NCBI RefSeq assembly: GCF_037975445.1
Contig: NZ_CP150254.1
Span: forward strand, 5,020,001-5,084,000
Reading direction: 5' to 3'
Length of the DNA: 64,000 bases
Source of the DNA: Peribacillus sp. FSL P2-0133
GTDB taxonomy: Bacteria > Bacillota > Bacilli > Bacillales > DSM-1321
Shown here: piece by piece, positions 1 through 64,000 of the stretch
How the letters are laid out: each line of letters starts with the position of its first letter
Numbering within the stretch: the first letter of the stretch is position 1
Made by a program: the position numbers and the translations under genes
Notes under the pieces: generated by a model
Databases searched by the model: none
What the model was told of the DNA's origin: nothing
The model's input: only the letters and a program-made list of their open reading frames with translations

Positions 1-29
1 CCCATTCCTGACTCCTAATCGACAAAAAC

Positions 30-50
30 AATGGGGTGTATCTCCCCATT
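30..50 (-). terminator. Hairpin, probable terminator of a gene left of the window
   Basis: A 7-bp stem (AATGGGG/CCCCATT) is followed on the minus strand by a T-rich run. It could end a leftward gene lying outside the window. Confidence 0.45.
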
Positions 51-145
51 AAAACACATACCAAACGCGCCTAAGAGAGCAATTCAAGCCTGAAATAACC
101 TGTTTCAAAACAAGGTTCCGCCAAACTCAAACCCGATTGGTATGG

Positions 146-151
146 TATAAT
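146..151 (+). promoter_or_regulatory. Extended -10 promoter of the TauE-like gene
   Basis: TATAAT is preceded by TGG (an extended -10, TGN). No good -35 is visible 17 bp upstream. It lies about 35 bp before the AGGAGG site of the gene that starts at 189. Confidence 0.5.
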
Positions 152-188
152 TACAGAAGGGTGAATTTTTGCTTCAGGAGGTTAAATA

Positions 189-938
189 ATGACGATCAGC
201 AGCATCATATTGGTGGTAGGTGCAGTCTTTATCGGCGCCTTGATGCGGACGATGTTCGGGTTCGGTGAAGCGATAGTCAGCATGCCCCTGCTTGCCTTAC
301 TTCACATTCCGCTTAATACTTCGGTATCCTTGATTGGGTTGGCAGGTCTTACCGTTGCCTCACTAACTGTCGTTAGCGGATGGCGTCATATCGAACGTTC
401 GGTATTAATCAGGCTCGCGCTTGCAACGGTCATCGGCATACCAGCCGGCCTCGCTTTGCTCCATTACGCACCTTCGATGATCATTACTTCTGCACTCGGT
501 GTTTTTTTGATGGCATATGGAGGATACTCCCTTCTTAAGCAAAAACTTTTCCAGGCTGTGGATAAACCGTTACTCACCTCGAAGGGCTGGGTATGGCCGT
601 TCGGTTTTGCGTCGGGAGTCCTTGGCAGTGCATATAACTTTAATGGGGTGCCGGTCGTCGTCTATGGAACTTTAAGAAGATGGAGTCCGGATCGATTCCG
701 AGGAACATTGCAAGCCCATTTTCTTATATCCGGAATCCTTGTCGTGATGGGGCATGCGCTAGGCGGACTGTGGACAGCCGATTCATTAATTCTCTACGTT
801 TATTCCATTCCAGCCATATTATTGGCGACTGGTCTCGGAATCTTCATGAATAAGCGAATTCCTGCGAAGAAATTCGAAAGCTATTTATTCTTTATCATCA
901 TTGCGCTAGGTGTACTATTATTGCTGCTCCATGGCTGA
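189..938 (+). CDS. Sulfite exporter TauE/SafE family membrane protein
   Basis: This 249-residue protein consists of about seven or eight hydrophobic segments and has the TauE/SafE layout: a glycine-rich first helix (GALMRTMFGFGEA), a loop, and a repeated second half containing GVLGSAYNFNGVPVVVYG. Family members export sulfite, sulfoacetate or other small organosulfur anions across the cytoplasmic membrane; the substrate here cannot be read from sequence. The ATG start has a strong CAGGAGG site 8 bp upstream. It appears to be transcribed alone, with an extended -10 promoter upstream and a terminator just after the stop. Confidence 0.85.
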   Translation: MTISSIILVVGAVFIGALMRTMFGFGEAIVSMPLLALLHIPLNTSVSLIGLAGLTVASLTVVSGWRHIERSVLIRLALATVIGIPAGLALLHYAPSMIITSALGVFLMAYGGYSLLKQKLFQAVDKPLLTSKGWVWPFGFASGVLGSAYNFNGVPVVVYGTLRRWSPDRFRGTLQAHFLISGILVVMGHALGGLWTADSLILYVYSIPAILLATGLGIFMNKRIPAKKFESYLFFIIIALGVLLLLLHG

Positions 939-947
939 AAACCAATA

Positions 948-989
948 AAAGCCTGATTTCTCATTGAAACACCGAGAAACCAGGCTTTT
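948..989. terminator. Bidirectional terminator between convergent genes
   Basis: The stem AAAGCCTG..TTCTC/GAGAA..CAGGCTTT has A and T tracts on both sides. It separates the TauE-like gene from the convergent ABC permease gene. Confidence 0.8.
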
Positions 990-1019
990 TGCAGGATTAA
1001 TAGAATCATAGTTGAATCG

Positions 1020-2624
1020 TCAACCCCGGATATCCCGTTTGTTATATCCGATAAAGCCAACAGTCAGTAATACTATGGCTATGATGGTAAGAATGAATAC
1101 CTTCATGAAGCCCATCTCTTCAATAGGAAGTTTCGGAATATGGCCAAATGGTGTTAGTTTACCCATCCATTCCGGAAATTGAAGCATTCCCCCTAAATAA
1201 ACGACTAAGATTGAGTATGTCAAGTAAAGCCAAGTCAAGCCAGATAATTTCGGTGCAAAGCCAATAAACAGCACAGCGAGACCAATCATGATCCACATTG
1301 CAGGCAGGTAGACCATTGCTGCGCTATATAAAGTGCCGAAAGCAATCCCTTTATCCATCACCGAATTCCCGACTGCCCAAAGACCGATTGCAGCAAGCGT
1401 AATCATGAGAAAACCGGCCATGACGGAGATGATAAGATAGCTGCCCATAAGCCTTGTACGTGATACAGCGCGGCTCAGTAAATGTTCAGTACGATTCTTT
1501 TTTTCTTCCCCTTTAAGCTTTAACATCGCCATTAAAGGCGGAATGGTGCAAATCATGGAGATGACTGACATCAACATCGTCAAAAATTGTTCTGTCAGCG
1601 AATAGCCTTCAACAGGCGTCAATAGTTCGGCCATCATTTCATTTTTTGCAAAAAAGGATTCCAAATCACCTAAAACGGAACCGTAAGATGCTCCCAAAAT
1701 GAACATCCCGGCTGCCCACGAAATTAATCCTATACGCTGAAGCCTTAACGCAAGGCCAAGCGGACTTTTTAAAAACGTTGAAGCATATTTCCTGCCTGGT
1801 TTAGCCGGTATGAATCCAGCTTCCAAATCTCTGATGCCATTCAAATATAGAGATAGGACAACCAAAGTGATTGCCGCACCGATCGTAAGGATGATGGGCC
1901 ACCAATAATTTTTCACATATACTTCTGAACCTAAAACCCAACCCAATGGAGAAAACCAGGAAAGGGTTTCATTGCTAACGTCCCCAATCGCCCGAATAAG
2001 ATAGGAGAGAAGCAATACAGTGATGGAATATCCAATCGTACCTCGCGCACTCTCCGTAAGCTGGGCAAATAATGCCGTTATCGCCGAGAAGAAAATACCT
2101 GTTGCCCCTAAAGCTGCTCCATACATAAGGGAACCTTCCAAATCCATGCTTTCAATTCCCAGGGCATACAATCCGAAGCCCGTTATTATCGCGATCAATG
2201 CATTCGTTCCAAACGATACGGAAATGGTTGCAAATAAATTAGCCAACCGGCCAGCCGGCAAAGAACGAATCATTTCGATGCGGCCGTCCTCTTCATCTGC
2301 GCGTGTATGGCGCGTAACAAGTAAAATACTCATTATCCCCACGGCCATAGCAGTTAAGAGTAACATTTGATGCGCCATCATCGCTCCGTTTGTATAGTCA
2401 TCCAGACCGTAACCTTTCCCCACCATCGCTGTCATTGCAGGGTTCCTCATCGTTTCTGCAATGGTTTGCCTTTCTATCCCAGTCGGATACAGATCGGTGA
2501 ATGCCATTGCAACCATAAATGAAAGGACCGATAGGGAAATTATCCAAACAGGGATCCGAATCCGATCTTGCCGTACGATGAATCGGGAGAGCCTTCCTGT
2601 ATTATGATAGGACTGGTTCGCCAT
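1020..2624 (-). CDS. ABC-2 type exporter permease (12-TM)
   Basis: This 534-residue polytopic protein has about 12 hydrophobic segments arranged as two ABC-2-like halves (about 15-260 and 290-530). It resembles the TM subunits of drug or polyketide-antibiotic exporters. The motif RADEEDGRIEMIRSLPAGR after the second helix is typical of this permease group. It starts at the base where the upstream ATPase gene ends, so the two are translationally coupled. With the ATPase (2624-3541) and the divergent TetR gene (3708) it forms a drug-efflux-type unit. The substrate is unknown. Confidence 0.85.
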   Translation of the reverse strand: MANQSYHNTGRLSRFIVRQDRIRIPVWIISLSVLSFMVAMAFTDLYPTGIERQTIAETMRNPAMTAMVGKGYGLDDYTNGAMMAHQMLLLTAMAVGIMSILLVTRHTRADEEDGRIEMIRSLPAGRLANLFATISVSFGTNALIAIITGFGLYALGIESMDLEGSLMYGAALGATGIFFSAITALFAQLTESARGTIGYSITVLLLSYLIRAIGDVSNETLSWFSPLGWVLGSEVYVKNYWWPIILTIGAAITLVVLSLYLNGIRDLEAGFIPAKPGRKYASTFLKSPLGLALRLQRIGLISWAAGMFILGASYGSVLGDLESFFAKNEMMAELLTPVEGYSLTEQFLTMLMSVISMICTIPPLMAMLKLKGEEKKNRTEHLLSRAVSRTRLMGSYLIISVMAGFLMITLAAIGLWAVGNSVMDKGIAFGTLYSAAMVYLPAMWIMIGLAVLFIGFAPKLSGLTWLYLTYSILVVYLGGMLQFPEWMGKLTPFGHIPKLPIEEMGFMKVFILTIIAIVLLTVGFIGYNKRDIRG

Positions 2625-3541
2625 TATAACGCACCTCCCGCCCCAGTATCAGAAGTCTTCCTTTCGCCTTCATAATGGCTCATGAATAAATCTTCCAATG
2701 TAGGCGGCGCGCTTTCCAATTTCACAATTCCAAACTGGCTTATATACTTCATGACATTATCCAATTCATTTGTATCCACTTGGAATGAAAGTGCTTGATC
2801 TTTCTTCACGATATCCCTAACACCGTTTACATTCCCTAAAGCAGGGATAGGTTGCTTCGTTTCGACAAGCAAGCTTGTTCTCGTTAAATGACGTAACTCA
2901 TCCAATGTTCCCGTTTCAATTATTTGTCCTTGCCGAATGATGCCCACTTTATCGCATAATCTTTCCACTTCAGAAAGAATGTGACTGGAAAGTAATATGC
3001 TTTTTCCTTCATTTTTCGCATCCAGCACACATTCCTGGAAAACTCTTTCCATCAATGGATCTAAACCTGATGTTGGTTCATCCAATATATAAAGGTCGGC
3101 ATCAGATGAGAAAGCAGCAATCAAAGCAACCTTTTGCCGGTTCCCTTTTGAATATGTCCCGCATTTCTTGGAAGGATCCAAATCGAATTTTTTTATAAGT
3201 TCTTCACGTCTGCTTTTATTGTTTGCCCCGCGTAATTCAACAAATAGGTCAATAACTTCCCCGCCTGTTAAGTTGGGCCATAGGTTCACATCTCCTGGAA
3301 CATACGCGATCCGCTTGTGAATTTCAACGGCATCTTTCCATGCATCCATGCCAAAAATCTTCGCTTCCCCATCCGTCGCTTTTAAAATACCGAGCAACAC
3401 ACGGATAGTTGTTGATTTTCCAGCACCATTAGGACCGATGAATCCAAACACTTCACCTTTATTCACTTCAATGTTCACCCCATTTAAAGCGGTAAACTTT
3501 CCAAACTTTTTCGTTAAATCCGTTGTTTTCAATACTGACAT
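2624..3541 (-). CDS. ABC transporter ATP-binding protein
   Basis: This 305-residue ATPase has Walker A (GPNGAGKST, about residue 38), a signature region in the form TYSKGNRQKV, Walker B (LYILDEPTSGLD) and the H-loop (SSHIL). A C-terminal extension of about 80 residues is typical of drug-export ATPases of the CcmA/DrrA type. It energises the membrane protein encoded next. It is transcribed divergently from the TetR regulator and shares with it an intergenic region that carries a likely operator. Confidence 0.92.
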   Translation of the reverse strand: MSVLKTTDLTKKFGKFTALNGVNIEVNKGEVFGFIGPNGAGKSTTIRVLLGILKATDGEAKIFGMDAWKDAVEIHKRIAYVPGDVNLWPNLTGGEVIDLFVELRGANNKSRREELIKKFDLDPSKKCGTYSKGNRQKVALIAAFSSDADLYILDEPTSGLDPLMERVFQECVLDAKNEGKSILLSSHILSEVERLCDKVGIIRQGQIIETGTLDELRHLTRTSLLVETKQPIPALGNVNGVRDIVKKDQALSFQVDTNELDNVMKYISQFGIVKLESAPPTLEDLFMSHYEGERKTSDTGAGGAL

Positions 3542-3606
3542 TCCTCATCCACCTCTTCCTCATTGAATTAAATACGAAAGAAATTATGAAATATTTTAAT
3601 CGATTT

Positions 3607-3653
3607 AGTTCATAATATATAAAATAATAATTCCTGACAATAGTTTATGAACT
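3607..3653. promoter_or_regulatory. ABC operon promoter flanked by an inverted repeat (TetR operator candidate)
   Basis: AGTTCATAA (3607-3615) and TTATGAACT (3645-3653) form a perfect 9-bp inverted repeat. Between them on the minus strand is a sigma-A-like promoter, -35 TTGTCA (3640-3635), a 17-bp spacer, and -10 TATTAT (3617-3612). The arms abut or overlap both promoter boxes, as expected if the divergent TetR protein represses the ABC operon. Confidence 0.6.
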
Positions 3654-3707
3654 TATTTTATTGTTCTATTACATATTTTTAATTAAACTAAAGTTGAGGT
3701 GAAATAA

Positions 3708-4295
3708 ATGGACGGGTTTCAACGCCGCAGGGAACAAAAAAAACTGAATATACTAGAGGCTGCCTTAGCTTTATTCATGGAGTATGGTGTCCAAAAGATT
3801 TCTATTGGAGAAATAGCCAAAAAAGCAAATGTATCTCAAGTAACGATATATAATTACTTCGAAAGTAAACATAACTTGATTCATGAGGTTTTTATTCATT
3901 ATACAAATAAGGCCTTGGATGAATTTGAACAAATACTTAATAGCAACATGGCTTTCCCTGAGAAAATAAAGCAAATCATGTTCACGAAGAATGAAACTGC
4001 GAAACACATTCATGAAGATTTTTATCAATATTTAATGAGGGAATACACTTCCGGAGTCAATTATATGGAAAAAATATATACAGAAAAGGCTCTGCCACGC
4101 TTTATTGATCTGTTTAACCAAGGGAAGGAACAAGGATATGTTGATCCAAATTTATCCAATGAAGCGATTTTATTTTATATAAAAGCGATGAATGAATATA
4201 TCCAACGGGAAGAGGTTTATCAAAGCATCTTGCCTTTGACTGAAGATATCATGAAGATTTTGTTTTATGGGATAGTTGGGGAAAATAAGAAATGA
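3708..4295 (+). CDS. TetR/AcrR family transcriptional regulator
   Basis: This 195-residue protein has an N-terminal TetR helix-turn-helix (about 10-55, with ISIGEIAKKANVSQVTIYNYF) and an all-helical ligand-binding domain. The ATG start has a GAGGTG site 6 bp upstream. It is divergent from the ABC exporter operon, so it most likely represses that operon and itself through the inverted repeat at 3607-3653. The ligand is unknown. Confidence 0.88.
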   Translation: MDGFQRRREQKKLNILEAALALFMEYGVQKISIGEIAKKANVSQVTIYNYFESKHNLIHEVFIHYTNKALDEFEQILNSNMAFPEKIKQIMFTKNETAKHIHEDFYQYLMREYTSGVNYMEKIYTEKALPRFIDLFNQGKEQGYVDPNLSNEAILFYIKAMNEYIQREEVYQSILPLTEDIMKILFYGIVGENKK

Positions 4296-4332
4296 ACCAT
4301 AACCGCGGACTTAAAAAACGGTTTGAATCGAT

Positions 4333-4855
4333 TCACACCGTAAAATCTTTTTTAAGCTCATTCAATTCCTTTGCCAAAATGGATTTCCTTAATCCTTTTT
4401 GGCGATTGAATTCTCTCATTTCCTCTGGACTTTGATAAGAAAGCCTGAAGTGGTAGTAATTTATATGCTCGATGATGGCGAAAGCATAAAGAAATAAATA
4501 CCAATAAATTCCTGATCGAACAACTTTTAATTGATAAAAAAAGACTGCTATTCCTGTGGCAATAAGGAATAGGTTGAGCCTTTTAAAGAATAGAAAAATC
4601 CGTAATTGCGTATAAGGTAAATGGGCGTAATCGTTTTCTTTTGCCCGTTTTCCATTTAAGAAACCAATATAAACTTCCTTGAAGCAAAATAAATTCCAAT
4701 AGGACGAACGCATAAACAGATGAAAATGAAGTTAAGTAGGAATCGGTCCAATCATGTTGCATCAGATACAAAACCCACAGTACAGCAAAAATCACAGTTG
4801 CCATCAATTAGACTATATATAAATGAAATAATTTTCTTTTAACCCTTTTTTGCAT
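4333..4855 (-). pseudogene. Decayed small membrane protein gene (stop plus frameshift)
   Basis: A leftward reading starts at ATG 4855 with an AAGGGG site and reads MQKRVKRKLFHLYIV before an in-frame TAA (4810-4808). It then continues in the same frame through two membrane segments (MATVIFAVLWVLYLM, VYAFVLLEFILLQGSLYWFLKW). At an AAAA run near 4652 the frame must shift by one base to continue as AKENDYAHLPYTQLRIFLFF and on to a C-terminus ending KKDFTV. The combined product of about 170 residues would have about four TM helices. I do not recognise the family. The two lesions suggest a pseudogene, although either could be a sequencing error. Confidence 0.65.
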
Positions 4856-5104
4856 AAGATTCCCCTTCTCACCCCTTAATAAGTTTTCCCATCTATAATC
4901 TTCTTGAAGATTAAACCATCCTTATTTTTCCATATATAATATACGATGGACAAAGTTTTCCGTTTCATGAATTACGCTATAATTTTCTTTCCTGTTAAAT
5001 GAAATTTCCGATGCATATCAATAATTTAATGATAGAATTGGTAATTATTGTTACATCATGAATAGGAACTAGTAATAATCATTCGTTATGGAGGGATTAG
5101 TGAA

Positions 5105-5653
5105 TTGAGTCATTTTATACATAATACATTGTCGGGACTAAAAGAATTGTTGAATAAGAAAGACCAAATGAAGACAGTATCAGACGAAGGAGAAGTTGGT
5201 AACGTTTCGTGTTCTTTTAACGCTCCGATAAAGACAACTGAAGTTGAAATGTTTGAAAGTGAAAACAATATCAAGCTTCCTGAAGACTACAAGGCATTCT
5301 TAACACTCCATAATGGGGCAAGAATATATGAATTGATTGATGACGACGGTGTTAATATAGGGAGCGGTCTTCATTTATTTAGTTTAAATGAAGTAAAAGA
5401 GGCTCAAGAACTTGAGATTATAGGTGAACAGGGGATTCCGATTGGACATTTATTGGAAGATTGTTTTCTAATATTAGATAAAGAAAAACTAAAGGTCGGG
5501 GATCCAAATTACCTTCATATATTGGAGTTTACAGAGCTTTCATCTCTAAATCTTAATTTTGAAATCTTCTTGGACCGCTACATTATTTCACAAGGTGTAC
5601 CGTTTTGGAGCTGGCCTATATACACAGCTGAAAACTACTATAGAACCAGGTAA
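5105..5653 (+). CDS. SMI1/KNR4 family protein
   Basis: This 182-residue soluble protein carries the SMI1/KNR4 (SUKH-1) fold, with the signature EVEMFESENNIKLPEDYKAFL (about 48-68) followed by HNGARIYE and a C-terminal region ending FWSWPIYTAENYY. SUKH proteins are often immunity proteins for nuclease or deaminase toxins. No toxin gene is adjacent here, so an orphan immunity or general role is equally possible. The start is a TTG nine bases after GGAGGG (5090-5095). It is a single gene followed by a terminator. Confidence 0.8.
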   Translation: MSHFIHNTLSGLKELLNKKDQMKTVSDEGEVGNVSCSFNAPIKTTEVEMFESENNIKLPEDYKAFLTLHNGARIYELIDDDGVNIGSGLHLFSLNEVKEAQELEIIGEQGIPIGHLLEDCFLILDKEKLKVGDPNYLHILEFTELSSLNLNFEIFLDRYIISQGVPFWSWPIYTAENYYRTR

Positions 5654-5660
5654 AATAAAT

Positions 5661-5700
5661 AAAAAGAGCGATTGCTAAGAAATGCAGTCGCTCTTTTTTT
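5661..5700. terminator. Terminator after the SMI1/KNR4 gene
   Basis: The stem AGAGCGATTGC/GCAGTCGCTCT is followed by eight T residues on the plus strand. An A run on the other side makes it usable by the convergent GntR gene as well. Confidence 0.85.
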
Positions 5701-5736
5701 GTTTCGACTCTTCCATTCAGATCCCGAAAGCCCATT

Positions 5737-6441
5737 TTAATTCGTGGTCAATGTTAATAATTTGGCGGAAGTATAATTATATTTCTCAATTGAAAAATCG
5801 AAAACGACTCCCGCTTTTAAGAAGACCGTATTTTCAACAATTAAAGTCGGATCTCCTGGTTGCAAGTCCAAAAGCTTTGCATCATCGTCATTTAGTTTCT
5901 CACATGAAATGATTTTATCTGCAAAACCAATATTCAACTTTAAATCCTCGACGATATATTCATAAATGGAACCATTTGCGATTTCTTTATTTAAAATGGG
6001 AATGATGTCTTTATTGAAAAAGGACTCTTCTATTACAATGGGTGCACCATTTAAGTACCTAACCCGTTTGAGGTTATAGATTTTGGTTTTCACATTACAT
6101 TTCATTTGTTCGGCCAATTTTTCATCAGCTTCTATTAATTCCAACTTCAGCACTTTACTTGTCATTTCATCCTTTGCAAACTCTTTGGTTAAGCCATTCA
6201 TATCCTTCATAGAAATACAGCCGGGTCTGGAAAATTCCCTTAGGAATATGCCGCTTCCTTGAACTTGATATATGTAACCCTGTTCAACCAATATATTGAT
6301 TGCTTTTCTTATGGTATTCCTGCTGACATCGAACTTCTTCATCAACTCTTCTTCAGTAGGTAACTTAGTATTTAATGTATATTTTCCATCTAATATTTCT
6401 TTCTCCATTTGTTCTACGACCATTCTATACTTTACACCCAT
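5737..6441 (-). CDS. GntR/HutC family regulator with UTRA sensor (beta-glucoside regulator candidate)
   Basis: This 234-residue protein has an N-terminal winged HTH (about 5-70, with TEEELMKKFDVSRNTIRKAINILVEQGYI) and a C-terminal UTRA domain (about 85-230). UTRA domains bind small ligands, often phospho-sugars. The ATG start has an AGGAAGG site. It lies just downstream of the PTS/phospho-beta-glucosidase operon on the same strand, so it is the obvious candidate to bind the twin operators at 10109-10138 and 14269-14298. That link is inference. Confidence 0.88.
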   Translation of the reverse strand: MGVKYRMVVEQMEKEILDGKYTLNTKLPTEEELMKKFDVSRNTIRKAINILVEQGYIYQVQGSGIFLREFSRPGCISMKDMNGLTKEFAKDEMTSKVLKLELIEADEKLAEQMKCNVKTKIYNLKRVRYLNGAPIVIEESFFNKDIIPILNKEIANGSIYEYIVEDLKLNIGFADKIISCEKLNDDDAKLLDLQPGDPTLIVENTVFLKAGVVFDFSIEKYNYTSAKLLTLTTN

Positions 6442-6470
6442 ATTTCCATATACCTTCCTCTATACATAAT

Positions 6471-6490
6471 GATTTCGAACGTTTTCGAAC
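6471..6490. promoter_or_regulatory. 10-bp direct repeat upstream of the GntR gene
   Basis: GATTTCGAAC and GTTTTCGAAC are consecutive 10-bp repeats, one helical turn apart, 30-50 bp upstream of the GntR start. They could be an autoregulatory site. They do not match the operators at the PTS and GH3 promoters. Confidence 0.3.
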
Positions 6491-6508
6491 AATAGTTTAG
6501 ACTAAAAG

Positions 6509-6559
6509 AGAGGTTTTCTTTACAATAGTTTATTTCATAACGATTGTAAAGAAACCTCT
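6509..6559. terminator. Long hairpin after the PTS IIC gene
   Basis: AGAGGTTTTCTTTACAAT (6509-6526) pairs with ATTGTAAAGAAACCTCT (6543-6559), giving about 17 bp with one bulge. It lies just after the IIC stop and before the GntR gene. The T tract on the minus strand is weak, so partial termination or 3'-end protection of the PTS mRNA are both possible. Confidence 0.6.
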
Positions 6560-6572
6560 GTTTCTTTTTAAA

Positions 6573-7886
6573 TCAACTAACTTTTTCAATTGGGGTTTCT
6601 TGTTCCAGTGCTACTTTATCAAGCATTTTAACGAATGGGAAATATACCACGGTAGCCATACCCAATATAGCTAGTTGGACGACTGCCCCTTGCCATCCCG
6701 ATAATAAAAAGCCTGAAATGATTGGTGGGGTTGTCCACGGGACCTGTACCGCTGTAAATGGATGGATAAACCCTAAAATAATTGAAAAATACGTCATCAA
6801 TACGGCAATGACAGGTACCAAAACGAATGGAACGATCATTAAAGGGTTAAATATGATGGGTAGCCCGAAAATGATTGGTTCATTAATATTGAATAAACCT
6901 GGAACCAGCGACATTTTAGATAACTGATTCACTTGCTGTGATTTAGCGACAAGCAGCGCTGCTGCAATTAAACCTAATGTTATGCCCGCACCACCGAATT
7001 TCGCGTAAATATCCACTAGCTGAACCGTAACGATTTTTGCATTTCCGCCTACGGCCAACGTGTTACCGGCATCTATGACAGCTTGATTCGCCAAGGCATT
7101 TGAAGTTAAAATAGGTGCCATGATTCCCATGACGATATTCGGACCGTGTAATCCAAACCACCAGAAAATGGAGATTAATGCCATGATAATGATGATTCCA
7201 GGTAATGTATCTGATAGATTTTGCATGGGGATCTGTAATACTTTATAAATGATTTCAGTCATTGATACGCCTTGAATCTTATCACAAATGAGGAAAATGA
7301 ACATCGATAATAACATGATCACAAATCCAGGAACTAATGCCGAGAAGGCATTTGAAACACCAGATGGCACGCTTTCCGGCATTTTGATCCTGATATTTTT
7401 TTTGATGAACCATGTGTAGATCGCACCGACAGCCAACCCTACCAATATGGATGTTATCATCCCTTGTCCGCCTGTCCAGGCTTTAGGAATGACTCCGCCA
7501 ACCACTTCCCCAGAAGGACTTTCAACAAATGAATTGCTGAGAATCAAAAATGAAATGATACCGATTATCCCTGCTGGAACGGCTTCAATATTGCTTGTTT
7601 TCACATAGGAGTAAGCGATTCCAAAAACGGCTATGAGAGCAAGAATGTCAAAAGTGGCTCCTGTAACTTGATTCAATGGCACCATCCAATCTGCACCAAA
7701 TAAATTAGCCATGATTTCATTCCAATTCTTGATCGGCAGGTTTGCTATTAATAAGAAAATGGAGCCAATAAGTGTCAATGGCATCGTAAGTACGAAACCA
7801 TCCTTAAGTGCGACGGTTGCTTTTGCATTTGAAAATTTCATGAATGCAGGCATCATTTTCTCGAATAGTTTTTCAATACGCGACAT
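6573..7886 (-). CDS. PTS cellobiose/lichenan-type EIIC permease
   Basis: This 437-residue membrane protein has about ten TM segments and the Lac-family EIIC signatures (NINEPIIFGLPIIFNP at about 330-345, and FWWFGLHGPN). It carries the sugar across the membrane while EIIB phosphorylates it. The ATG start has an AGGAGGGG site. It is the last gene of the IIA-IIB-GH1-IIC operon, separated from GH1 by about 100 bp that contain a hairpin. Lac-family IIC proteins take beta-glucosides such as cellobiose or gentiobiose; the exact sugar is not readable. Confidence 0.9.
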   Translation of the reverse strand: MSRIEKLFEKMMPAFMKFSNAKATVALKDGFVLTMPLTLIGSIFLLIANLPIKNWNEIMANLFGADWMVPLNQVTGATFDILALIAVFGIAYSYVKTSNIEAVPAGIIGIISFLILSNSFVESPSGEVVGGVIPKAWTGGQGMITSILVGLAVGAIYTWFIKKNIRIKMPESVPSGVSNAFSALVPGFVIMLLSMFIFLICDKIQGVSMTEIIYKVLQIPMQNLSDTLPGIIIIMALISIFWWFGLHGPNIVMGIMAPILTSNALANQAVIDAGNTLAVGGNAKIVTVQLVDIYAKFGGAGITLGLIAAALLVAKSQQVNQLSKMSLVPGLFNINEPIIFGLPIIFNPLMIVPFVLVPVIAVLMTYFSIILGFIHPFTAVQVPWTTPPIISGFLLSGWQGAVVQLAILGMATVVYFPFVKMLDKVALEQETPIEKVS

Positions 7887-7927
7887 AACTACCCCTCCTA
7901 GTCAATAGTGAATAATCCTTACTAAGT

Positions 7928-7966
7928 AAGACTGACCTTATCCTGGAAATAGATTAGGTCAGTCTT
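7928..7966. other. Intercistronic hairpin between GH1 and IIC genes
   Basis: AAGACTGACCT (7928-7938) and AGGTCAGTCTT (7956-7966) form an 11-bp perfect stem. A T run follows only on the plus strand, against the direction of the operon. On the operon mRNA it may act as a stability or processing element that sets IIC levels. Confidence 0.55.
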
Positions 7967-7986
7967 TTTCATGATGACTGAAAGCG

Positions 7987-9396
7987 TTACAGCTCTTCTC
8001 CTCTTGTTTCAATAATGTGCTTATACCAATGGAACGATAACTTCTTCTTCCTTTCCAAATTATTTTTATGATCCACGTAAATAAAACCGTATTGTTTTTT
8101 ATAGCCGTTTAACCAGCTTAATAAGTCAATGACTGACCAAGCATAATAGCCTTTTAAATTAATTCCTTCACTTATTGCACTTTTAATCACTGTTAAATGC
8201 TCTTCAATATACTTGATTCTTGGGACATCGACAATTTCACCATCTATGATCGGATCTTCGTCGCCTAAACCATTTTCAGTGATATAAAGTTTTACATCGC
8301 CATAACGTTCCTTCAGCATCCTTAAGCCATCCAAGAACCCCTCAGAAGAAATTTCCCAGCCCCATTTTGTATATACTTTATCTTCCATCATGACCGTTCT
8401 GTATACACCGTCGAATGATGGGTTGCCAGGTTTTCCGGTCGCCTTATCACGATCAATTTTCGTGCTTTCAATCGTTTCATTAATTTTGGCTACCCTTGCT
8501 GGCTGATAATAATTCAAGCCTATGAAATCATTGTAATCAGCCGCATCCTTCAACAAAGTCAACTCTGCTTCTGTCCAATCAGGTGTCAGGCCTTTTTCCT
8601 TTAAGGCATCCACTACATAACTTGGATATTCCCCTTTTAAAATCGGATCATAATACCAAAATGTTTGATAGTGATTCGCATGCATCGAGGCAAAAATATT
8701 TTCTTCTTTGCCGTCAATGCTAAAAGCGGGGTTAAAAACATGTGTTATGCCAATTTCGCCGAATTGCCTTAAGTTTTTATAGATTTGAACGGCTTCAGCA
8801 TGAGCCACGAATACATTATGAGTAGCTTGAAAGTATTTTTTTTGATCGTTTACAAGTCCTGGTGGATGGGCTCCATTCAAATATCCTAATGTGCAGAATA
8901 CAACGGTTTCATTAAAAGTTATCCAATGTTTAACCCTGTCACCGAAAGCCTCGAAACAAACCTCGGCGTATTTAGCGAATGCACGTATCGTTCTTTTATT
9001 CACCCAGCCCCCGTCCGCTTCTAAATTCTGTGGTAAATCCCAATGGTATAGTGTAACGAACGGGACGATTCCATATTTCAAGCATTCGTCTATGACATTA
9101 TTGTAAAATTCGATTCCTTTTTCGTTTATTTCACCGTCACCGTCCGGGATGATGCGCGCCCAGGAAACTGAAAATCTATAAGACTCCAATCCCATTTCTG
9201 CCATTAGTTTTATATCTTCTTTATATCTATGGTAATGATCAATCGCTACATCACCGTTTGTATTTTCGAATGTTTTACCTGGAATCTTTGAAAAGACGTC
9301 CCAATTACTCAGCCCTTTTCCATCTTCATTCCAGGCACCCTCCACTTGATATGATGCAGATGCAGCTCCGAATAAAAAGTCTTTTGGAAATTTCAT
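7987..9396 (-). CDS. GH1 6-phospho-beta-glucosidase
   Basis: This 469-residue (beta/alpha)8 enzyme of glycoside hydrolase family 1 has the N-terminal signature FLFGAASASYQVEGAWNEDGKG, the acid/base motif TFNE (about residue 165) and the nucleophile motif YITENG (about 370). GH1 enzymes encoded with PTS genes usually hydrolyse the 6-phospho-disaccharide made during uptake. This one sits inside the PTS operon, between IIB and IIC. ATG start with GGGAGG. It is probably cytoplasmic, with no signal peptide. Confidence 0.93.
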   Translation of the reverse strand: MKFPKDFLFGAASASYQVEGAWNEDGKGLSNWDVFSKIPGKTFENTNGDVAIDHYHRYKEDIKLMAEMGLESYRFSVSWARIIPDGDGEINEKGIEFYNNVIDECLKYGIVPFVTLYHWDLPQNLEADGGWVNKRTIRAFAKYAEVCFEAFGDRVKHWITFNETVVFCTLGYLNGAHPPGLVNDQKKYFQATHNVFVAHAEAVQIYKNLRQFGEIGITHVFNPAFSIDGKEENIFASMHANHYQTFWYYDPILKGEYPSYVVDALKEKGLTPDWTEAELTLLKDAADYNDFIGLNYYQPARVAKINETIESTKIDRDKATGKPGNPSFDGVYRTVMMEDKVYTKWGWEISSEGFLDGLRMLKERYGDVKLYITENGLGDEDPIIDGEIVDVPRIKYIEEHLTVIKSAISEGINLKGYYAWSVIDLLSWLNGYKKQYGFIYVDHKNNLERKKKLSFHWYKHIIETRGEEL

Positions 9397-9409
9397 GTTG
9401 TACCTCCCA

Positions 9410-9721
9410 CTATTGCTTTTTCACTAGATTCAATGCGGTTTCTAAAACCTTCTTGCCGTTCATCATGCCGTAGTCCATTGTATTTATCACCTCGACAGGA
9501 ACCGATTTCGGTTCGCAAACGGCTTTTGCTTTAGACAGAAGGAACTTAACTTGTGGTCCTAATAGAGCCACATCAATTGAATCTGCGATCTGTTCCAATT
9601 CAGATTCTGGATATGCATTGATTTCTACTTCCAAACTATTTGCTTGAGCTTCTTTTTTCATTTTTGTCACTAACATACTTGTTGACATTCCTGCCGAACA
9701 AAACAAACCGATTTTAACCAT
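9410..9721 (-). CDS. PTS cellobiose/lactose-type EIIB
   Basis: This EIIB of about 103 residues has the phosphocysteine loop GLFCSAGMSTSM at the N-terminus. It passes phosphate from IIA to the sugar bound in IIC. The ATG at 9721 is preferred over ATG 9727 because GGAGGG lies 8 bp before it. Its start overlaps the end of the IIA gene, which implies translational coupling. Confidence 0.9.
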   Translation of the reverse strand: MVKIGLFCSAGMSTSMLVTKMKKEAQANSLEVEINAYPESELEQIADSIDVALLGPQVKFLLSKAKAVCEPKSVPVEVINTMDYGMMNGKKVLETALNLVKKQ

Positions 9722-10073
9722 TTTCATTTCCCTCCAATTTTTCTTTTAATGCATTTATATCTTTTTGCATCGAAATTAGATTGTTTAATAGTTCTTTCAC
9801 TAGAATGGCATTCATTAAATGATCCTGAGCATGAATCATTAAGATGCCAATATCCGTTTTGTTTCCATTTGCCTCATTTGTTATTAATCTAGTTTGGGCT
9901 TTATGTGCTTCTAGTAAGGCTGCTTCCCCTTGATGTATCAATTCCTCTGCTTCTTCATATTTATGGTCCCGCACAAGGGAAATCGCTTGATAAAAGTTGG
10001 ATTTGGCATCTCCCGCTCCAGCAATCAAGCCAAATATGATCATCTGTACATCTTCTTCAGAAGTATAAGGCAT
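9714..10073 (-). CDS. PTS lactose/cellobiose-type EIIA
   Basis: This 119-residue helical protein is of the PTS Lac-type IIA family, with the phosphorylated-histidine segment ILMIHAQDHLMNA (about 80-92). It accepts phosphate from HPr and gives it to IIB. It is the first gene of the operon. ATG start with GGAGGGG eight bases upstream. The 5' leader from the promoter at 10141-10169 is about 60 nt and contains two overlapping operator copies. Confidence 0.9.
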   Translation of the reverse strand: MPYTSEEDVQMIIFGLIAGAGDAKSNFYQAISLVRDHKYEEAEELIHQGEAALLEAHKAQTRLITNEANGNKTDIGILMIHAQDHLMNAILVKELLNNLISMQKDINALKEKLEGNENG

Positions 10074-10108
10074 CTATAATACCCCTCCATTTCATAAGAA
10101 TGATTTAT

Positions 10109-10138
10109 ATTTATTGGTACAAATTCATAGGTATGAAT
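10109..10138. promoter_or_regulatory. Twin overlapping operators of the PTS operon
   Basis: ATTTATTGGTACAAAT (10109-10124) and ATTCATAGGTATGAAT (10123-10138) are 16-bp dyads overlapping by 2 bp. The second is a perfect inverted repeat around GG. They begin 2 bp after the -10 box, so a bound repressor would cover the transcription start. The same pair in opposite order occurs at 14269-14298. The GntR/UTRA protein is the likely ligand. Confidence 0.75.
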
Positions 10139-10140
10139 AT

Positions 10141-10170
10141 AGTATAAAACGTGCACACAGAAATGTAAAC
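10141..10170 (-). promoter_or_regulatory. Sigma-A promoter of the PTS operon with overlapping cre
   Basis: On the minus strand, -35 TTTACA (10169-10164), a 17-bp spacer and -10 TATACT (10146-10141). The -35 lies inside a cre-like sequence, ATGTAAACGCTTATA on the plus strand from 10163, which is a near match to the CcpA consensus. This suggests catabolite repression on top of operator control. Confidence 0.75.
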
Positions 10171-10220
10171 GCTTATATTCTATCTATTCAAATAATTTCT
10201 TGCGTTTTTATTCAGCAACA

Positions 10221-10254
10221 AAGGAAGCCAATCTTTTTGATTGGCCCCTTCCTT
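10221..10254 (-). terminator. Hairpin after the GH3-CBM6-GH30 gene
   Basis: AAGGAAGCCAATC pairs with GATTGGC..CTTCCTT. It lies just after the stop of the large glycosidase gene and probably ends its transcript. The T tract is short. Confidence 0.55.
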
Positions 10255-10269
10255 CAATCTTGGTGTTCA

Positions 10270-13200
10270 TTATCTTTGCCATTGGTAAGTAGCCACGGAT
10301 TTGGCCGGCAGCTCACCTTTGATTTGTTCACCCTCGCTAATGAACTTGAATTTTTGAGGTTCATAGGATTGATTGATAACTATAGATACAAGTGTCTTTT
10401 GGTCAGGACTTAAGAATGCTACATTTGTAACCGTATCCGAAGAACCATAATCACTGTCAACACGAGTGAACCCTGGCTTAACAAACTTGGAGAAATGACC
10501 AGTTAAATAATATTCCGGAGTCAACCAGTAATTATCCCTATCAGCTGAATCTTGAATCAATAGTGTAGGATCCGGCTGACCCACCCATTGATGCGTTTGA
10601 ATGTCGCTATCCAGCATGACCACCCAGGAATTATAACTCCTCGCCCAGTTTCTCATGTATTGCGCAATTCGATCCGCGCCATACGTTCCCCAAACTGCAC
10701 GCTCCGTTAAATACACGTTTTTCTGTGGGAATAAGTTGTGTAATCTAGTCATTTCAGACAAGGATCCGCCGTAATCGTGGAAGGCCGTACCATCTAAAGC
10801 ATCATAGGCTCCCTTATCTTTTAACAATTGTTCCGCGTATGCTCCTGTATCACTTGGGTTATGATCAAATCCCCAAAGTTTTACATGCTTGAAACCGTTG
10901 TTATCGAGCTCTTTTCTTAGGAGTGCCGCTAATTCCGCTGCCTGGCTGTAAGGCATATTGGTACTCGGGTACTCAATCTCCAGCATCGGTTCATTTTGCA
11001 AGGTCATTGCACTTATATCGATTCCCTGTTTCTTATAGGCTTGAAAGTATTTCAAATAATATTTTGCCAGGATTGGCAGGTATTCGTCTTTCACCTGTCC
11101 TTTGATCATGCTGTCAGACGTTTTCATCCAGCCTGGAGGACTCCATGGGGAGGCAAAGAATGTAACATCCGGATTGATTTCCTTAATTTGTTTTAACGTT
11201 TCAATAATCTTATAATCAATATCCTTTTGGATTGAAAAATGCTTCAGATTGACATCCGTTTTCCCTGGCGGCATGTCGTCATACGTATAAAATTCCTGTG
11301 CCGTGAAGTCAGATGTGCCAATCGTTGTTCGAATAAGGCTCATTCCGATGCCTTTATCCGGATCTATCAATTTATCGAGAACTTCCTGTCTCTTATCAGG
11401 GGACATTTTCGTCAAATTATGAACGGTCGACTCATCCATTGAAGAACCGATTCCCAATATGCTTTGGTATTGTTTGGTCGGATCAATGTTTATGGTGGTA
11501 AGATTGGATGCATCCGGTTTGGTGATGTCCAATTTTTCCTGCTTGGATAACTTCTTATCATCTGGTTGATACCTAGAATCAAAGTACCAAGCAACATCAC
11601 TTGGTTCCCGTTCATTCGTGATCCATGATTCAACTGCCTTTGCCTTAATAACTTCTGCGGGTACATCCTCAGTCGGAGGAGGTATTGCCGGAATATTGCC
11701 AACCCGCTTAAATTCGAACCAGTTTAAGTTCAATGATCCCTCGATATATTCAAATTTGATCTTTTGTTTACCCTTCTTCAAGATGACGCCATCAACCGTA
11801 GATGTGTCCCAATTTTGCCATCCCCCAGTGGATCCGACTCGTAACTTACCAAGCAGCTTCTTTTCTTCGCTAACGATATTAATCCCGGTTTGACCACTTA
11901 GATTGGCCGCATAACGAAAATCGGCTTGATAAAGGCCATCCTGTTCTACATTTATTTCGTACTCCAACCAATCTCTTCCATCCGCATACCCCATATTTAA
12001 TGACCCTTCAGATGAATTCTCCGTTTGCAATCCGTATTGGGCGGCAAAATCCTCTGCTTCAATTTTCCCTGGTACTTTTAAGCCAGGCTTTTCAGGGAGC
12101 TCTGGTTTTTCAGGCAGCTTTGGCGTAGCCTGCTTCTTCGTCAGACCATATCCATAATTAAACATAAAATGACCCTTTTTGTTTTCTCTATTTTCATAGG
12201 CTTCCAAATAGAAAGGCCAACTGACTGGCAATTTACCTGAAAATTCCTCACCACCGAGCAAGACATCAGCAACTCCTGCACCCTCAGTACCAGGAAGCCA
12301 CGCTGCAACCAAACCTGACCAATCCTTCATTTCATCCGTAATGATCATCGGCCGGCCAGATACTAATACGACAACAATTGGAATATTCGGATCTGCCTTG
12401 CGGACATTCTCCAATGTTAATAGATCCATTCGATTTAAATGAAGATCAGTGGCATCACCATCAGTTTCTGCATATGGTTCTTCACCTACAACAACGATAG
12501 CAGCATCATTTCCTTTTGCTCCTCTTCCATGTTTGTTATAAGTGATTTTCTTTTGTTTTCCACCAACTTCTTTTAATCCTTCTAGAATAGTCGTACCTTC
12601 AGTCGTATCACCTGATTTCCCTTGCCATGATATCGTCCAGCCACCCGACTGCTTTCCGATATCATCAGCGCTTCTGCCTGCCACAAATATTTTGTCCATT
12701 TTCTTTAATTGAGAAAGAATCGGTTTACCATTCACTTTATCATTTTTTAATAGGACTAGAGATTCACTGACGGATTGACGCGCTATTTCCCTGTTCTTTT
12801 CAGACCCAAATGACTTAGCCAACTTTGGATCTGTCATTGGTTTTTCAAAAACACCAGACTCAAACTTGACCCGAAGAATCCGTGTAACGGCATCATCTAG
12901 CCTTTTTTCTGAAATTTCACCTTCATTCACCAGTTCTTTTGTAAGTTTAAGTGTCTCTTTCCAGTTTTCAGGCTGCATCAACATATCGACCCCAGCATTC
13001 ACTGCCACTTCAATCTGCTGCTTTAACCCGGAAACCGCATTCCCATTTTGATCCTTCGTGATTTGCTGTATCCCATACCAATCAGAAATGACAAATCCCG
13101 TAAAGCCCATATCCTTCTTCAATACATCGGTAAGCAGCCGTTTGTTCGCATGCATTTTCAACCCTTCAATACTATGAAAAGAAGCCATCACCGTTCTGGC

Positions 13201-14013
13201 CCCTGATTCAATAGCCTCCTCATATATCTTCCTGTCATTCTTAAGTATCTCTTCTTCTGTATACTCAGTCACATCACCTTGATTGACTCCGCCTTTTGTA
13301 TATCCTTCACCAATGAAATGTTTAGCGGTAGCTAGAACATTTTCCGTTTTCTTAAGGTTTTTGCCTTGAAGCCCGTCAATATAGGCTGCACCCATGTTGG
13401 CAACGAGTTTTGAGTTTTCTCCAAACCCTTCATACGTTCTTCCCCATCGGATGTTTTGGACATTGGCCATTGTCGGGGCAAACGTCCAATTCACGCCTGT
13501 AGATTTGATTTCTGATGCGGCAGCATGTCCAATTTTCTCTATTAATTCTGTATTCCTAGTGGCACCTAAACCAATATTATGCGGGAAAATGGTAGCGCCT
13601 TTTACGTTATTATGACCGTGGACAGCATCTGCTCCATATAATAGTGGAATGCCCAATCGGGTAGAAACAGCTCCGGATTGATATGAATCCACTAAGTTTG
13701 ACCACTTTTCACGGGTGCTGTTTTCCTCCTTTCCATCCGGAAAAGAACCTCCCCCGCTTAATACCGAACCTAATTTATATTCCTTTACATCATTTGGGGT
13801 TACTGAGGCTCGCTCAGCCTGGATCATCTGACCGACCTTTTCATCGATTGTCATTCGTTTTAACAAATCTTTGATTCTTTCTTCATCAGGTGCCTTCTCG
13901 TTCATATATAATGGTTTCCCTGCTTGCTTCGCCTTGACTGTTCCTGATATATTCCCTACGAACAAAGTAAAGGTAAAAATACACAAAATTATTATCGTAA
14001 TGGTTTTTCTCAT
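10270..14013 (-). CDS. Secreted GH3-CBM6-GH30 multidomain beta-glucanase/glucosidase
   Basis: This 1247-residue exported enzyme begins with a signal peptide (about 1-28, MRKTITIIILCIFTFTLF). A complete GH3 enzyme follows (about 40-625), with nucleophile motif GFVISDW (Asp about 310) and acid/base region VVVGEEPYAETDGD (about 511). After a PEKPELPEKP linker comes a CBM6-like module (about 648-772, KIEAEDF, WLEYEINV). A GH30 domain ends the protein (about 815-1247), with acid/base LQNEP (about 1008) and nucleophile YLTER (about 1104). GH3 and GH30 enzymes together could break beta-1,6/beta-1,3-glucan or glucosides to sugars taken up by the adjacent PTS. ATG start with GGAGGAG. It shares promoter and operator design with the PTS operon. 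Confidence 0.93.
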   Translation of the reverse strand: MRKTITIIILCIFTFTLFVGNISGTVKAKQAGKPLYMNEKAPDEERIKDLLKRMTIDEKVGQMIQAERASVTPNDVKEYKLGSVLSGGGSFPDGKEENSTREKWSNLVDSYQSGAVSTRLGIPLLYGADAVHGHNNVKGATIFPHNIGLGATRNTELIEKIGHAAASEIKSTGVNWTFAPTMANVQNIRWGRTYEGFGENSKLVANMGAAYIDGLQGKNLKKTENVLATAKHFIGEGYTKGGVNQGDVTEYTEEEILKNDRKIYEEAIESGARTVMASFHSIEGLKMHANKRLLTDVLKKDMGFTGFVISDWYGIQQITKDQNGNAVSGLKQQIEVAVNAGVDMLMQPENWKETLKLTKELVNEGEISEKRLDDAVTRILRVKFESGVFEKPMTDPKLAKSFGSEKNREIARQSVSESLVLLKNDKVNGKPILSQLKKMDKIFVAGRSADDIGKQSGGWTISWQGKSGDTTEGTTILEGLKEVGGKQKKITYNKHGRGAKGNDAAIVVVGEEPYAETDGDATDLHLNRMDLLTLENVRKADPNIPIVVVLVSGRPMIITDEMKDWSGLVAAWLPGTEGAGVADVLLGGEEFSGKLPVSWPFYLEAYENRENKKGHFMFNYGYGLTKKQATPKLPEKPELPEKPGLKVPGKIEAEDFAAQYGLQTENSSEGSLNMGYADGRDWLEYEINVEQDGLYQADFRYAANLSGQTGINIVSEEKKLLGKLRVGSTGGWQNWDTSTVDGVILKKGKQKIKFEYIEGSLNLNWFEFKRVGNIPAIPPPTEDVPAEVIKAKAVESWITNEREPSDVAWYFDSRYQPDDKKLSKQEKLDITKPDASNLTTINIDPTKQYQSILGIGSSMDESTVHNLTKMSPDKRQEVLDKLIDPDKGIGMSLIRTTIGTSDFTAQEFYTYDDMPPGKTDVNLKHFSIQKDIDYKIIETLKQIKEINPDVTFFASPWSPPGWMKTSDSMIKGQVKDEYLPILAKYYLKYFQAYKKQGIDISAMTLQNEPMLEIEYPSTNMPYSQAAELAALLRKELDNNGFKHVKLWGFDHNPSDTGAYAEQLLKDKGAYDALDGTAFHDYGGSLSEMTRLHNLFPQKNVYLTERAVWGTYGADRIAQYMRNWARSYNSWVVMLDSDIQTHQWVGQPDPTLLIQDSADRDNYWLTPEYYLTGHFSKFVKPGFTRVDSDYGSSDTVTNVAFLSPDQKTLVSIVINQSYEPQKFKFISEGEQIKGELPAKSVATYQWQR

Positions 14014-14039
14014 TTTTCTCCTCCATTATTTGATTTAGA

Positions 14040-14090
14040 TTACTTTTTGCTTCTGATCCAGGTAAATCTCAAAACGAAATGAAGATGCAT
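14040..14090 (-). CDS. Short leader ORF before the GH3-CBM6-GH30 gene
   Basis: This is a 16-codon ORF (MHLHFVLRFTWIRSKK) preceded by a very strong site, AAAGGGGGTGAC. It lies in the roughly 280-nt leader, between the promoter near 14300 and the main ATG at 14013. It could be translated and influence the downstream gene. It could also be chance. Confidence 0.4.
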   Translation of the reverse strand: MHLHFVLRFTWIRSKK

Positions 14091-14268
14091 GTCACCCCCT
14101 TTAAAGAAAGATATGAAATATGTTTCTGCTAATCTAAAATGCAGAAGATGATTATCGGATAAAAAAACAGAATGTTCTGAATTCAAAAGCTACTCTTCAT
14201 TAATGACTTCCATCCTTAATTAAAGGGAATTCTGGCATTTTTAATTCAGATTGATAAGTATACATTAA

Positions 14269-14298
14269 ATTCATTGGTATGAATTTATAGGTACAAAT
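14269..14298. promoter_or_regulatory. Twin overlapping operators of the GH3-CBM6-GH30 gene
   Basis: ATTCATTGGTATGAAT (14269-14284) and ATTTATAGGTACAAAT (14283-14298) overlap by 2 bp, the same geometry as at 10109-10138. The first is a dyad with ATTCAT/ATGAAT arms. They start 2 bp downstream of the -10. A shared repressor is inferred. Confidence 0.75.
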
Positions 14299-14300
14299 GA

Positions 14301-14335
14301 ATTATAAAGCGTTTACATAAAATTGTAAACGCTTT
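14301..14335 (-). promoter_or_regulatory. Sigma-A promoter with double cre-like palindrome
   Basis: On the minus strand, -35 TTTACA (14329-14324), a 17-bp spacer and -10 TATAAT (14306-14301). The plus-strand sequences AAAGCGTTTACA (14306-14317) and TGTAAACGCTTT (14324-14335) form a perfect 12-bp inverted repeat. Each arm resembles half of a CcpA cre site. Strong catabolite repression is expected. Confidence 0.75.
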
Positions 14336-14510
14336 TTTCACTTGCAGATCAAGTCAACAAAACAGGATAATATCTGCCTTTGATAGACTGGTTCTCTTTA
14401 ATGGCTCTTTCTTACTCTTTCTAAAATTAATATAACTTCAATTATATTTTTTACTAGGCTTATGGAATTGAACATGTTCCATATCCTCGTGCTGTTCCTT
14501 ATTTCAACAA

Positions 14511-14548
14511 AAAAAAGAGACATCAAATCGTTTACGATAAGATGTCTC
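14511..14548 (-). terminator. Terminator of the PepD-like peptidase gene
   Basis: GAGACATC..ATCGT pairs with ACGAT..GATGTCTC, followed on the minus strand by a T run. It lies about 50 bp after the peptidase stop. Confidence 0.8.
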
Positions 14549-14596
14549 AAAATCTATTCAATTATCATTTTACCTGTTCCCCAAACTTGCAGTTGT

Positions 14597-16063
14597 TTAT
14601 AAATCCTTCATTCTCTTTAATGTGTAAACAAAGTATTCCCAGTTGTTTATGGTCGAAGGGATGCTTAAGTGTTCTTCAGGTGTATGTACGGAAAACATAT
14701 CCGGTCCGATTGAAACAGTATCCAATCCTGGTATCTTATCTATGAATACTCCACACTCGATCCCTGCATGTACAGCGATGATTTCAATATCTTCATGATA
14801 TTTTTCTTTGTATGTCTCTTCAAATAATTTCTTGAGTTTCGAATCAGGATTATAGGGCCATTCCGGATAATCCGCGTCAACCAATAGCTCGCACCCAAGC
14901 ATGTCGGCAATCGCCTTTGCTTGCGTGACCATATTATATTTGATGCTTTTGACCGAACTCCTGATTTCACTTTCGAATATCATTTCCGCTTCATTTGTTG
15001 TAACGACACCTAGATTCGTCGAACTTTCCACTAATCCTTCTATTCCCATGCTCATTCCTTGAACGCCATGCGGGATTACCAGTAAGGAGGTAATGGCTTT
15101 TGTCACCGTCTCTTTGGAAAAAACGGTTGAAGAAACCGTTTCAATCTTTTCAAACCTGATCGATACTTCAGGGTCGGAAGATTGCAGTTCATTTTTATAA
15201 GTATTTTCCCATTGCTGGAGTCTCTCCGTTATCTTCTGAACATCTTCTGCATGAATCAGTACAGTTGCCTCTGCTTCACGAGGAATTGCATTCCCTTTCA
15301 GGCCCCCGTTCATTTGCTGTATGTAGCAAGGGAAGTCTGTCGTTAATCCATGTAATACTCTGCCCAAAAGTTTATTGGAGTTCCCTCTTTCCTTATGGAT
15401 GGACATACCGGAGTGTCCGCCCTTCAACCCTTTAATCCTGATGTTATAAGATACAGCATCAACAATAGAAGCCAATTCCCATCCGATTGGCAGGACCTGA
15501 CGAACGCGTATTCCTCCTGCAGAGCTGACCAGCAGCTTTCCATCTTCCTCCGAATCGATATTGATCATCATTTTTCCCTTGAAGTGAGCCGGATCCACGG
15601 CAAGAGCACCGTTCATTGTCGTTTCTTCTTCAGTCGTTATGACTATCTCAAGAGAAGGATGCGGAATATCATTTGCATCCAATAATGCCAAAGCATACGC
15701 AACAGCAATTCCATTATCCGCCCCCAATGTTGTATCCGTCGCATACAACATATCTCCCACAATCCTTAATTGAAGCGGATCTTTCTCAAAATCATGAAGC
15801 GTACCCTTGTTCTTTTCGCAAACCATATCCATATGCCCCTGGATAATGACGGTAGGTGCACTTTCATATCCAATTGTGGCAGGCTTTTTGATGATAACAT
15901 TCAGCGCCTCATCCTGGATCACCTCCAGGTCCCTATCCTTAGCGAAGTGAACCAGATAGTCACTGATCGCTTTTTCATTAGCCGATCCTCTGGGGATTTT
16001 GGAAATCGCTGCAAAATAATGAAACACCGGATGGCTCGATAATTCTTCTAAAGTGCTATACAT
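14597..16063 (-). CDS. pepD: Aminoacyl-histidine dipeptidase (PepD-type, M20 family)
   Basis: This metallopeptidase of about 488 residues belongs to the PepD branch of M20. Its motifs are QGHMDMVCEKN (metal His and Asp), ATDTTLGADNGIAVAYALA, TTEEETTMNGA (catalytic and metal Glu) and a C-terminal HAGIECG with SIGPDMFSVHTPEEH. It cleaves dipeptides such as Xaa-His and Cys-Gly in the cytosol. I place the start at ATG 16063 because AAAGGGTG lies 8 bp upstream; the ATG at 16081 has no such site. It is a single gene ending in a terminator. Confidence 0.9.
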   Translation of the reverse strand: MYSTLEELSSHPVFHYFAAISKIPRGSANEKAISDYLVHFAKDRDLEVIQDEALNVIIKKPATIGYESAPTVIIQGHMDMVCEKNKGTLHDFEKDPLQLRIVGDMLYATDTTLGADNGIAVAYALALLDANDIPHPSLEIVITTEEETTMNGALAVDPAHFKGKMMINIDSEEDGKLLVSSAGGIRVRQVLPIGWELASIVDAVSYNIRIKGLKGGHSGMSIHKERGNSNKLLGRVLHGLTTDFPCYIQQMNGGLKGNAIPREAEATVLIHAEDVQKITERLQQWENTYKNELQSSDPEVSIRFEKIETVSSTVFSKETVTKAITSLLVIPHGVQGMSMGIEGLVESSTNLGVVTTNEAEMIFESEIRSSVKSIKYNMVTQAKAIADMLGCELLVDADYPEWPYNPDSKLKKLFEETYKEKYHEDIEIIAVHAGIECGVFIDKIPGLDTVSIGPDMFSVHTPEEHLSIPSTINNWEYFVYTLKRMKDL

Positions 16064-16102
16064 GGAAATACACCCTTTCATTTAAAATATTTGTACTGCC
16101 TC

Positions 16103-16711
16103 TCATCCTTTTACTTTTCCAGAACGGAACACTGCTACTCTCGTGAACAATGGATACAGAACGTACCCCAGATAAACACCACTCATATTCAGGATAAGGT
16201 CATCGACATCCAAACTTCCGCGCCGAAAAACAAACTGACAGACTTCGATGCTCGAAATCGAAAGTAATGGATAAAGCAATTTCCTTTTAGCGGAGGGCTC
16301 TTTCCCTTCCCTGGACAACAAATACAGCCCGAATGGAATGAAGAGCCCCACATTGGCGCTAAGGTTATAAAATGACACAAGCCCGTTCATTTCGTTCGAT
16401 AAATATAAAAGAAGCGTAGAAAAAGGAATCAAATTATACGAATATACCTGCCCTTCTGGTCGAAAGAACAGTAAAACCAATAATGATAAACTGTAGCCAA
16501 ACAATACTGCCTGCCATAAAAGGCGTGGAATTCGGACCGTTTCACCTCGAAAAAAAAGAACCGTAAACGAAACGAAAAGAAGTATACAAAACCAGACAAC
16601 GATGATTACTAAAGGATTCAAATATAATCGGAGCTGAAGGAAAAAAGGCAAACCGCACAAAAACAATGCTTGCGACAGCAAAAGGGAAAGCATGACCGAT
16701 TTTAGAGACAT
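16103..16711 (-). CDS. VanZ-like family membrane protein
   Basis: This protein of about 202 residues has five or six TM segments and the VanZ-type core (YNLIPFSTLLLYLS, NVGLFIPFGLYL, FRRGSLDVDDLILNMSGVYLGY). VanZ-like proteins are linked to low-level glycopeptide tolerance, but their biochemistry is unclear. The ATG at 16711 is preferred because GGGGGGAG lies four bases upstream. It lies 40 bp upstream of the peptidase gene on the same strand, so they may be cotranscribed. Confidence 0.8.
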   Translation of the reverse strand: MSLKSVMLSLLLSQALFLCGLPFFLQLRLYLNPLVIIVVWFCILLFVSFTVLFFRGETVRIPRLLWQAVLFGYSLSLLVLLFFRPEGQVYSYNLIPFSTLLLYLSNEMNGLVSFYNLSANVGLFIPFGLYLLSREGKEPSAKRKLLYPLLSISSIEVCQFVFRRGSLDVDDLILNMSGVYLGYVLYPLFTRVAVFRSGKVKG

Positions 16712-16882
16712 ATAACTCCCCCCTTCTATTTCCAAATCATTGCATATGCTTATATCCTAGGACAACTTTAAGAACCCGTCAATAAACTGCATTAACCTGT
16801 CAGTAGAAAACCGTCCGTCGAGGGGACGCTTTTTCGAATATATCAACCGATGGGAAGGATAATTCGGCCTTCTTCCGGTAAA

Positions 16883-16926
16883 ACAAAAAAGCCGGTTCCC
16901 CATGTTCGGGAATCCTGCTTTTTTGT
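16883..16926 (-). terminator. Terminator after the second ABC operon
   Basis: An AAAAAGC..GGTTCCC / GGGAATCC..GCTTTTTT stem with A and T tracts on both sides lies directly after the ABC permease stop codon. Confidence 0.75.
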
Positions 16927-16943
16927 TTAATGATAAGTTCATT

Positions 16944-17960
16944 TTAAAGTGCACGGTACTTTTTCAAACTAATAATATTGATGGTGATAAAAACGGCTGC
17001 AAATGCAAGAAGAATGAGGAGATCCAGTAATACCTCATTGAACGTGAAGCCTTTATACATAATGCCGTTCATGGCATCCGAGGCGTAATAGAGAGGCATG
17101 ATCTTGCCGATTTTTTGCAGCCAGTCTGACATTCCATCCAATGGGAAAATCCCTGTAAAGAAGACTTGCGGCACGATGACCAGTGGAATGAATTGTACCA
17201 TTTGGAATTCAGATGTCGCGAAGCTCGATAGTAATGTACCAAGCGATAATGCAACGAGCGCGACCAGTATATTGGTCAGTAAAACGAGCCAAATGGAGCC
17301 AACAAGAACGATATCCAATACATTGACAGCATATAGTACGACAATTATGGTTTGAACGAGAGCAAATAAGCCATATCCGATCACATAGCCCGCTACAATT
17401 TCGTATCTTTTAATCGGGGTGGCAAGCAGCCGTTCCAATGTACCACTTGTACGCTCTTTCAAAAGCGCAATCCCCGCTATTAAAAATACAAAGAAGAAAA
17501 CGAAAAAGCTGACGAGCATCGGACTGAAAGTATCAAAACCTTTTGTGCTGGCATCCCCGTATACATATTGCTTCTCAATTGAAGGAGTGTTTTTTTCATT
17601 CCCTTGCAAAGCCTGCATCATTTGCATTTGAATGGCCTTTGCACGTGATGGTTCGTCGTTCAATAGTGTCAGTTTCATTTTGCCATTTTCAACATGCAGC
17701 CAGCCATCCGAATCATTTTCAATCATTTTTTCCTGTGAAAATTCCTCAGCAGCCGTTACTTGAAAATCCGCTTGTTTCAATGCTTTGACCATGGTTTCAT
17801 CACTGCCTGTAACAACGAGTTTCAAATCACTTGCTTCTGTATCGAAAATAAAATACATGAGCGTTAAAATGAGCAATGGAGCCAGGAAAAATAAAGCGAG
17901 TGTCCTTCGATCCCGGCGCAGCTGCTGTGTAATTCGAGTAACTAGAGAGGCAATTCTCAT
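16944..17960 (-). CDS. ABC-2 type transporter permease
   Basis: This 338-residue permease has one N-terminal TM helix (about 20-38), an extracytoplasmic domain (about 45-160) and five C-terminal TM helices. The ABC-2 motif LKERTSGTLERLLATPIKRYEI sits at about 187-208. It overlaps the end of the ATPase gene (17957-18682) by 4 bp. The pair resembles drug or antimicrobial-peptide exporters regulated by an adjacent TetR protein. Confidence 0.9.
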   Translation of the reverse strand: MRIASLVTRITQQLRRDRRTLALFFLAPLLILTLMYFIFDTEASDLKLVVTGSDETMVKALKQADFQVTAAEEFSQEKMIENDSDGWLHVENGKMKLTLLNDEPSRAKAIQMQMMQALQGNEKNTPSIEKQYVYGDASTKGFDTFSPMLVSFFVFFFVFLIAGIALLKERTSGTLERLLATPIKRYEIVAGYVIGYGLFALVQTIIVVLYAVNVLDIVLVGSIWLVLLTNILVALVALSLGTLLSSFATSEFQMVQFIPLVIVPQVFFTGIFPLDGMSDWLQKIGKIMPLYYASDAMNGIMYKGFTFNEVLLDLLILLAFAAVFITINIISLKKYRAL

Positions 17961-18682
17961 TTTTGGCCACCTCCAATCCTTAAAAAAACATCATCAAGCG
18001 TTTCCGCGGCAAATTGTGTTTTTAAAGCTGCCGGGGTTCCTGCCGCGATGATTTCACCTTCACGCAGCATCGCCAGTTTATCGCATCTTTCCGCTTCATC
18101 CATTACATGCGTCGTAATGATGATCGTCTTATGATCTTCATTACTTAAACGCTCAAGTTCCTGCCAAATTGATTGTTTCAGCAAAGGGTCTATTCCTACT
18201 GTCGGTTCATCCAAAATGAGAATCGCCGGATTTTGGATGAGTGCAACCGCCAGTGACAGACGGCGTTTCATTCCCCCGGAATAATGCGCAACCCGAACAT
18301 TCAAGTCATTCGTCAACTGTACGATTTCAGCTGCATATTGAATGCGTTCCCTTCGTTCCTTTTTCGAAAAACGGTATAGCTTCGCAAAAAATTCGAGATT
18401 TTCAGCTCCCGTCAGTTCTGTATATAAAGCATCGGACTGTGCCATATAGCCGACATCCATTAACAGTGCTTCATTTGGCACTTCATGATCCAGAACTGTG
18501 ACTTTACCCGCATCGGGCTTAATCAATCCGACAATCATTTTAATCAAGGTCGTCTTTCCGCATCCGGATGGACCTAGCAAGCCAAAAATTCCGCTTTTTT
18601 CAATATTCAGGCTCAATGGCTGAATGACCTTTTTCTGATGAAAACCTTTGGCAATTCCTTCAATGGAAATCGCATTTTTCAA
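17957..18682 (-). CDS. ABC transporter ATP-binding protein
   Basis: This ATPase of about 241 residues has Walker A (GPSGCGKTT), the signature HYSGGMKRRLSLA, Walker B (ILILDEPTVGID) and the H-loop TTHVMDEAERC. GGGAGG directly abuts an ATG at 18691 but lies nine bases before TTG 18682, so I prefer the TTG. It partners with the overlapping permease and is divergent from a TetR gene. Confidence 0.9.
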   Translation of the reverse strand: MKNAISIEGIAKGFHQKKVIQPLSLNIEKSGIFGLLGPSGCGKTTLIKMIVGLIKPDAGKVTVLDHEVPNEALLMDVGYMAQSDALYTELTGAENLEFFAKLYRFSKKERRERIQYAAEIVQLTNDLNVRVAHYSGGMKRRLSLAVALIQNPAILILDEPTVGIDPLLKQSIWQELERLSNEDHKTIIITTHVMDEAERCDKLAMLREGEIIAAGTPAALKTQFAAETLDDVFLRIGGGQK

Positions 18683-18714
18683 TGTACACACATCCTCCCT
18701 CTTTAATTAACACG

Positions 18715-18767
18715 GTGTTGAGTGTATCATCATTCTAAGACAGCATTTGGTCTAATACAATCAACAC
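18715..18767. promoter_or_regulatory. Inverted repeat between the ABC operon and its TetR gene
   Basis: GTGTTGAGTGTAT (18715-18727) and ATACAATCAACAC (18755-18767) are 12/13 complementary, separated by 27 bp. They lie in the divergent promoter region and are the likely operators of the TetR protein. Confidence 0.55.
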
Positions 18768-18800
18768 ATTTGGAAAAATGTTCAGTGAAGGAGACATTCC

Positions 18801-19400
18801 ATGGCATCGATTCATGAGGATATGGTACAAAAGACGAAAATGCAGATACAATATCATTTCATTGCACTCGTTGAAGCAGAGGGGTTCTCACATGTATCAG
18901 TGAAGAAAATTGCAGAGCGCGCCAACATTAATCGGGGCACATTCTATTTGCATTACACAGATAAATATGAATTGATGGATCACTTACAGCAGGAATTGTT
19001 AAATGAACTTCAAACTCGCATTACTGCCATTTTGCCGAAAGAGGCTTTTATGGCTCTTCATCAACAACAGCTTTACCCGCCCTTCATAGCGATTTTTCAA
19101 TTCATCAGTGAGCATGCCCACGCTTTGAGGGCCATTCTTGGTGATCAGGGCGATCCTTCTTTTGCAAAAAAAATAAAGCGCGTATTCGGTGAAGTACTAT
19201 TAGAGCGTTTGATCAGCCATCATCCAGCAGCTAAAGATGAAGCATTCCGCATGTATATGCACGCCTTCATGACATCGGCGATTTTAGGGGTGATACAGGA
19301 GTGGCTGGAGAATTGTGAAGAGCAGACGGCGGAAGAAATGGCGAAAATCCATTTTCAAATCTTGAACTTCATCAGCCAATTGCGCACATTCATACAATGA
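18801..19400 (+). CDS. TetR/AcrR family transcriptional regulator
   Basis: This 199-residue protein has an N-terminal HTH (VSVKKIAERANINRGTFYLHY, about 33-53) and a C-terminal helical domain of the TetR_C type (MYMHAFMTSAILGVIQEWLEN). The ATG start has a GAAGGAG site. It is divergent from the ABC exporter genes and is their likely repressor. Confidence 0.88.
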   Translation: MASIHEDMVQKTKMQIQYHFIALVEAEGFSHVSVKKIAERANINRGTFYLHYTDKYELMDHLQQELLNELQTRITAILPKEAFMALHQQQLYPPFIAIFQFISEHAHALRAILGDQGDPSFAKKIKRVFGEVLLERLISHHPAAKDEAFRMYMHAFMTSAILGVIQEWLENCEEQTAEEMAKIHFQILNFISQLRTFIQ

Positions 19401-19510
19401 ACGATCAAAGGCATGTTCCATCAACATACCTTTAAATCTGATTACATCTTGGCTTCCGCTCCTATATTACCAACGGAATAATACCTGCTCTTAGAGATGC
19501 TCATAGCAAA

Positions 19511-19536
19511 AAAACTCATTTAAAATAAATGAGTTT
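19511..19536. terminator. Hairpin after the TetR gene
   Basis: ACTCATTT..AAATGAGT, with an A run before it and TTT after. It probably ends the TetR transcript. The rest of 19401-19634 holds nothing I can recognise. Confidence 0.5.
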
Positions 19537-19634
19537 AAAAGCAAAACAAGATATGGATTTTTCGCTCAGCGTTCCCGGATAGAGCACAGGGATTTCATAA
19601 TTGAATACCTAATGATGTTAGGATTTTAGTTGAT

Positions 19635-19826
19635 TTACCTTAGGGAAAACAATTTTAAAAACGGATTCTTTTTCTTATCCGTTATCCTTAACTCATCCAT
19701 GATGATTTGATCCTCATGATCGGCTATCCATTTCCTTAGTGCATCTTTATCCTGGCATTGTGTTAAATATGTCTGGCCACCCTTGCCTGTAGCATTAATA
19801 ACATATCTATTGAACGTCTTCTCCAT
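19635..19826 (-). CDS. Small hypothetical protein (63 aa)
   Basis: This short soluble protein begins MEKTFNRYVINATGKGG and has a charged C-terminus. I prefer ATG 19826, with AAGGCGGG upstream, over an upstream ATG at 19877 that lacks a site. I recognise no family. It stands alone, and the reverse side leads to the c-di-AMP riboswitch region. Confidence 0.6.
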   Translation of the reverse strand: MEKTFNRYVINATGKGGQTYLTQCQDKDALRKWIADHEDQIIMDELRITDKKKNPFLKLFSLR

Positions 19827-20113
19827 AATTGCCCGCCTTTTTAATAAAATGTGTTGAATTTTTAAATACGAATGCAATGCTTTTTTTCTTTATCATTTAC
19901 AAAAGAAACATAATATATATTACAAATTTTGATTGGCGAATAGTGTTTTCTGCTTGAAAGTATTGAATAAAGTACATCGGTGCTGGTTATCATAATCGGA
20001 TTAATCGAACCTATCATAATGTGCTAACTAATATTTGTCAATACGTTTTTAAAATGTAAATGAAACGTAAATTTTCAGTCTTGTTAAAGAAATATTTTTT
20101 TACGATTTAGGGG

Positions 20114-20143
20114 TTTACAACTGCTAAATGTTGGGAGTAGAAT
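20114..20143 (+). promoter_or_regulatory. Promoter of the ktr operon
   Basis: -35 TTTACA (20114-20119), an 18-bp spacer and -10 TAGAAT (20138-20143), placed about 20 bp before the riboswitch. Confidence 0.55.
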
Positions 20144-20164
20144 ACGTTTATCAATTTAATGCAT

Positions 20165-20380
20165 TTCGGCCTAAACTCAAGGGAATTGAGTACGGAGGAC
20201 CCAATCAATTGGGGTTAATTCTGCCTTGCAGAAGGGATGAGATCAGCTCTTTCGCCATCCTACCCGTCAGCTAACTTCGTCGGCTAAAGCGAAGGAGGTC
20301 ATAAGACCGCCTATTTCGGGAGTTTATTTGCACGCTTTTTGTGGCAAAATAACTGTTCGTTGTTTTCGCTGGTCTTTTTA
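20165..20380 (+). ncRNA. ydaO/yuaA-type c-di-AMP riboswitch with terminator
   Basis: The conserved blocks of the c-di-AMP aptamer are present in order: GAGTACGGAGGACCCA, TTGGGGTTAATTCT, GAAGGGATGA, CATCCTACCCGTCAGCTAAC and a closing GCGAAGGAGG. A terminator follows (AAGACCGC at 20303 pairing with GC.GGTCTT ending near 20376, then TTTTTATT) with an inner TATTTGCAC/GTGGCAAAATA helix. In known members c-di-AMP promotes termination, so K+ uptake genes shut down when c-di-AMP is high. Confidence 0.93.
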
Positions 20381-20469
20381 TTATGCCTTTAAAAAAAGAT
20401 TTCTGAAAGCAGATTGATGATTAAAATCACATACAGTTTCACACAATTTTTTTAGGTAGGGATGATCAT

Positions 20470-21807
20470 TTGAGAATGAAAAAAAATTTATTGGATCCGC
20501 CCAAGATACTTGTACTAGGCTTTGCCATCCTGATACTTATTGGGGCCTATTTATTAACCCTGCCGATTTCCACAGAAAATGGAAATGGTCTTTCTTTTCT
20601 GGATGCTTTATTCACCTCGACTTCCGCTACATGTGTAACAGGACTGGTCGTAGTGGATACAGGAACGACCTTCACCACTTTTGGTGAGTTGGTCATCTTA
20701 ACACTGATACAGATAGGCGGTTTAGGGTTCATGTCATTTGCGACATTTTTCTTTTTCCTTTTAGGCAAAAAGATTTCTTTAAAAGGCAGGTTACTCTTGC
20801 AGGAATCCTTAAATAATCTATCCATGGCAGGTGTAGTCAGGTTAGTGAAACGGCTTTTAATTTTCACGGCAATCATTGAGGGCATGGGTGCCCTTATTCT
20901 ATCGATTCGCTTTTCTTTTGACATGCCAATCGGCAAAGCAATCTATTACGGGTTTTTTCATTCCATATCGAATTTCAATAATGCCGGCTTTGATTTAATG
21001 GGGGAATTCAAGAGTTTGACCCCTTATGTATCGGACCCCTTCGTGACCCTTACGGTCGTCTTCCTCATCACGTTTGGCGGGATAGGTTTTATCGTGATGA
21101 ATGAAATATACGAATACCGTGATACCCATCGTTTATCCATACATACGAAGATTGTTCTGACGACTAGCTTGGCACTTACGATTGCCGGCGCAATTTTAAT
21201 CTTTTTATTCGAGTTCGGCAATGCCAAGACATTGCAGCCTTTATCTTTCATGGGTAAAATGCTGTCATCATTATTTCAATCGGTATCACCAAGGACGGCA
21301 GGCTCCAATACGCTGAATATCCCTGATTTAACTCAGCCTACATTACTGCTCATCATTTTCTTGATGTTCGTCGGGGCTTCACCCGGATCGACTGGCGGCG
21401 GGATTAAAACGACTACATTGGCAACGCTTGTCGGAACGGTTTGGTCACAGATTAAAGGAAAGGGTGATGTGGTATTATTCCGGCACCGCATTGTGAGTGA
21501 AACGATCTTTAAAGCATTGTCCGTTACATTCATTGGCGTATTCATGGTTTCAATCATCTCCATTCTGCTGACCATCACTGAAAGCGGAAGTGACTTCTTG
21601 ATGATTTTATTTGAAGCCACTTCCGCATTTGCCACCGTGGGACTTTCAATGGGTTTGACCCCTGAATTATCACCGGTTGGCCGGATGCTCATCATTTTCA
21701 CGATGTTTGCAGGCCGTGTGGGTCCTTTGACTTTGGCCTTTGCCATCGCTATGAGGCGCAAACCAGATCCGTTCCGACGTCCAAAAGGGAAAATCATGAT
21801 TGGTTAA
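20470..21807 (+). CDS. ktrB: KtrB/TrkH-type potassium uptake channel subunit
   Basis: This 445-residue membrane protein has the four M1-P-M2 repeats of Trk/Ktr/HKT channels. The selectivity-filter loops are visible as SATCVTGL, SNFNNAGFD, SPRTAGSN and SAFATVGLS. It forms the K+ (Na+-coupled) pore that is gated by a KtrA-type RCK ring. The TTG start at 20470 has GGTAGGG upstream; an ATG two codons later is an alternative. It is followed by the RCK gene after 23 bp and lies downstream of a c-di-AMP riboswitch. It could equally be called ktrD. Confidence 0.93.
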   Translation: MRMKKNLLDPPKILVLGFAILILIGAYLLTLPISTENGNGLSFLDALFTSTSATCVTGLVVVDTGTTFTTFGELVILTLIQIGGLGFMSFATFFFFLLGKKISLKGRLLLQESLNNLSMAGVVRLVKRLLIFTAIIEGMGALILSIRFSFDMPIGKAIYYGFFHSISNFNNAGFDLMGEFKSLTPYVSDPFVTLTVVFLITFGGIGFIVMNEIYEYRDTHRLSIHTKIVLTTSLALTIAGAILIFLFEFGNAKTLQPLSFMGKMLSSLFQSVSPRTAGSNTLNIPDLTQPTLLLIIFLMFVGASPGSTGGGIKTTTLATLVGTVWSQIKGKGDVVLFRHRIVSETIFKALSVTFIGVFMVSIISILLTITESGSDFLMILFEATSAFATVGLSMGLTPELSPVGRMLIIFTMFAGRVGPLTLAFAIAMRRKPDPFRRPKGKIMIG

Positions 21808-21830
21808 ACATAAATGAAGGAGTGTAAAAG

Positions 21831-22487
21831 ATGGGAAAACGACAATATGCCGTGATCGGTCTAGGCAGATTCGGAACCAGTGTGGCCCATAGATTATATA
21901 CGGCTGGCCAAGAGGTATTGGGTATTGATGTCAACGAGGAAAGAGTCGAGAATGCGGAACTGAGCGTTACCCATGCTATCATGGCGGATACGACTGAAGA
22001 AGAGACATTGAAATCAATCGGAATCCGTAATTTCGATTGTGTCATCGTAGCCATAGGAAATGACATGCAATCGAGCATTTTAACTACCTTGCTTTTAAAA
22101 GAGCTTGGGGTAGATAAGGTCATTGCCAAAGCACTTAATAAAAATCACGGTCAGGTGCTCACTAAAGTCGGGGCCGACTGGGTCATCTATCCTGAGAGGG
22201 ATATGGGGGAGCGGGTCGCGAATCAACTCCTGTCCCCTAACATGCTGAACTATATAGAACTCTCTAAAGAATACAATATCGAGGAAATCATCCTCCCCAT
22301 GAGCATGAAGGGAAAAAGCCTCAGGGAGCTTGATCTACGGGCAAAATATAATATCAGCGTCATTGCCATCGTGAGTAATGGAGAAATCATCATAGCCCCC
22401 TCACCGGATCAGGATATCCATGAAAATGATATACTTTTAGTGGTTGGCAATAAAGAAGATCTAGCCGTCTTTGCCAATATTGAATAA
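21831..22487 (+). CDS. ktrA: KtrA/TrkA-type RCK regulatory subunit
   Basis: This 218-residue cytosolic protein has an N-terminal Rossmann RCK_N domain (YAVIGLGRFGTSVAHRLY, about 5-22, with VLGIDVNEERV) and a C-terminal RCK_C domain (about 135-218). Nucleotide binding to the RCK ring gates the KtrB channel, and RCK_C domains of this family can bind c-di-AMP directly. ATG start with GAAGGAG. The order here is channel then RCK, the reverse of ktrA-ktrB in Bacillus subtilis as I remember it. It could be the KtrC paralogue. Confidence 0.93.
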   Translation: MGKRQYAVIGLGRFGTSVAHRLYTAGQEVLGIDVNEERVENAELSVTHAIMADTTEEETLKSIGIRNFDCVIVAIGNDMQSSILTTLLLKELGVDKVIAKALNKNHGQVLTKVGADWVIYPERDMGERVANQLLSPNMLNYIELSKEYNIEEIILPMSMKGKSLRELDLRAKYNISVIAIVSNGEIIIAPSPDQDIHENDILLVVGNKEDLAVFANIE

Positions 22488-22555
22488 TCCAACAGGTTCC
22501 GGCTCTTGCTTTATGGGCCCTGTACCTATTTTGAATGCAGCATCACTTATACATG

Positions 22556-22585
22556 CGAGAAGACCGCCATATGGAGGTCTTCTCG
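22556..22585. terminator. Strong hairpin after the ktr operon
   Basis: CGAGAAGACC..GGTCTTCTCG with the palindrome CCATATGG in the loop. The T tract is poor. It lies between convergent genes and may end the ktr transcript or the RsbR transcript. Confidence 0.5.
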
Positions 22586-22629
22586 ATGATATTTATAATG
22601 AGCATCCCTATGCCCTGGATATGTATGTA

Positions 22630-23463
22630 TTATTTTATCGTACTGATTGCTTGGGCAAGAGTGGACTTTATCGTAACTTTATCAAAAGGCAGATGAAGCT
22701 TAACGGCAGTCATGGCTATTTCCGGCCGAAGTCCTGAAAGGGTTGTTTGAATACCGATCAAATGTAAGGATTCAATCAATTGTGACAGCTGGTGAGCGGA
22801 TGCAGCATCAATTGCATGAACGCCCGATAGGTCAATGAAAAGCCTTGTGACATTTTTTTCAGCGCACTTTTGTAATGTGTTTTCAAGCAAGGACATGCCC
22901 CTAGTCGTGTCAATATCGCCTATCAGGGGAAGCAAAGCCGTGTTATCTTTAAGGGAAATGATGGGCGTGCTCAATTCATCGATCGTTGCCTGTTGGGCTT
23001 TCATGATTTTATTGGCATATCTATGATTCGCTTCCGTAAACCTCTCCATCACTTCACTGAACACCTTCACCACTATCCGATACCAGGAATTTATTTCTTC
23101 CTGCGTATATTTATCTCCATGCAATCCCACAAACCGGTCAATATAATCCAGGTATTGCTCTTGCGTTCGAAAGAACTCCCTCAATATAAAATAGATGGGT
23201 GTGTTTAAATGCTGCTCATCCTGACCGATATCTTCAATCCAATCACCAAGCCAATTAAAGAATTCCCTCTCTTCTGTAACAAAGACCTGAAAGAAACGTA
23301 AATGGAATTCATTATTTTGCCGCTTAAGTTTTTTAATCACTTTGAGATCGGTTGAGCTATAAACCCCCGCCTTATCGTTCTTATTCAATGTTGCGTACCA
23401 ATCCTCAGTTAATTGTCCTGCCACACCCAATAAAAAGGAATATAGTTCTTTATTTCTGTGCAT
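22630..23463 (-). CDS. RsbR-family stressosome protein (RsbRD-like)
   Basis: This protein of about 277 residues has an N-terminal globin-like RsbR sensor domain (about 1-140) and a C-terminal STAS domain (about 160-277). RsbR proteins form the stressosome that holds RsbT and controls sigma-B. The first phospho-threonine region is present (GDIDTTRG). The second motif, usually DxTGV..VDT, reads DLSGVHAIDAASA and has Ala where RsbRA has its second Thr. I prefer ATG 23463, preceded by AGGTGGAG at 7 bp. No other stressosome gene is adjacent. Confidence 0.85.
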   Translation of the reverse strand: MHRNKELYSFLLGVAGQLTEDWYATLNKNDKAGVYSSTDLKVIKKLKRQNNEFHLRFFQVFVTEEREFFNWLGDWIEDIGQDEQHLNTPIYFILREFFRTQEQYLDYIDRFVGLHGDKYTQEEINSWYRIVVKVFSEVMERFTEANHRYANKIMKAQQATIDELSTPIISLKDNTALLPLIGDIDTTRGMSLLENTLQKCAEKNVTRLFIDLSGVHAIDAASAHQLSQLIESLHLIGIQTTLSGLRPEIAMTAVKLHLPFDKVTIKSTLAQAISTIK

Positions 23464-23821
23464 AAGTTTCTCCACCTATTTTTTTTTATAAAATAGCATT
23501 CCAATTGGTCTCAGTAATCAATAAATCCAATGCAGCTAATTACAGAAATCAGCATTGTCAGGCTATTGAAATATCATCAAAGTAAGCATCGTAGATAATT
23601 TCTTCCATACATGAAATGTCATGACCTGATACCCAATGGTCCCCTCTTTCCATATACCTTCCCAGCCGTTTTTGAAACCATACAAACACTATTTTTTTAA
23701 AAAAAATTGCAAGAACCTACATCTATTATTCTGGTAAATCTTCGTTCACCCAAAAAGCATTTTATTATTATAGTTTACCATTTTTATATTTCGTTAACAA
23801 ATCCTCCCTTTTCTTTATAAC
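23464..23821. other. Intergenic stretch with no gene seen
   Basis: About 360 bp of AT-rich DNA between the RsbR start and the terminator of the next leftward gene. It must hold the rsbR promoter, but I see no convincing ORF, hairpin or sigma-B-type motif. Confidence 0.4.
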
Positions 23822-23846
23822 AAAAAAGGACCTGCTCCCAGATCCT
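23822..23846 (-). terminator. Terminator of the methyltransferase gene
   Basis: On the minus strand GGATCT/AGGTCC is followed by TTTTTTG, about 35 bp after the stop. Confidence 0.65.
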
Positions 23847-23879
23847 CCGTTCATCACCATTTCGCCTATCTTATGAGAA

Positions 23880-24584
23880 TTACTTTTTCATAAATAAGGC
23901 CGTCCATAAGCCTTGCACCCCAAACGTTTCATCGGAATGTTCCATTTTCCTCATTTTACGTATTTCCAGCACGTCAAATTCCTTGAAGATCATTCTGATT
24001 TTTTCTTCAGTAAAACCTAATCCGCCTTTAAGGCTTCCCTGCCTATATACTTCCCAATCTGAAAGATCTGCACCACCCAATATGCCGCCTTCGACAAAAC
24101 AAGTAATCGAATACAATCCCTTAGGCCTTAACGCCTTTTTCACCATCTCCAAATAATTGATCCTTCGATGTGGAGCAATATGGTGAAAACAACCTGAATC
24201 ATACACGAAGTCATATTGCCCTTCATCAATATCCAAATCAAATATATTCCTTTGAATGAAGTTCACGTGCACTTTCTTTTCTGCCGCTCGTTCTTTTCCC
24301 CAGTCCAGTGCTTCCTTCGAAAGATCCACCGCATCAACGGAACAGCCCTTTTGAGCAAGGTAAATGGCATTTCTCCCAGGTCCGCATCCAAGCTCAAGAA
24401 CCTTTCCTGGCCCAATTAACCCACCATTAAAATAAGTAACCAAATTCTCATCAGGGAAATTTTCGAAAAAGGGGACCCCCTTTTCACGGTCTTCATAAAA
24501 ATCATTCCAGAATGCAGTTGGCTCACGCAATAACGAGTCCAGCATATTCAATAAATCTTCATAGGTTGTAATCGTCTCCGACAA
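23880..24584 (-). CDS. Class I SAM-dependent methyltransferase
   Basis: This protein of about 234 residues has motif I VLELGCGPGRNAIYLAQKG (about 62-80), motif II VDAVDLSKEAL and the post-I segment YDFVYDSGCFHH. The family resembles thiopurine/tellurite-resistance (TehB-like) small-molecule methyltransferases. The substrate is unknown. AGAGGTGAT overlaps upstream GTG and ATG codons (24593, 24590) and is well spaced for TTG 24584, so the start is uncertain by three codons. It follows a broken methyltransferase gene and another intact one. Confidence 0.8.
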   Translation of the reverse strand: MSETITTYEDLLNMLDSLLREPTAFWNDFYEDREKGVPFFENFPDENLVTYFNGGLIGPGKVLELGCGPGRNAIYLAQKGCSVDAVDLSKEALDWGKERAAEKKVHVNFIQRNIFDLDIDEGQYDFVYDSGCFHHIAPHRRINYLEMVKKALRPKGLYSITCFVEGGILGGADLSDWEVYRQGSLKGGLGFTEEKIRMIFKEFDVLEIRKMRKMEHSDETFGVQGLWTALFMKK

Positions 24585-24639
24585 TACCATCACCTCTTCC
24601 CATTGTATCCCACCATTTAATTATACTGGCTTCAGCCTG

Positions 24640-24898
24640 TGCCTATGTAACAGCTGCATCAAAAATTCGTAACATATGGCGTTCAGACGCTTCCTATTCT
24701 TCCTCATTGTTACTTTGACCATCTCTTCTGAAATGTCGACACCTTAATTTTTGCCAAGAATGTTCACTTGAGCCAATCTGGATATGTGGAGCCATTTCCG
24801 ATTCCGACTTCCAGAATAGTATCATTTCCATTGCTATTCAATTTGGATAGGGGTCCTTTCGGATTTTTCAATTGACTCCCGATCCACTTCTGAAACAT
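24640..24898 (-). pseudogene. Remnant of a methyltransferase gene
   Basis: From ATG 24898, with GGAGGAGG upstream, the minus strand reads MFQKWIGSQLKNPKG and then the SAM motif ILEVGIGNGSTYP, before a TGA at 24764. In another frame it continues as VDISEEMVKVTMRK near 24741-24700, which is motif II of the same fold, and then decays. The region between motif I and the VDIS segment is shortened. It lies between two intact methyltransferase genes, suggesting a decayed third member. Confidence 0.65.
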
Positions 24899-24917
24899 GC
24901 CTCCTCCATCACCTTCC

Positions 24918-25541
24918 TCACATACGTTTACTGATGATTATCTTCCTATACATTCCACTCAGCATGACCGGTCGATCTTCTTCAATTTTCACACTCTTAT
25001 CATGTCTACTGAACAAGTCTTCAAACCGCAAGCCAATATCCGTTCCTAAAAATCTTATGATGGGTCGCAGAAGCTTTTTGGGTAGTGAAAGCACTTCATC
25101 TTTAGAGATAAACTTATCGAATAGTATGATTTTTCCCTCGCCTTTTAAAACCCTGATCATTTCCTGAAGGCATTCATCGGCATCAGGTACGACGGAAAGA
25201 ATCAAACTTCCCACTATATAGTCAAACGATTCATTATCGAATTCCATATGCTGTGCATCCATCTCGAGAAAATTGATCGTTGTATTATCAAATTTCCCCA
25301 TCGCTTTTTTTAGCATATCGGCTGACAGGTCTATCGCCGTTATCTCAAGGTCAAGGTTCTTGACCAGCTCCAAATCGGCCCCCGTACCTACGCCCACAAA
25401 CAGAACCTTTGCATGATCTTGAAAATGCATCTCTTCAAATATTCTTTTCCTGGCATCTAAAAAGAGATAAGAATTGAAGATTTTGTCATAAATCGGCGAC
25501 CAAACCTTATAAATCACTTTATTCCACGAATTATTCAACAT
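24918..25541 (-). CDS. Class I SAM-dependent methyltransferase (UbiE-like)
   Basis: This protein of about 207 residues has motif I VLFVGVGTGADLELV, motif II ITAIDLSADMLKKA, post-I DAQHMEFDNESFDYIVGSLILSV and motif III VLKGEGKIILFDKF. The N-terminus (WSPIYDKIFNSYLF) matches UbiE/phospholipid-methyltransferase relatives. Substrate unknown. ATG 25541 or TTG 25538 follows AAGGGGG; a GTG at 25547 lies too close. The order suggests an operon with the remnant and the 23880 gene. Confidence 0.8.
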   Translation of the reverse strand: MLNNSWNKVIYKVWSPIYDKIFNSYLFLDARKRIFEEMHFQDHAKVLFVGVGTGADLELVKNLDLEITAIDLSADMLKKAMGKFDNTTINFLEMDAQHMEFDNESFDYIVGSLILSVVPDADECLQEMIRVLKGEGKIILFDKFISKDEVLSLPKKLLRPIIRFLGTDIGLRFEDLFSRHDKSVKIEEDRPVMLSGMYRKIIISKRM

Positions 25542-25747
25542 CCCCACCCCCTTGCTTACTTTTTCTATAAAGCATTAAATATCCCTTTCAAGCGGATATT
25601 ATTTCTGGCTAATTAGTAAGATTAATCTCCATGCGGCGCTTCCCTGCCCGCTTTAATGCAGACATTACACCTGCGCGATTCATTTCAAACACATTACCTT
25701 GACTGTCATAGTAATACACTATAAGATATACCAAAGGAGGTGAGGAT

Positions 25748-26077
25748 TTGGTTCAACGACAACTATCCTCTGACTTGCTTCGCGGACATGTAGATACGAT
25801 GATTCTAAAACTCCTGCAAAGTGGCGATAAATATGGTTATGAAATCAGCAAACTGATATATATGGATTCGGATGAGCAATATGAAATTAAGGAAGCGACG
25901 ATGTATTCCAGCTTAAAACGACTGGAAAAGGACGGATGCATCATCTCTTATTGGGGAGATGCCACACAAGGCGGGAGAAGGAAATATTACAAAATCACCC
26001 CGATTGGGGAAGACACATATATCCAAAATAAAAATGACTGGGAGCAGGCCAAGCGAATACTTGAGCGCCTCTTGTAA
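25748..26077 (+). CDS. PadR family transcriptional regulator
   Basis: This 109-residue winged-helix protein (LLRGHVDTMILKLLQSGDKYGYEI... ATMYSSLKRLEKDG...GGRRKYYKITPIG) is a PadR-like repressor. The start is TTG at 25748 with AAAGGAGGTGAGG upstream. It is followed after 16 bp by the HAAS-pentapeptide gene, a common PadR arrangement. It probably represses its own operon in response to an unknown signal. Confidence 0.92.
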   Translation: MVQRQLSSDLLRGHVDTMILKLLQSGDKYGYEISKLIYMDSDEQYEIKEATMYSSLKRLEKDGCIISYWGDATQGGRRKYYKITPIGEDTYIQNKNDWEQAKRILERLL

Positions 26078-26093
26078 GAAAGGAAGATGAAAT

Positions 26094-26813
26094 GTGATTG
26101 AAAAACTGAATGCACATGTTCATAACATTTTTGCCCCGTACAAAAGTGCAAAAACAGCAAAGGAATTGGAAGAAGAACTGCTGCAAAACTTACTGGAAAA
26201 ATACAATGACCATAGAAGGAATGGTGCCAGTGAGCAGGAAGCGTATAAGCTGACTGTGGATTCGATTGGGGAAGTATCAGAGCTCATAGAATCGCTCAAT
26301 CTGCAATACAATGTGCTTGAGCAGGCGATAAGCATGGACTATTCCAGGCAACGCTTATTGGATTCCGACTTCCGCTCGGTTTCGGTGCATGATGGAAAAT
26401 TTAATTCCTGCGATTTAAGCCGTTCTGATTTCAGTCATTCCGACCTGACGAACAGCACATTTAAAAGCACTAACTTAAATAATTGCATCTTTGAAAACGC
26501 CAATTTAACCAGTACCTTATTTAAAAGTGCAAATTTAAAAGGAGTAACTTTCAAGAACTGCATTTATAATAAAACCCATTTTAAAGGCTGTAATTTATCA
26601 GGTCTTATTTTTGATAAGGAAACATTCAAACAAACCATTTTCGAGGGTTCTTCATTGAAAAAGGCATCATTTCGCGATGCCACACTCATCAATGTTCAAT
26701 TTCGGATGTCCGATTTAAAGAAAATCGACTTTACTGGAGCTTCGATGGATAAACTCACTTATAACTTTTTACCTGGAGCTAAGGTTGATCTTAGCGGCGT
26801 GACCATCATCTAA
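26094..26813 (+). CDS. HAAS domain plus pentapeptide-repeat protein
   Basis: This 239-residue protein starts with a helical HAAS-type domain (about 1-75, with EEELLQNLLEKYNDHRRNG and SIGEVSELIESL), the module usually encoded next to PadR genes. The rest (about 85-235) is a pentapeptide-repeat right-handed helix (DLSRSDFSHSDLTNS, ANLTSTLFKSANLKG). HAAS proteins are normally membrane-linked sensors, but no TM helix is seen here. The function may be DNA mimicry or a scaffold; neither is proven. GTG start with AAAGGAAG upstream. Confidence 0.85.
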   Translation: MIEKLNAHVHNIFAPYKSAKTAKELEEELLQNLLEKYNDHRRNGASEQEAYKLTVDSIGEVSELIESLNLQYNVLEQAISMDYSRQRLLDSDFRSVSVHDGKFNSCDLSRSDFSHSDLTNSTFKSTNLNNCIFENANLTSTLFKSANLKGVTFKNCIYNKTHFKGCNLSGLIFDKETFKQTIFEGSSLKKASFRDATLINVQFRMSDLKKIDFTGASMDKLTYNFLPGAKVDLSGVTII

Positions 26814-26821
26814 AGGAGGGT

Positions 26822-26929
26822 TTGACTTTACCGATAGCGATTGTAAGTATCTACCTCAATCATTTGCGTGACCGTGTTTCTGACTGCGGTCGTTTTAAAA
26901 GGAATGAGCATGGGAGAATGATTCAATAA
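26822..26929 (+). CDS. Possible 35-codon ORF, perhaps a frameshifted membrane peptide
   Basis: A TTG follows a perfect AAAGGAGGG site placed directly after the stop of the pentapeptide gene. The frame gives MTLPIAIVSIYLNHLRD. The next frame reads SIICVTVFLTAVVLKGMSMGE, ending with TGA at 26921. Joining both by a one-base shift yields a single hydrophobic helix. It is either a short coupled peptide or a damaged membrane protein. Confidence 0.35.
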   Translation: MTLPIAIVSIYLNHLRDRVSDCGRFKRNEHGRMIQ

Positions 26930-26930
26930 G

Positions 26931-26972
26931 AACCCTGTGCTAAGACACGAAAAGTCTTAGCACAGGGTTTTT
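26931..26972. terminator. Strong bidirectional terminator
   Basis: AACCCTGTGCTAAGAC/GTCTTAGCACAGGGTT is a perfect 16-bp stem followed by TTTTT. It separates the PadR operon from the convergent phzF-like gene. Confidence 0.9.
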
Positions 26973-27015
26973 ATATGATTATCATTCAACCGCCCATCCT
27001 CCTCTGCATGAACCT

Positions 27016-27906
27016 TTAGACTTCCACTTCAAATTCTTTAACGTAGACAGCATTCCCGGTGATTTCAATATCGTATATGTCATGGTTTTTGGTAGCCTTA
27101 ACGCGAACTCTCCCATCCTTCCCGATTTCTTGTCCCTGTTCGATTAACAGGTGCACCTCATCTTCAAGACCATCCTTTATGTATTTTGCATAATAAGCGC
27201 CCATTACACCTGAAGCCGTTCCCGTAACAGGGTCTTCAAGCGTACCTGAAAATGGCGAGGAAAAATGCCTGGCATGCATATGGGCATCACTATCATACGT
27301 TTCCAGGCAAAAGGGATGAACAGAAGCTCTTGGCATTTCCTTTAATAATTGCGGAAACAGTTTATTGTTCGCCTTCATCCTTTTGAATGAATCGCGTTCT
27401 TTTACAGGAACCAGTAAAGTCCATAAGCCTGTACTTCCATAAACAATAGGTAATTCATTTTCCAGATCTTCTATATCAAGTCCCAGGGAACTGGCCAAGC
27501 CGCCCTTATCTCCGCTAAACTCTTCAAACTGTGGCGCGGCCTGCTTCATCGTAATGTATACCTCTTGATCCGCGGTCGTATGGATCTTGATTGGCAATAT
27601 TCCTGCTCCTGTTTCAATCATCAGCTCATCTTTATCCAATAATCCCCTGCTCTTCAGTGCATGGATGGTAGCCATTGTCGCGTGACCGCAGAGATTCATT
27701 TCGTGTCCTGGTGTAAAATAACGGATTCTAAGATCCGCAATATCGGACTTCATGGGAAAAGAGGTTTCATTGAACCCCACCTTCAGCGCTATATCCTGCA
27801 TTTCCTTTTCCGTCAGTCCATCCGCATCTAAAACGACACCTGCCGGATTTCCTTTATTCGGTTTACTACTGAACGCATCGTAATGAAAAACCCTTACCAT
27901 TTTCAA
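27016..27906 (-). CDS. PhzF-family isomerase/epimerase
   Basis: This protein of about 296 residues has the PhzF double hot-dog-like fold: [21 protein letters not shown] at the N-terminus with the catalytic-region residues GFNETSF, then [23 protein letters not shown] and the C-terminal [15 protein letters not shown]. The family catalyses isomerisations of small metabolites; the substrate is not known. AGGAG abuts ATG 27915 and is nine bases from TTG 27906, so the TTG (or ATG 27900) is likelier. It is transcribed away from the T-box unit. Confidence 0.9.
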
Positions 27907-28006
27907 ATCTAACATCTCCTATTAAATGAATGGTGCTTCTCTTTTAATAGTAATTCTATATCTCCATCAAAATCCCTCTTTCGTCCTATACTCAGTGAAA
28001 CGACCA

Positions 28007-28035
28007 TTGATTTTATTTTCTGACTATTGTACAAT
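28007..28035 (+). promoter_or_regulatory. Promoter of the T-box leader
   Basis: -35 TTGATT (28007-28012), a 17-bp spacer and -10 TACAAT (28030-28035). Transcription would start near 28042, about 30 nt before stem I of the T-box. Confidence 0.6.
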
Positions 28036-28067
28036 TACTCAAATTCATCTAATTGTAAAATTCCATG

Positions 28068-28325
28068 AAGGGAAGGAGTACGTTATAGCTTCTGTTCCAA
28101 AGAGAGCTGGTGCTTTGCTGAAAGCCAGTGTCCAGAATATAACCGAAAATCATCCCTGAGAAGTAAAGCCCAATCTTCAGTAAGCTTTACCGGTTTCCCC
28201 CGTTATATGGGACAACGTACTATTGTGCGTTTGTAAAGGGTAGTAATGTGCTCTCGAAGCATTTTATTAAACAAGAGTGGTACCGCGAGTTAAAATCTCG
28301 TCTCTTAATGAGACGGGATTTTTTG
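28068..28325 (+). ncRNA. T-box leader, isoleucine specifier (AUC) inferred
   Basis: Stem I shows GGAGTACGTTATA (S-turn AGUA), AGAGAGCTGGTGCTTTGCTG with the conserved distal loop, and the returning TATAACCGAAAATCATCC. Aligned with the glyQS T-box from memory (CGAAAGGCAUUC), the specifier is AUC at 28149-28151, an Ile codon. The T-box bulge is TGGTACCGCG (28278-28287), where UGGU fits a tRNA ending ACCA, as tRNA-Ile does. The terminator is ATCTCGTCTC/GAGACGGGAT with TTTTTT (28293-28325). Uncharged tRNA would allow read-through into the ATP-grasp gene. Confidence 0.92.
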
Positions 28326-28372
28326 TTTTTATCATAATCAATGAAAATAACGGAAAAGCAGGTGCAGGAATA

Positions 28373-29197
28373 ATGCAGACACTATTATTCGTAACAGATT
28401 TATACTATGAAGCAAAAGGAAGAAATTATTATGAGGAGGATTTGTTCCTTACTTCGAAACTTAGAGAAGATTTTCAATTAGTACTATGCCATCCTGAAGA
28501 CATTGAAACGTTTGAAAAGGATTTTGACCTAATCGTATTTCGAAATGCCGGTCCAGTCGCCAATTTTAAAGATAAGTATCTAGCATTCCGTAACAGAGTG
28601 GCTGCTGGTTATTTGAAAACGTACAATTCATTTGTTGGAAAGGCTGATATGAACGGGAAGGAATACTTAATTGAACTGACGAATGCTCAATTCCCTGTCA
28701 TTCCGACCATCGATACACTTGAATCCTTAAATAAACTTCCTGATGTGGAAACATATATAGTTAAGCCGAAAGATGGCGCGGATTCCATCGGTTTGGAATT
28801 TGCCACGAAAGAAGAATTGGGAAATAAAATGGATTCAGAATCAAAGAACACATTGGTGCAGCCATTTATCAACTTTGAGTATGAAGTCTCTTTTTATTTT
28901 ATCGATACGGAATTTCAGTATGCCCTCTATGCGCCTGACAAAGAGAAAAGATGGGAATTAAAAGAATATAAACCTACTGAAGCAGATCTGGCCTTTGCTA
29001 AACGATTTATTGAATGGAACAATCTTGATTGGGGAATCCAACGCGTTGATGCCTGCCGGAATGAACAAGGTGAACTTTTATTAGTAGAACTTGAAGATCT
29101 AAACCCCTTTCTTTCCCTGTTGGAATTAACCGATGAAACACGCCGAAATTTTGTAAAAGCCATGAAAAAATCCTTACAGAAAGCACTTCAGGCTTAG
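28373..29197 (+). CDS. ATP-grasp domain protein under T-box control
   Basis: This protein of about 274 residues has an ATP-grasp layout: an N-terminal pre-grasp domain (LLFVTDLYYEAKGRNYYEED), the ATP-binding lysine strand ETYIVKPKDGADSIGLEF (about 122-140), NTLVQPFINFEYEVSFYF, and the Mg2+ site ELLLVELEDLNPFLSL (about 235-250). ATP-grasp enzymes join carboxylates to amines or thiols via acyl-phosphates. The Ile-specific T-box suggests a role tied to isoleucine or branched-chain supply, for example amino-acid ligation; that is inference. ATG 28373 is the first Met after the terminator. It appears to be monocistronic. Confidence 0.85.
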   Translation: MQTLLFVTDLYYEAKGRNYYEEDLFLTSKLREDFQLVLCHPEDIETFEKDFDLIVFRNAGPVANFKDKYLAFRNRVAAGYLKTYNSFVGKADMNGKEYLIELTNAQFPVIPTIDTLESLNKLPDVETYIVKPKDGADSIGLEFATKEELGNKMDSESKNTLVQPFINFEYEVSFYFIDTEFQYALYAPDKEKRWELKEYKPTEADLAFAKRFIEWNNLDWGIQRVDACRNEQGELLLVELEDLNPFLSLLELTDETRRNFVKAMKKSLQKALQA

Positions 29198-29297
29198 TAT
29201 AAAGTGCGAGGTAGGTCGAATAACTGCGTCAACGGCGGAAAAAAGTTAGAAGAAAAAATATTGGAAATAGACAGAAGACAAAGAAGAAAATAAAAGA

Positions 29298-29333
29298 GTG
29301 GTGGAAGTTTTAGGATTAAACTTTCACCACTTT
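29298..29333. terminator. Terminator shared by the ATP-grasp gene and the small-ORF unit
   Basis: AGTGGTGGAAGTTT/AAACTTTCACCACT with a T-rich tract on the plus strand and a CTTTTATTTT tract on the minus strand. Confidence 0.75.
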
Positions 29334-29354
29334 ATTTATGGACAAATAAGAATC

Positions 29355-29420
29355 TCACTTGCAAGCTCCGATTTTATGAATCGCAGGCGAGGTTTGCGAT
29401 CCCTTCTTTTTAGCCGTCAT
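29355..29420 (-). CDS. Candidate 21-residue cationic peptide ORF
   Basis: This ORF encodes MTAKKKGSQTSPAIHKIGAC plus a final K. AAAAAGGAGTGG lies nine bases upstream, starting just after the stop of the 58-residue membrane protein gene and in the same frame. A terminator follows within 25 bp. I recognise no family. Its position and site support it weakly. Confidence 0.35.
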   Translation of the reverse strand: MTAKKKGSQTSPAIHKIGACK

Positions 29421-29444
29421 TTGGAAAAACCACTCCTTTTTCAC

Positions 29445-29621
29445 TTATATTTTTGGCCGTTTACTGGTTGCGAATGTTTTATTAAATATTGTGTGACTTA
29501 TTATATAAACCGGTATGATTAACAAATATATATAAACTTTATGTGGCATATACTCAGTAAAATAGCGAATGAATATGATTAACCATATAATTAATACTAA
29601 ATACTTTAATACAACTTTCAT
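29445..29621 (-). CDS. Small two-TM membrane protein (58 aa)
   Basis: ATG 29621 is preceded by AAAGGAG at 8 bp and by an extended -10 (TGATATACT, -10 at 29655-29650). The product has two hydrophobic helices, about 4-20 (VLKYLVLIIWLIIFIRYF) and about 29-45 (VYIYLLIIPVYIISHT), and a basic tail ending SKRPKI. I recognise no family. It is probably a real short gene, possibly with the 21-codon ORF after it. Confidence 0.65.
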   Translation of the reverse strand: MKVVLKYLVLIIWLIIFIRYFTEYMPHKVYIYLLIIPVYIISHTIFNKTFATSKRPKI

Positions 29622-29649
29622 TTAACTATCTCCTTTTAGGAATTCGGTT

Positions 29650-29655
29650 AGTATA
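29650..29655 (-). promoter_or_regulatory. Extended -10 box of the small membrane protein gene
   Basis: On the minus strand TGATATACT gives a TGN-extended -10 about 28 bp before the start codon. No strong -35 is visible. Confidence 0.45.
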
Positions 29656-29720
29656 TCAAACTTTGTATTATCGTCTAGAGGAAAATCGAGAAAAAAGGAA
29701 TTCCCACTTTTCCCAAAAAG

Positions 29721-29762
29721 AAAAAAGCCTGAAGCGGTTTTTCTGCTCCAGGCTCTTTTTTT
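29721..29762. terminator. Bidirectional terminator
   Basis: AAAAAGCCTG..AGC / GCT..CAGGCTCTTTTTTT. It serves the leftward M20 peptidase region and lies upstream of the small-ORF unit. Confidence 0.75.
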
Positions 29763-29827
29763 AGCTTTTGGTCTTCATGTAAATTTGAAACAAAGTTTGA
29801 TCAAAACACGCTATAAATATATTTAGT

Positions 29828-29955
29828 TTAGCATTGAACTAAAGAATTAATACCAACGAGTATATAAATATTCCCACCATATACACCTTGAAAGAGAACC
29901 TTAACAGTAGCACGTGCAGTATACCCTGCATCATTAACCTGCAAAAAGTTTAGTG
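29828..29955 (-). pseudogene. Gene fragment after the M20 peptidase gene
   Basis: Between the peptidase stop and a TAA at 29830-29828 the minus strand has a 42-codon open frame with protein-like content (VNDAGYTARATVKVLFQGVY, then GGNIYILVGINSLVQC). It has no start codon or ribosome binding site. It may be the 3' end of a lost gene. I recognise no family. Confidence 0.3.
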
Positions 29956-29964
29956 AAAATAGAT

Positions 29965-31245
29965 TTAAAATGACCTAAGATATTTGACTGCCGTCTCAGC
30001 ATATATCTCGGCAGATTCTACTAAGTTCTCCACTGAAACCCGCTCATCGTACCCATGGATAGTGTGTTCCAGCCCAGGACCGTAAAGGACGGTATCAATG
30101 CCATGGCGCCGGAAGTGACTGGCATCACTTGAACCAAGCAAAAGTACGCTGAAGACGGGTTCCTCCATTCCAAGGACACTCTGGATTCCCAGTTCTATGG
30201 CCCTGACAATTGGACGATTCTCTAAGGTCCAGTTCGGGTTAGTACAGGGTACCATTGGCTCCACAACTGCACCTGGCGCTACAGCACTAACAAGATTCCT
30301 AGCGACATCAAGTACAAACTCGGGCTTCATACCGAATGGAACCCGGGTATCCACTTTAATGATACACTTGTCTGCGACGACGTTCACATTTGTTCCGCCC
30401 TGAATTACACCTGGATTGTAAGAGGGACGATAAAGTAACTGTGACAGTAAGGGATTTCCTAGACGCTGAGATAGGAGCCACTCAGTATTGTACAAAAGTT
30501 GACAAGGCTCTGCCTGTGGCGTTGCCTTGAGCTCCCATAGCTTGGTTAGTGCTTCGACCGCGGCTGCCCCTCTTCGTACGGCGGAGATTCCATAAAGCGG
30601 ATGTAGGCTGCCATGATCTGTCTGACCTGGTATGATCACCTGCATCCATGCCCTGCCCTTTTCACCGGCATTCGGATGGTGGGGGTCCGTTGGTTCACCA
30701 ATCAGACAAGCATCACCCTTAATCAATCCTTGATCCAGGAGCGAGGCCACCTCAATGCCGCCAGTCTCTTCATCCGGAGAGGCAATAACTCCTAGGCTAC
30801 CTTTCAAATTAAGAGTGGGGGCGAACTCCTGAAGTAGTCCAGCCACAAAAATCAGTGATGCCAAGCCTCCTTTCATATCGGAGGCTCCCCTCCCCAAAAG
30901 CATACCTGCTCTGACTTCTCCTGAGAATGGATCGAAGGTCCAATGTGAACAATCGCCTGCAGGTACGACATCTGTATGTCCACAAAATAGGAGCCGTGGA
31001 CCAGGTACCCTGGTTAAGGGAGCATCACAGACCACGGTAACCAGCGCATTTTCGCTACGGCGGTGCTCGGTAATCAAGAACCCTTTTGCTGCTAGGTATC
31101 GGCTAATATGGCGTCCCATTTCTGCTGACTGCTTCATAAACTCGGGCGATGGATTTTCAGTTGGAATTCGAATAAATGAAGCAGCAAGTTCGACTAATTC
31201 CTGTTGCCTTGACCTTATCAGCTGCCGGATTATTCTGGTACTCAT
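29965..31245 (-). CDS. M20 family peptidase/deacylase (ArgE/DapE-like)
   Basis: This 426-residue zinc hydrolase has LLFCGHTDVVPAG (metal His and catalytic Asp), LLGRGASDMKGGLASLI (bridging Asp), ASPDEETGG (catalytic Glu-Glu), GEPTDP and the C-terminal metal His in GPGLEHTIHGYDERV. The family removes acyl groups from amino acids or cleaves peptides; the substrate is unknown. ATG start with GGAGGGG 12 bp upstream. The gene is visibly richer in G and C than its neighbours, and a gene fragment and a structured non-coding stretch flank it, so recent acquisition is possible. Confidence 0.88.
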   Translation of the reverse strand: MSTRIIRQLIRSRQQELVELAASFIRIPTENPSPEFMKQSAEMGRHISRYLAAKGFLITEHRRSENALVTVVCDAPLTRVPGPRLLFCGHTDVVPAGDCSHWTFDPFSGEVRAGMLLGRGASDMKGGLASLIFVAGLLQEFAPTLNLKGSLGVIASPDEETGGIEVASLLDQGLIKGDACLIGEPTDPHHPNAGEKGRAWMQVIIPGQTDHGSLHPLYGISAVRRGAAAVEALTKLWELKATPQAEPCQLLYNTEWLLSQRLGNPLLSQLLYRPSYNPGVIQGGTNVNVVADKCIIKVDTRVPFGMKPEFVLDVARNLVSAVAPGAVVEPMVPCTNPNWTLENRPIVRAIELGIQSVLGMEEPVFSVLLLGSSDASHFRRHGIDTVLYGPGLEHTIHGYDERVSVENLVESAEIYAETAVKYLRSF

Positions 31246-31745
31246 ATAAATACATCCCCTCCATGTCCAGTATTAGCTGCAGTATTTCTATACTATTCTA
31301 TGTGCTGTTCCTAGATCATATTTCTGGGGTTAAAAGTGGGGAAACATTTGATACATGTTATTTAAAGTCGCGTTCAATGCTATAGTTAAACTTAATGAGC
31401 CAAAGATATATAAGATTATGTAGTGGTAATGCCTAACCCCCGTTATCTTAACAACAATTCTTTCAACTATTTAGCTAATTATGCTTGACTGGTTTTAGGG
31501 TTTTTGACTTGCTGAAGTGAAGCATTGAAACGGCTGGAAGGCAGTCTTATCCCCTATGCTCAGGAACCTTCTACCCGAAGGCGCTACTGTAAGTTTTAGA
31601 GGTTGCATCAAGCAACCGTCAAGCATGCTCGATGGACAAGCTATCCCCCCCTAAAAAACATTTGTGAGCTTACAAAGTTATAAAGATATTAATGCTTATG
31701 CTAAACTTGTCTGTTTAATAACGATAATTAATTAAACAAACATAG
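31246..31745. other. Non-coding stretch with local hairpins
   Basis: No supported ORF. Between about 31480 and 31660 the composition changes to GC-richer, with hairpins GGTTGC/GCAACC (near 31600) and CCTTC/GAAGG (near 31570), next to CTTATCCCC and CTATCCCCCCC runs. It lies upstream of the leftward M20 gene, so it could be its leader or the relic of a mobile element end. Neither is shown. Confidence 0.4.
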
Positions 31746-31789
31746 AATCAAAAAGGGATACTCAATGACTCAAGTATCCATTTTTGATT
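31746..31789. terminator. Bidirectional terminator-like hairpin
   Basis: AATCAAAAA.GGATACT pairs with AAGTATCC.TTTTTGATT, giving a long stem with A and T tracts on both strands. Confidence 0.75.
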
Positions 31790-31849
31790 CTATTATATAA
31801 ACGTGAAAGGGAGCGGATTTCTGAAATCAACTGCCACCTTTTTACAAAT

Positions 31850-31896
31850 AAAAAAACTGCAGGCAAACTCGCTTTTCTTCGAGTTTGTCTACAGTC
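31850..31896 (-). terminator. Terminator of galE
   Basis: CAAACTCG/CGAGTTTG inside an ACTG..CAGT outer stem, followed on the minus strand by TTTTTTT, about 30 bp after the galE stop. Confidence 0.8.
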
Positions 31897-31924
31897 TGAA
31901 ACAACTTTTAATCTATCCGGGCCT

Positions 31925-32896
31925 TTATTTCAAAAGAGATTTATGCCATTTCCACGCACTTTCAATGATTTCTTCCAAATCTATCGATGCTTTCCACCCA
32001 AGTTCTTCATATATCTTATTAGCCGAAGCAACAAGACGGGCTGGATCTCCAGGGCGACGGTCTCCATACTCGATGGTCGGTTTCACTCCCGTGACTTTTT
32101 CACAAGTGTCGATTACATCCTTAACCGAAAATCCTTTTCCATTCCCAAGATTGTAGGTGGCCGTATCCTTCTTTCCGGATAAAAGGGCTTGAAGCGCGAT
32201 TATATGGGCTTGAGCTAAATCCGTTACATGGATATAATCACGGATGCAAGTGCCATCTTCTGTGTCATAGTCCGTACCAAACACGGAAATCTTCTCACGT
32301 TGACCTAATAAATGCTGTAAAATAATCGGAATCAAGTGTGTTTCCGGATCATGGCTTTCACCGATTTCTGCCGATGCATGTGCTCCGGCCGCATTAAAGT
32401 AACGCAAGACGACATAATGAAGTCCATATGCTTTTGCGAAGTCTCCTAAGATCTGCTCTACCATCAATTTCGAGCGGCCATATGGATTAATCGGATTGGT
32501 TGGCTGATCCTCATCAATCATATCAACATTCGGTATCCCGTAAGTAGCTGCCGTTGATGAAAAAATGAAATTCTTAACATCATGCTTGAGCATGGTATTC
32601 AACAATGTAAGAGTTGCACCTACATTATTTTCATAGTATTTATAAGGATCTTGGACAGACTCCCCAACCAAGCTATTTGCAGCAAAGTGCATAACAGCTT
32701 TAATGGGATACTTAAGGAATATATCATTCAAGACCGCTTCGTCCCCTAAATTTCCTTCCACCAAGATGGCCTTCGAATCGACCAGCGAACGAAAACCGGT
32801 TGAGAGATTATCCAGAATGACAACCTCTTCAGTATTCACTAACTCTTTTACAAGATGACTTCCAATATATCCTGCACCGCCAACGACCAAAATCAT
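31925..32896 (-). CDS. galE: UDP-glucose 4-epimerase
   Basis: This 323-residue extended SDR enzyme has the NAD motif VVGGAGYIGSHLV at the N-terminus, the catalytic SSTAATYG and YGRSK (Tyr about 148) and the C-terminal GDRRPGDPARL that is characteristic of GalE. It interconverts UDP-glucose and UDP-galactose in the cytosol, feeding cell-wall or capsule polymers. ATG start with AAGGGG. It lies downstream of the TagF/GT4 hybrid gene and close to gtaB, so a wall-polymer role fits better than galactose catabolism. Confidence 0.95.
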   Translation of the reverse strand: MILVVGGAGYIGSHLVKELVNTEEVVILDNLSTGFRSLVDSKAILVEGNLGDEAVLNDIFLKYPIKAVMHFAANSLVGESVQDPYKYYENNVGATLTLLNTMLKHDVKNFIFSSTAATYGIPNVDMIDEDQPTNPINPYGRSKLMVEQILGDFAKAYGLHYVVLRYFNAAGAHASAEIGESHDPETHLIPIILQHLLGQREKISVFGTDYDTEDGTCIRDYIHVTDLAQAHIIALQALLSGKKDTATYNLGNGKGFSVKDVIDTCEKVTGVKPTIEYGDRRPGDPARLVASANKIYEELGWKASIDLEEIIESAWKWHKSLLK

Positions 32897-32999
32897 ATAG
32901 AATTTCCCCTTTTACTTTTAGCTTAAATGAAATCTTGCCAATTTTCTCAACCTATATATGCCATTAGTGTGAGGTCTAATTATAAGAACCTCCCTCATT

Positions 33000-35900
33000 T
33001 TATAAGCATTTATTGAAGGTTTCCATGGCCAATCCATTATATTGGGTGTAATCAAACTTCGCTAGTTTAGGATTATCATTACTAACCATGGTAGATAAGC
33101 CCTTTTCCAGTCCATCTATGCTATTTTCGACAAGTAAACCATATTTACCGTTTTCCAAAACGGTTCGGTTAGCCACTATATCAGTAGCCATGATTTTCAT
33201 TCCTAAAGTCATCGCCTCCAATAATACCATAGGCTGCCCTTCATAATGTGAGGAAAGAACGAAGCAGTCACATTTTTCCATGAACGAAAATGGATTTTCA
33301 AGCTGGCCCAAAAGATGAATGGAATGATTTAAGTCCAGCTCATCAATGATTGCCTGCAAATCTTCCTTTAAAGGTCCTTGTCCTAAAATATACAGTTTAC
33401 TATTTTTGTGTTTTTCATGAAAGCCTGCGAATGCACGAATCAAATTATCTTGGCCTTTTTCAGGTGATAATCTTCCCATATTGACAAAGTTAAAATCATT
33501 TTTATCAGGATATGGAACGAATTGATTATTCACTTCCAATCCATGGACCTCTTGTACGCTTAACGCCTGTTTATCGATCCAGCCTATAGATATCCCGTCC
33601 AATAATATATGGGCATAAGTGCCAAGTTGGGTAACCGATTCTTTATCGAATTCCACGATCCGGCCATTAAAGCTTGGCCCATTTTCCAAGACCATGGCAT
33701 CTTGAAGCCCATAAGGCTTATCCCAAATATTATAATCACCTAAGTTAATTTCGGCAGTGCCGCGCACTTCACGTTCTTTTAACAGGATTGGCTCTTCTAT
33801 GACTTCGAATGCTCCCGTATTTAACCAGCCAATTTTCTTATTATCGATTTCGAAAAGGTAATAGCCGCCTTTGTTGGTTCTGTTATACTTTATGATTCTG
33901 ACGATTTGCCCTTCAAAATCGATTGCCTTACTCACTCTTTTAGCCTTGTAGTTCGGATAAGCCTTCGTCCAGATCGTATGCTCCTCCGGATTAGTTATTT
34001 TTCCGTACTTCTGATTACCCGTGTTTATTTCCTTCAGCGTCCTATTCTCAATCTTATCAATGAACTTTTTATTGTTTTTATAGTTTCTGGATATTATATA
34101 CTTTCTTTTCATCATGATTTGCAGCTTGTCATTTAAGCTCATGTCTTCATTGGTTGTACAATGTTCAAGCATGGATAAAGCCGAATTATCTATCCAGCCT
34201 ATTATCTTATCTTTTACAGATATTCTGCTATAAATCGAATGCTGGGTTTTTGCTTCCTTATCGACGTTTACAATGATCCCTTTAAAATCATGACTGCCAG
34301 AAATTTTGTACGTTCCTTCAACCTTATACGGCAACGACCAAATATAGTTTGATCGAGGTCTTACTAATCTGGCAATTTTATCCACTTCTTTTTCATAAAT
34401 GATGCTGTCTGGCAACAGCTCCACAGCTTCTTCACTAATCCAGCCAATGATTTGATTGTTATGGCTGAATTTGTAAAAAGTGTTCTGATTAGCATAGGCC
34501 TTTCTCGAAATCACGATTTCAGCACCTTCAAATCGTTCTTCCAGTGGAAATTGAGTGGCATTCGAAATTCCCGGAAGGGTATTCCAAACATGATTATCCT
34601 TAACATCCCTTAATATCGCCCTTGCTTTGAAGTTTTCTGTGATCAATGCCTTTTCATCATTTTCGATAACTTCAGATTCATTTGACTCGATTTGAAGGAT
34701 TTTATCCGGGTTGATAGAATTCATTACATAATCAAATTTATCTAAGTCTGCATACTCCAATAGATTCTTTCGGTTTAATTCCATCGTTCCCTCAGAAACA
34801 CTTACAAGTTTATCAAATCGATTGTATACCGAAAAAATACCTCGTAGATTAATACGGTGAGGTCTCTTTCCATTAATGATACGCTCACTATCAGAAAGCA
34901 AATCATTATGCATATAACAAACTTTCTTTTTTGCATCTGCCGCCAGCAGATATTTAGCCCAATAATGGCTATAACCGCTAAAATCAATCACAAAATCAAA
35001 CTTCGTTTTACCGAATAAACGTGCATGCTCTCTAATATAGGCATTTTCCGGGTAAAGCTTCTTCCCTAAGAACCCTCTTTCCCCTCTGTTATGGATGAAT
35101 TTATCTTTGTAGACTTCCAAAAATTTATACACAGGCAAGCCAGGTTTGAATAGAAAACGTACATTCTTATTAACCTTGCCCATATTTTTCAAAACCTCGT
35201 GCGAGTGAGGAGTGGCAGTAAAACAGCTGACATCATATTTATCGTAATCAATATTATTCATTAAGTTAAGGAAAGAAGATGTAATTCCGTTATCCCTCAA
35301 TCCACCCGGATAAATCAATATTTTTTCCTTTGCGGAATCCAGGCTGGTAATTGTGTTCAGTTGTTTCGTAGACTTATTGAAAATATTTTTGACTATTCTC
35401 TCTGTTACTTTTCCATCCTCATGGTTCGTGAATTTTCCCTGCATTTTTTTATATTTATCGGAATATCTAGATTTCACATTTTTAATATCTTTAATGGCCT
35501 GTGCCAATTCTTTTGAGTTAAAAAGCATCGGTCCCGGGAGTTCGTCATTTTGGAGATATTGTCCCCTTTGCTCAGCATAAACGTCCGTATCCCATGTGTA
35601 AAACAGAATTGGCTTATCGGTAACAAGGTAATCAAAGAAGATACTGGAATAGTCCGTGATAAGCAAATCGACTGCAGCAAGCAATTCATTTGTATCCACA
35701 TGGTCAGGTATTAGTCGATCCTTGATTTCCGAATGCTTGGCAGCTTCTTTATATAAAAATGGATGCACCTTAATGAATAGGTTATATTGTTCACCGATTT
35801 GACTTTGTAAATCATTAATATCTGCAATGATTTGCAGAAGATCGTTATCTACTTTGGCCAGATTCGTCCCCTTCCAAGTCGGGGCATATAAAATATTTTC

Positions 35901-36602
35901 CTTAGCATCACTGATTTTCAAACCTAGCGTTCTTAGATAATCCTTATACTCCTCCGGATTCGTGTTCAGCGTCAAATCGATCCTCGGATATCCTTCTTCT
36001 ATAATTTCACCTTTATACAATCCATTTAACTTATAGCTATGTGTAAATATGTTCGTAGTATGGGCATTAGGGCTCAAAATGAAATCCGCACTTAAAAAGT
36101 TCCTAACGACGTTTTGAGAGACCGAAGGGTTACCGGGAATATCGAAGCCCATATTCTTAAGGGGCGTTCCATGCCAGGTATTGATGTAAATTTGATCGCT
36201 TTTAGGGATGAAGAAAGACTGGAATGTGGAGTTATTGATTAAATACTCACTCGTTGCCAACCATTTTAAATATTCCTTTGAATTACGTTGAACAAATTGA
36301 ACATTCGGCATATCCTTATACTTCGCCATTACACCTGAGAGGACACTGAAATCCTGGATGGACCAAATGTGCATAAAATCTTGATAGTCCTGATTTTCCA
36401 GCATATATTTAAACATCGCGTATGGACTGTCAGTCATACTGTTTCCATCACGACTCTCATATAGTATTGTGTTTTTTTGCACGCTTAATCTCTCATAATA
36501 CTTTGCATATCTATTTACTCGCTGATGGTTTTCCTTCATTAAGAAATTGGCGATAGGCTGTTTAAGGAAATCGACTTTTCTTTTTATTACCTTCTTATTC
36601 AC
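33000..36602 (-). CDS. CDP-glycerol glycerophosphotransferase-GT4 hybrid with internal GW modules
   Basis: This 1200-residue protein starts with a TagF-type glycerophosphotransferase domain (about 70-400; INTWHGTPLKNMGFDIPGNP, ILYAPTWKGTN, DLLITDYSSIFFDYL). A GT4 glycosyltransferase follows, with its N-terminal half at about 427-650 (ILIYPGGLRDNGITSSFLN) and its C-terminal half at about 1035-1195 (VNMGRLSPEKGQDNLIRAF, SHYEGQPMVLLEAM). Between the halves are about four GW/SH3-like modules (about 665-1010; repeats ending IGWISEEAVELL, IGWIDNSALSML). It probably assembles or decorates teichoic-acid-like polymer at the membrane. GTG start at 36602, with AGGGGAG nine bases upstream. Confidence 0.88.
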   Translation of the reverse strand: MNKKVIKRKVDFLKQPIANFLMKENHQRVNRYAKYYERLSVQKNTILYESRDGNSMTDSPYAMFKYMLENQDYQDFMHIWSIQDFSVLSGVMAKYKDMPNVQFVQRNSKEYLKWLATSEYLINNSTFQSFFIPKSDQIYINTWHGTPLKNMGFDIPGNPSVSQNVVRNFLSADFILSPNAHTTNIFTHSYKLNGLYKGEIIEEGYPRIDLTLNTNPEEYKDYLRTLGLKISDAKENILYAPTWKGTNLAKVDNDLLQIIADINDLQSQIGEQYNLFIKVHPFLYKEAAKHSEIKDRLIPDHVDTNELLAAVDLLITDYSSIFFDYLVTDKPILFYTWDTDVYAEQRGQYLQNDELPGPMLFNSKELAQAIKDIKNVKSRYSDKYKKMQGKFTNHEDGKVTERIVKNIFNKSTKQLNTITSLDSAKEKILIYPGGLRDNGITSSFLNLMNNIDYDKYDVSCFTATPHSHEVLKNMGKVNKNVRFLFKPGLPVYKFLEVYKDKFIHNRGERGFLGKKLYPENAYIREHARLFGKTKFDFVIDFSGYSHYWAKYLLAADAKKKVCYMHNDLLSDSERIINGKRPHRINLRGIFSVYNRFDKLVSVSEGTMELNRKNLLEYADLDKFDYVMNSINPDKILQIESNESEVIENDEKALITENFKARAILRDVKDNHVWNTLPGISNATQFPLEERFEGAEIVISRKAYANQNTFYKFSHNNQIIGWISEEAVELLPDSIIYEKEVDKIARLVRPRSNYIWSLPYKVEGTYKISGSHDFKGIIVNVDKEAKTQHSIYSRISVKDKIIGWIDNSALSMLEHCTTNEDMSLNDKLQIMMKRKYIISRNYKNNKKFIDKIENRTLKEINTGNQKYGKITNPEEHTIWTKAYPNYKAKRVSKAIDFEGQIVRIIKYNRTNKGGYYLFEIDNKKIGWLNTGAFEVIEEPILLKEREVRGTAEINLGDYNIWDKPYGLQDAMVLENGPSFNGRIVEFDKESVTQLGTYAHILLDGISIGWIDKQALSVQEVHGLEVNNQFVPYPDKNDFNFVNMGRLSPEKGQDNLIRAFAGFHEKHKNSKLYILGQGPLKEDLQAIIDELDLNHSIHLLGQLENPFSFMEKCDCFVLSSHYEGQPMVLLEAMTLGMKIMATDIVANRTVLENGKYGLLVENSIDGLEKGLSTMVSNDNPKLAKFDYTQYNGLAMETFNKCL

Positions 36603-36757
36603 TAAATAGGCTCCCCTTTTATCGATTTATATTCACCATTCAAAATTATGTTTGCCGTTCATTAAACCAAAATAACAACTATGAATGATCAATAGTTGGA
36701 GATTTTTTTAAATGATTACTCTATTAAATTAAAAGTTTATGAATGGGCAGTAAAAGT

Positions 36758-37645
36758 TTATTTGTCCACTGCCTTGTGCAGTTCGAGGATATTTTCCATT
36801 ACTTTTATGATATCGTCTCTTAAATCAGGACGTTGCAGGGCAAATTCAATGGTCGTTTTCACAAAACCATCAACAACACCTACATCAAAGCGTTTTCCTT
36901 CAAAATCGTAAGCGAAGACTTTTTGGATTTCATTCAATTTTTGGATGGCATCCGTTAGCTGGATTTCACCGCCAGCTCCTGTTTCCTGCTTGGCCAGGAA
37001 ATCGAATATTTCCGGAGTCAGGATGTATCTTCCCATGATGGCTAAATTGGATGGTGCCGTTCCTTGTTTTGGTTTTTCGACGAAACGGTTCACTTCGTAT
37101 CTTCTGCCATCTTGCGTAAGCGGGTCAATGATGCCGTATCTATGTGTTTCGTTCTCATTTACCGGCTGCACTCCAATGATGGACGAACCTGTCGCATCAT
37201 ATTCGTTGATTAATTGACGTAGGGAGGGCACATCACTTTCCACGATATCATCGCCTAAAAGGACGGCAAAAGGCTCATCACCAATAAAATTACGTGCACA
37301 CCAAACAGCATGTCCAAGGCCTCTCGGTTCTTTTTGCCTAATATAGTGGATATTAGCTAAATTGGATGGGTATTGCACCTTCTCCAATAAATCGAATTTC
37401 CCTTTATCCCTCAAATTATTCTCTAGTTCGTAAGCATTATCAAAATGATCTTCTATCGCTCGTTTATTCTTTCCTGTGACAATGATTATATCCTCAATTC
37501 CCGCTTTCACAGCTTCTTCTATAATATATTGAATAGTAGGTTTATCGACTATTGGCAGCATTTCTTTAGGCATTGCCTTCGTTGCGGGCAAAAATCTAGT
37601 TCCCAATCCCGCTGCAGGAATTATGGCCTTTTTAACTTTTTTCAT
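36758..37645 (-). CDS. gtaB: UTP-glucose-1-phosphate uridylyltransferase
   Basis: This protein of about 295 residues has the nucleotidyltransferase start [20 protein letters not shown], then [18 protein letters not shown] and [20 protein letters not shown]. It makes UDP-glucose, the substrate for wall teichoic acid glucosylation and for GalE. I choose ATG 37645 because GAAGGAG lies eight bases before it; ATG 37663 lacks a site. It lies upstream of the TagF/GT4 hybrid and galE on the same strand, a wall-precursor cluster. Confidence 0.95.
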
Positions 37646-37819
37646 ACTTTGTAACTCCTTCATATTAAGATAAATCTACAAAAAACACCAAATTTTTCTG
37701 AATCATCCTTTTTATAGTAACATAGACTCGTTTTTTGTAAATATATTAACAGAAAAAATACCCTTCTTTTGTAAATTCACCCATAGTTAAAACTTCCATC
37801 CAATGCAATATCCCGCTTA

Positions 37820-37868
37820 AAAATAAGGCCATTCCCCGATATTTCAGGAAAAGGCCTTATTTTTTTTC
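37820..37868. terminator. Bidirectional terminator-like hairpin
   Basis: AAAAATAAGGCC/GGCCTTATTTTT with extra T residues. It lies between the gtaB promoter region and the pgcA-like remnant. Confidence 0.75.
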
Positions 37869-37897
37869 ACTATACGGATGATAGGCCCAAGGACCTG

Positions 37898-37996
37898 ATT
37901 ATTTAGCTCCACTTATCATTTCATTCGTTTTTAACGAGTCGTCTGCATCCGGATCTGTTGCGATCAACAGGTCTGCCTATAATTCGGCCATTTCAA
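37898..37996 (-). pseudogene. Possible phosphoglucomutase remnant
   Basis: The minus strand reads VEMAEL, a TAG, then ADLLIATDPDADDSLKTNEM and ISGAK before TAA. ADLLIATDPDAD matches the metal-binding loop of phosphohexomutases such as PgcA (usual form TDPDADR). A pgcA relic would make sense next to gtaB, but only about 12 residues match. Confidence 0.35.
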
Positions 37997-38002
37997 CGTA
38001 AA

Positions 38003-38036
38003 AAAATGGACGTCACCACAAGGAGCGACGTCCACT
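38003..38036 (-). terminator. Terminator of the YwnB-like gene
   Basis: TGGACGTC..GACGTCCA with TTTTTTT on the minus strand, directly after the stop. Confidence 0.8.
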
Positions 38037-38039
38037 AAA

Positions 38040-38681
38040 TTATTCAGCTTCGGCAACAACGGTGAAGCGTTGGTTGATGTGCTGCGGGTTTTCAATTTCA
38101 TCAAGTACTGCAAGGGCAAAATCGGCATAACTTACATAGCTTTCACCCTTTGAGTTTACAAGAAGATTGTCTTTACCCAGTGTATACCGACCTGTTCTAT
38201 TTCCTTGCGGATCAAAGAAGGCGGAAGGACTGATGAACGTCCATTGGATGCCAGTGGCATTTTGTAGATCGCCAAGGTTCTTGGATTGATTATATGCTGT
38301 TGCAAAGTATTCTTTAGGGAACTCTGGCGTATCCAGCACGCGGATCGTCTTTGCCTCGTCAACGAAAAGGCTTCCAGCTCCGCCAACAACGATCAGTTTA
38401 GTTTGAGGAGCCCCTTTCATAGCCTCAATCAAGATTTTTCCTGCCTCGACATGCAGATGTTCTCTCCCTGGAACAGCGCCAAATGCATTCACTATCACAT
38501 CGAACCCTTTAATATCTTCTGATTTCAGATCGAATACGTCTTTTTCCAGTACGGATGCTCCTTGAATTTGGACTTTAGCTTCATCCCTGACAATGGCCGT
38601 AACATCATGTCCCCTAGTCAACGCTTCCTTTAAAATCAGACTTCCAGCTTTTCCGCTCGCACCAATAATACCGATTTTCAT
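38040..38681 (-). CDS. NAD(P)-binding oxidoreductase, YwnB-like
   Basis: This 213-residue atypical SDR has the Rossmann start MKIGIIGASGKAGSLILKEALTRGHDVTAIVRD, the segment VVGGAGSLFVDE and a YNQSK motif (YxxxK, about 130). The family covers NAD(P)H-binding reductases and regulators. In B. subtilis, ywnB lies next to the Rrf2 gene ywnA, as I remember it. Here an Rrf2 gene lies 2.5 kb away and shares its operator. ATG start with AGGAGG. Its promoter overlaps the operator at 38719-38757 and lies just below the 41-bp array. Confidence 0.88.
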   Translation of the reverse strand: MKIGIIGASGKAGSLILKEALTRGHDVTAIVRDEAKVQIQGASVLEKDVFDLKSEDIKGFDVIVNAFGAVPGREHLHVEAGKILIEAMKGAPQTKLIVVGGAGSLFVDEAKTIRVLDTPEFPKEYFATAYNQSKNLGDLQNATGIQWTFISPSAFFDPQGNRTGRYTLGKDNLLVNSKGESYVSYADFALAVLDEIENPQHINQRFTVVAEAE

Positions 38682-38718
38682 TTTAAATTCCTCCTATATA
38701 TTGTTTTTGAAACTTTAA

Positions 38719-38774
38719 TTGTAACTTAAATACTTACATGTAATAATATAAGTTACAGGTTGCCGTTTTGTCAA
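38719..38774 (-). promoter_or_regulatory. Promoter and Rrf2-type operator of the YwnB-like gene
   Basis: On the minus strand, -35 TTGACA (38774-38769), an 18-bp spacer and -10 TATATT (38750-38745). On the plus strand the operator is TTGTAAC, eight bases, TTACATGTAA (a perfect palindrome, 38734-38743), then TAATA and TAAGTTACA (38749-38757), which is the inverted copy of TGTAACTTA (38720-38728). The operator covers the -10 box and the start point. Near-identical copies occur before bdbD and the Rrf2 gene. Confidence 0.75.
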
Positions 38775-38797
38775 CTTTATTATTTTAAGGAGTTCGG

Positions 38798-39711
38798 AGA
38801 TATATTCGAGTTTCGTCGATATATTGCTGTTTCCGGAGATATATTCTGCTTTCCCGTCGATATATTGCAGGTTCCGGAGATATATCCTGGTTTTTCGTCG
38901 ATATCTTGCAATTTCCGGTGATATATCCTGATTTTTCGTCGATATATTGCAGGTTCCGGTGATATATCCTGATTTTTCGTCGATATATTGCAATTTCCGG
39001 AGATATATCATGATTTTTCGTCGATATATGGCTATTTCCGGTGATATATCCTGGTTTTTCGTCGATATATTGCTATTTCCTGAGATATATCCTGCTTCCT
39101 CGTCGATATCTTGCTATTTCCGGAGATATATCCTGGTTTTTCGTCGATATCTTGCAGGTTCCGGAGATATATCCTGGTTTTTCGTCGATATATTGCAAGT
39201 TCCGGTGATATATCCTGATTTTCGTCGATATCTTGCAATTTCCGGGGATATATCCTGATTTTTCGTCGATATATTGCTATTTCCGGAGATATATCCTGAT
39301 TTTTCGTCGATATCTTGCAATTTCCGATGATATATTCTGCTTTCTCGTCGATATATTGCAGGTTCCGGAGATATATCCTGATTTTTCGTCGATATATTGC
39401 AGGTTCCGGGGATATATCCTGATTTTTCGTCGATATATTGCAATTTCCGGGGATATATCCTGCTTCCTCGTCGATATCTTGCAGGTTTCGGAGATATATC
39501 CTGCTTCCTCGTCGATATCTTGCAATTTCCTGAGATATATCATGATTTTTCGTCGATATATGGCTATTTCCGGGGATATATTCTGCTTTCTCGTCGATAT
39601 ATTGCTATTTCCGGTGATATATCCTGGTTTTTCGTCGATATATGGCTATTTCCTGAGAAATATCCTGAATTTTCTTCGATATATTGCAGTTTTTCGTCGA
39701 TATATATAAAA
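38798..39711. repeat. 41-bp tandem array, about 23 units
   Basis: Each unit consists of two related halves, like TCGTCGATATATTGCAGGT and TCCGGAGATATATCCTGATT, followed by T4-5. The distance between successive CGTCGATAT motifs is 41 bp almost throughout, and a GATATAT core recurs every 20-21 bp. I count about 23 units, with variation mainly in the bases between cores. Because 41 is not a multiple of 3 and the unit lacks stops in several frames, long but meaningless ORFs appear on both strands. There are no unique spacers, so it is not a CRISPR array. Confidence 0.95.
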
Positions 39712-39740
39712 AAGCACCATTCCTTTTAGAATGGTGCGCT
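39708..39740 (-). terminator. Terminator of bdbC
   Basis: GCACCATTC/GAATGGTGC followed by TTTTTT on the minus strand, five bases after the bdbC stop. Confidence 0.85.
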
Positions 39741-39744
39741 TAAA

Positions 39745-40155
39745 TTAGCTGTTTTTCTTTTTCATTAGCAGTCCCATGCAGATAGTGATGAGAGTAAACG
39801 CGATAAAGGCCAAAAACGGGATCGTGATGAATCCTAGCCAATTTATATACTCACCTGAGCAGGGAACACCGCTTTGACACATTTCAAAATGCTTCAGTGC
39901 TGGGATTTTTTGCAGACTATAGTGATACCCTGACACCAACATGCCCAAAATCGATAATGGGAGGATGTATCGGTAAATTTTCAGGTCTTGCTCATAAAAG
40001 GCACGGCCCAATAAAATAACGAGCGGGTACATCAAGATCCTTTGATACCAACAAAAGGTACAGGGTACATAATGGAGAATCTCACTAAAGTAGAGACTTC
40101 CAGCAGTGGCGATGATCGATAGGATCCAAGAAAATAATAATGGCTTGTTCATCAC
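39745..40155 (-). CDS. bdbC: Disulfide oxidoreductase BdbC (DsbB family)
   Basis: This 136-residue protein has four TM helices and two redox loops: CTFC in HYVPCTFCWYQRI (about 30-42) and the second pair in MCQSGVPCSGEYINW (about 92-106). It re-oxidises BdbD using quinone, driving disulfide formation in exported proteins. It overlaps the bdbD stop by one base. Its promoter upstream of bdbD carries the shared Rrf2-type operator. Confidence 0.95.
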   Translation of the reverse strand: MMNKPLLFSWILSIIATAGSLYFSEILHYVPCTFCWYQRILMYPLVILLGRAFYEQDLKIYRYILPLSILGMLVSGYHYSLQKIPALKHFEMCQSGVPCSGEYINWLGFITIPFLAFIAFTLITICMGLLMKKKNS

Positions 40156-40847
40156 TATTTCTCCTTCGCTGCATCATCAACCATTTTCTCTAAATCATCA
40201 ATTGTATTTCCTTCAAACTTCTTGCCATTGACAAATAAGGAAGGAGTTCCAGAAACACCCAATTCGTCGGCCAAATCCATATCTTTGTTCCATTGGTCCT
40301 CGGAATTACCTGCTTTAAAGGAGGAAACTACTTTTTTCACATCTTTGTCATTTGCGATTTCTTTCAATGTTTCTTCTAAGAATTTGTCCGTAAACACATC
40401 TACCTTTTCATATTTCAGGTCCTCTGGTTGCTTTTCGTACAGAAGCTCATGGAATTTCCAAAAGGTATCATTTCCTAATTCCTGATAAACACTTTCCGCA
40501 AATTTAGCGGATCTGGTTGAATCGACGTTAATGAACGAATAATTCATGAAATAAAATTGCGCTTTTCCTGTATCAATCAATTCACTTTGTATAGAAGGAA
40601 AGAATTGCTCCTCGAATGTCTTACATACTGGACATTTATAATCACCAAATTCAACTATTTGGACAGGTGCTGATTTTTCACCCAAATAAGGCTGTGATTT
40701 ATAATCGATTTCATTAACGGCTGTATCTTCGTCCTTCCCATTTGCCAAAAATATAAAGCCAATGATGATTACAGCAATTAACCCTATCATCCAAAACGTG
40801 AATGCAGAAGATTGTTTTTGATTACCCTTTTTTTTATTAGCCATCAT
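40155..40847 (-). CDS. bdbD: Thiol-disulfide oxidoreductase BdbD (DsbA-like)
   Basis: This 230-residue membrane-anchored thioredoxin-fold protein has an N-terminal TM anchor (about 16-36) and the active site DYKCPVCKTFEEQF (CPVC, about 73-76). The cis-Pro region is GVSGTPSLFVNG (about 193-204). It introduces disulfides into extracytoplasmic proteins and is recharged by BdbC. ATG 40844, six bases after GGAGG, is as likely as ATG 40847. It is first gene of a bdbD-bdbC operon. Confidence 0.95.
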   Translation of the reverse strand: MMANKKKGNQKQSSAFTFWMIGLIAVIIIGFIFLANGKDEDTAVNEIDYKSQPYLGEKSAPVQIVEFGDYKCPVCKTFEEQFFPSIQSELIDTGKAQFYFMNYSFINVDSTRSAKFAESVYQELGNDTFWKFHELLYEKQPEDLKYEKVDVFTDKFLEETLKEIANDKDVKKVVSSFKAGNSEDQWNKDMDLADELGVSGTPSLFVNGKKFEGNTIDDLEKMVDDAAKEK

Positions 40848-40932
40848 ATACCTCCATCACTTGTAGTTGTGTCGATATTCCTTCTCCAGCCATAGCGGCC
40901 GATTTCGATTCCCCCTTCCTGTTGCTTTCACC

Positions 40933-40997
40933 TGTAACTGATTCATTTACACGTTATAATATAAGTTTCACCATGCTGGTTTGTCAATTACACATAC
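40933..40997 (-). promoter_or_regulatory. Promoter and Rrf2-type operator of bdbDC
   Basis: Plus-strand TGTAAC (40933-40938), eight bases, then TTACACGTTATAATATAAG and TTTCA (40947-40970). The second part matches the site at 38734-38757 in 21 of 24 positions with the same eight-base spacing. On the minus strand -35 TTGACA lies 17-18 bp before TTATAT/TATATT, the same promoter layout as the YwnB-like gene. Confidence 0.75.
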
Positions 40998-41032
40998 TTT
41001 TTATTTTTTGCCTTTGCAGAAACGGCGTTACT

Positions 41033-41109
41033 TGACAAGGATACGGTTAATGGATAAATATTATTCTTGCAGGCCATTATAACTTGTAACCACTTGAATT
41101 ACATGTTAA
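41033..41109 (+). promoter_or_regulatory. Promoter region and operator of the Rrf2 gene
   Basis: TTGACA (41033-41038), a 17-bp spacer and TAAATA form a possible promoter. Downstream, TTGTAAC (41084-41090), eight bases, TTACATGTTAA (41099-41109) copies the operators of the bdbDC and YwnB-like genes. A second possible promoter, TTGAAT..TATACT, overlaps the operator. Autoregulation is likely. Confidence 0.65.
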
Positions 41110-41158
41110 ATAATTTATACTATATAAGAATAGAGATTTTAAAGGAGAGAAAAAAGAG

Positions 41159-41590
41159 ATGTCCATCAGTACCCGCTTTTCCGTAGGGATCCATATATTA
41201 TCTCTTTTAGAAATAAACAAAGAAGGCGTTAACACTTCTGATTTTATTGCAAAAAGTGTAAACACCAACCCAGCCTTAATCAGAAAAATCACCGGCATGC
41301 TGAAGAATGCAGGCTTAGTGAACGTTCGTCCGGGTATCGCCGGAGCAACATTGGCCAAGGAATTATCGGATATCACTTTGCTTGATGTTTATCAGGCTGT
41401 CAACGTTGCCTCCGATAAAGAATTATTTGGAATCCATGAAAATCCTAATCCAGCATGCACTGTTGGAAGAAATATACAAGATACAATAGAACCCATCTTT
41501 TCAGTTGCGGAACTTGCCTTGGAAAAGGCATTGGGAGTGGTAACGATCGAGGATGTCGTTAGGGGTATTCTGGAAAAGGATAAAACTTAA
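41159..41590 (+). CDS. Rrf2 family transcriptional regulator, YwnA-like
   Basis: This 143-residue winged-helix protein has SISTRFSVGIHILSLLEIN at the start, the recognition region SDFIAKSVNTNPALIRKITGMLKNAGLV and the wing VRPGIAGATLAKELSDITLLDV. Its single cysteine (NPNPACTVGRNIQ, about residue 101) sits where other Rrf2 proteins have redox or cluster ligands, so thiol sensing is possible. ATG start with AAAGGAGAG. Operators shared with bdbDC and the YwnB-like gene suggest that this is their regulator. Confidence 0.9.
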   Translation: MSISTRFSVGIHILSLLEINKEGVNTSDFIAKSVNTNPALIRKITGMLKNAGLVNVRPGIAGATLAKELSDITLLDVYQAVNVASDKELFGIHENPNPACTVGRNIQDTIEPIFSVAELALEKALGVVTIEDVVRGILEKDKT

Positions 41591-41595
41591 TAGCA

Positions 41596-41630
41596 AAAAA
41601 AACACATGAGTCTGACTCATGTGTTTTTTG
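41596..41630. terminator. Bidirectional terminator
   Basis: AAAACACATGAGT/ACTCATGTGTTTT with T6 on the plus strand and A7 before it, between the convergent Rrf2 and glucosaminidase genes. Confidence 0.9.
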
Positions 41631-41637
41631 CCGTTTC

Positions 41638-44600
41638 TTATTTATACTTAGGAACTTCAATCGTCAATTTATAGGAATCTAGTAAACTATACAAATTATA
41701 AATCTGTTTCACCTGTTTTGTTGCCCAGCCAATATCAGTCGCATACTGGTGTGAAGCATATCCATATTTCTCTGAGGCTGTGGGATTCCATCTCATTTTG
41801 TAAAGCGTGTCCTGTCCAGCAGAGATATATCCTTTGGCGATGAATTCGGCACCGCCTATGATGGCCGCCTCCGGAGTGAACCAGCCAGCATTATAGGCGT
41901 ATTGAGCGCCTCTGCTTAGCGCCGTTCCGTCAAATGCTCCCACTCCATACATATTATAGACCGTTTTCCCGTTAACCTTTACGCCAGTAGCTAACGGTGA
42001 AGTGCCATTCCCGGTCTCCAGCAAAGCATGTGAAATCAGGTAGATTTCATTGACCCCATATTTCTCCCCTGCCGCAGTGAAGGTTGCAGCTTGGCCTTGT
42101 AGAATCCCTTTACCCGAAAGGATTCTATTATTCACTTCAGAAACGTTCATGTTGGTGACTTGAGAGAGCTTGACGAATTGGAATGATTTGACTGGATCAT
42201 TCACAAAATTATTTGGGTTAAGATTATATTTTATATCTTCCGGACTGGCATTTACCCATGTCTTGTTATAGTCCACCTCATACCAATAGTATCCGTCAGA
42301 GCCCTTTACTTTTGATTTAATATTCAATGATTGATTATTGCTGACAGGGCCGACTACCCAATAATTAGATCCAGCTCCGCCCCTGACACGCCATCCGGTT
42401 CCTTTAACCGTACCTTTTGTAGAATTGATTAAAGTTAATCCATCTTCGCGTATGTAGGTTTTATAATTTTTATCCGTTTGACCATTTACGGCCATTTGAA
42501 TTTCAACCATCTTTTCCATCGTAAGATTATACTCTTTATCGATCCTGATTATCGATCCATTCGAACTTCCTGGACCTTCCGGTGCTTTGACCGTTAAATA
42601 TTGCGTACTGACATATCCCGTTTTTCCATTGGCCGTGACTCTTGACCAGCCATTAGATTCTGAATACACCGTTACGGCCGTATTGTTTACAAGCTTGGCT
42701 ATAACTGAAGCGGAAGCTGATGCTTGTGACCGCATATTCAGACTGGAGCTATCATTCACATTTACATATTTAACTAACGTGTTTTCTTCTCCGTCCGGAT
42801 TCAGCCCCGGTAAAGAACCAGGCTTCGTTGCTGATAGATATTGCGTACTGACATAACCTTCTCCGCCATACGCTTTAACTTTTGACCATCCATTTGATTC
42901 CGAGATGACTTCTACCTCTACACCCCTTGCCAATTTCACAATGACGGAAGCACTTTCTGAAGGCTTATTCCGCATATTCAGTGAACCCGAGCTGACATTT
43001 ACATATTTCGTTGTCGTTTTTTCAGGTATAGATGGTTTGGAGTCCATTTCAGGCCTTATCGTTGAAAGAAAGTCAGCACTGACATACCCATCCTTCCCAT
43101 TGGCCTTGATTTTCGCCCAGCCTTTGGATTCCGAATAGACCGTCACTTCCGTTCCTTTTGACAGCTTTGCGACTATGCTCGCGCTTTCCGATCCGCTTTT
43201 TCTCATATTGAGCGTTCCAGAGCTTACGTTTACATATTTCGTTGTCGTTTTTTCAGGCGTTACTGCAGTTGATCCCGATCCTGGCTTTGCCGTCGATAGA
43301 TATTTGGCACTGACATGGCCGTCTTTTCCATTGGCTTTGACCTTGGCCCAACCTTTGGATTCCGAATAGACCGTCACTTTCGTTCCTTTTGAAAGCTTTG
43401 CGACTATGTTCGCGCTTTCCGATCCGCTTTTTCTCATATTGAGCGTTCCAGAGCTTACGTTTACATATTTCGTTGTCGTTTTTTCAGGCGTTACTGCCGT
43501 TGATCCCGATCCTGGCTTTGCCATCGATAGATATTTGGTGCTGACATACCCGTCCTTTCCATTGGCTTTGACTTTGGCCCAGCCATTGGATTCCGAATAC
43601 ACCGTCACTTTCGTTCCTTTTGAAAGGATTGCGACTATGCTTGCGGTAGCTTTTCCACTTTTTCGCATATTGAGGGAACCCGTAACATATTTCGTCGTCG
43701 TTTTTGCAGGTGTGGCTGACGTTGCTCCCGATCCTGGCTTTGAAGCAGACAGATATTTGGCGCTGACATATCCATCCTTACCATTGGCTTTGATTTTCGC
43801 CCAGCCATTAGCTTCCGAATAGACCGTCACTTTCGTCCCTTTAGAAAGGATGGCGACAACGCTTGCGGTAGCTTTTCCACTTTTTCGCATATTGAGGGAG
43901 CCCGTGCTCACATTCACATATTTCGTTGTCGTTTTAACCGTTACCGCAGCTTTGGTTACCGTTCCTGGCTTCGTTGCCGATAGATACTTCGTACTGACAT
44001 ATCCTTCTTTTCCATTGGCTTTGATTTTCGCCCAGCCTTTGGACTCCGAATACACCGTTACCTGTGTGCCTCTTGTCAGCTTTGCGACTATGCTGGCACT
44101 ATCTACCCCGCTTTTCCGCATATTAAGTGAACCTGTGCCCACATTCACATAATTCGTTGTCGTTTTAACGGTCGCCGCAGCTTTGGTTACCGTTCCTGGC
44201 TTCGTTGCCGATAGATACTTCGAACTGACATATCCTTCTTTTCCATTGGCTTTGACTTTCGCCCAGCCGTTGGATTCCAAATACACCGTTACCTGTGTGC
44301 CCCTAGTCAGCTTCGCGACCATGCCTGCACTATCACTGGCGTTTTTTCGTATATTCAGTGATCCTGTGCTCACATTCACATATTTTGTTGTCGTTTTAAT
44401 CGTTACTGCACTTTTCGTTAAAGTCCCTGGCTTCGTTGCCGATAAATACTTCGTACTGACATATCCATCATTTCCATTGGCTTTGATCTTCGCCCAGCCT
44501 TTGGACTCCGAATACACCGTTACCTGTGTGCCATTTGCCAGCTTTGCAACTATGCTTGCATCCTCCGCCCCGTCTTTTCTCATATTGAGCGAACCGGTAC

Positions 44601-44730
44601 TTACATGTACAAACATGAAGTCCTCAATACTGGCCTGTTCCGCATGTAGTGGAGCTGCAGATATTTTTTCTTCGAAAGCAACTGTAGACAACACTGCAAA
44701 ACAGAAAGTTGGTATGATTAATTTCTTCAT
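41638..44730 (-). CDS. Secreted SH3b-repeat N-acetylglucosaminidase (GH73)
   Basis: This 1030-residue exported autolysin has a signal peptide (about 1-25), nine bacterial SH3 domains in tandem (about 40-715, each with the SLNMRK-like start and KGWAKIKANGKDGYVS core) and a C-terminal GH73 glucosaminidase (about 860-1025). Its catalytic Glu is in LISHALLETGNGTSPLA. SH3b modules hold it on the wall while it cuts GlcNAc-MurNAc linkages. The fifth SH3b lacks about three residues at its start (KYVTGSLNMRK). ATG start with GGGAGA. It is transcribed alone. Long plus-strand ORFs over the repeats are shadows. Confidence 0.93.
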   Translation of the reverse strand: MKKLIIPTFCFAVLSTVAFEEKISAAPLHAEQASIEDFMFVHVSTGSLNMRKDGAEDASIVAKLANGTQVTVYSESKGWAKIKANGNDGYVSTKYLSATKPGTLTKSAVTIKTTTKYVNVSTGSLNIRKNASDSAGMVAKLTRGTQVTVYLESNGWAKVKANGKEGYVSSKYLSATKPGTVTKAAATVKTTTNYVNVGTGSLNMRKSGVDSASIVAKLTRGTQVTVYSESKGWAKIKANGKEGYVSTKYLSATKPGTVTKAAVTVKTTTKYVNVSTGSLNMRKSGKATASVVAILSKGTKVTVYSEANGWAKIKANGKDGYVSAKYLSASKPGSGATSATPAKTTTKYVTGSLNMRKSGKATASIVAILSKGTKVTVYSESNGWAKVKANGKDGYVSTKYLSMAKPGSGSTAVTPEKTTTKYVNVSSGTLNMRKSGSESANIVAKLSKGTKVTVYSESKGWAKVKANGKDGHVSAKYLSTAKPGSGSTAVTPEKTTTKYVNVSSGTLNMRKSGSESASIVAKLSKGTEVTVYSESKGWAKIKANGKDGYVSADFLSTIRPEMDSKPSIPEKTTTKYVNVSSGSLNMRNKPSESASVIVKLARGVEVEVISESNGWSKVKAYGGEGYVSTQYLSATKPGSLPGLNPDGEENTLVKYVNVNDSSSLNMRSQASASASVIAKLVNNTAVTVYSESNGWSRVTANGKTGYVSTQYLTVKAPEGPGSSNGSIIRIDKEYNLTMEKMVEIQMAVNGQTDKNYKTYIREDGLTLINSTKGTVKGTGWRVRGGAGSNYWVVGPVSNNQSLNIKSKVKGSDGYYWYEVDYNKTWVNASPEDIKYNLNPNNFVNDPVKSFQFVKLSQVTNMNVSEVNNRILSGKGILQGQAATFTAAGEKYGVNEIYLISHALLETGNGTSPLATGVKVNGKTVYNMYGVGAFDGTALSRGAQYAYNAGWFTPEAAIIGGAEFIAKGYISAGQDTLYKMRWNPTASEKYGYASHQYATDIGWATKQVKQIYNLYSLLDSYKLTIEVPKYK

Positions 44731-45117
44731 CTCATTCTCCCTACTAAAGAATTATGTTTTTAACATTTATTTAAATATCGGTTAAAATCAGTATAATAAT
44801 ATAGGCATATATGCTCATTCGTCTAAAATATATCATATTCCTTTAGATCTATAGGGAGATAAAGGAGATTGTAACATAATAGTAAACTAATAGACATTTA
44901 AGTAATAAAATAGAAATATTCGCAAAGAAGCTTACCCGGCAAGCAAATGATGAATATAAAGTATATTGATATAATTACTTACCACTCAAATAAATGCCTA
45001 TGAGACGAGCATCTTTCTGCATTTACCGAATATACATAAAAGGTGAGCACACGATCCTTAGTATTTGACGGATCGAGGCAATAACCTATATAATTACTGT
45101 ATATAACTTATAAGAAT

Positions 45118-45247
45118 CCTTCTGTTAAGGGGAGTAGCTATACAATAAAGTCGTCAGTACAGGATTGAATCCTCGGCTTTATTGGCAACTGATTTTAGTT
45201 GTTTGCAAGACCTTGCCGATTATTTGGTGAGGTCTTTTAATTTTTTT
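45118..45247 (+). ncRNA. yybP-ykoY (Mn2+) riboswitch and its terminator
   Basis: The sequence has the family's conserved ends, AAGGGGAGTAGC near 45127 and GCAAGACCTT near 45205, with a paired middle (GTCGTCAGTAC, GGATT/AATCC, GCTTTATTGG). AAGACCTTGCC then pairs with GGTGAGGTCTT and is followed by a T tract, so the 3' strand of P1 is shared with a terminator. In known members Mn2+ binding stabilises P1 and permits read-through. Confidence 0.8.
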
Positions 45248-45287
45248 AAAGACGGTATGACCAATAATCGGTTATACCGTCTTTTTT
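45248..45287 (+). terminator. Second terminator-like hairpin after the Mn2+ leader
   Basis: AAGACGGTAT/ATACCGTCTT with T6. Its loop ACCAATAATCGG (45260-45271) is complementary, with one bulge, to the loop CCGATTATTTGGT (45216-45228) of the first terminator. A loop-loop contact or alternative helix is possible. Confidence 0.7.
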
Positions 45288-45320
45288 GATTCGAAAAATT
45301 GCACAATAGAGGTGAAAAGT

Positions 45321-45926
45321 ATGCAGAACTATAATGAATTAGCTCAAAGCGTTAAGATTTCCGATGATAAAAAGCATATATTGCTTGATGCCGACCCATC
45401 TTTATCACTTATCGGAAAAGGCCGCAGCGCATATGTATTCAAAATACATTCCACCAATAAGGCACTAAAAGTGTTTTTCCCGGATCATTCTCACACAGCT
45501 AAAGTTGAAGCTGAAATATACAAAACCGTCCAATCCATCGAATACTATCCAACCCTATATGATGCGGGGGTAAGTTACCTGGTTATAGATCACATTGAAG
45601 GCAACACTCTTTTTGAATGTTTAACGTTGGGAATCCCGATAACGGAAGAAAACATTGCCGAGATAGACCATGCCCTGCAATTGGCAAGGAAAGAGGGATT
45701 GAACCCTTCGGATATCCATTTACGAAACATCTTCATCACTTCCGAAAAAAAGGTGAAGATCATTGACGTTGCAAGGTTTAAGCAAGTGAAATCCTGCAAT
45801 CAGTGGCACGACTTGAAAAGTGCATTTCACCTTTTCTATTCGAAGTCATTTTTTCCGAAGAAGATCCCCAGCTTCATACTGAATTCCATTGCAGCGATTT
45901 ATAAAAAGAGATTTCTGCCCATCTGA
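45321..45926 (+). CDS. Protein kinase-like (RIO/ABC1-type) protein
   Basis: This protein of about 201 residues has a small kinase fold: a glycine-loop-like LIGKGRSAYVFKIHS, the lysine in KALKVFFPD, the catalytic-loop region GLNPSDIHLRNIFIT (in place of HxDxxxxN) and the metal motif VKIIDVARF (DFG position). It is probably a divergent Ser/Thr or small-molecule kinase. ATG 45321 is chosen because AGAGGTG lies six bases before it; GTG 45312 overlaps that site. It is the first gene after a Mn2+-type leader, so metal-dependent expression is inferred. Confidence 0.75.
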   Translation: MQNYNELAQSVKISDDKKHILLDADPSLSLIGKGRSAYVFKIHSTNKALKVFFPDHSHTAKVEAEIYKTVQSIEYYPTLYDAGVSYLVIDHIEGNTLFECLTLGIPITEENIAEIDHALQLARKEGLNPSDIHLRNIFITSEKKVKIIDVARFKQVKSCNQWHDLKSAFHLFYSKSFFPKKIPSFILNSIAAIYKKRFLPI

Positions 45927-45960
45927 TCCTTACTTTAAAAAAATCACATTGGAGGCATAT

Positions 45961-46404
45961 ATGAAAAAAATAATGACCATTGCTCTGCTGTCCATCCTTA
46001 CATTAAGCGGATGCTCAGCTTTAGAAGAAGTCAATTCATCATTGGAGTATGCAGATAATGCGACGGAGTATGTAAATACCGTTAAGGAATTTTCCAATGA
46101 GGTGCCTGCATTGTCACAGGACGCCGTCACGAATGCCGAAGCAAGAGCAAATCTTGAAAAAGAACTGGAATTGATGAAAACGGAGATTGAAGAATTCAAT
46201 GCAACGGAACCACCCCAAATCGCTGAAGGCATCCATGAGAAGATCGTCAGCTCGAATCAACAGCTTTCGGATGGAATTGAATTATATCTGAATAATATTC
46301 AAAATGGCCAAATTGACCCTAAGGCATTGGAAGATTCAGAGATAATGAAATCAATCGATAATATAACAGGATTGGCAAAACAAATTGAAGAATTGGGGAA
46401 TTAA
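45961..46404 (+). CDS. Small lipoprotein (DUF6376-like)
   Basis: This 147-residue protein has a lipoprotein signal peptide ending in the lipobox LTLSGC (Cys about 17) and a helical, acidic mature part (VNTVKEFSNEVPALSQDAVT, ELELMKTEIEEF). It is expected to be anchored on the outer face of the membrane. I believe it belongs to a Bacillus-restricted family (DUF6376), but that is from memory. ATG start with TTGGAGG. It follows the kinase gene by 34 bp on the same strand and may be cotranscribed with it. Confidence 0.8.
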   Translation: MKKIMTIALLSILTLSGCSALEEVNSSLEYADNATEYVNTVKEFSNEVPALSQDAVTNAEARANLEKELELMKTEIEEFNATEPPQIAEGIHEKIVSSNQQLSDGIELYLNNIQNGQIDPKALEDSEIMKSIDNITGLAKQIEELGN

Positions 46405-46446
46405 GCATCCTGCAATGAATAAAATCGAATCGCTTGAAACAAATTA

Positions 46447-46500
46447 TTGACATGAAACCAAAAGGTTTTATATAATCAACAAAGCAAAACCAATTGGTTT
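46447..46500 (+). promoter_or_regulatory. Promoter with two ArsR-type palindromes
   Basis: -35 TTGACA (46447-46452), an 18-bp spacer and -10 TATAAT (46471-46476). AAACCAAAAGGTTT (46455-46468) fills the spacer, and the perfect palindrome AAACCAATTGGTTT (46487-46500) lies just after the start point, 32 bp further on, about three helical turns. They are the likely binding sites of the ArsR protein encoded in the operon. Confidence 0.75.
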
Positions 46501-46529
46501 CATATTTTCAGTTAAAAAGGAGAATCAGT

Positions 46530-46958
46530 ATGGAAAATCAACATACACTACAGGATATCAAGAAGATGATTATTCTTGAAGCCCCTATCCAACAAGTTTG
46601 GGATACAGTTTCGACTGCAGAGGGCATAGCTTCATGGTTCATGCCAAATGATTTTCAACCGAAAGTGGGACATGAGTTCCATGTGCAATCACCTTTTGGT
46701 CCATCTCCTTGTAAGGTAACGGAGTTAGATGTTCCTCATCGTCTTTCATTCAGTTGGGATACGGACGGTTGGTTCATTTCCTTCATTTTAAAAGAACTGG
46801 ATGGCAAAACGGAGTTTACCCTTATTCATGGTGGTTGGAAAGAGCCTGAAACGATTCTTCCGAAACCGAATGAAAAAAGCTCAGTGATTCGCGATAGAAT
46901 GGATCATGGCTGGGAACAGATCGTTCATGCAAAACTTAAAAAGGTTGTTGAGGGCTAA
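46530..46958 (+). CDS. SRPBCC/AHSA1-domain protein
   Basis: This 142-residue protein has a START-like AHSA1 fold ([60 protein letters not shown]). Such proteins bind hydrophobic ligands and are often encoded with ArsR regulators. ATG 46530 has AAAAAGGAG 8 bp upstream. The ArsR gene starts directly after its stop codon. Confidence 0.88.
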
Positions 46959-47330
46959 ATGTCTGCAGCAGAAAAGCATGATGTATTTCAGGCTATCGCC
47001 GACCCAACCCGCCGAAAGGTCCTGCAATTGCTTGCTGAAGGGGATTTACCCATTTCGAAAATCACTTCTCACTTTTCCATGAGCCGTACAGCGATTGCCA
47101 AGCATCTTCATATCCTTTCTGAAGCTGAATTGGTCAGTGGCCGGAAGGTAGGCAGAGAGAAACGCTTTCGGCTTCAGCCAGAACCTTTAGCGGAATTGAA
47201 ACAGTGGCTCTCTTTTTATGATCAATTCTGGGATAACAAATTATCCATCCTTAAACATGTGATTGAAAATTCAGGGGAAAATGGATTGAAAGTCATCGAT
47301 AAAGAAAAGGTCACGGATGAACCATCATAA
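46959..47330 (+). CDS. ArsR family transcriptional regulator
   Basis: This 123-residue winged-helix protein has IADPTRRKVLQLLAEGDLPI, the recognition helix FSMSRTAIAKHLHIL and the wing VSGRKVGREKRFRLQP. It has no cysteine pair for metals, so it is probably not a metal sensor. Its ATG directly follows the TAA of the AHSA1 gene (TAAATG). It likely represses the operon at the two palindromes in the promoter. Confidence 0.9.
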   Translation: MSAAEKHDVFQAIADPTRRKVLQLLAEGDLPISKITSHFSMSRTAIAKHLHILSEAELVSGRKVGREKRFRLQPEPLAELKQWLSFYDQFWDNKLSILKHVIENSGENGLKVIDKEKVTDEPS

Positions 47331-47336
47331 TGAAGA

Positions 47337-47369
47337 AAACCCCCGGCGCATTGCACCGGGGGGTTTTTC
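47337..47369. terminator. Bidirectional terminator
   Basis: AAAACCCCCGG/CCGGGGGGTTTTT between the convergent ArsR and YhgE genes. Confidence 0.9.
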
Positions 47370-47375
47370 ATTAGT

Positions 47376-50231
47376 TTATACATCCATCTCCACATTGTGT
47401 TCTTTGCGCTTCCTGATGACCATCGTTAGCAATAGTAGTAGATTGAAGACAATGATGCATCCAGTAAGGAACACTATACTCGTTGTCAATGCATCCGCTC
47501 CAAGGCTCGTACTCATCGCTTGACGGAAGCCCATGACAGAGTATGTCATTGGTATGAACGGGTGAACATGACTGAAGAAGTTATTGGTCAGTTCCACGGG
47601 GAACATCCCTCCACTTGCACCTAGCTGTAATACAAGGAATATCATCGCTAATAAACGACCCGGATTTCCAAATCCTACGGTCAAGAAGGTGACGATGAAC
47701 ATGAAGGTAAGGGAAGTCAGTATGGAAACCCCAATGAATTGCCCCATGTTCTCGACCTGTAAATCCATTCCCCAAATCATGATCGCATCCAACACTAATG
47801 CTGAAAGCGTCGCTTGGATAAATAGGACCGTAAATTTACTGAACCACCATGCCACTCCTGAAGTAGGCCTTGTGGAAGGCAAGCCTGTCGGGAATCCCAT
47901 ATTGAAGGCTATAGCTCCTACAAATAAGCCAAGAGACAATACATAAGGAGCCAGTGCATGACCATAATTCGGCACGTCACTGCTTTTTTGTTCCTTAACC
48001 TGTGTCGGTTCAGCAATCATGCTGTAATTATCATCGGTTGTTTTGTTTTCACTTATTTCTTCTGCTCCATCACCGAGTTTTTCCGATAGCTCGACCGTTC
48101 CATCTTTAAGTGAGGATATGCCATCACCCAATTTACCGGAACCTTCAGCAAGTGCTGATGAACCTTCATTGATCTTACCTGCCCCATCGGCAAGCTGGAT
48201 GACTCCATTGCTTAAAGTAGGCAGATTGCTTGCCAATTGTTCAGTGCCCTTAACAAGTGCTGATGAGCCATCGTTCAAGGCAGCTGAGTTGGCATTCAGT
48301 TCATTGGCTCCACTAGCAAGTTTGCTTGCCCCTTCGCCAACTTGGCTAACCCCAAAAGCATACTTCTCAAGACCATCCCCAAAGGAGGTTGACCCTGCTT
48401 GAAGTTGTGAAACTCCATCAACCAGCTGACCAGATCCCTCAGTTAGTTTTGATAGGCCATTATTCAACGAGGAACCGCCTTGTGCTAACTGGTTGATCCC
48501 CTTCACTAATTCTGGTGTCCGTTCATTTAAACTTTGTGTTGCCGCCGTTAATTGATTGCTGCCTTCAACAGCCTCATTCAAGCCGCCATTTAATTGGGTT
48601 GCACCAGGAATCAATTGTTCTTCAAGTGCGTTCCTTATTGCCGTATATCCGTTTAACGCTGAAACGGCGTTTGGATTGACTTTATTCACCGCATTATTTA
48701 AATTGGCCACTTGTTCTGGAAGCTGGCCTAATCCATTCAATACAGGCATTACTTTATCCTTTAATTGCGTTGATAAGTCGGATACACTTGCAGCAAGAGT
48801 CGATGCGATTTGTTTTTGTGCTTCCGCTTGGTTTTGAAGTTCATTTTGAATGGCTCCGATTAATTCGGATTGTTGTTCACTGGTCATGCCTTTGAATGCT
48901 TCCGTATTTTGAACGGCATTGATCGTGCTCTGACCATTATTCGCAATTGTTGATTGAAGTTCCGTTAAGGCCGCTTGACTGTTATTGAGGCCATCAGTAA
49001 TGCCAGATACGGTACCGGACGCGCTGCTCCCTGCAGGAACCGCTTTTTGCAATTGATTTACACCGCTTTGAATGCTTGTCAGTCCTTGCTTAAGCTGACT
49101 CAGCTGTTCTTCTGCGGGCAATTGGCCATCCATTTTTTTCAGGCCGTCATTTAACGCCTGGCCTCCTTCTGCCAGTTTATTGATTCCCTCATTTAAACTT
49201 TGCTGACCTGCTGCCAATTTTGGAATTCCTGTCGATTGGTCCGTCAGCTGGCTTGCATTTTGTGATAATTGATTCAACCCCTCATTCAAATTCGCACTGC
49301 CTGTTTGCGCTTGTGCCAATCCCGTATTTAAAGTTTGCGCTCCTGGAACTACTTTGGCGATCCCAGTGGAAAGTTGGGATGAACCTTGTATAAGTGCTTC
49401 ACTATTATTAGTTAATTCCCCTGTGCCTGATGCAAGTTCGTCCGCACCCTTTTGTAACTGACCGACACCGGAAGTATATTGTGAAATTCCCTTATTTAAT
49501 TCCGACGCGCCACTTTCAAGCTTGTTGGCTCCTTCCAAAAACTCGCCGACGCCGATTTGAAGTTTATTCGCTCCATCTTTAAAAGTTAATGTGCTGGAAG
49601 CTAATTTATTCAGATTTTCCGTCACTTCTTTGTTTCCATCATGCAGTTTTTTTGCACCGTCATCCAGTTTTGATGCCCCATCTGCTGCATCATTGAATCC
49701 ATCTCCGATTTCATCCAGCTGGGAGAAAATCGCTTCCGCATATTCTTTAGTGACACTTTCGGCAATTTCCGTTTTCAAATTATTCGTTGCCTGTTTTCCG
49801 ACCGTTTCAGAAACGAAACTGCGTCCAGGATTCACGTCATACGTCAAATTCATTTTTTTTGGCTTATCATCCATGACGGTTGCAGCATTTTTCGAAAAGT
49901 CCTCAGGAATGGTAACGACCATATAATATGTACCATCATCAAATCCTTTTTTCGCCGCTTTTTCCGTTACGAAATGCCATTCTAAATCATCATTTTCCTT
50001 TAAATTCTCGATTAGCTCATTACCGACTGTTAAGGTTTTACCCTCATATTCCGCCTTCACATCCTTATTCACGACTGCAACAGGTAATTTGCCTGTATTC
50101 CCGTATGGATTCCAAGCGGAACTAAGAAATAACCCCCCATAAATAATCGGTACGAACAGTAAAACGATTGCGACACCGACTAGTTTTCGATTTGTAAGGA
50201 AAAGCTTCCATTCTTGTTTAAGCATGTTCAC
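47376..50231 (-). CDS. YhgE/Pip domain membrane protein
   Basis: This 951-residue protein of the YhgE/phage-infection-protein family has an N-terminal TM helix (about 15-35), a long extracytoplasmic region (about 200-690) with heptad-like repeats of the type LxxGAxxLxxGxxxL, and five C-terminal TM helices of the ABC-2 kind (about 750-935). The related EsaA-type proteins serve type VII secretion, and in lactococci Pip is a phage receptor. The role here is unknown. The GTG start overlaps the end of the Rrf2 gene by 4 bp; ATG two codons later is possible. Confidence 0.88.
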   Translation of the reverse strand: MNMLKQEWKLFLTNRKLVGVAIVLLFVPIIYGGLFLSSAWNPYGNTGKLPVAVVNKDVKAEYEGKTLTVGNELIENLKENDDLEWHFVTEKAAKKGFDDGTYYMVVTIPEDFSKNAATVMDDKPKKMNLTYDVNPGRSFVSETVGKQATNNLKTEIAESVTKEYAEAIFSQLDEIGDGFNDAADGASKLDDGAKKLHDGNKEVTENLNKLASSTLTFKDGANKLQIGVGEFLEGANKLESGASELNKGISQYTSGVGQLQKGADELASGTGELTNNSEALIQGSSQLSTGIAKVVPGAQTLNTGLAQAQTGSANLNEGLNQLSQNASQLTDQSTGIPKLAAGQQSLNEGINKLAEGGQALNDGLKKMDGQLPAEEQLSQLKQGLTSIQSGVNQLQKAVPAGSSASGTVSGITDGLNNSQAALTELQSTIANNGQSTINAVQNTEAFKGMTSEQQSELIGAIQNELQNQAEAQKQIASTLAASVSDLSTQLKDKVMPVLNGLGQLPEQVANLNNAVNKVNPNAVSALNGYTAIRNALEEQLIPGATQLNGGLNEAVEGSNQLTAATQSLNERTPELVKGINQLAQGGSSLNNGLSKLTEGSGQLVDGVSQLQAGSTSFGDGLEKYAFGVSQVGEGASKLASGANELNANSAALNDGSSALVKGTEQLASNLPTLSNGVIQLADGAGKINEGSSALAEGSGKLGDGISSLKDGTVELSEKLGDGAEEISENKTTDDNYSMIAEPTQVKEQKSSDVPNYGHALAPYVLSLGLFVGAIAFNMGFPTGLPSTRPTSGVAWWFSKFTVLFIQATLSALVLDAIMIWGMDLQVENMGQFIGVSILTSLTFMFIVTFLTVGFGNPGRLLAMIFLVLQLGASGGMFPVELTNNFFSHVHPFIPMTYSVMGFRQAMSTSLGADALTTSIVFLTGCIIVFNLLLLLTMVIRKRKEHNVEMDV

Positions 50232-50734
50232 TTCATTTCACCTTTCTTTTCACGCAGTACATCACTCAATGACGTTGAATTCCAATTAAGAGTCGGTATG
50301 TCCGTGGTGCCAAAGCTTTCTTTCAGCAAATCTGCCACTGTCTGGCTGGAAAAGAACTCTATCAAAAGTTGATCCGCCCTAGAAAACATCCGACGAAGGA
50401 CGTCCATCCCCTTCTCTGCATACTCTCCATCTTTAAACGCTTTTTCTATAAGTCCCGTATCCGGAAACATCGAAATGGGGCCTTCCATCGCCTCAATAAT
50501 TTCAAGGTTTTTAATCTTATCTACACTTTTGGCAAGAGTAAGGCCGCCATTATTACCAGGAACGGAAGTGATTATCTGCTTAACGACCAATTTCCTTATG
50601 ATTTTTTTCAAATAAGAAGGAGACACCTCCAATCGCCTGCTGATCTCATTAGACGAAAGCGGTACATTTTTATCCTGGGTGGAGAGGATAACAATGATGC
50701 ATATAGCTTGCTCGACCCCTTTTGTTAATTGCAA
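50228..50734 (-). CDS. Rrf2 family transcriptional regulator
   Basis: This 168-residue protein has the Rrf2 HTH (SSNEISRRLEVSPSYLKKIIRKLVVKQIIT) and wing (PGNNGGLTLAKSVD), plus a longer C-terminal part. The cysteine triad of iron-sulfur Rrf2 proteins is absent. TTG start, seven bases after AGAGGTG. It overlaps and precedes the YhgE gene, so it is probably that gene's regulator acting through the palindrome at 50772-50788. Confidence 0.88.
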   Translation of the reverse strand: MQLTKGVEQAICIIVILSTQDKNVPLSSNEISRRLEVSPSYLKKIIRKLVVKQIITSVPGNNGGLTLAKSVDKIKNLEIIEAMEGPISMFPDTGLIEKAFKDGEYAEKGMDVLRRMFSRADQLLIEFFSSQTVADLLKESFGTTDIPTLNWNSTSLSDVLREKKGEMK

Positions 50735-50771
50735 ATCAGTTCACCTCTTTCAGTATCTATATGGATGTCTG

Positions 50772-50788
50772 ATATCCATAATGGATAT
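50772..50788. promoter_or_regulatory. Palindromic operator before the Rrf2-YhgE operon
   Basis: ATATCCAT-A-ATGGATAT is a perfect 8-bp inverted repeat 38 bp upstream of the Rrf2 start. Half-site-like sequences (TATCTATATGGAT, GGTATC) flank it. Confidence 0.65.
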
Positions 50789-50858
50789 TCGGTATCTCTA
50801 ATTAAAACCCGTTTCATCATAGAAATCAAGTTAATTCTAGAAAAAATTTCTAAAAAAA

Positions 50859-50898
50859 AGTGAACCCCTTATGACAGCATAATAAGGGGTTCACCTTT
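50859..50898 (-). terminator. Terminator of the thioredoxin gene
   Basis: GTGAACCCCTTAT/ATAAGGGGTTCAC followed by TTTTTTT on the minus strand. Confidence 0.85.
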
Positions 50899-50907
50899 CA
50901 AGGTTTT

Positions 50908-51222
50908 TTATAGGTCATTTAGAAACTCATTGACCGCTTCTGGAGTTTTGGCATTTGCACTGTGCAGATGTGCAACCTTTTCCCCATTCTTAAATACTAA
51001 TAGTGATGGAATTCCCATTACCGTTTGCTCTTCAGAAATCTCAGGGAACTCGTCACGATCGATTGTAAACCACTGTTTGTCTTGATGTTCTTGAGTGATC
51101 TCATCGATGAACATGTCTAAACGTTTGCAGTCCGGACACCATGTAGTAGTAAAAATCCCGACCGTCAGTCCCTCTTGATTGATTTGTTCACGGTATTCTT
51201 GTTCAGTATTGATATTTTTCAT
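50908..51222 (-). CDS. Thioredoxin-like protein, YtpP type
   Basis: This 104-residue thioredoxin-fold protein has the active site TTWCPDCKRLDMF (CPDC, about 29-32) and the cis-Pro segment VMGIPSLLVFKNGEKV. The CPDC variant suggests a specialised thiol exchange role, for example with bacillithiol-related or low-potential substrates; that is inference. ATG start with CGGAGGAG. It is cytosolic and monocistronic. Confidence 0.9.
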   Translation of the reverse strand: MKNINTEQEYREQINQEGLTVGIFTTTWCPDCKRLDMFIDEITQEHQDKQWFTIDRDEFPEISEEQTVMGIPSLLVFKNGEKVAHLHSANAKTPEAVNEFLNDL

Positions 51223-51364
51223 GATCGTCTCCTCCGGGCTTTCTTATCATCATACTTTAATCCATGAATTAATGTACTCAAGGATTAATATATAATTAAT
51301 TCCTTTACAGCACAAACGGTTTATCTTGGATCCATCTAACTCTTGCCCGGTTCATGTACCTTTT

Positions 51365-51571
51365 CTATGCTTTGGGCAAAGCCGCCATTTCTTGGAGTTC
51401 TAATCTCTCGTTTATGAAAGAGGAAATCCTTGAAATGAACTCCCTATTTTCATCAATGAAAAGATAATGACAGCTTTTTTCAAAAATGATCAATTCACTG
51501 TCAGGAATCTTTTCGGCGATGAGAATGGATGCCTCTACAGGAGTGATCCAATCATGACGGCCGCCTGCCAT
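51365..51571 (-). pseudogene. 3' fragment of an alpha/beta-hydrolase gene
   Basis: The 68-codon frame reads MAGGRHDWITPVEASILIAE and later IIFEKSCHYLFIDENREF, which is the C-terminal Asp and His region of proline-iminopeptidase-like alpha/beta hydrolases. The nucleophile half is missing; the symporter gene ends 50 bp upstream. No ribosome binding site is evident. It is most likely a truncated remnant. Confidence 0.65.
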
Positions 51572-51622
51572 TAATGTGACCCTTCTCTTTTTAGATCATC
51601 TTTTTATTAAAATCCAAAATAA

Positions 51623-53098
51623 TCAAGCAGCTTCCAATTCACCGTTATTGTCCTTGGAAAATTTCCTTGCAATAAGACTGACTCCAATCATTACAATCAC
51701 ATTTATGAGGAGAGCGACAAGACCAATGTTCAAATCTTTAATAACTTGCGGCAATGCCGGAAAAAGTGTCCCAATTGTAGCGCTTGTTATGGTTGTATAC
51801 CCAACAGTGGCTAAACCGGCAATGATGCCCGCTGACGCACCCTCTTTCGTCACGAAGTTTTTTTGCAGGAGACTGGCGATGAATGATGGGAATAATTGAG
51901 TCACCATGCTGTATCCCATCAATAAAAGGGCCACGATCGTATTCCCTCCTGTCAAAGTAAAATACACGGAAATGAGAGCAAGAACAGGTACGAGCAACTT
52001 GGCAATGGTCGTAATTTGTTTATCCGAGGCGGAAGGAGAAAAATGCTGATACACGTTTTTGGCAAGCAGCGTCGCTGAACTCATTAAAATCATCGAGCCT
52101 GGAACAAGGGCGGTCAATAGACCCGCTGCCCCGATGACCCCCACAAACCAAGGATCGAAGGTATTGATCGAAAGCTTCAAAAGCGCAAGATCCATATCCG
52201 ACCCTTGCAACCCAGGAACTTTAATGATGGCGGCATAGCCGACAAAGATCGCACCGACGGATAATGCTCCGTAAAGCGGAAGGATGAACGCATTTTTACG
52301 GAATGTCTTGGCACTTTTAGCTGTATATGCAGAACCGAATGTTTGCGGCCACATATAGAAACCTAACGTCGTCAAGATGATCGTCGATATAAACCATGAA
52401 GCACTCATCCCCATATCCGGTAGTGTCAGGAAATCAGGCTTGACGGCATTGACTGCTTCGAACATCGGCTGGATTCCACCAAAATAATGAAGCGGAATGT
52501 AAATCCCTAAAAATAACGCGACCAAAGCGATCATGATATCTTTGAGAACAGCTGTCCAAACCGATCCATGGATACCTGAAATCATCACATAAACGGTAAC
52601 TGAAACAGCTCCGATCCAAACGGCGACCGTCGGGGAAATCGAACCATAGGAAGTAGTCGAAACGATGATTCCCAGACCCTTTAATTGCAGCACCAAAAAC
52701 GGTACCAGGGCCAAAACACCGACGATTGAAACAAGTACCCCCAATAATGGACTTTTGTACTTTTTAACATAAAAGTCTGCTTGTGAAATGAGCTTGTGTT
52801 TATTTCCGTAGCTCCAAATGGCAGGATAAATCCAATAAGAAAACAGGTAGCCCAATGCTGCGAACGCCGTTCCGTACAATGCCGGACCGCCTATACCATA
52901 TGCCCACCCGCTGGAGCCCAGGAAAGTGGAGGTGGAATAGATCTCTCCCGCCAGTAAAATCATGATGATGAAAGGGCCGAACCCGCGTCCGCCGACTGTC
53001 CACTGTTCAAGGTCCATGTCCTTGCCTTTTCTTGCCCTAATCCCTAAATAAAGTGACAGCAACAGGAAACTGAAAATAATGATGATCGCAATATTCAT
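51623..53098 (-). CDS. Sodium:solute symporter family protein (YhjB-like)
   Basis: This 491-residue transporter has about 13 TM helices and the SSS core (EIYSTSTFLGSSGWAYGIGGP, SGIHGSVWTAVLKDIMIAL, AAGLLTALVPGSMILMSSATLLAKN). It uses the Na+ gradient to import a solute that cannot be named from sequence. ATG overlaps the stop of the upstream DUF3311 gene. The two-gene arrangement matches yhjC-yhjB of B. subtilis as I remember it. Confidence 0.9.
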   Translation of the reverse strand: MNIAIIIIFSFLLLSLYLGIRARKGKDMDLEQWTVGGRGFGPFIIMILLAGEIYSTSTFLGSSGWAYGIGGPALYGTAFAALGYLFSYWIYPAIWSYGNKHKLISQADFYVKKYKSPLLGVLVSIVGVLALVPFLVLQLKGLGIIVSTTSYGSISPTVAVWIGAVSVTVYVMISGIHGSVWTAVLKDIMIALVALFLGIYIPLHYFGGIQPMFEAVNAVKPDFLTLPDMGMSASWFISTIILTTLGFYMWPQTFGSAYTAKSAKTFRKNAFILPLYGALSVGAIFVGYAAIIKVPGLQGSDMDLALLKLSINTFDPWFVGVIGAAGLLTALVPGSMILMSSATLLAKNVYQHFSPSASDKQITTIAKLLVPVLALISVYFTLTGGNTIVALLLMGYSMVTQLFPSFIASLLQKNFVTKEGASAGIIAGLATVGYTTITSATIGTLFPALPQVIKDLNIGLVALLINVIVMIGVSLIARKFSKDNNGELEAA

Positions 53099-53295
53099 TT
53101 CTCTTCCCTCTCTTTATTCTTGGGATCTAGCATATAAATGATAAAAACGACTAAAGCGGTAAAGATCAGCCACGAAAAGTTCCAGAAAAAGAATAGCGGC
53201 ATGCCAAGAATATACGGTTCGATACTATTAGCCCAAAAAGGCCCGCCAAGTATGGCGATTACAGGAATTAAAGAAAGAAAATAAATTGGTTTCAT
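53095..53295 (-). CDS. DUF3311 small membrane protein (YhjC-like)
   Basis: This 66-residue protein has two TM helices (IYFLSLIPVIAILGGPFWAN, FFFWNFSWLIFTALVVFII). DUF3311 proteins are small partners encoded before SSS symporters. ATG 53295 follows GAGGAG by six bases; an upstream ATG at 53340 lacks a site. It overlaps the symporter gene by 4 bp, implying coupled synthesis. Confidence 0.88.
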   Translation of the reverse strand: MKPIYFLSLIPVIAILGGPFWANSIEPYILGMPLFFFWNFSWLIFTALVVFIIYMLDPKNKEREEK

Positions 53296-53324
53296 GAGAT
53301 TCTCCTCTTGTCTAATGATATGAA

Positions 53325-53519
53325 CTAAATGTGGTAACACGAAGATTGATATCTTTGATTCATCACCTGCGCAGCAATCGTGAAAAAGTGCGGAGCCGCC
53401 GCAGTTACATAGTCCCCCTTTCTGCCGACGTCAATATGTGATATTACTTTTAATCTAGCAATCCGCATGCCAATGTTGGAATTTCCAGAAATAAACGGAG
53501 TGAATGGGGTATATATCAA
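53325..53519 (-). pseudogene. Unassigned coding-like fragment
   Basis: This 64-codon frame contains MRIARLKVISHIDVGRKGDY and VTAAAPHFFTIAAQVMNQRY. It has protein-like composition but no ribosome binding site, and it lies in a repeat-rich intergenic region. I cannot assign a family. It may be the relic of a larger gene. Confidence 0.3.
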
Positions 53520-53682
53520 GGAAAGCAGTTGGGCAAAACTTATTATCGAGGATGCATCAACGTGCTGTTGATAGGAGAATCCTTATTAATGAGTAAAAAA
53601 AATTTTACAAGTAAAATTTTTTTTCATCCCTTATAGGGAACAAGAGTCTCTTCAGTTTTTTTATTTAATAAACATTCCAGGT

Positions 53683-53797
53683 GATTTCAGAAATCAGCTC
53701 CCTTTCCGCCGACTGTCTGCCAAGCACCAACAAAGCAAGCGACTGTGGGGTCTCGGCTAGCCAGTTACTCGGCAGGAGTGTCGCAAATTTCTTCAAT
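53683..53797 (-). repeat. Diverged Bacillaceae intergenic repeat, inverted copy
   Basis: Read on the minus strand, this stretch gives GACACTCCTGCCGAG, GAGACCCCACAGTCGC and GGCGGAAAGGGAGCTGATT. These are degenerate versions of the blocks in the copy at 53899-54026, in the opposite orientation. Confidence 0.7.
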
Positions 53798-53898
53798 CTA
53801 GTGAGGGTTACAGTAAAAAACATGATGGATCATGCTGAAACACTTCCGAACCTCCTTTTGTCGAAAAAAGGGCTTCTATCTGATTTTTTAAACAAGGT

Positions 53899-54026
53899 TG
53901 ATTGGAGCTGGTGTGCGAGACTCCTGCGGGAAAAGCGCGTCCAAGGGAGACCCCACAGGCGCAAAGACGCCGAGGAGGCTCCCGGACCGCCCGCGGAAAG
54001 CGAGTACCTGGAGTGGAAATCAGTAG
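53899..54026 (+). repeat. Bacillaceae GC-rich intergenic repeat, direct copy
   Basis: The blocks CGAGACTCCTGCGGGAAAAG, GGGAGACCCCACAGGCGC, CGCCGAGGAGGCTCCCGGAC and CCGCGGAAAGCGAGTACCTG followed by GAGTGGAAATCAG match a repeat that I know to be scattered through many Bacillus-group genomes. It is much richer in GC than the surroundings. It has internal dyads and is non-coding. Confidence 0.85.
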
Positions 54027-54107
54027 TACAACCAGGTCTCGTTTAAAAATCATGGTTTGCAATTTTTCGACCATCCACGCCTTACCAACACCTATGTTTA
54101 ACAAACT

Positions 54108-54137
54108 GAAAAAAAGCCACTATCCAGTGGCTTTTTT
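54108..54137. terminator. Terminator of the VOC gene
   Basis: AAAAAGCCACT/AGTGGCTTTTTT, a near-perfect stem with both A and T tracts. Confidence 0.85.
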
Positions 54138-54145
54138 CACATCAT

Positions 54146-54541
54146 TCATATTGGGAGAGTAAGTTGCCAGGAAATACCAAATTTATCAGATATCCATCCG
54201 AACTTCTTACTAAAGGAATAATCACCCAATGGCATAAGCTCTTGTCCGCCATCAGCTAAGCTCGAATAAAGCCTGTCAATTTCCTCTTCACTATCACATG
54301 TAAGGAATATTGAAAACGAAGGTGTAAACGTAAATTGATGCTTAACATTGCTATCGATGCACATAAATTCCTGATCTTTCAAGGTAAAGGTGGCCTGCAT
54401 GACACTCCCCTCTGTACCTGCTTCATTGATACCATACCGTATCATGCTGGTTATTTTCGATCCTTCGATTAAAGATGTGTAATAATTCATTGCTTCTTCC
54501 GCATTTCCTTCGAACATCAAGAAAGGTGTGACTTTCATCAT
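54146..54541 (-). CDS. VOC family protein (PhnB/YdhR-like glyoxalase fold)
   Basis: This protein of about 131 residues is of the PhnB-like VOC type: MKVTPFLMFEGNAEEAMNYY, then VMQATFTLKDQEFMCIDSN and the C-terminal FGWISDKFGISWQL. Such proteins often act on or bind small molecules; no substrate is evident. The start is set at ATG 54541, nine bases after CAGGAG; ATG 54547 is an alternative. Confidence 0.85.
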   Translation of the reverse strand: MMKVTPFLMFEGNAEEAMNYYTSLIEGSKITSMIRYGINEAGTEGSVMQATFTLKDQEFMCIDSNVKHQFTFTPSFSIFLTCDSEEEIDRLYSSLADGGQELMPLGDYSFSKKFGWISDKFGISWQLTLPI

Positions 54542-54586
54542 TCTCATCAAACTCCTGTTCAACTTTAATTATGTTTCTTCATTGAA

Positions 54587-55864
54587 TCATGGCGCCCACC
54601 AGTTACCTGAAGCCACGATCATTGTCTGTAATTTTATCGTATTGGCAAAATAGTCATCATCGTCTTGTTTCTGTATCGTCCTATCCCATAATTCGTTGAT
54701 CCATTGCTGGTTGGAGGAATCAACCATGGCACTCACCATGAATGGAGCAACGAAGGTTGTACTATTCCCTTCTTCCACAGCTCTTCCGCTCAGCGTGTAG
54801 CCGGATTGGATATTTTCAGGATTGCCATCCGTTTCCGCTTTAATCCAATCATTCATCTTCTTTAATTGCGGCAGGGCTCTTTCATCACCAGTCAGTAAGT
54901 AATCGAGTGTATAGCGCCAAGGGGTCCTGCTGCTGTTCCAGCTGTAATTGCCGTCATTCTCCCCTTCTAAAAAATCAGCATGAGCCGGTTGATATTCTCC
55001 CCTGGATTGGACAATGAAGTCCGGCATGAGACCTGTATTGCCGCTTTTCTCCTCATAAATCGAATGAATGACCGCATAAGCCTTATCCGTTACATCTTTC
55101 CATTCATCAGTCCCGGTTGCCGCCTCAAATGACTTAAAATGATTAAGAAGAAGGTCAGATGAACGAGTCGATTGTCCGTATACCTTATCTTTATCTTCCA
55201 CCCAGTCCCCTAGCTTAACCAAGGACTGCGACCGATTTATCTCATTCGACATGATCGCTGCCAAGATGTCCTTTGCACTGGCAAGATAGTCGATTTCCCC
55301 TTCACTTCCCCACTGGCGATCGGCCAATAACAACGAATAGGCGATATCCATATCGCCATCAGTTGCTGAATCGGCGTCCCCTGGCGTATTGATGATTTTA
55401 CCCGACTTATCCTTAACTTGCTGCCATGCCATTAAGGAAGGGTCATTATCACTTCCATGGGCTTTATAAAAACGATAAAGACCATCGAAGTAATGCTTGT
55501 CCTGGCTGCCTGCCATGATTGCCGTTATCATCATCCCATACCCATGCGCTTCAGAGACGGTCACTGCATTCTTGGGCTCTGCATATCCTTTATCATTGTA
55601 AAAAATATAATATTGATCATTTTCATCAGCTGGCTGCTTAAGATATTCATTTTTCCAGGCTTTATAAAAATTCGTTACGGCAGCATCCAACTCCTCCTGT
55701 GAAACATTGTCAGGTTTTATCGTACCCGCCTGATAGACAGTATGCTGAGGAAATGCCCTTTTACCGACAAGCTCTTTCTGTTTGGTTTGAGGTACCAATG
55801 CTATCGAAGCAATGATCCCAAAAACGATCACGCCCAATGCTATCAATAAACTTCTTTTTTTCAT
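54587..55864 (-). CDS. Glycoside hydrolase family 8 enzyme
   Basis: This 425-residue protein has an N-terminal membrane anchor or signal (KKRSLLIALGVIVFGIIASIALV) and a GH8 (alpha/alpha)6 barrel. The catalytic acid region is AVTVSEAHGYGMMITAIMAG (about 100-119) and the second conserved block is DGDMDIAYSLLLADRQW (about 170-186). GH8 members cut beta-1,4-glucan, chitosan, xylan or mixed beta-glucan; the specificity is not clear from sequence. ATG start with AAGGAG. It is probably surface-exposed. Confidence 0.9.
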   Translation of the reverse strand: MKKRSLLIALGVIVFGIIASIALVPQTKQKELVGKRAFPQHTVYQAGTIKPDNVSQEELDAAVTNFYKAWKNEYLKQPADENDQYYIFYNDKGYAEPKNAVTVSEAHGYGMMITAIMAGSQDKHYFDGLYRFYKAHGSDNDPSLMAWQQVKDKSGKIINTPGDADSATDGDMDIAYSLLLADRQWGSEGEIDYLASAKDILAAIMSNEINRSQSLVKLGDWVEDKDKVYGQSTRSSDLLLNHFKSFEAATGTDEWKDVTDKAYAVIHSIYEEKSGNTGLMPDFIVQSRGEYQPAHADFLEGENDGNYSWNSSRTPWRYTLDYLLTGDERALPQLKKMNDWIKAETDGNPENIQSGYTLSGRAVEEGNSTTFVAPFMVSAMVDSSNQQWINELWDRTIQKQDDDDYFANTIKLQTMIVASGNWWAP

Positions 55865-56086
55865 GGCTGGCTCCTTGAGTTATGATGCAGTATTCACTGC
55901 TATTGTATGTTCGGCTAGGAACATAAAAATGGTGCTGTTAAAATATATGTTATCAATTCTTCCTCTATTAAACATGACTTTTCTTATGTACTTGCACTAT
56001 ATCATAAGTTATTTTGGATATTTATGTTATTATAAACGTCGAATTCTGAGTGTTTCTACTTAAGTATTTTAAAAAGGAGTGTTTTA

Positions 56087-56287
56087 ATGAAAAGAATTTG
56101 TAATCAGTGCCAAACTGAAATGATAGATGATTGCCAAGTAAATGTTCAAGGCGGAATGTATGGGATAAAGATTAGTCAAAAGAAAGGACTTTTCAGTAGT
56201 GTTTCTGCAAACCCTAAAGCATCTGTATGCCCAAATTGTGGTTATGTAGCTTTCTATATTGATGAGTTTAGAGAATTTATTAAGTAA
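56087..56287 (+). CDS. Small zinc-ribbon protein (66 aa)
   Basis: It has two Cys pairs (ICNQCQTEM at about 4-10 and VCPNCGYVAFYID at about 48-60) in a zinc-ribbon arrangement, with a glycine-rich middle. Related small Bacillus proteins are annotated as nucleic-acid-binding or hypothetical. ATG start with AAAAAGGAG. Monocistronic, followed by a hairpin. Confidence 0.75.
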   Translation: MKRICNQCQTEMIDDCQVNVQGGMYGIKISQKKGLFSSVSANPKASVCPNCGYVAFYIDEFREFIK

Positions 56288-56348
56288 AAATATAAATATA
56301 TACAGCTAACTGACGTTTGTGAGGATAGTAAGTTAGCAAGTATATATT
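56287..56348 (+). terminator. Hairpin after the zinc-ribbon gene
   Basis: AAATATATAC..GCTAACT pairs with AGTTAGC..GTATATATTT. It probably terminates the zinc-ribbon gene. The remaining bases to 56554 show no gene. Confidence 0.55.
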
Positions 56349-56554
56349 TATGTTTTGTCCTTATCGCTTAAGGAAGAAATATCAGATTATGCTTTATCAT
56401 AGCTTATTTAAAGAAAGCCGGTATTAATGGTAACAAGTTTATACTTGAATCAGTAATAAGATTAAATGGTGGTTTGGAGATACATCAATGGCAGGCAGCC
56501 CTGCTTCTGCGTTAGCTTTCATGATTAAATCGGTCGAATGAATATAAACCTACA

Positions 56555-57241
56555 TCATTCCACTTTTTTCAATTCCATAACTCCTTTGCCATCCATTGAA
56601 ATATCCAGTTGCTGATTTATGACTATCGAAAGCGGAAAGATTTCCGACTCTTTATTCGAAAAAATCCACCGCCGTTTCCTTGGACCTAAAAGTAAAAACG
56701 AACCTGCTTCATGTTCCCCCATGAAATTCAATCCATCTTCACTTATTTCTTCACCATTCCTTACAGGTACACCATTACTGATCAACTGGTTTCCCAAGGC
56801 CCTGACTTCATCTGTCGTAATGTTTATTTCACTGATGCACAGGACGTTTTGAGCTGAAAAATACTTAGCCTCGGATTTGGGTGATACGGAATATCTCGAT
56901 ATGAACTCGACAATGTTGCCTGAAGGGTCTGTAAAATAAAAAGCATGTGCATCAGAATAGCTGAAATAAATTTCGTCATAATCATCTTCTATAGTCAATT
57001 CCACTTTTGATTTCGCCCATGCTTTTGCCGAAGTAAATAAATTGGTTGGAATGTTCATGGCAAAATGATAAAAAGGCTTTTCATTGTGATGATATTTTTT
57101 GATTTCAAGCACACTTTCCCCTGCCTTCATTTCAAAAACATCATCAGTTTGCGATAGTAACTCAAATCCTAACACATCAACATAAAAATTCCGCATTTCA
57201 TCCCATGCATGACTATACAAAGTGACCTTATTGATAATCAA
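56555..57241 (-). CDS. VOC family protein with two halves
   Basis: This 228-residue protein has an N-terminal VOC domain (about 1-120; VTLYSHAWDEMRNFYVDVLGFELL, AFYFTDPSGNIVEFISRY). The C-terminal half (about 125-228) has weaker similarity to a second VOC-like unit (ISEINITTDEVRALGNQLIS). The ligand is unknown. The start is a TTG after GGGGG. The layout recalls CppA-like glyoxalase proteins, but that is tentative. Confidence 0.8.
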   Translation of the reverse strand: MIINKVTLYSHAWDEMRNFYVDVLGFELLSQTDDVFEMKAGESVLEIKKYHHNEKPFYHFAMNIPTNLFTSAKAWAKSKVELTIEDDYDEIYFSYSDAHAFYFTDPSGNIVEFISRYSVSPKSEAKYFSAQNVLCISEINITTDEVRALGNQLISNGVPVRNGEEISEDGLNFMGEHEAGSFLLLGPRKRRWIFSNKESEIFPLSIVINQQLDISMDGKGVMELKKVE

Positions 57242-57379
57242 CGTTTAATCCCCCTTCCACCTAACAAATATTGTAAAGTAATCCTGCATTTGTGCAAACA
57301 TTCCGTACTTTTCAAAATCATATATTCATATACACGTTGCCCATTTTTACTACGCCAACAATTAGCGACATGCCAACTC

Positions 57380-57406
57380 AAAAAGGACCACCAAATTCGG
57401 TGGTCA
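57380..57406 (-). terminator. Terminator of the pentapeptide gene
   Basis: GACCACC/GGTGGTC with TTTTTG on the minus strand, 45 bp after the stop. Confidence 0.75.
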
Positions 57407-57448
57407 CTCGTGTCAGCTCCATTGAGTCATTTTTTCATCTTAAAAGGT

Positions 57449-58096
57449 TCACTCTTTAATTTTCAGGCCCAGCATGGCTGCAAATACTATCGCTTGGTCC
57501 GGGGAAACTTCGCATCCATTTAAATCTTCCATGGATACGGTAAGCCTTTGAAATGTAGAACTGCTAATATCAATTCCTTTGAGCGGTGTCCGGGAAAAGT
57601 TCACTTCATTTAATCTACATGTTTCGAACTTCACTTTGATGAATTTACACTCATAAAAATCAGCACTTTCCAATGAGCAATGATCGAACTTCACTTGCTT
57701 TAAACTGGAATAACCAAAAGCACTTAAATTCAAGTTGCAATTCTCAAAGTAGACATTCCCTAAACTCGCGTCAGACAGGTTAATGCCTAATAGTTTGGAC
57801 TCTTTGAATTCCACCCGATGAATCGAGCCGCCCATGAAATCGGCATTCGTCAAATCGCAATGATCGAAAATGACATCCGTCAGCTCGATATTCCTGAATG
57901 ATACATCGCTGAATGTCACATTTTTAAAAACTACCTGTGATAATACGATTTTGTCCATCTTTTCTCTATCGATCGTACAATTGGATATGATACATGAATC
58001 TAGATAAGGCTCATCTTGATAATATATTTCCTGAAAGTTCGCTTGAGTTAAGTCTTGAGGGATCTTTGGCTGTTCAATTCTGATTTTGCCTGACAT
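57449..58096 (-). CDS. Pentapeptide-repeat protein (Qnr-like fold)
   Basis: The 215-residue protein is nearly all pentapeptide repeats (VVFKNVTFSDVSFRNIELTD, CDLTNADFMGGS, SLKQVKFDHCSLESADFYEC), which form a right-handed beta-helix that can mimic DNA. Relatives include Qnr-type gyrase-protection proteins and YjcF. The role here is not shown. ATG start with AAAAGGTGAT. It appears to be transcribed alone. Confidence 0.88.
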   Translation of the reverse strand: MSGKIRIEQPKIPQDLTQANFQEIYYQDEPYLDSCIISNCTIDREKMDKIVLSQVVFKNVTFSDVSFRNIELTDVIFDHCDLTNADFMGGSIHRVEFKESKLLGINLSDASLGNVYFENCNLNLSAFGYSSLKQVKFDHCSLESADFYECKFIKVKFETCRLNEVNFSRTPLKGIDISSSTFQRLTVSMEDLNGCEVSPDQAIVFAAMLGLKIKE

Positions 58097-58328
58097 CTTA
58101 TCACCTTTTCACTTTATTTCTTCAATCACTGGATAACTTTTTTCCAACCGCATCACACTTCTTTACCGGAAACGGTATCATTTATTTTTTAAAGGTCTGA
58201 ACCGATATGGGTCCACCGCTGGTAATATACTAACCGTAAGCTATATTTCAGTGAAGTTCAATCTAAGAATTTCGCAAAAATGACTATTATTTTTCGTTAT
58301 TTTGTGTCATCTTCCATCAACATTTTGC

Positions 58329-58359
58329 AAAAAAAAAACTGCCTCATCGGCAGCTTTTT
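58329..58359 (-). terminator. Terminator of the small membrane protein gene
   Basis: AACTGCC/GGCAGCTT with T8 on the minus strand just after the stop. Confidence 0.85.
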
Positions 58360-58363
58360 AACT

Positions 58364-58843
58364 TTAAACTTCAGTATGTAATCCTGTTGGCATCAGGAAA
58401 TAATATAGCGCTGCACCCATTATGGCCATCATACCGCCTATCAGAAAGAAAGCTTGAAAGATATTCCCTCCCACAGTTGGGGAATTGGATACAAAACCAG
58501 TTGAAAGCAGAAAAAGGACACCCAACCCCAACAAGAAAAGAGCCATTTTTTTAATACTTCTTTTGAATAGGATATATCCCGTAAGTATGATTAAGTACGA
58601 TGCTGCAAGGACCATAAGAAATGGAAATAACGGTTTGAATTTTGCGGCATACACGAAATAATCGAAATTCGAAATATCATTTGCATCCATCGCATGATCA
58701 TCATTTACTTGTGTGAAATGCGTGGAATACTTCCATTCCCAAGGGTTATCCAGAATTTCGCTTCCTTCATACCAGGTACAAAATGAAAAAAGTAAAAGGA
58801 AAAATGCAGCGATTATCATTTGCAAAAAATTATTAAAAGTCAA
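58364..58843 (-). CDS. DUF4306-type membrane protein
   Basis: This protein of about 159 residues has four TM helices (about 8-25, 72-92, 100-118, 128-148) and an exported loop after helix 1 (WYEGSEILDNPWEWKYSTHF). It resembles the Bacillus YjdJ/DUF4306 family of unknown function, as far as I recall. GGAGGAG abuts an ATG at 58849 and is better spaced for TTG 58843, so the start is uncertain by two codons. Confidence 0.7.
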   Translation of the reverse strand: MTFNNFLQMIIAAFFLLLFSFCTWYEGSEILDNPWEWKYSTHFTQVNDDHAMDANDISNFDYFVYAAKFKPLFPFLMVLAASYLIILTGYILFKRSIKKMALFLLGLGVLFLLSTGFVSNSPTVGGNIFQAFFLIGGMMAIMGAALYYFLMPTGLHTEV

Positions 58844-58973
58844 TCTCATCTCCTCCAGCTGCCATTATACCAATAATTGGTTTATGTTTAAATATGCCGG
58901 TTAAAGCAATATGTAAACATACACTGGTTTATGAATAATATAAAATAACCTCTTTTAAGGAGCGTTTGGGAAT

Positions 58974-59636
58974 ATGACATTTCGTGGAGAAGACCTCCTT
59001 CTTTCAGGAGCATGGATACTAGGTATTGGTTCACTTATTGATACAATCGGGCAGACCCAGCAAACTTTCACCCATAGCGATCAGGGGAAAGATTTAATCG
59101 TAAAAGGAAATGGGATTGAAGCATTCGGAAATTCGTTGCAGGCCATCGGGAGAACTAAGCTGTTTAAACCTGAGAGGGAGTTAGCACAAATATATACCAT
59201 CTTCGGTGCTTGGCTTGAGGCTGCTGGTAATAGTACAAATGCAGTTGGAGTAAGTATTGAACTAAATGGTGCTGAGGAAGAGGGAACAAAAATAGATACC
59301 CTTGGCAGTGGAGTCCAAGGTCTTGGCGCAGCTTTTGAAGCAGTAGGTGCATTTCTTGAAGAGGATTCATCCTATCGGGAACTTGCGATTATAGGAAATA
59401 GCTTCATTTCTTTAGGCTCTTTTTTAGCAGCGATCGGTAATATTTACGTTTTAAACGAAAAAAGTGTAATTGGAGAACAGATTCTATTGGTCGGTAGCTG
59501 GATTCAAGTTATTGGTGCATTTATATTACTTCATGCTATTACCCTTGAGGTTGAACACATTAAACACGAGGAACACGAGAAAAATCCGAAAAACGGAAAC
59601 GGCAATTCTTATCCCTATTCTTATAATAATTATTAA
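58974..59636 (+). CDS. DUF6944-like hydrophobic repeat protein
   Basis: This 220-residue protein is built of glycine/alanine-rich helices with a repeated pattern, GxxLxxxGxxxxAxG (ILGIGSLIDTIGQT, IEAFGNSLQAIGRT, VQGLGAAFEAVGAF, FISLGSFLAAIGNI), and a hydrophilic tail ending NSYPYSYNNY. It resembles Bacillus DUF6944 proteins from memory, with no known function. ATG start with AAGGAG. Monocistronic. Confidence 0.75.
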   Translation: MTFRGEDLLLSGAWILGIGSLIDTIGQTQQTFTHSDQGKDLIVKGNGIEAFGNSLQAIGRTKLFKPERELAQIYTIFGAWLEAAGNSTNAVGVSIELNGAEEEGTKIDTLGSGVQGLGAAFEAVGAFLEEDSSYRELAIIGNSFISLGSFLAAIGNIYVLNEKSVIGEQILLVGSWIQVIGAFILLHAITLEVEHIKHEEHEKNPKNGNGNSYPYSYNNY

Positions 59637-59645
59637 TACCTGATT

Positions 59646-59682
59646 AAGGGCTAGCTAAAGATGGATGTCGTTAGCTTTTATT
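59646..59682 (+). terminator. Hairpin after the DUF6944-like gene
   Basis: AGCTAA/TTAGCT followed by TTTATTT. Confidence 0.55.
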
Positions 59683-59755
59683 TATCATATAGTACAGTTG
59701 CTTTGCCATTTCCTTCATCTTACCAACTAACGAAAATACTTAAGGTGCCACCAAT

Positions 59756-60130
59756 TCAACTTTCATCCTCTGGGTCTTCAAAGTAAACAGCATAATGTTC
59801 CTTCCCACCGGCGAATGGGTGCTTGTCGGCATAGAGGATGGTAACTCCTCTGTCCCTTAATTTTCTGGTCATCTCATCAACCTGATGACGGGAGGTGGCG
59901 TGAAAGGCTAAATGGTTAAGACCACTTGTCCCCGATGATAGGGAATGTCAAGATACCTTGTTTCCGCTTGTACAAAAACAATGTACATATCATCCAATCT
60001 CCAACTCTTCCCGCTTTCCCACTCCTGGAATGGCTCATAATTCATCCTCCAAAAACCAGCCCCAAAAATCAACGGTCCTATTTAAATTTGAAACATTCAG
60101 CTCAATATGATGAATAAATCCCTTTGACAA
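59756..60130 (-). pseudogene. Frameshifted VOC (glyoxalase-fold) gene
   Basis: From TTG 60130 the minus strand reads MSKGFIHHIELNVSNLNRTV DFW (VOC start), then needs a frame shift near GAATTATGAG to read YEPFQEWESGKSWRLDDMYI and RYLDIPYHR. A second shift gives GTSGLNHLAFHATSRHQVDE, then DRGVTILYADKHPFAGGKEH and YAVYFEDPEDES before TGA 59758-59756. The joined product is a full-length VOC protein of about 120 residues with two lesions. Confidence 0.8.
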
Positions 60131-60157
60131 CTCTCTTCCTCTCCTCATTATCGCTTT

Positions 60158-60379
60158 TCGTGAATTGGCGTTACTCGTGAATTTGGTGCTTTTATTCTTG
60201 AGTTTGGGCCTTTTACTCGTGAGTTTTCGCCTTTCCTCGTGAGTTTGAGGTATTTACTCGTGAATTTTGGCGTTTTACTCGTGAGTTTACGCCTTTTACT
60301 CGTGAATTCTGCTATTTTACTCGTGAGTTTCAGCGTTTTACTTGTAAATGGGCGTTACTCATGAGTTTGGTGCTTTTAC
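60158..60379. repeat. 21-bp tandem array, about 11 units
   Basis: Units of the form CGTGAGTTTNNGCNTTTTACT repeat every 21 bp in the best-preserved middle (about 60220-60345), with shortened or diverged units at the ends. The core ACTCGTGAGT is an imperfect dyad (ACTC/GAGT). No spacers. The array ends about 17 bp upstream of the -35 box of the MarR gene. Confidence 0.9.
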
Positions 60380-60395
60380 AAAATACAAATCCGAG

Positions 60396-60456
60396 TGGAC
60401 AGAATGGATTTATTTTGTTATTATAGTTACCGAGGGTAACAATTACTAAAGGTAAC
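60396..60456 (+). promoter_or_regulatory. Promoter and tandem MarR operators
   Basis: -35 TGGACA (60396-60401), a 17-bp spacer, -10 TATTAT (60419-60424). GTTACCGAGGGTAAC (60426-60440, a perfect 6-bp dyad) and ATTACTAAAGGTAAC (60442-60456) are tandem sites 16 bp apart covering the start point. They are likely bound by the MarR protein itself. Confidence 0.7.
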
Positions 60457-60475
60457 TATATATTGTATATAAGGG

Positions 60476-60904
60476 GTGTTTCTGATAGAGACTTACCAAA
60501 AGTTCTTTCAGCAATTTTTGCTGCTGTACCGTCCGTTTGAAAATAATCTTAATATCCAGCTGGGCAAGCATGATTTACACAGGGCGCAATGGTCGATTTT
60601 ACATTTCTTATTCAATTATGATTCGGCAACGCTTGTAGAGCTTGCCAATTATCAAGGTGTGGAAAAACCAACGATTACGAGGACCATTGCCCGCTTGGAA
60701 GAACTGGGGTATGTCGAGCATGTGCCCAGTAAAGATAAACGCGAGAAAAGAATGCGGCTTACTGAGCTTGGCAAAAAGATCTACAGCGAAGTCCGCGTGA
60801 CAATCGATCAATACGAACAGGATATCTTGAAAGGAATCACTGAAGAGGAACAACTTGCAGCCATACGTATCATGGGCGAAATAAGAAATAACATTATAAA
60901 GTAA
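60476..60904 (+). CDS. MarR family transcriptional regulator
   Basis: This 142-residue winged-helix protein has the MarR core (LHRAQWSILHFLFNYDSATLVEL, GVEKPTITRTIARLEELGYVEHV, RMRLTELGKKIYSEV). GTG 60476 overlaps AAGGGGTG, and no better Met is near, so the exact start is unsure by a few codons. It is followed after 12 bp by an MFS transporter gene. It likely represses this operon until an effluxed compound binds. Confidence 0.9.
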   Translation: MFLIETYQKFFQQFLLLYRPFENNLNIQLGKHDLHRAQWSILHFLFNYDSATLVELANYQGVEKPTITRTIARLEELGYVEHVPSKDKREKRMRLTELGKKIYSEVRVTIDQYEQDILKGITEEEQLAAIRIMGEIRNNIIK

Positions 60905-60916
60905 GGGGATAATAAC

Positions 60917-62116
60917 ATGGATCAATCCAGAGCCAGACTGTGGACGAAGGACTTTGTCATCGTTTCGTCCATCAATTTTTTCATCACATTAATTTTTTAT
61001 TTACTGATGGTCACACTTGCCATCTATGCTGTTAATGAATTGGATGCTTCTACAAGCGAAGCCGGACTCATATCGGGTATTTTTATAATCGGGACGTTAA
61101 TCGGACGTCTGTTCATTGGCCGTTTCATTGATTCAATCGGCCGCAAGAAAACATTATTCATAGGTTTGATCTTTTTCACTTTGACAACACTTCTATATTT
61201 TGTGGACCTCGGAATTGGCTTCCTGCTTGTTAACCGCCTGATCCATGGGATGGCGATGGGGATGGCGAGTACTGCGACAGGAACAATCGTCGCGCAGATC
61301 ATCCCGGCAACACGAAAGGGAGAAGGCATCGGCTATTACAGCATGAGCGCGACACTTGCGACGGCAATCGGTCCTTTCATCGGTCTGTATATGGCTCAAC
61401 ATACAAGCTTCCAAGTGATTTTCAGTTTCTGCCTGGCTTTAGGGGTGATCAGCTTAATTACTGCATTCTTCCTTTATGTCCCGGCATTGAAAGTGACGGC
61501 AAAAGTTACGGAAAGCAAAGGATTCAAGCTTTCCAATTTCATTGAACCTAAGGCTCTGCCCATTTCAATCATTACTTTGTTATTGGCATTCTGTTATTCC
61601 AGCGTCCTTTCTTTCATCAGTTTCTATGCCATCGAAATCAATCTGGTCAATACAGCAAGCTTCTTCTTTGTCGTTTACGCAGTCGCTGTATTGTTATCAC
61701 GTCCTTTCTCTGGACCGTTAATGGACCGCAAAGGATCGAACTTCATTATGTATCCTGCGTTCATGCTTTTCGGGATCGGCTTGCTGCTTTTAAGTATCAC
61801 AACGAATAGTTTTACTTTACTGGCAGCTGGTTTCCTCATCGGCCTTGGATTCGGTAATATGCAATCAAGCTCGCAGGCGATTGCCGTTAAACTTACACCG
61901 CCTCACCGAATGGGGATGGCAACGTCCACCTTCTTTATCATGCTTGATGCAGGACTTGGATTCGGCCCTTATATTCTCGGATTCATCATTCCAGTAACAG
62001 GTTACAGCACACTTTATGTCATCCTGGGCGTTGTGGTCATCACAACCTCCGTCCTTTACTACTTCTTGCACGGCAAGAAGGAACGTGCAGCCAGAACAAA
62101 CTTGGCTTCCATTTAA
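60917..62116 (+). CDS. MFS efflux transporter (YwoG-like)
   Basis: This 399-residue transporter has 12 TM helices, the MFS loop 2-3 motif GRLFIGRFIDSIGRKKTLFIG (about 63-83) and the drug-efflux-type motif C region ATLATAIGPFIGLYMA (about 138-153). It probably exports a toxic compound using the proton gradient. ATG start with AAGGGG. It is the second gene of a MarR operon and is followed by a strong terminator. Confidence 0.9.
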   Translation: MDQSRARLWTKDFVIVSSINFFITLIFYLLMVTLAIYAVNELDASTSEAGLISGIFIIGTLIGRLFIGRFIDSIGRKKTLFIGLIFFTLTTLLYFVDLGIGFLLVNRLIHGMAMGMASTATGTIVAQIIPATRKGEGIGYYSMSATLATAIGPFIGLYMAQHTSFQVIFSFCLALGVISLITAFFLYVPALKVTAKVTESKGFKLSNFIEPKALPISIITLLLAFCYSSVLSFISFYAIEINLVNTASFFFVVYAVAVLLSRPFSGPLMDRKGSNFIMYPAFMLFGIGLLLLSITTNSFTLLAAGFLIGLGFGNMQSSSQAIAVKLTPPHRMGMATSTFFIMLDAGLGFGPYILGFIIPVTGYSTLYVILGVVVITTSVLYYFLHGKKERAARTNLASI

Positions 62117-62123
62117 ATGATAA

Positions 62124-62164
62124 TCAAAAAAAGGGATATCCCATTGGGGGATATCCTTTTTTCA
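62124..62164. terminator. Bidirectional terminator
   Basis: AAAAAGG.ATATCC/GGATATCCTTTTTT between the convergent MFS and hypothetical genes. Confidence 0.88.
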
Positions 62165-62178
62165 TTGATAATAGGTCC

Positions 62179-63387
62179 TTATTTTATTTCCAAGTCATCA
62201 AAATAAAGTCCAAAACTTTTGCTGTTCTTTTTATTTATGACTGTTTCACCTTTATATAAAGTCTTTCCAGTCTTTAAATCTGCTATCAGAAGTTTGGCAG
62301 GCTTGCTTGATTTGCCCTCTTGATTCATTTCATTTAATAGGAAGTACACACGCCCGTTTTTAAAGGCAGCAGTATATTGTTCTTCCTTATTAGCAGCTAT
62401 GTCAAGCTCCGTATCATTCGTTAACGTTTGACTGCTGAGGTCAAATGTTTTAATGCGATATTTACCTGATTTCATTTCAACTGCATAAAGGTTTTTCCCG
62501 TCTGCATATCCTGATCTTGCCATGTCGAGGCTAAGCGATCCTTTTTTAACCGTTTCTAATTTTTCCGTTTCATAATTATAAGATAACAGCTTGCTTTCTT
62601 TTAGTTTTTCCTCATAAGGACCCTCCTCATGATTTACTCCTTTAATTAATGAAATTAAAACCATGTTGTTTGGCCGGGAGGGAACAACATCAATTGGCAT
62701 CTCAAAATCAACTTGATTAGGGTAAGTAAAGGTTTCAGATAAAAGGGTTTTATCGCTCAAGACTTTCTTATTAGCTAAATCGATCGTATACAGATGAACT
62801 TCTTTCGTTTGCTTTTCATTGTTTGAATTCACATCAATCATCGTTAACACCTGCAGTTTTGAATGGACCAACTGCACATCCCTGACATCAACATTCATGA
62901 TTCTCTCTTGATCGGGAAGTTCAATTTGGAAAGAAGTTTCTTCTTCGTCTTTCTTCTCCAGTAAACCGATATCAAACTCCGCTTCCATTTTCCCGTTATT
63001 CGTAAATTCGCTATTCACCCAAGCGTAAGCCAGAAAATCATCGTCTTCATATAAAGAACTAATGGAATCCTTGCCACGCATAAACGAACGATGCTCTTTT
63101 ATTAATCTTTCAATTTGATGATCTTGTCCTCCAGTTAAGTTCTCCAAGTAAGAACTTTCACTGGCATATGTGGTTGTATTGGATTCAAATCTTAATGGTT
63201 CATAAAAATTTCCATTTCGAAGCGTAGCATTTATGATCACCGGATCAAGCTCTTTATCACTGCCTTCCAGTGTCTTGAACGTATACTTTGGAAAGCTGGA
63301 AGCGGAGGAAGCTACTTTGACATAATAGGTCCCGATGCTTAAGATGACAACCATTCCAATAATGATGCTGCATAAATAACGTTTCAC
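62179..63387 (-). CDS. Hypothetical exported/anchored protein with beta-propeller-like C-half
   Basis: This protein of about 402 residues has an N-terminal TM anchor (YLCSIIIGMVVILSIGTYYV) and a long extracytoplasmic part rich in beta-strand repeats (LHLYTIDLANKKVLSD-like, LLSYNYETEKLETVKKG, LLIADLKTGKTLYKGE), suggesting a propeller. I recognise no catalytic motif. GTG 63387, ten bases after AAAGGAGA, is preferred over GTG 63396. It lies directly downstream of a membrane protein gene, probably the accessory protein of an ABC-type complex. Confidence 0.7.
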   Translation of the reverse strand: MKRYLCSIIIGMVVILSIGTYYVKVASSASSFPKYTFKTLEGSDKELDPVIINATLRNGNFYEPLRFESNTTTYASESSYLENLTGGQDHQIERLIKEHRSFMRGKDSISSLYEDDDFLAYAWVNSEFTNNGKMEAEFDIGLLEKKDEEETSFQIELPDQERIMNVDVRDVQLVHSKLQVLTMIDVNSNNEKQTKEVHLYTIDLANKKVLSDKTLLSETFTYPNQVDFEMPIDVVPSRPNNMVLISLIKGVNHEEGPYEEKLKESKLLSYNYETEKLETVKKGSLSLDMARSGYADGKNLYAVEMKSGKYRIKTFDLSSQTLTNDTELDIAANKEEQYTAAFKNGRVYFLLNEMNQEGKSSKPAKLLIADLKTGKTLYKGETVINKKNSKSFGLYFDDLEIK

Positions 63388-63415
63388 CTTGTTCACTCTC
63401 CTTTAATAGTTGTTG

Positions 63416-64000
63416 TTATACGGTAACGCGATTTTTCAATAACCAAGAACCAAGCCAAACCGATGATCCCGTCACGATGATTCCCAATGCGAGCAGCAGG
63501 CCAAATAATTCATTAGGGTAAAAATAGAAATCCCCAAACTCCATTACGAAAACTGGAGCTAAAAACAACACAGCAGCGATTCCGCAATACACCAAGCCCA
63601 AAATGATCCCTTTTATACGGAAACTCCTTTCAAACATGATCGCCGTGAATAATATCGACATGATCATAAGACCGATGCCATAGGAAATCAGGAATTGCGT
63701 GAAGGTACTCGGGATGATCAATGCCAAAATCGGACTGAATTTCGTGATGGTGGAAGTTGACATTTCCATATTCAAGAACGCTTCCGGTACGTTTGAATTA
63801 AATAGCGCATTTTCCATTGGTAAAATGATGATCTGGAAAGCAATCATTCCTAACACCATTAGGAAGATGGCCGTAGCTTTGGAAAGGAAGATCGAAAACC
63901 TGGATGTCGGTAACATCAATAAGCGATAAATGAATGTATTTTTTCCAAACCAATCACGATACCAAATAAGGAAAATGTAAAAAATAAGGGCAACCGCACT
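63416..64000 (-). CDS. ABC-2-like membrane protein, partial at the window edge
   Basis: The reading frame is open to the right edge (upstream codons read FYIFLIWYRDWFGKNTFIY), so the true start lies outside. The visible part of about 195 residues has about five hydrophobic segments (ATAIFLMVLGMIAFQIIILP, FLISYGIGLMIMSILFTAIM, GIILGLVYCGIAAVLFLAP). It looks like a permease subunit of an ABC-2 system. It lies 20-30 bp upstream of the anchored hypothetical gene and is probably cotranscribed with it. Confidence 0.7.
   Translation of the reverse strand, partial: SAVALIFYIFLIWYRDWFGKNTFIYRLLMLPTSRFSIFLSKATAIFLMVLGMIAFQIIILPMENALFNSNVPEAFLNMEMSTSTITKFSPILALIIPSTFTQFLISYGIGLMIMSILFTAIMFERSFRIKGIILGLVYCGIAAVLFLAPVFVMEFGDFYFYPNELFGLLLALGIIVTGSSVWLGSWLLKNRVTV

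Follow-up and report, generated by a model that had tools for sequence, protein, structure and literature searches.

The window, by which we mean the whole stretch of 64,000 nucleotides that was analysed, covers 5.02-5.08 Mb in a Peribacillus genome of 5.81 Mb. On its forward strand a T-box leader is followed by one gene for a predicted ATP-grasp ligase. The features of the locus are as follows.

28007..28035, + strand: promoter-like site TTGATT-17-TACAAT before the leader, agreeing with the consensus at 9 of 12 positions
28056..28308, + strand: T-box leader (Rfam RF00230)
28149..28151, + strand: specifier codon AUC (Ile), the same in all 20 leaders, in a loop identical to that of the brnQ leader
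28274..28306, + strand: antiterminator helices, competing with the terminator (Rfam alignment; the end is approximate)
28278..28281, + strand: T-box bulge UGGU, complementary by sequence to the ACCA end of tRNA-Ile
28292..28332, + strand: intrinsic terminator, hairpin 28292-28322 plus U tract (terminator scan and folding)
28373..29197, + strand: ATP-grasp ligase gene, 274 aa, open frame from ATG 28373

The match to RF00230 (28056-28308, + strand) scores 135 bits with E 6.6e-31, against a gathering score of 93, and spans all 219 model positions (1-219). Together with the terminator and the UGGU bulge, this bears out the statement of an earlier sequence-only reading that all T-box hallmarks are present. 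That reading placed the end of the feature correctly at the gene end, 29197, but its start at 28068 cuts 12 bases off the leader, which begins at 28056. The terminator hairpin overlaps the 3' end of the T-box match, and the stretch 28285-28330 that holds it has a folding energy of -18.3 kcal/mol (z -5.3); the terminator scan gave 1 terminator-like site, versus 1.3 expected in shuffles of the region. Promoter-like sites were found 4 times in the region versus 4.5 expected in shuffles, so that such a site is weak evidence alone; near it a TACAAT- or TATAAT-like hexamer was seen by eye in many aligned relatives.

T-boxes are textbook regulators of amino-acid supply. In known T-boxes the pairing of uncharged tRNA favours the antiterminator, and the gene is switched on. 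Judged by its sequence, the leader is almost certainly a genuine isoleucine T-box that regulates the ATP-grasp gene by transcription attenuation, and from the parts of the attenuator we infer that uncharged tRNA-Ile would induce it. The next ORF longer than 100 aa downstream (29965-31245) lies on the other strand and belongs to the M20 peptidase family. Thus the T-box appears to control the ligase gene alone, as had been proposed; a 74-aa frame at 29298-29522 (+ strand) is without support. A GTG start at 28277, inside the T-box, was dropped for the ATG at 28373, which by eye is preceded by AGGTGCAGGA.

How widely do the leader and the gene occur? A full-length copy is present in 13 of 36 genomes of the genus, the window's own included, and a fourteenth has a ligase fragment; the same search of relatives outside the genus gave 0 matches in 25 genomes. 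A scan of the collection found 36 ligase loci, 14 of them with a T-box motif. Seven of the collection loci (L042, L043, L044, L045, L054, L055 and L073) are records of genus loci and were counted once, so the distinct T-box loci number 20, all over the Rfam cut-off. The pair of T-box and gene, which the sequence-only reading knew from the window, is therefore conserved: all 13 intact genus copies have the T-box, and so do seven more loci labelled Lysinibacillus, Ureibacillus (2), Caryophanon, Bacillus sp. and Paenibacillus (2). The Paenibacillus label of L050 is doubtful, because the genome search places L050 in the window's order. Of the 398 genomes sampled from the phylum, 2 carry the gene (the window's own and G436), and of the 397 from the order 6 do, the own genome and one fragment included. 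For the family of a flavobacterial carrier the count is 4 of 349 (carrier included), and for the genus of G436 it is 5 of 75, with that carrier and one two-piece copy included.

Homologues without the T-box were found in Clostridia, in Bacteroidota and as one Methanobrevibacter copy in two frames. Further homologues come from plasmids of Paraclostridium, Streptomyces and Deinococcus, in 6 records. An Rfam scan of 19 T-box-less loci (6 + 13) found a T-box in none. Nor was any other Rfam leader detected directly before the gene in the 6 loci (E up to 0.5) or, at gathering level, before it in the 13 further ones (for L060 in just 255 bases upstream); a c-di-GMP aptamer lies about 490 bases before the broken L067 copy. 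Since the homologues outside one Bacillales group are without the T-box, the isoleucine link is not intrinsic to the ligase family. On a tree of 33 proteins the T-box carriers do not fall on one side of a branch: the presence of the T-box requires 5 changes, of which the starred branches force at least 2. Second, broken copies of the ligase are present in the window's own genome (L092, G000:C1:2325436-2326255) and in G035 (L063). They have no T-box, and a strong hairpin stands at the expected place of the leader.

Which amino acid does the leader sense? Its specifier loop reads CCGAA-A-AUC-A. In most of the genome's other T-boxes the codon follows GAA either directly or after 1 base, so the window alone would also allow AAU (Asn). 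All 20 related leaders have AUC, but the base that precedes it may be A, G or U; the shifted frame therefore gives AAU, GAU or UAU (Asn, Asp or Tyr), which excludes the Asn reading. The assignment of the specifier to AUC (Ile) thus held when checked on the related leaders. The tRNA-Ile(GAU) of this genome ends in A-CCA, to which UGGU is complementary, in agreement with the discriminator A that had been deduced from the bulge, and by sequence its GAU anticodon is able to pair with AUC. In addition, the brnQ leader of the same genome has a specifier loop, CCGAAAAUCAUC, identical to that of the ligase leader.

The reading of specifiers was calibrated on the other T-boxes of the genome. There are at least 23 T-box matches, 18 over the Rfam cut-off and 5 below, with 150 of 265 candidates scored. 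The other 22 matches listed precede synthetase, permease or amino-acid biosynthesis genes, as named by recognition of translated ORFs, without family search. The expected codon was read in 20 of these 22, by eye and with the gene known beforehand, any branched-chain codon being accepted for brnQ and ilvB; for example, UAC was read before tyrS, UGG before trpE, GUC before valS, GGC before glyQ and AUC before ileS. The exceptions are the hisS leader (L012), unreadable in this way, and the leader of a permease (L009), which reads Leu and has no independent check. In the same genome three Thr T-boxes stand in tandem before thrS and two Trp T-boxes before trpE (G000:C1:4574155-4574886 and 1574756-1575259).

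The folded structure was compared among the 20 leaders. Real pairs are formed in 89.9% of cells versus 41-49% in slid versions, while column shuffles give 89.3%; the shuffles come near the real share because most leader columns hardly vary. None of 500 shuffles attained the real covariation score or the real count of cells with changes on both sides; 55 of the 500 attained the number of pairs changed on both sides, and 426 that of further pair types. Antiterminator helices 9 and 10 are paired in 20 of 20 leaders, and in helix 2 an A-U pair has become G-C in 7 of 20. One short helix is paired in just 35% of cells.

The ligase itself is hard to place by sequence. Pfam ATP-grasp_3 scores 21.5 bits, under its gathering cut-off of 23.2. 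The DcsG family NF058666 of NCBIfam scores 30.7 bits, so far under the equivalog cut-off of 360 that identity with DcsG is ruled out; four other members of the ligase family gave 32.3 bits once and no match three times. A PDB search with the single sequence had no match up to E 1, and the ligase matches no PHROG. With a profile of the family, the sole sequence match in PDB is DcsG (E 2.4e-4). The AlphaFold model made from 29 sequences (pLDDT 90.1, pTM 0.89) has as its best Foldseek match the same enzyme, 6jil (E 8.9e-16, TM 0.73, 20% identity), followed by LysX/ArgX and D-Ala-D-Ala ligases. There are 576 PDB fold matches at E <=0.001, and the best 50 of the 576 were recognised by name as ATP-grasp. 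The ATP-grasp assignment of the sequence-only reading is thus confirmed by fold and weak by sequence. All 29 ligase sequences have R224, D226, E239, E241 and N244, which by analogy would be the conserved metal/ATP residues. The dN/dS ratio is 0.06-0.21 in 11 of 12 pairs and 0.75 in the most recent pair, which has few changes. The fold match, the invariant active-site residues and the low dN/dS make it most likely that the predicted protein is an active carboxylate ligase. The alignment (A1) and the tree omit the broken or partial copies L063, L067, L074, L075 and L077, and further intact near-copies were not taken in; row L029 of the alignment is without its first residue.

Is the unit mobile? 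The leader and the gene, about 1.2 kb from -380 to +825 relative to the ATG, share 92-97% DNA identity among L046, L047 and L049-L054, which come from Lysinibacillus, Ureibacillus, Caryophanon, Paenibacillus-labelled genomes and Peribacillus huizhouensis (L054). Around this unit no other match longer than 150 bases is found, except two short stretches of L047 and L049 in the glmS part. The more distant Peribacillus copies are identical to this group at about 84-88% (L045, L055 and L073) or at 76-80% (L042-L044, the near relatives of the window copy). The dS of the ligase is 0.034 between P. huizhouensis and Ureibacillus manganicus, and 0.097 between another Peribacillus and Caryophanon. The best IleS is 87-89% identical to the window's in those two Peribacillus and 70% in their Ureibacillus and Caryophanon partners. 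Such low ligase dS, though the IleS of the same genomes are much less alike, indicates recent transfer. By these sequence comparisons, the sensor and the enzyme have moved together among the relatives by recent horizontal transfer. For the window copy, the dS to the Caryophanon copy is 1.43 and the chromosomal place is common to L042-L044, so recent mobility is a property of the relatives and not of this copy, which on its divergence belongs to a more diverged Peribacillus branch. Compared in this way, the leader and the gene behave as a mobile, self-contained accessory unit, which is described here as new. Both L047 and L049 have a glmS gene, ribozyme leader included, upstream of the ligase ATG, at distances of about 1.0 and 2.6 kb. 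Tn7-like elements are known to insert preferentially at the end of glmS.

The gene can also be found apart from its leader. In L048, labelled Paenibacillus lautus, it is 94-97% identical in DNA to the close T-box carriers and has no leader: the homology ends 33 to 45 bases before the ATG, and the T-box is replaced by other DNA which ends in a different terminator-like hairpin. An IMG/VR search gave two ligase loci. In L132, an IMG/VR contig whose stretch is also present in G1198 of the G436 genus, the gene comes after an integrase and both terminase subunits, the prophage-like stretch being from Paenibacillus; in L131 a gene for a phage-type DNA methyltransferase lies downstream of the ligase. 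Other copies of the G436 genus (L057, L091 and L130) had no phage context in the parts viewed, and a search of phage records did not find the ligase gene. An upstream promoter-like region is common to L131, L132 and L129 (the same stretch as L132), and the upstream sequence printed for them contains no T-box motif.

Then does any neighbour tell what the enzyme does? With the 36 loci and the window taken together, no cluster besides the ligase is present at more than 5, and the lack of a constant neighbour argues against a fixed pathway. The PhzF cluster reaches 5 (the window, L042, L043, L044 and L071); an operon with the neighbouring PhzF gene was rejected, as the two genes lie on opposite strands. 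In the neighbourhoods examined, no partner from isoleucine or peptide biosynthesis recurs. An aminotransferase follows the ligase in L056 and in L067, where the ligase is broken, and an aldo/keto reductase follows it in L071 and L128. RidA adjoins two flavobacterial homologues, L070 (by Pfam) and L072 (by similarity), and a gene of the agmatinase family precedes another flavobacterial copy (L126). Two 25-kb Streptomyces stretches have just the ligase in common, with ORFs called by a rough composition rule. No cycloserine gene set was noticed among the part of the neighbours that was annotated. In L145 an rph gene is about 2.8 kb away from the copy. Among 11 carrier genomes, a few in number for such a count, two have both a near and a divergent IleS (33-35%) and two have a divergent IleS alone (35-36%). 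The divergent IleS of G811, G813, G814 and G816, 33-36% identical, are frames of 1030-1078 aa that resemble the IleRS2 type.

Comparison of the borders revealed a palindromic repeat, approximately CAACAATCGGGCCATTTTGTGGA; a search for inverted repeats around the unit had given just short imperfect pairs. Of the 22 loci scanned, four (L034, L049, L052 and L054) have the repeat at -481 to -492 and four (L034, weakly, L048, L049 and L052) at +877/+878. The remaining loci have it at neither end, and in the window no copy stands close to the gene. These counts depend on a matrix built from matches that include the L054 one, and the shuffled window gives 0.9 matches per 64 kb. In several pairs of loci the homology stops near the repeat points, although L053 and L054 have more in common. 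With up to 3 mismatches there are 10 matches in the window's own genome and 17 at 15 places in G029, versus 1 each in three other genomes and 0 in two; a reversed control gave 0 in all 7. In the stretches fetched around them (L145-L157) the repeat copies often bracket one or two genes. Three genes near repeats pass their NCBIfam cut-offs: a rifamycin phosphotransferase (L145:12518-15130, about 2 kb from the nearest repeat), a DfrD/G/K-type dihydrofolate reductase (L154:15843-16340, about 0.3 kb) and a gene of a D-Ala-D-Ala ligase subfamily (Ddl-like, L156:8776-9801, about 0.2 kb). Ten bracketed or adjacent genes searched against Pfam gave GNAT, DinB, beta-lactamase-fold, oxidoreductase, esterase, HAD, methyltransferase, RCC1-repeat and DUF2716 matches, and one gave none. 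The repeat may be a mobility signal or just a place of recombination. It is sometimes found beside a terminator-like hairpin, GGGCGCAATTCTTG..., and, standing at the ends of some T-box-ligase units and around many other stretches of one or two genes in Peribacillus, it resembles the borders of gene cassettes.

Why should an isoleucine T-box stand before a lone ATP-grasp gene? Tentatively, we favour the possibility that the leader controls a mobile, inducible enzyme which protects the charging of tRNA-Ile. An inhibitor of IleRS or a mimic of isoleucine would empty tRNA-Ile; the uncharged tRNA would then bind with GAU on AUC and ACCA on UGGU and favour the antiterminator, where otherwise the terminator would halt transcription ahead of the gene. 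The ligase gene would thus be turned on, and its product might ligate or phosphorylate, at the cost of ATP, an amino-acid-like or carboxylate inhibitor and so inactivate it. The T-box would act as a damage sensor, with the failure of the target activating the gene. Protection is favoured because ligating isoleucine while Ile-tRNA is empty would be poor logic, and it fits better than core metabolism because the gene is alone and patchy and has plasmid- and phage-borne relatives. The invariant active-site residues, the rph gene near the copy in L145 and the role of DcsG, the nearest fold, in making an amino-acid-analogue antibiotic are counted on the same side. The proposal is weakened, however, because many accessory enzymes with no protective role are patchy and mobile too, and because the gene is absent from the phage records and matches no PHROG. 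The aminotransferase and the aldo/keto reductase, each following the ligase at two loci, could point to metabolism instead. The stronger form of the proposal is more doubtful: an undescribed mobile protection cassette in which a lone ATP-grasp enzyme inactivates a natural IleRS inhibitor or isoleucine mimic, an isoleucine T-box serves as the detector, and the whole moves between Bacillales, bounded in some genomes by repeats.

It is also conceivable, if rather unlikely, that the isoleucine T-box serves as a general switch for starvation or stress and that the substrate of the accessory enzyme is unrelated to isoleucine, the enzyme being a maker of a dipeptide, a signal or an antibiotic. This would agree with the joining of the T-box to the ligase family in one Bacillales group only. 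However, AUC is kept in all 20 leaders despite the variable preceding base and other variable parts, and such constancy while the surroundings vary makes the isoleucine identity seem selected.

We think it unlikely that the enzyme belongs to the isoleucine economy, that is, that it supplies or recycles isoleucine or a precursor, or makes or remodels an isoleucine-containing compound. There is precedent: PMC2494555 finds 92% of T-boxes ahead of genes for synthetases, transport or biosynthesis, with which the T-boxes of the window's own genome agree, and the aminotransferase after two homologues and RidA beside two flavobacterial ones may be counted on the same side. Yet no gene of the isoleucine pathway recurs beside the ligase in the loci examined, and the bulk of the ligase family is without the T-box. 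Moreover, an ATP-grasp ligase uses up free amino acids instead of yielding them, and this one would be induced exactly at isoleucine shortage. The suggestion of the sequence-only reading that the enzyme makes or remodels an isoleucine-containing compound is not supported, as the T-box would induce it when spending isoleucine is disadvantageous, and its homologues stand alone in varied surroundings, on plasmid records and beside phage genes, with no recurrent partner. On these sequence grounds, the ligase looks more like an accessory protective gene than an enzyme for an isoleucine compound. It is highly improbable that a brnQ-like T-box landed before the gene by chance and was carried along with little meaning, for although the loop shared with brnQ, the close homologue L048 without a T-box and the nearly matching column shuffles would suit such a capture, the constant antiterminator pairs, the changed pair of helix 2 and the travel of the T-box with the gene between genera speak against it.

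If the T-box travels between genera with one enzyme, the two would form a cassette of sensor plus effector. The sensed amino acid would then hint at the substrate, something that blocks isoleucine from reaching its tRNA. For a widely scattered, uncharacterised ATP-grasp family, protection of isoleucine charging is a hypothesis that can be tested directly, and it may lead to a natural IleRS inhibitor so far unrecognised.

How does the unit compare with known systems? Wels 2008 (PMC2494555) counts 71 genes behind a T-box whose function is unknown or whose link to an amino acid is not apparent; the one isoleucine-related hypothetical among those it gives is LBA1071 of Lactobacillus acidophilus. 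In the literature listings searched, no paper describes an ATP-grasp gene controlled by a T-box, although the tables of T-box reviews may hold an earlier mention; T-box combined with ATP-grasp returned just a paper on wheat phytate, and nothing when isoleucine was added. The ligase leader is like the isoleucine-class leaders of ileS and brnQ in all elements, in AUC, in UGGU and in terminator and antiterminator. The difference is that T-boxes of the ileS and brnQ type control a synthetase, a transporter or biosynthesis, whereas this one controls an ATP-grasp enzyme, and that relatives of the unit are horizontally mobile. On the side of the protein, DcsG (6jil, NF058666) is both the best fold match and the sole PDB match of the family profile, yet at 20% identity. 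DcsG makes the amino-acid-analogue antibiotic D-cycloserine. LysX/ArgX and the D-Ala-D-Ala ligases have the ATP-grasp fold in common with the ligase, at 11-16% identity among the matches listed. Their chemistry is carboxylate-amine ligation.

Related in logic is the mupirocin resistance given by IleRS2 and plasmid-borne ileS2 (PMC10485003): there too a mobile gene answers the failure of IleRS. The same paper holds that the carboxylate of mupirocin matters for binding to IleRS1. By analogy, carboxylate-bearing inhibitors are plausible substrates of the ligase, which is only a lead. However, ileS2 acts by target replacement and encodes no ligase, its protein being unrelated to that of the window; if protection is the right reading, the ligase would act on the very pathway in which IleRS2 works.
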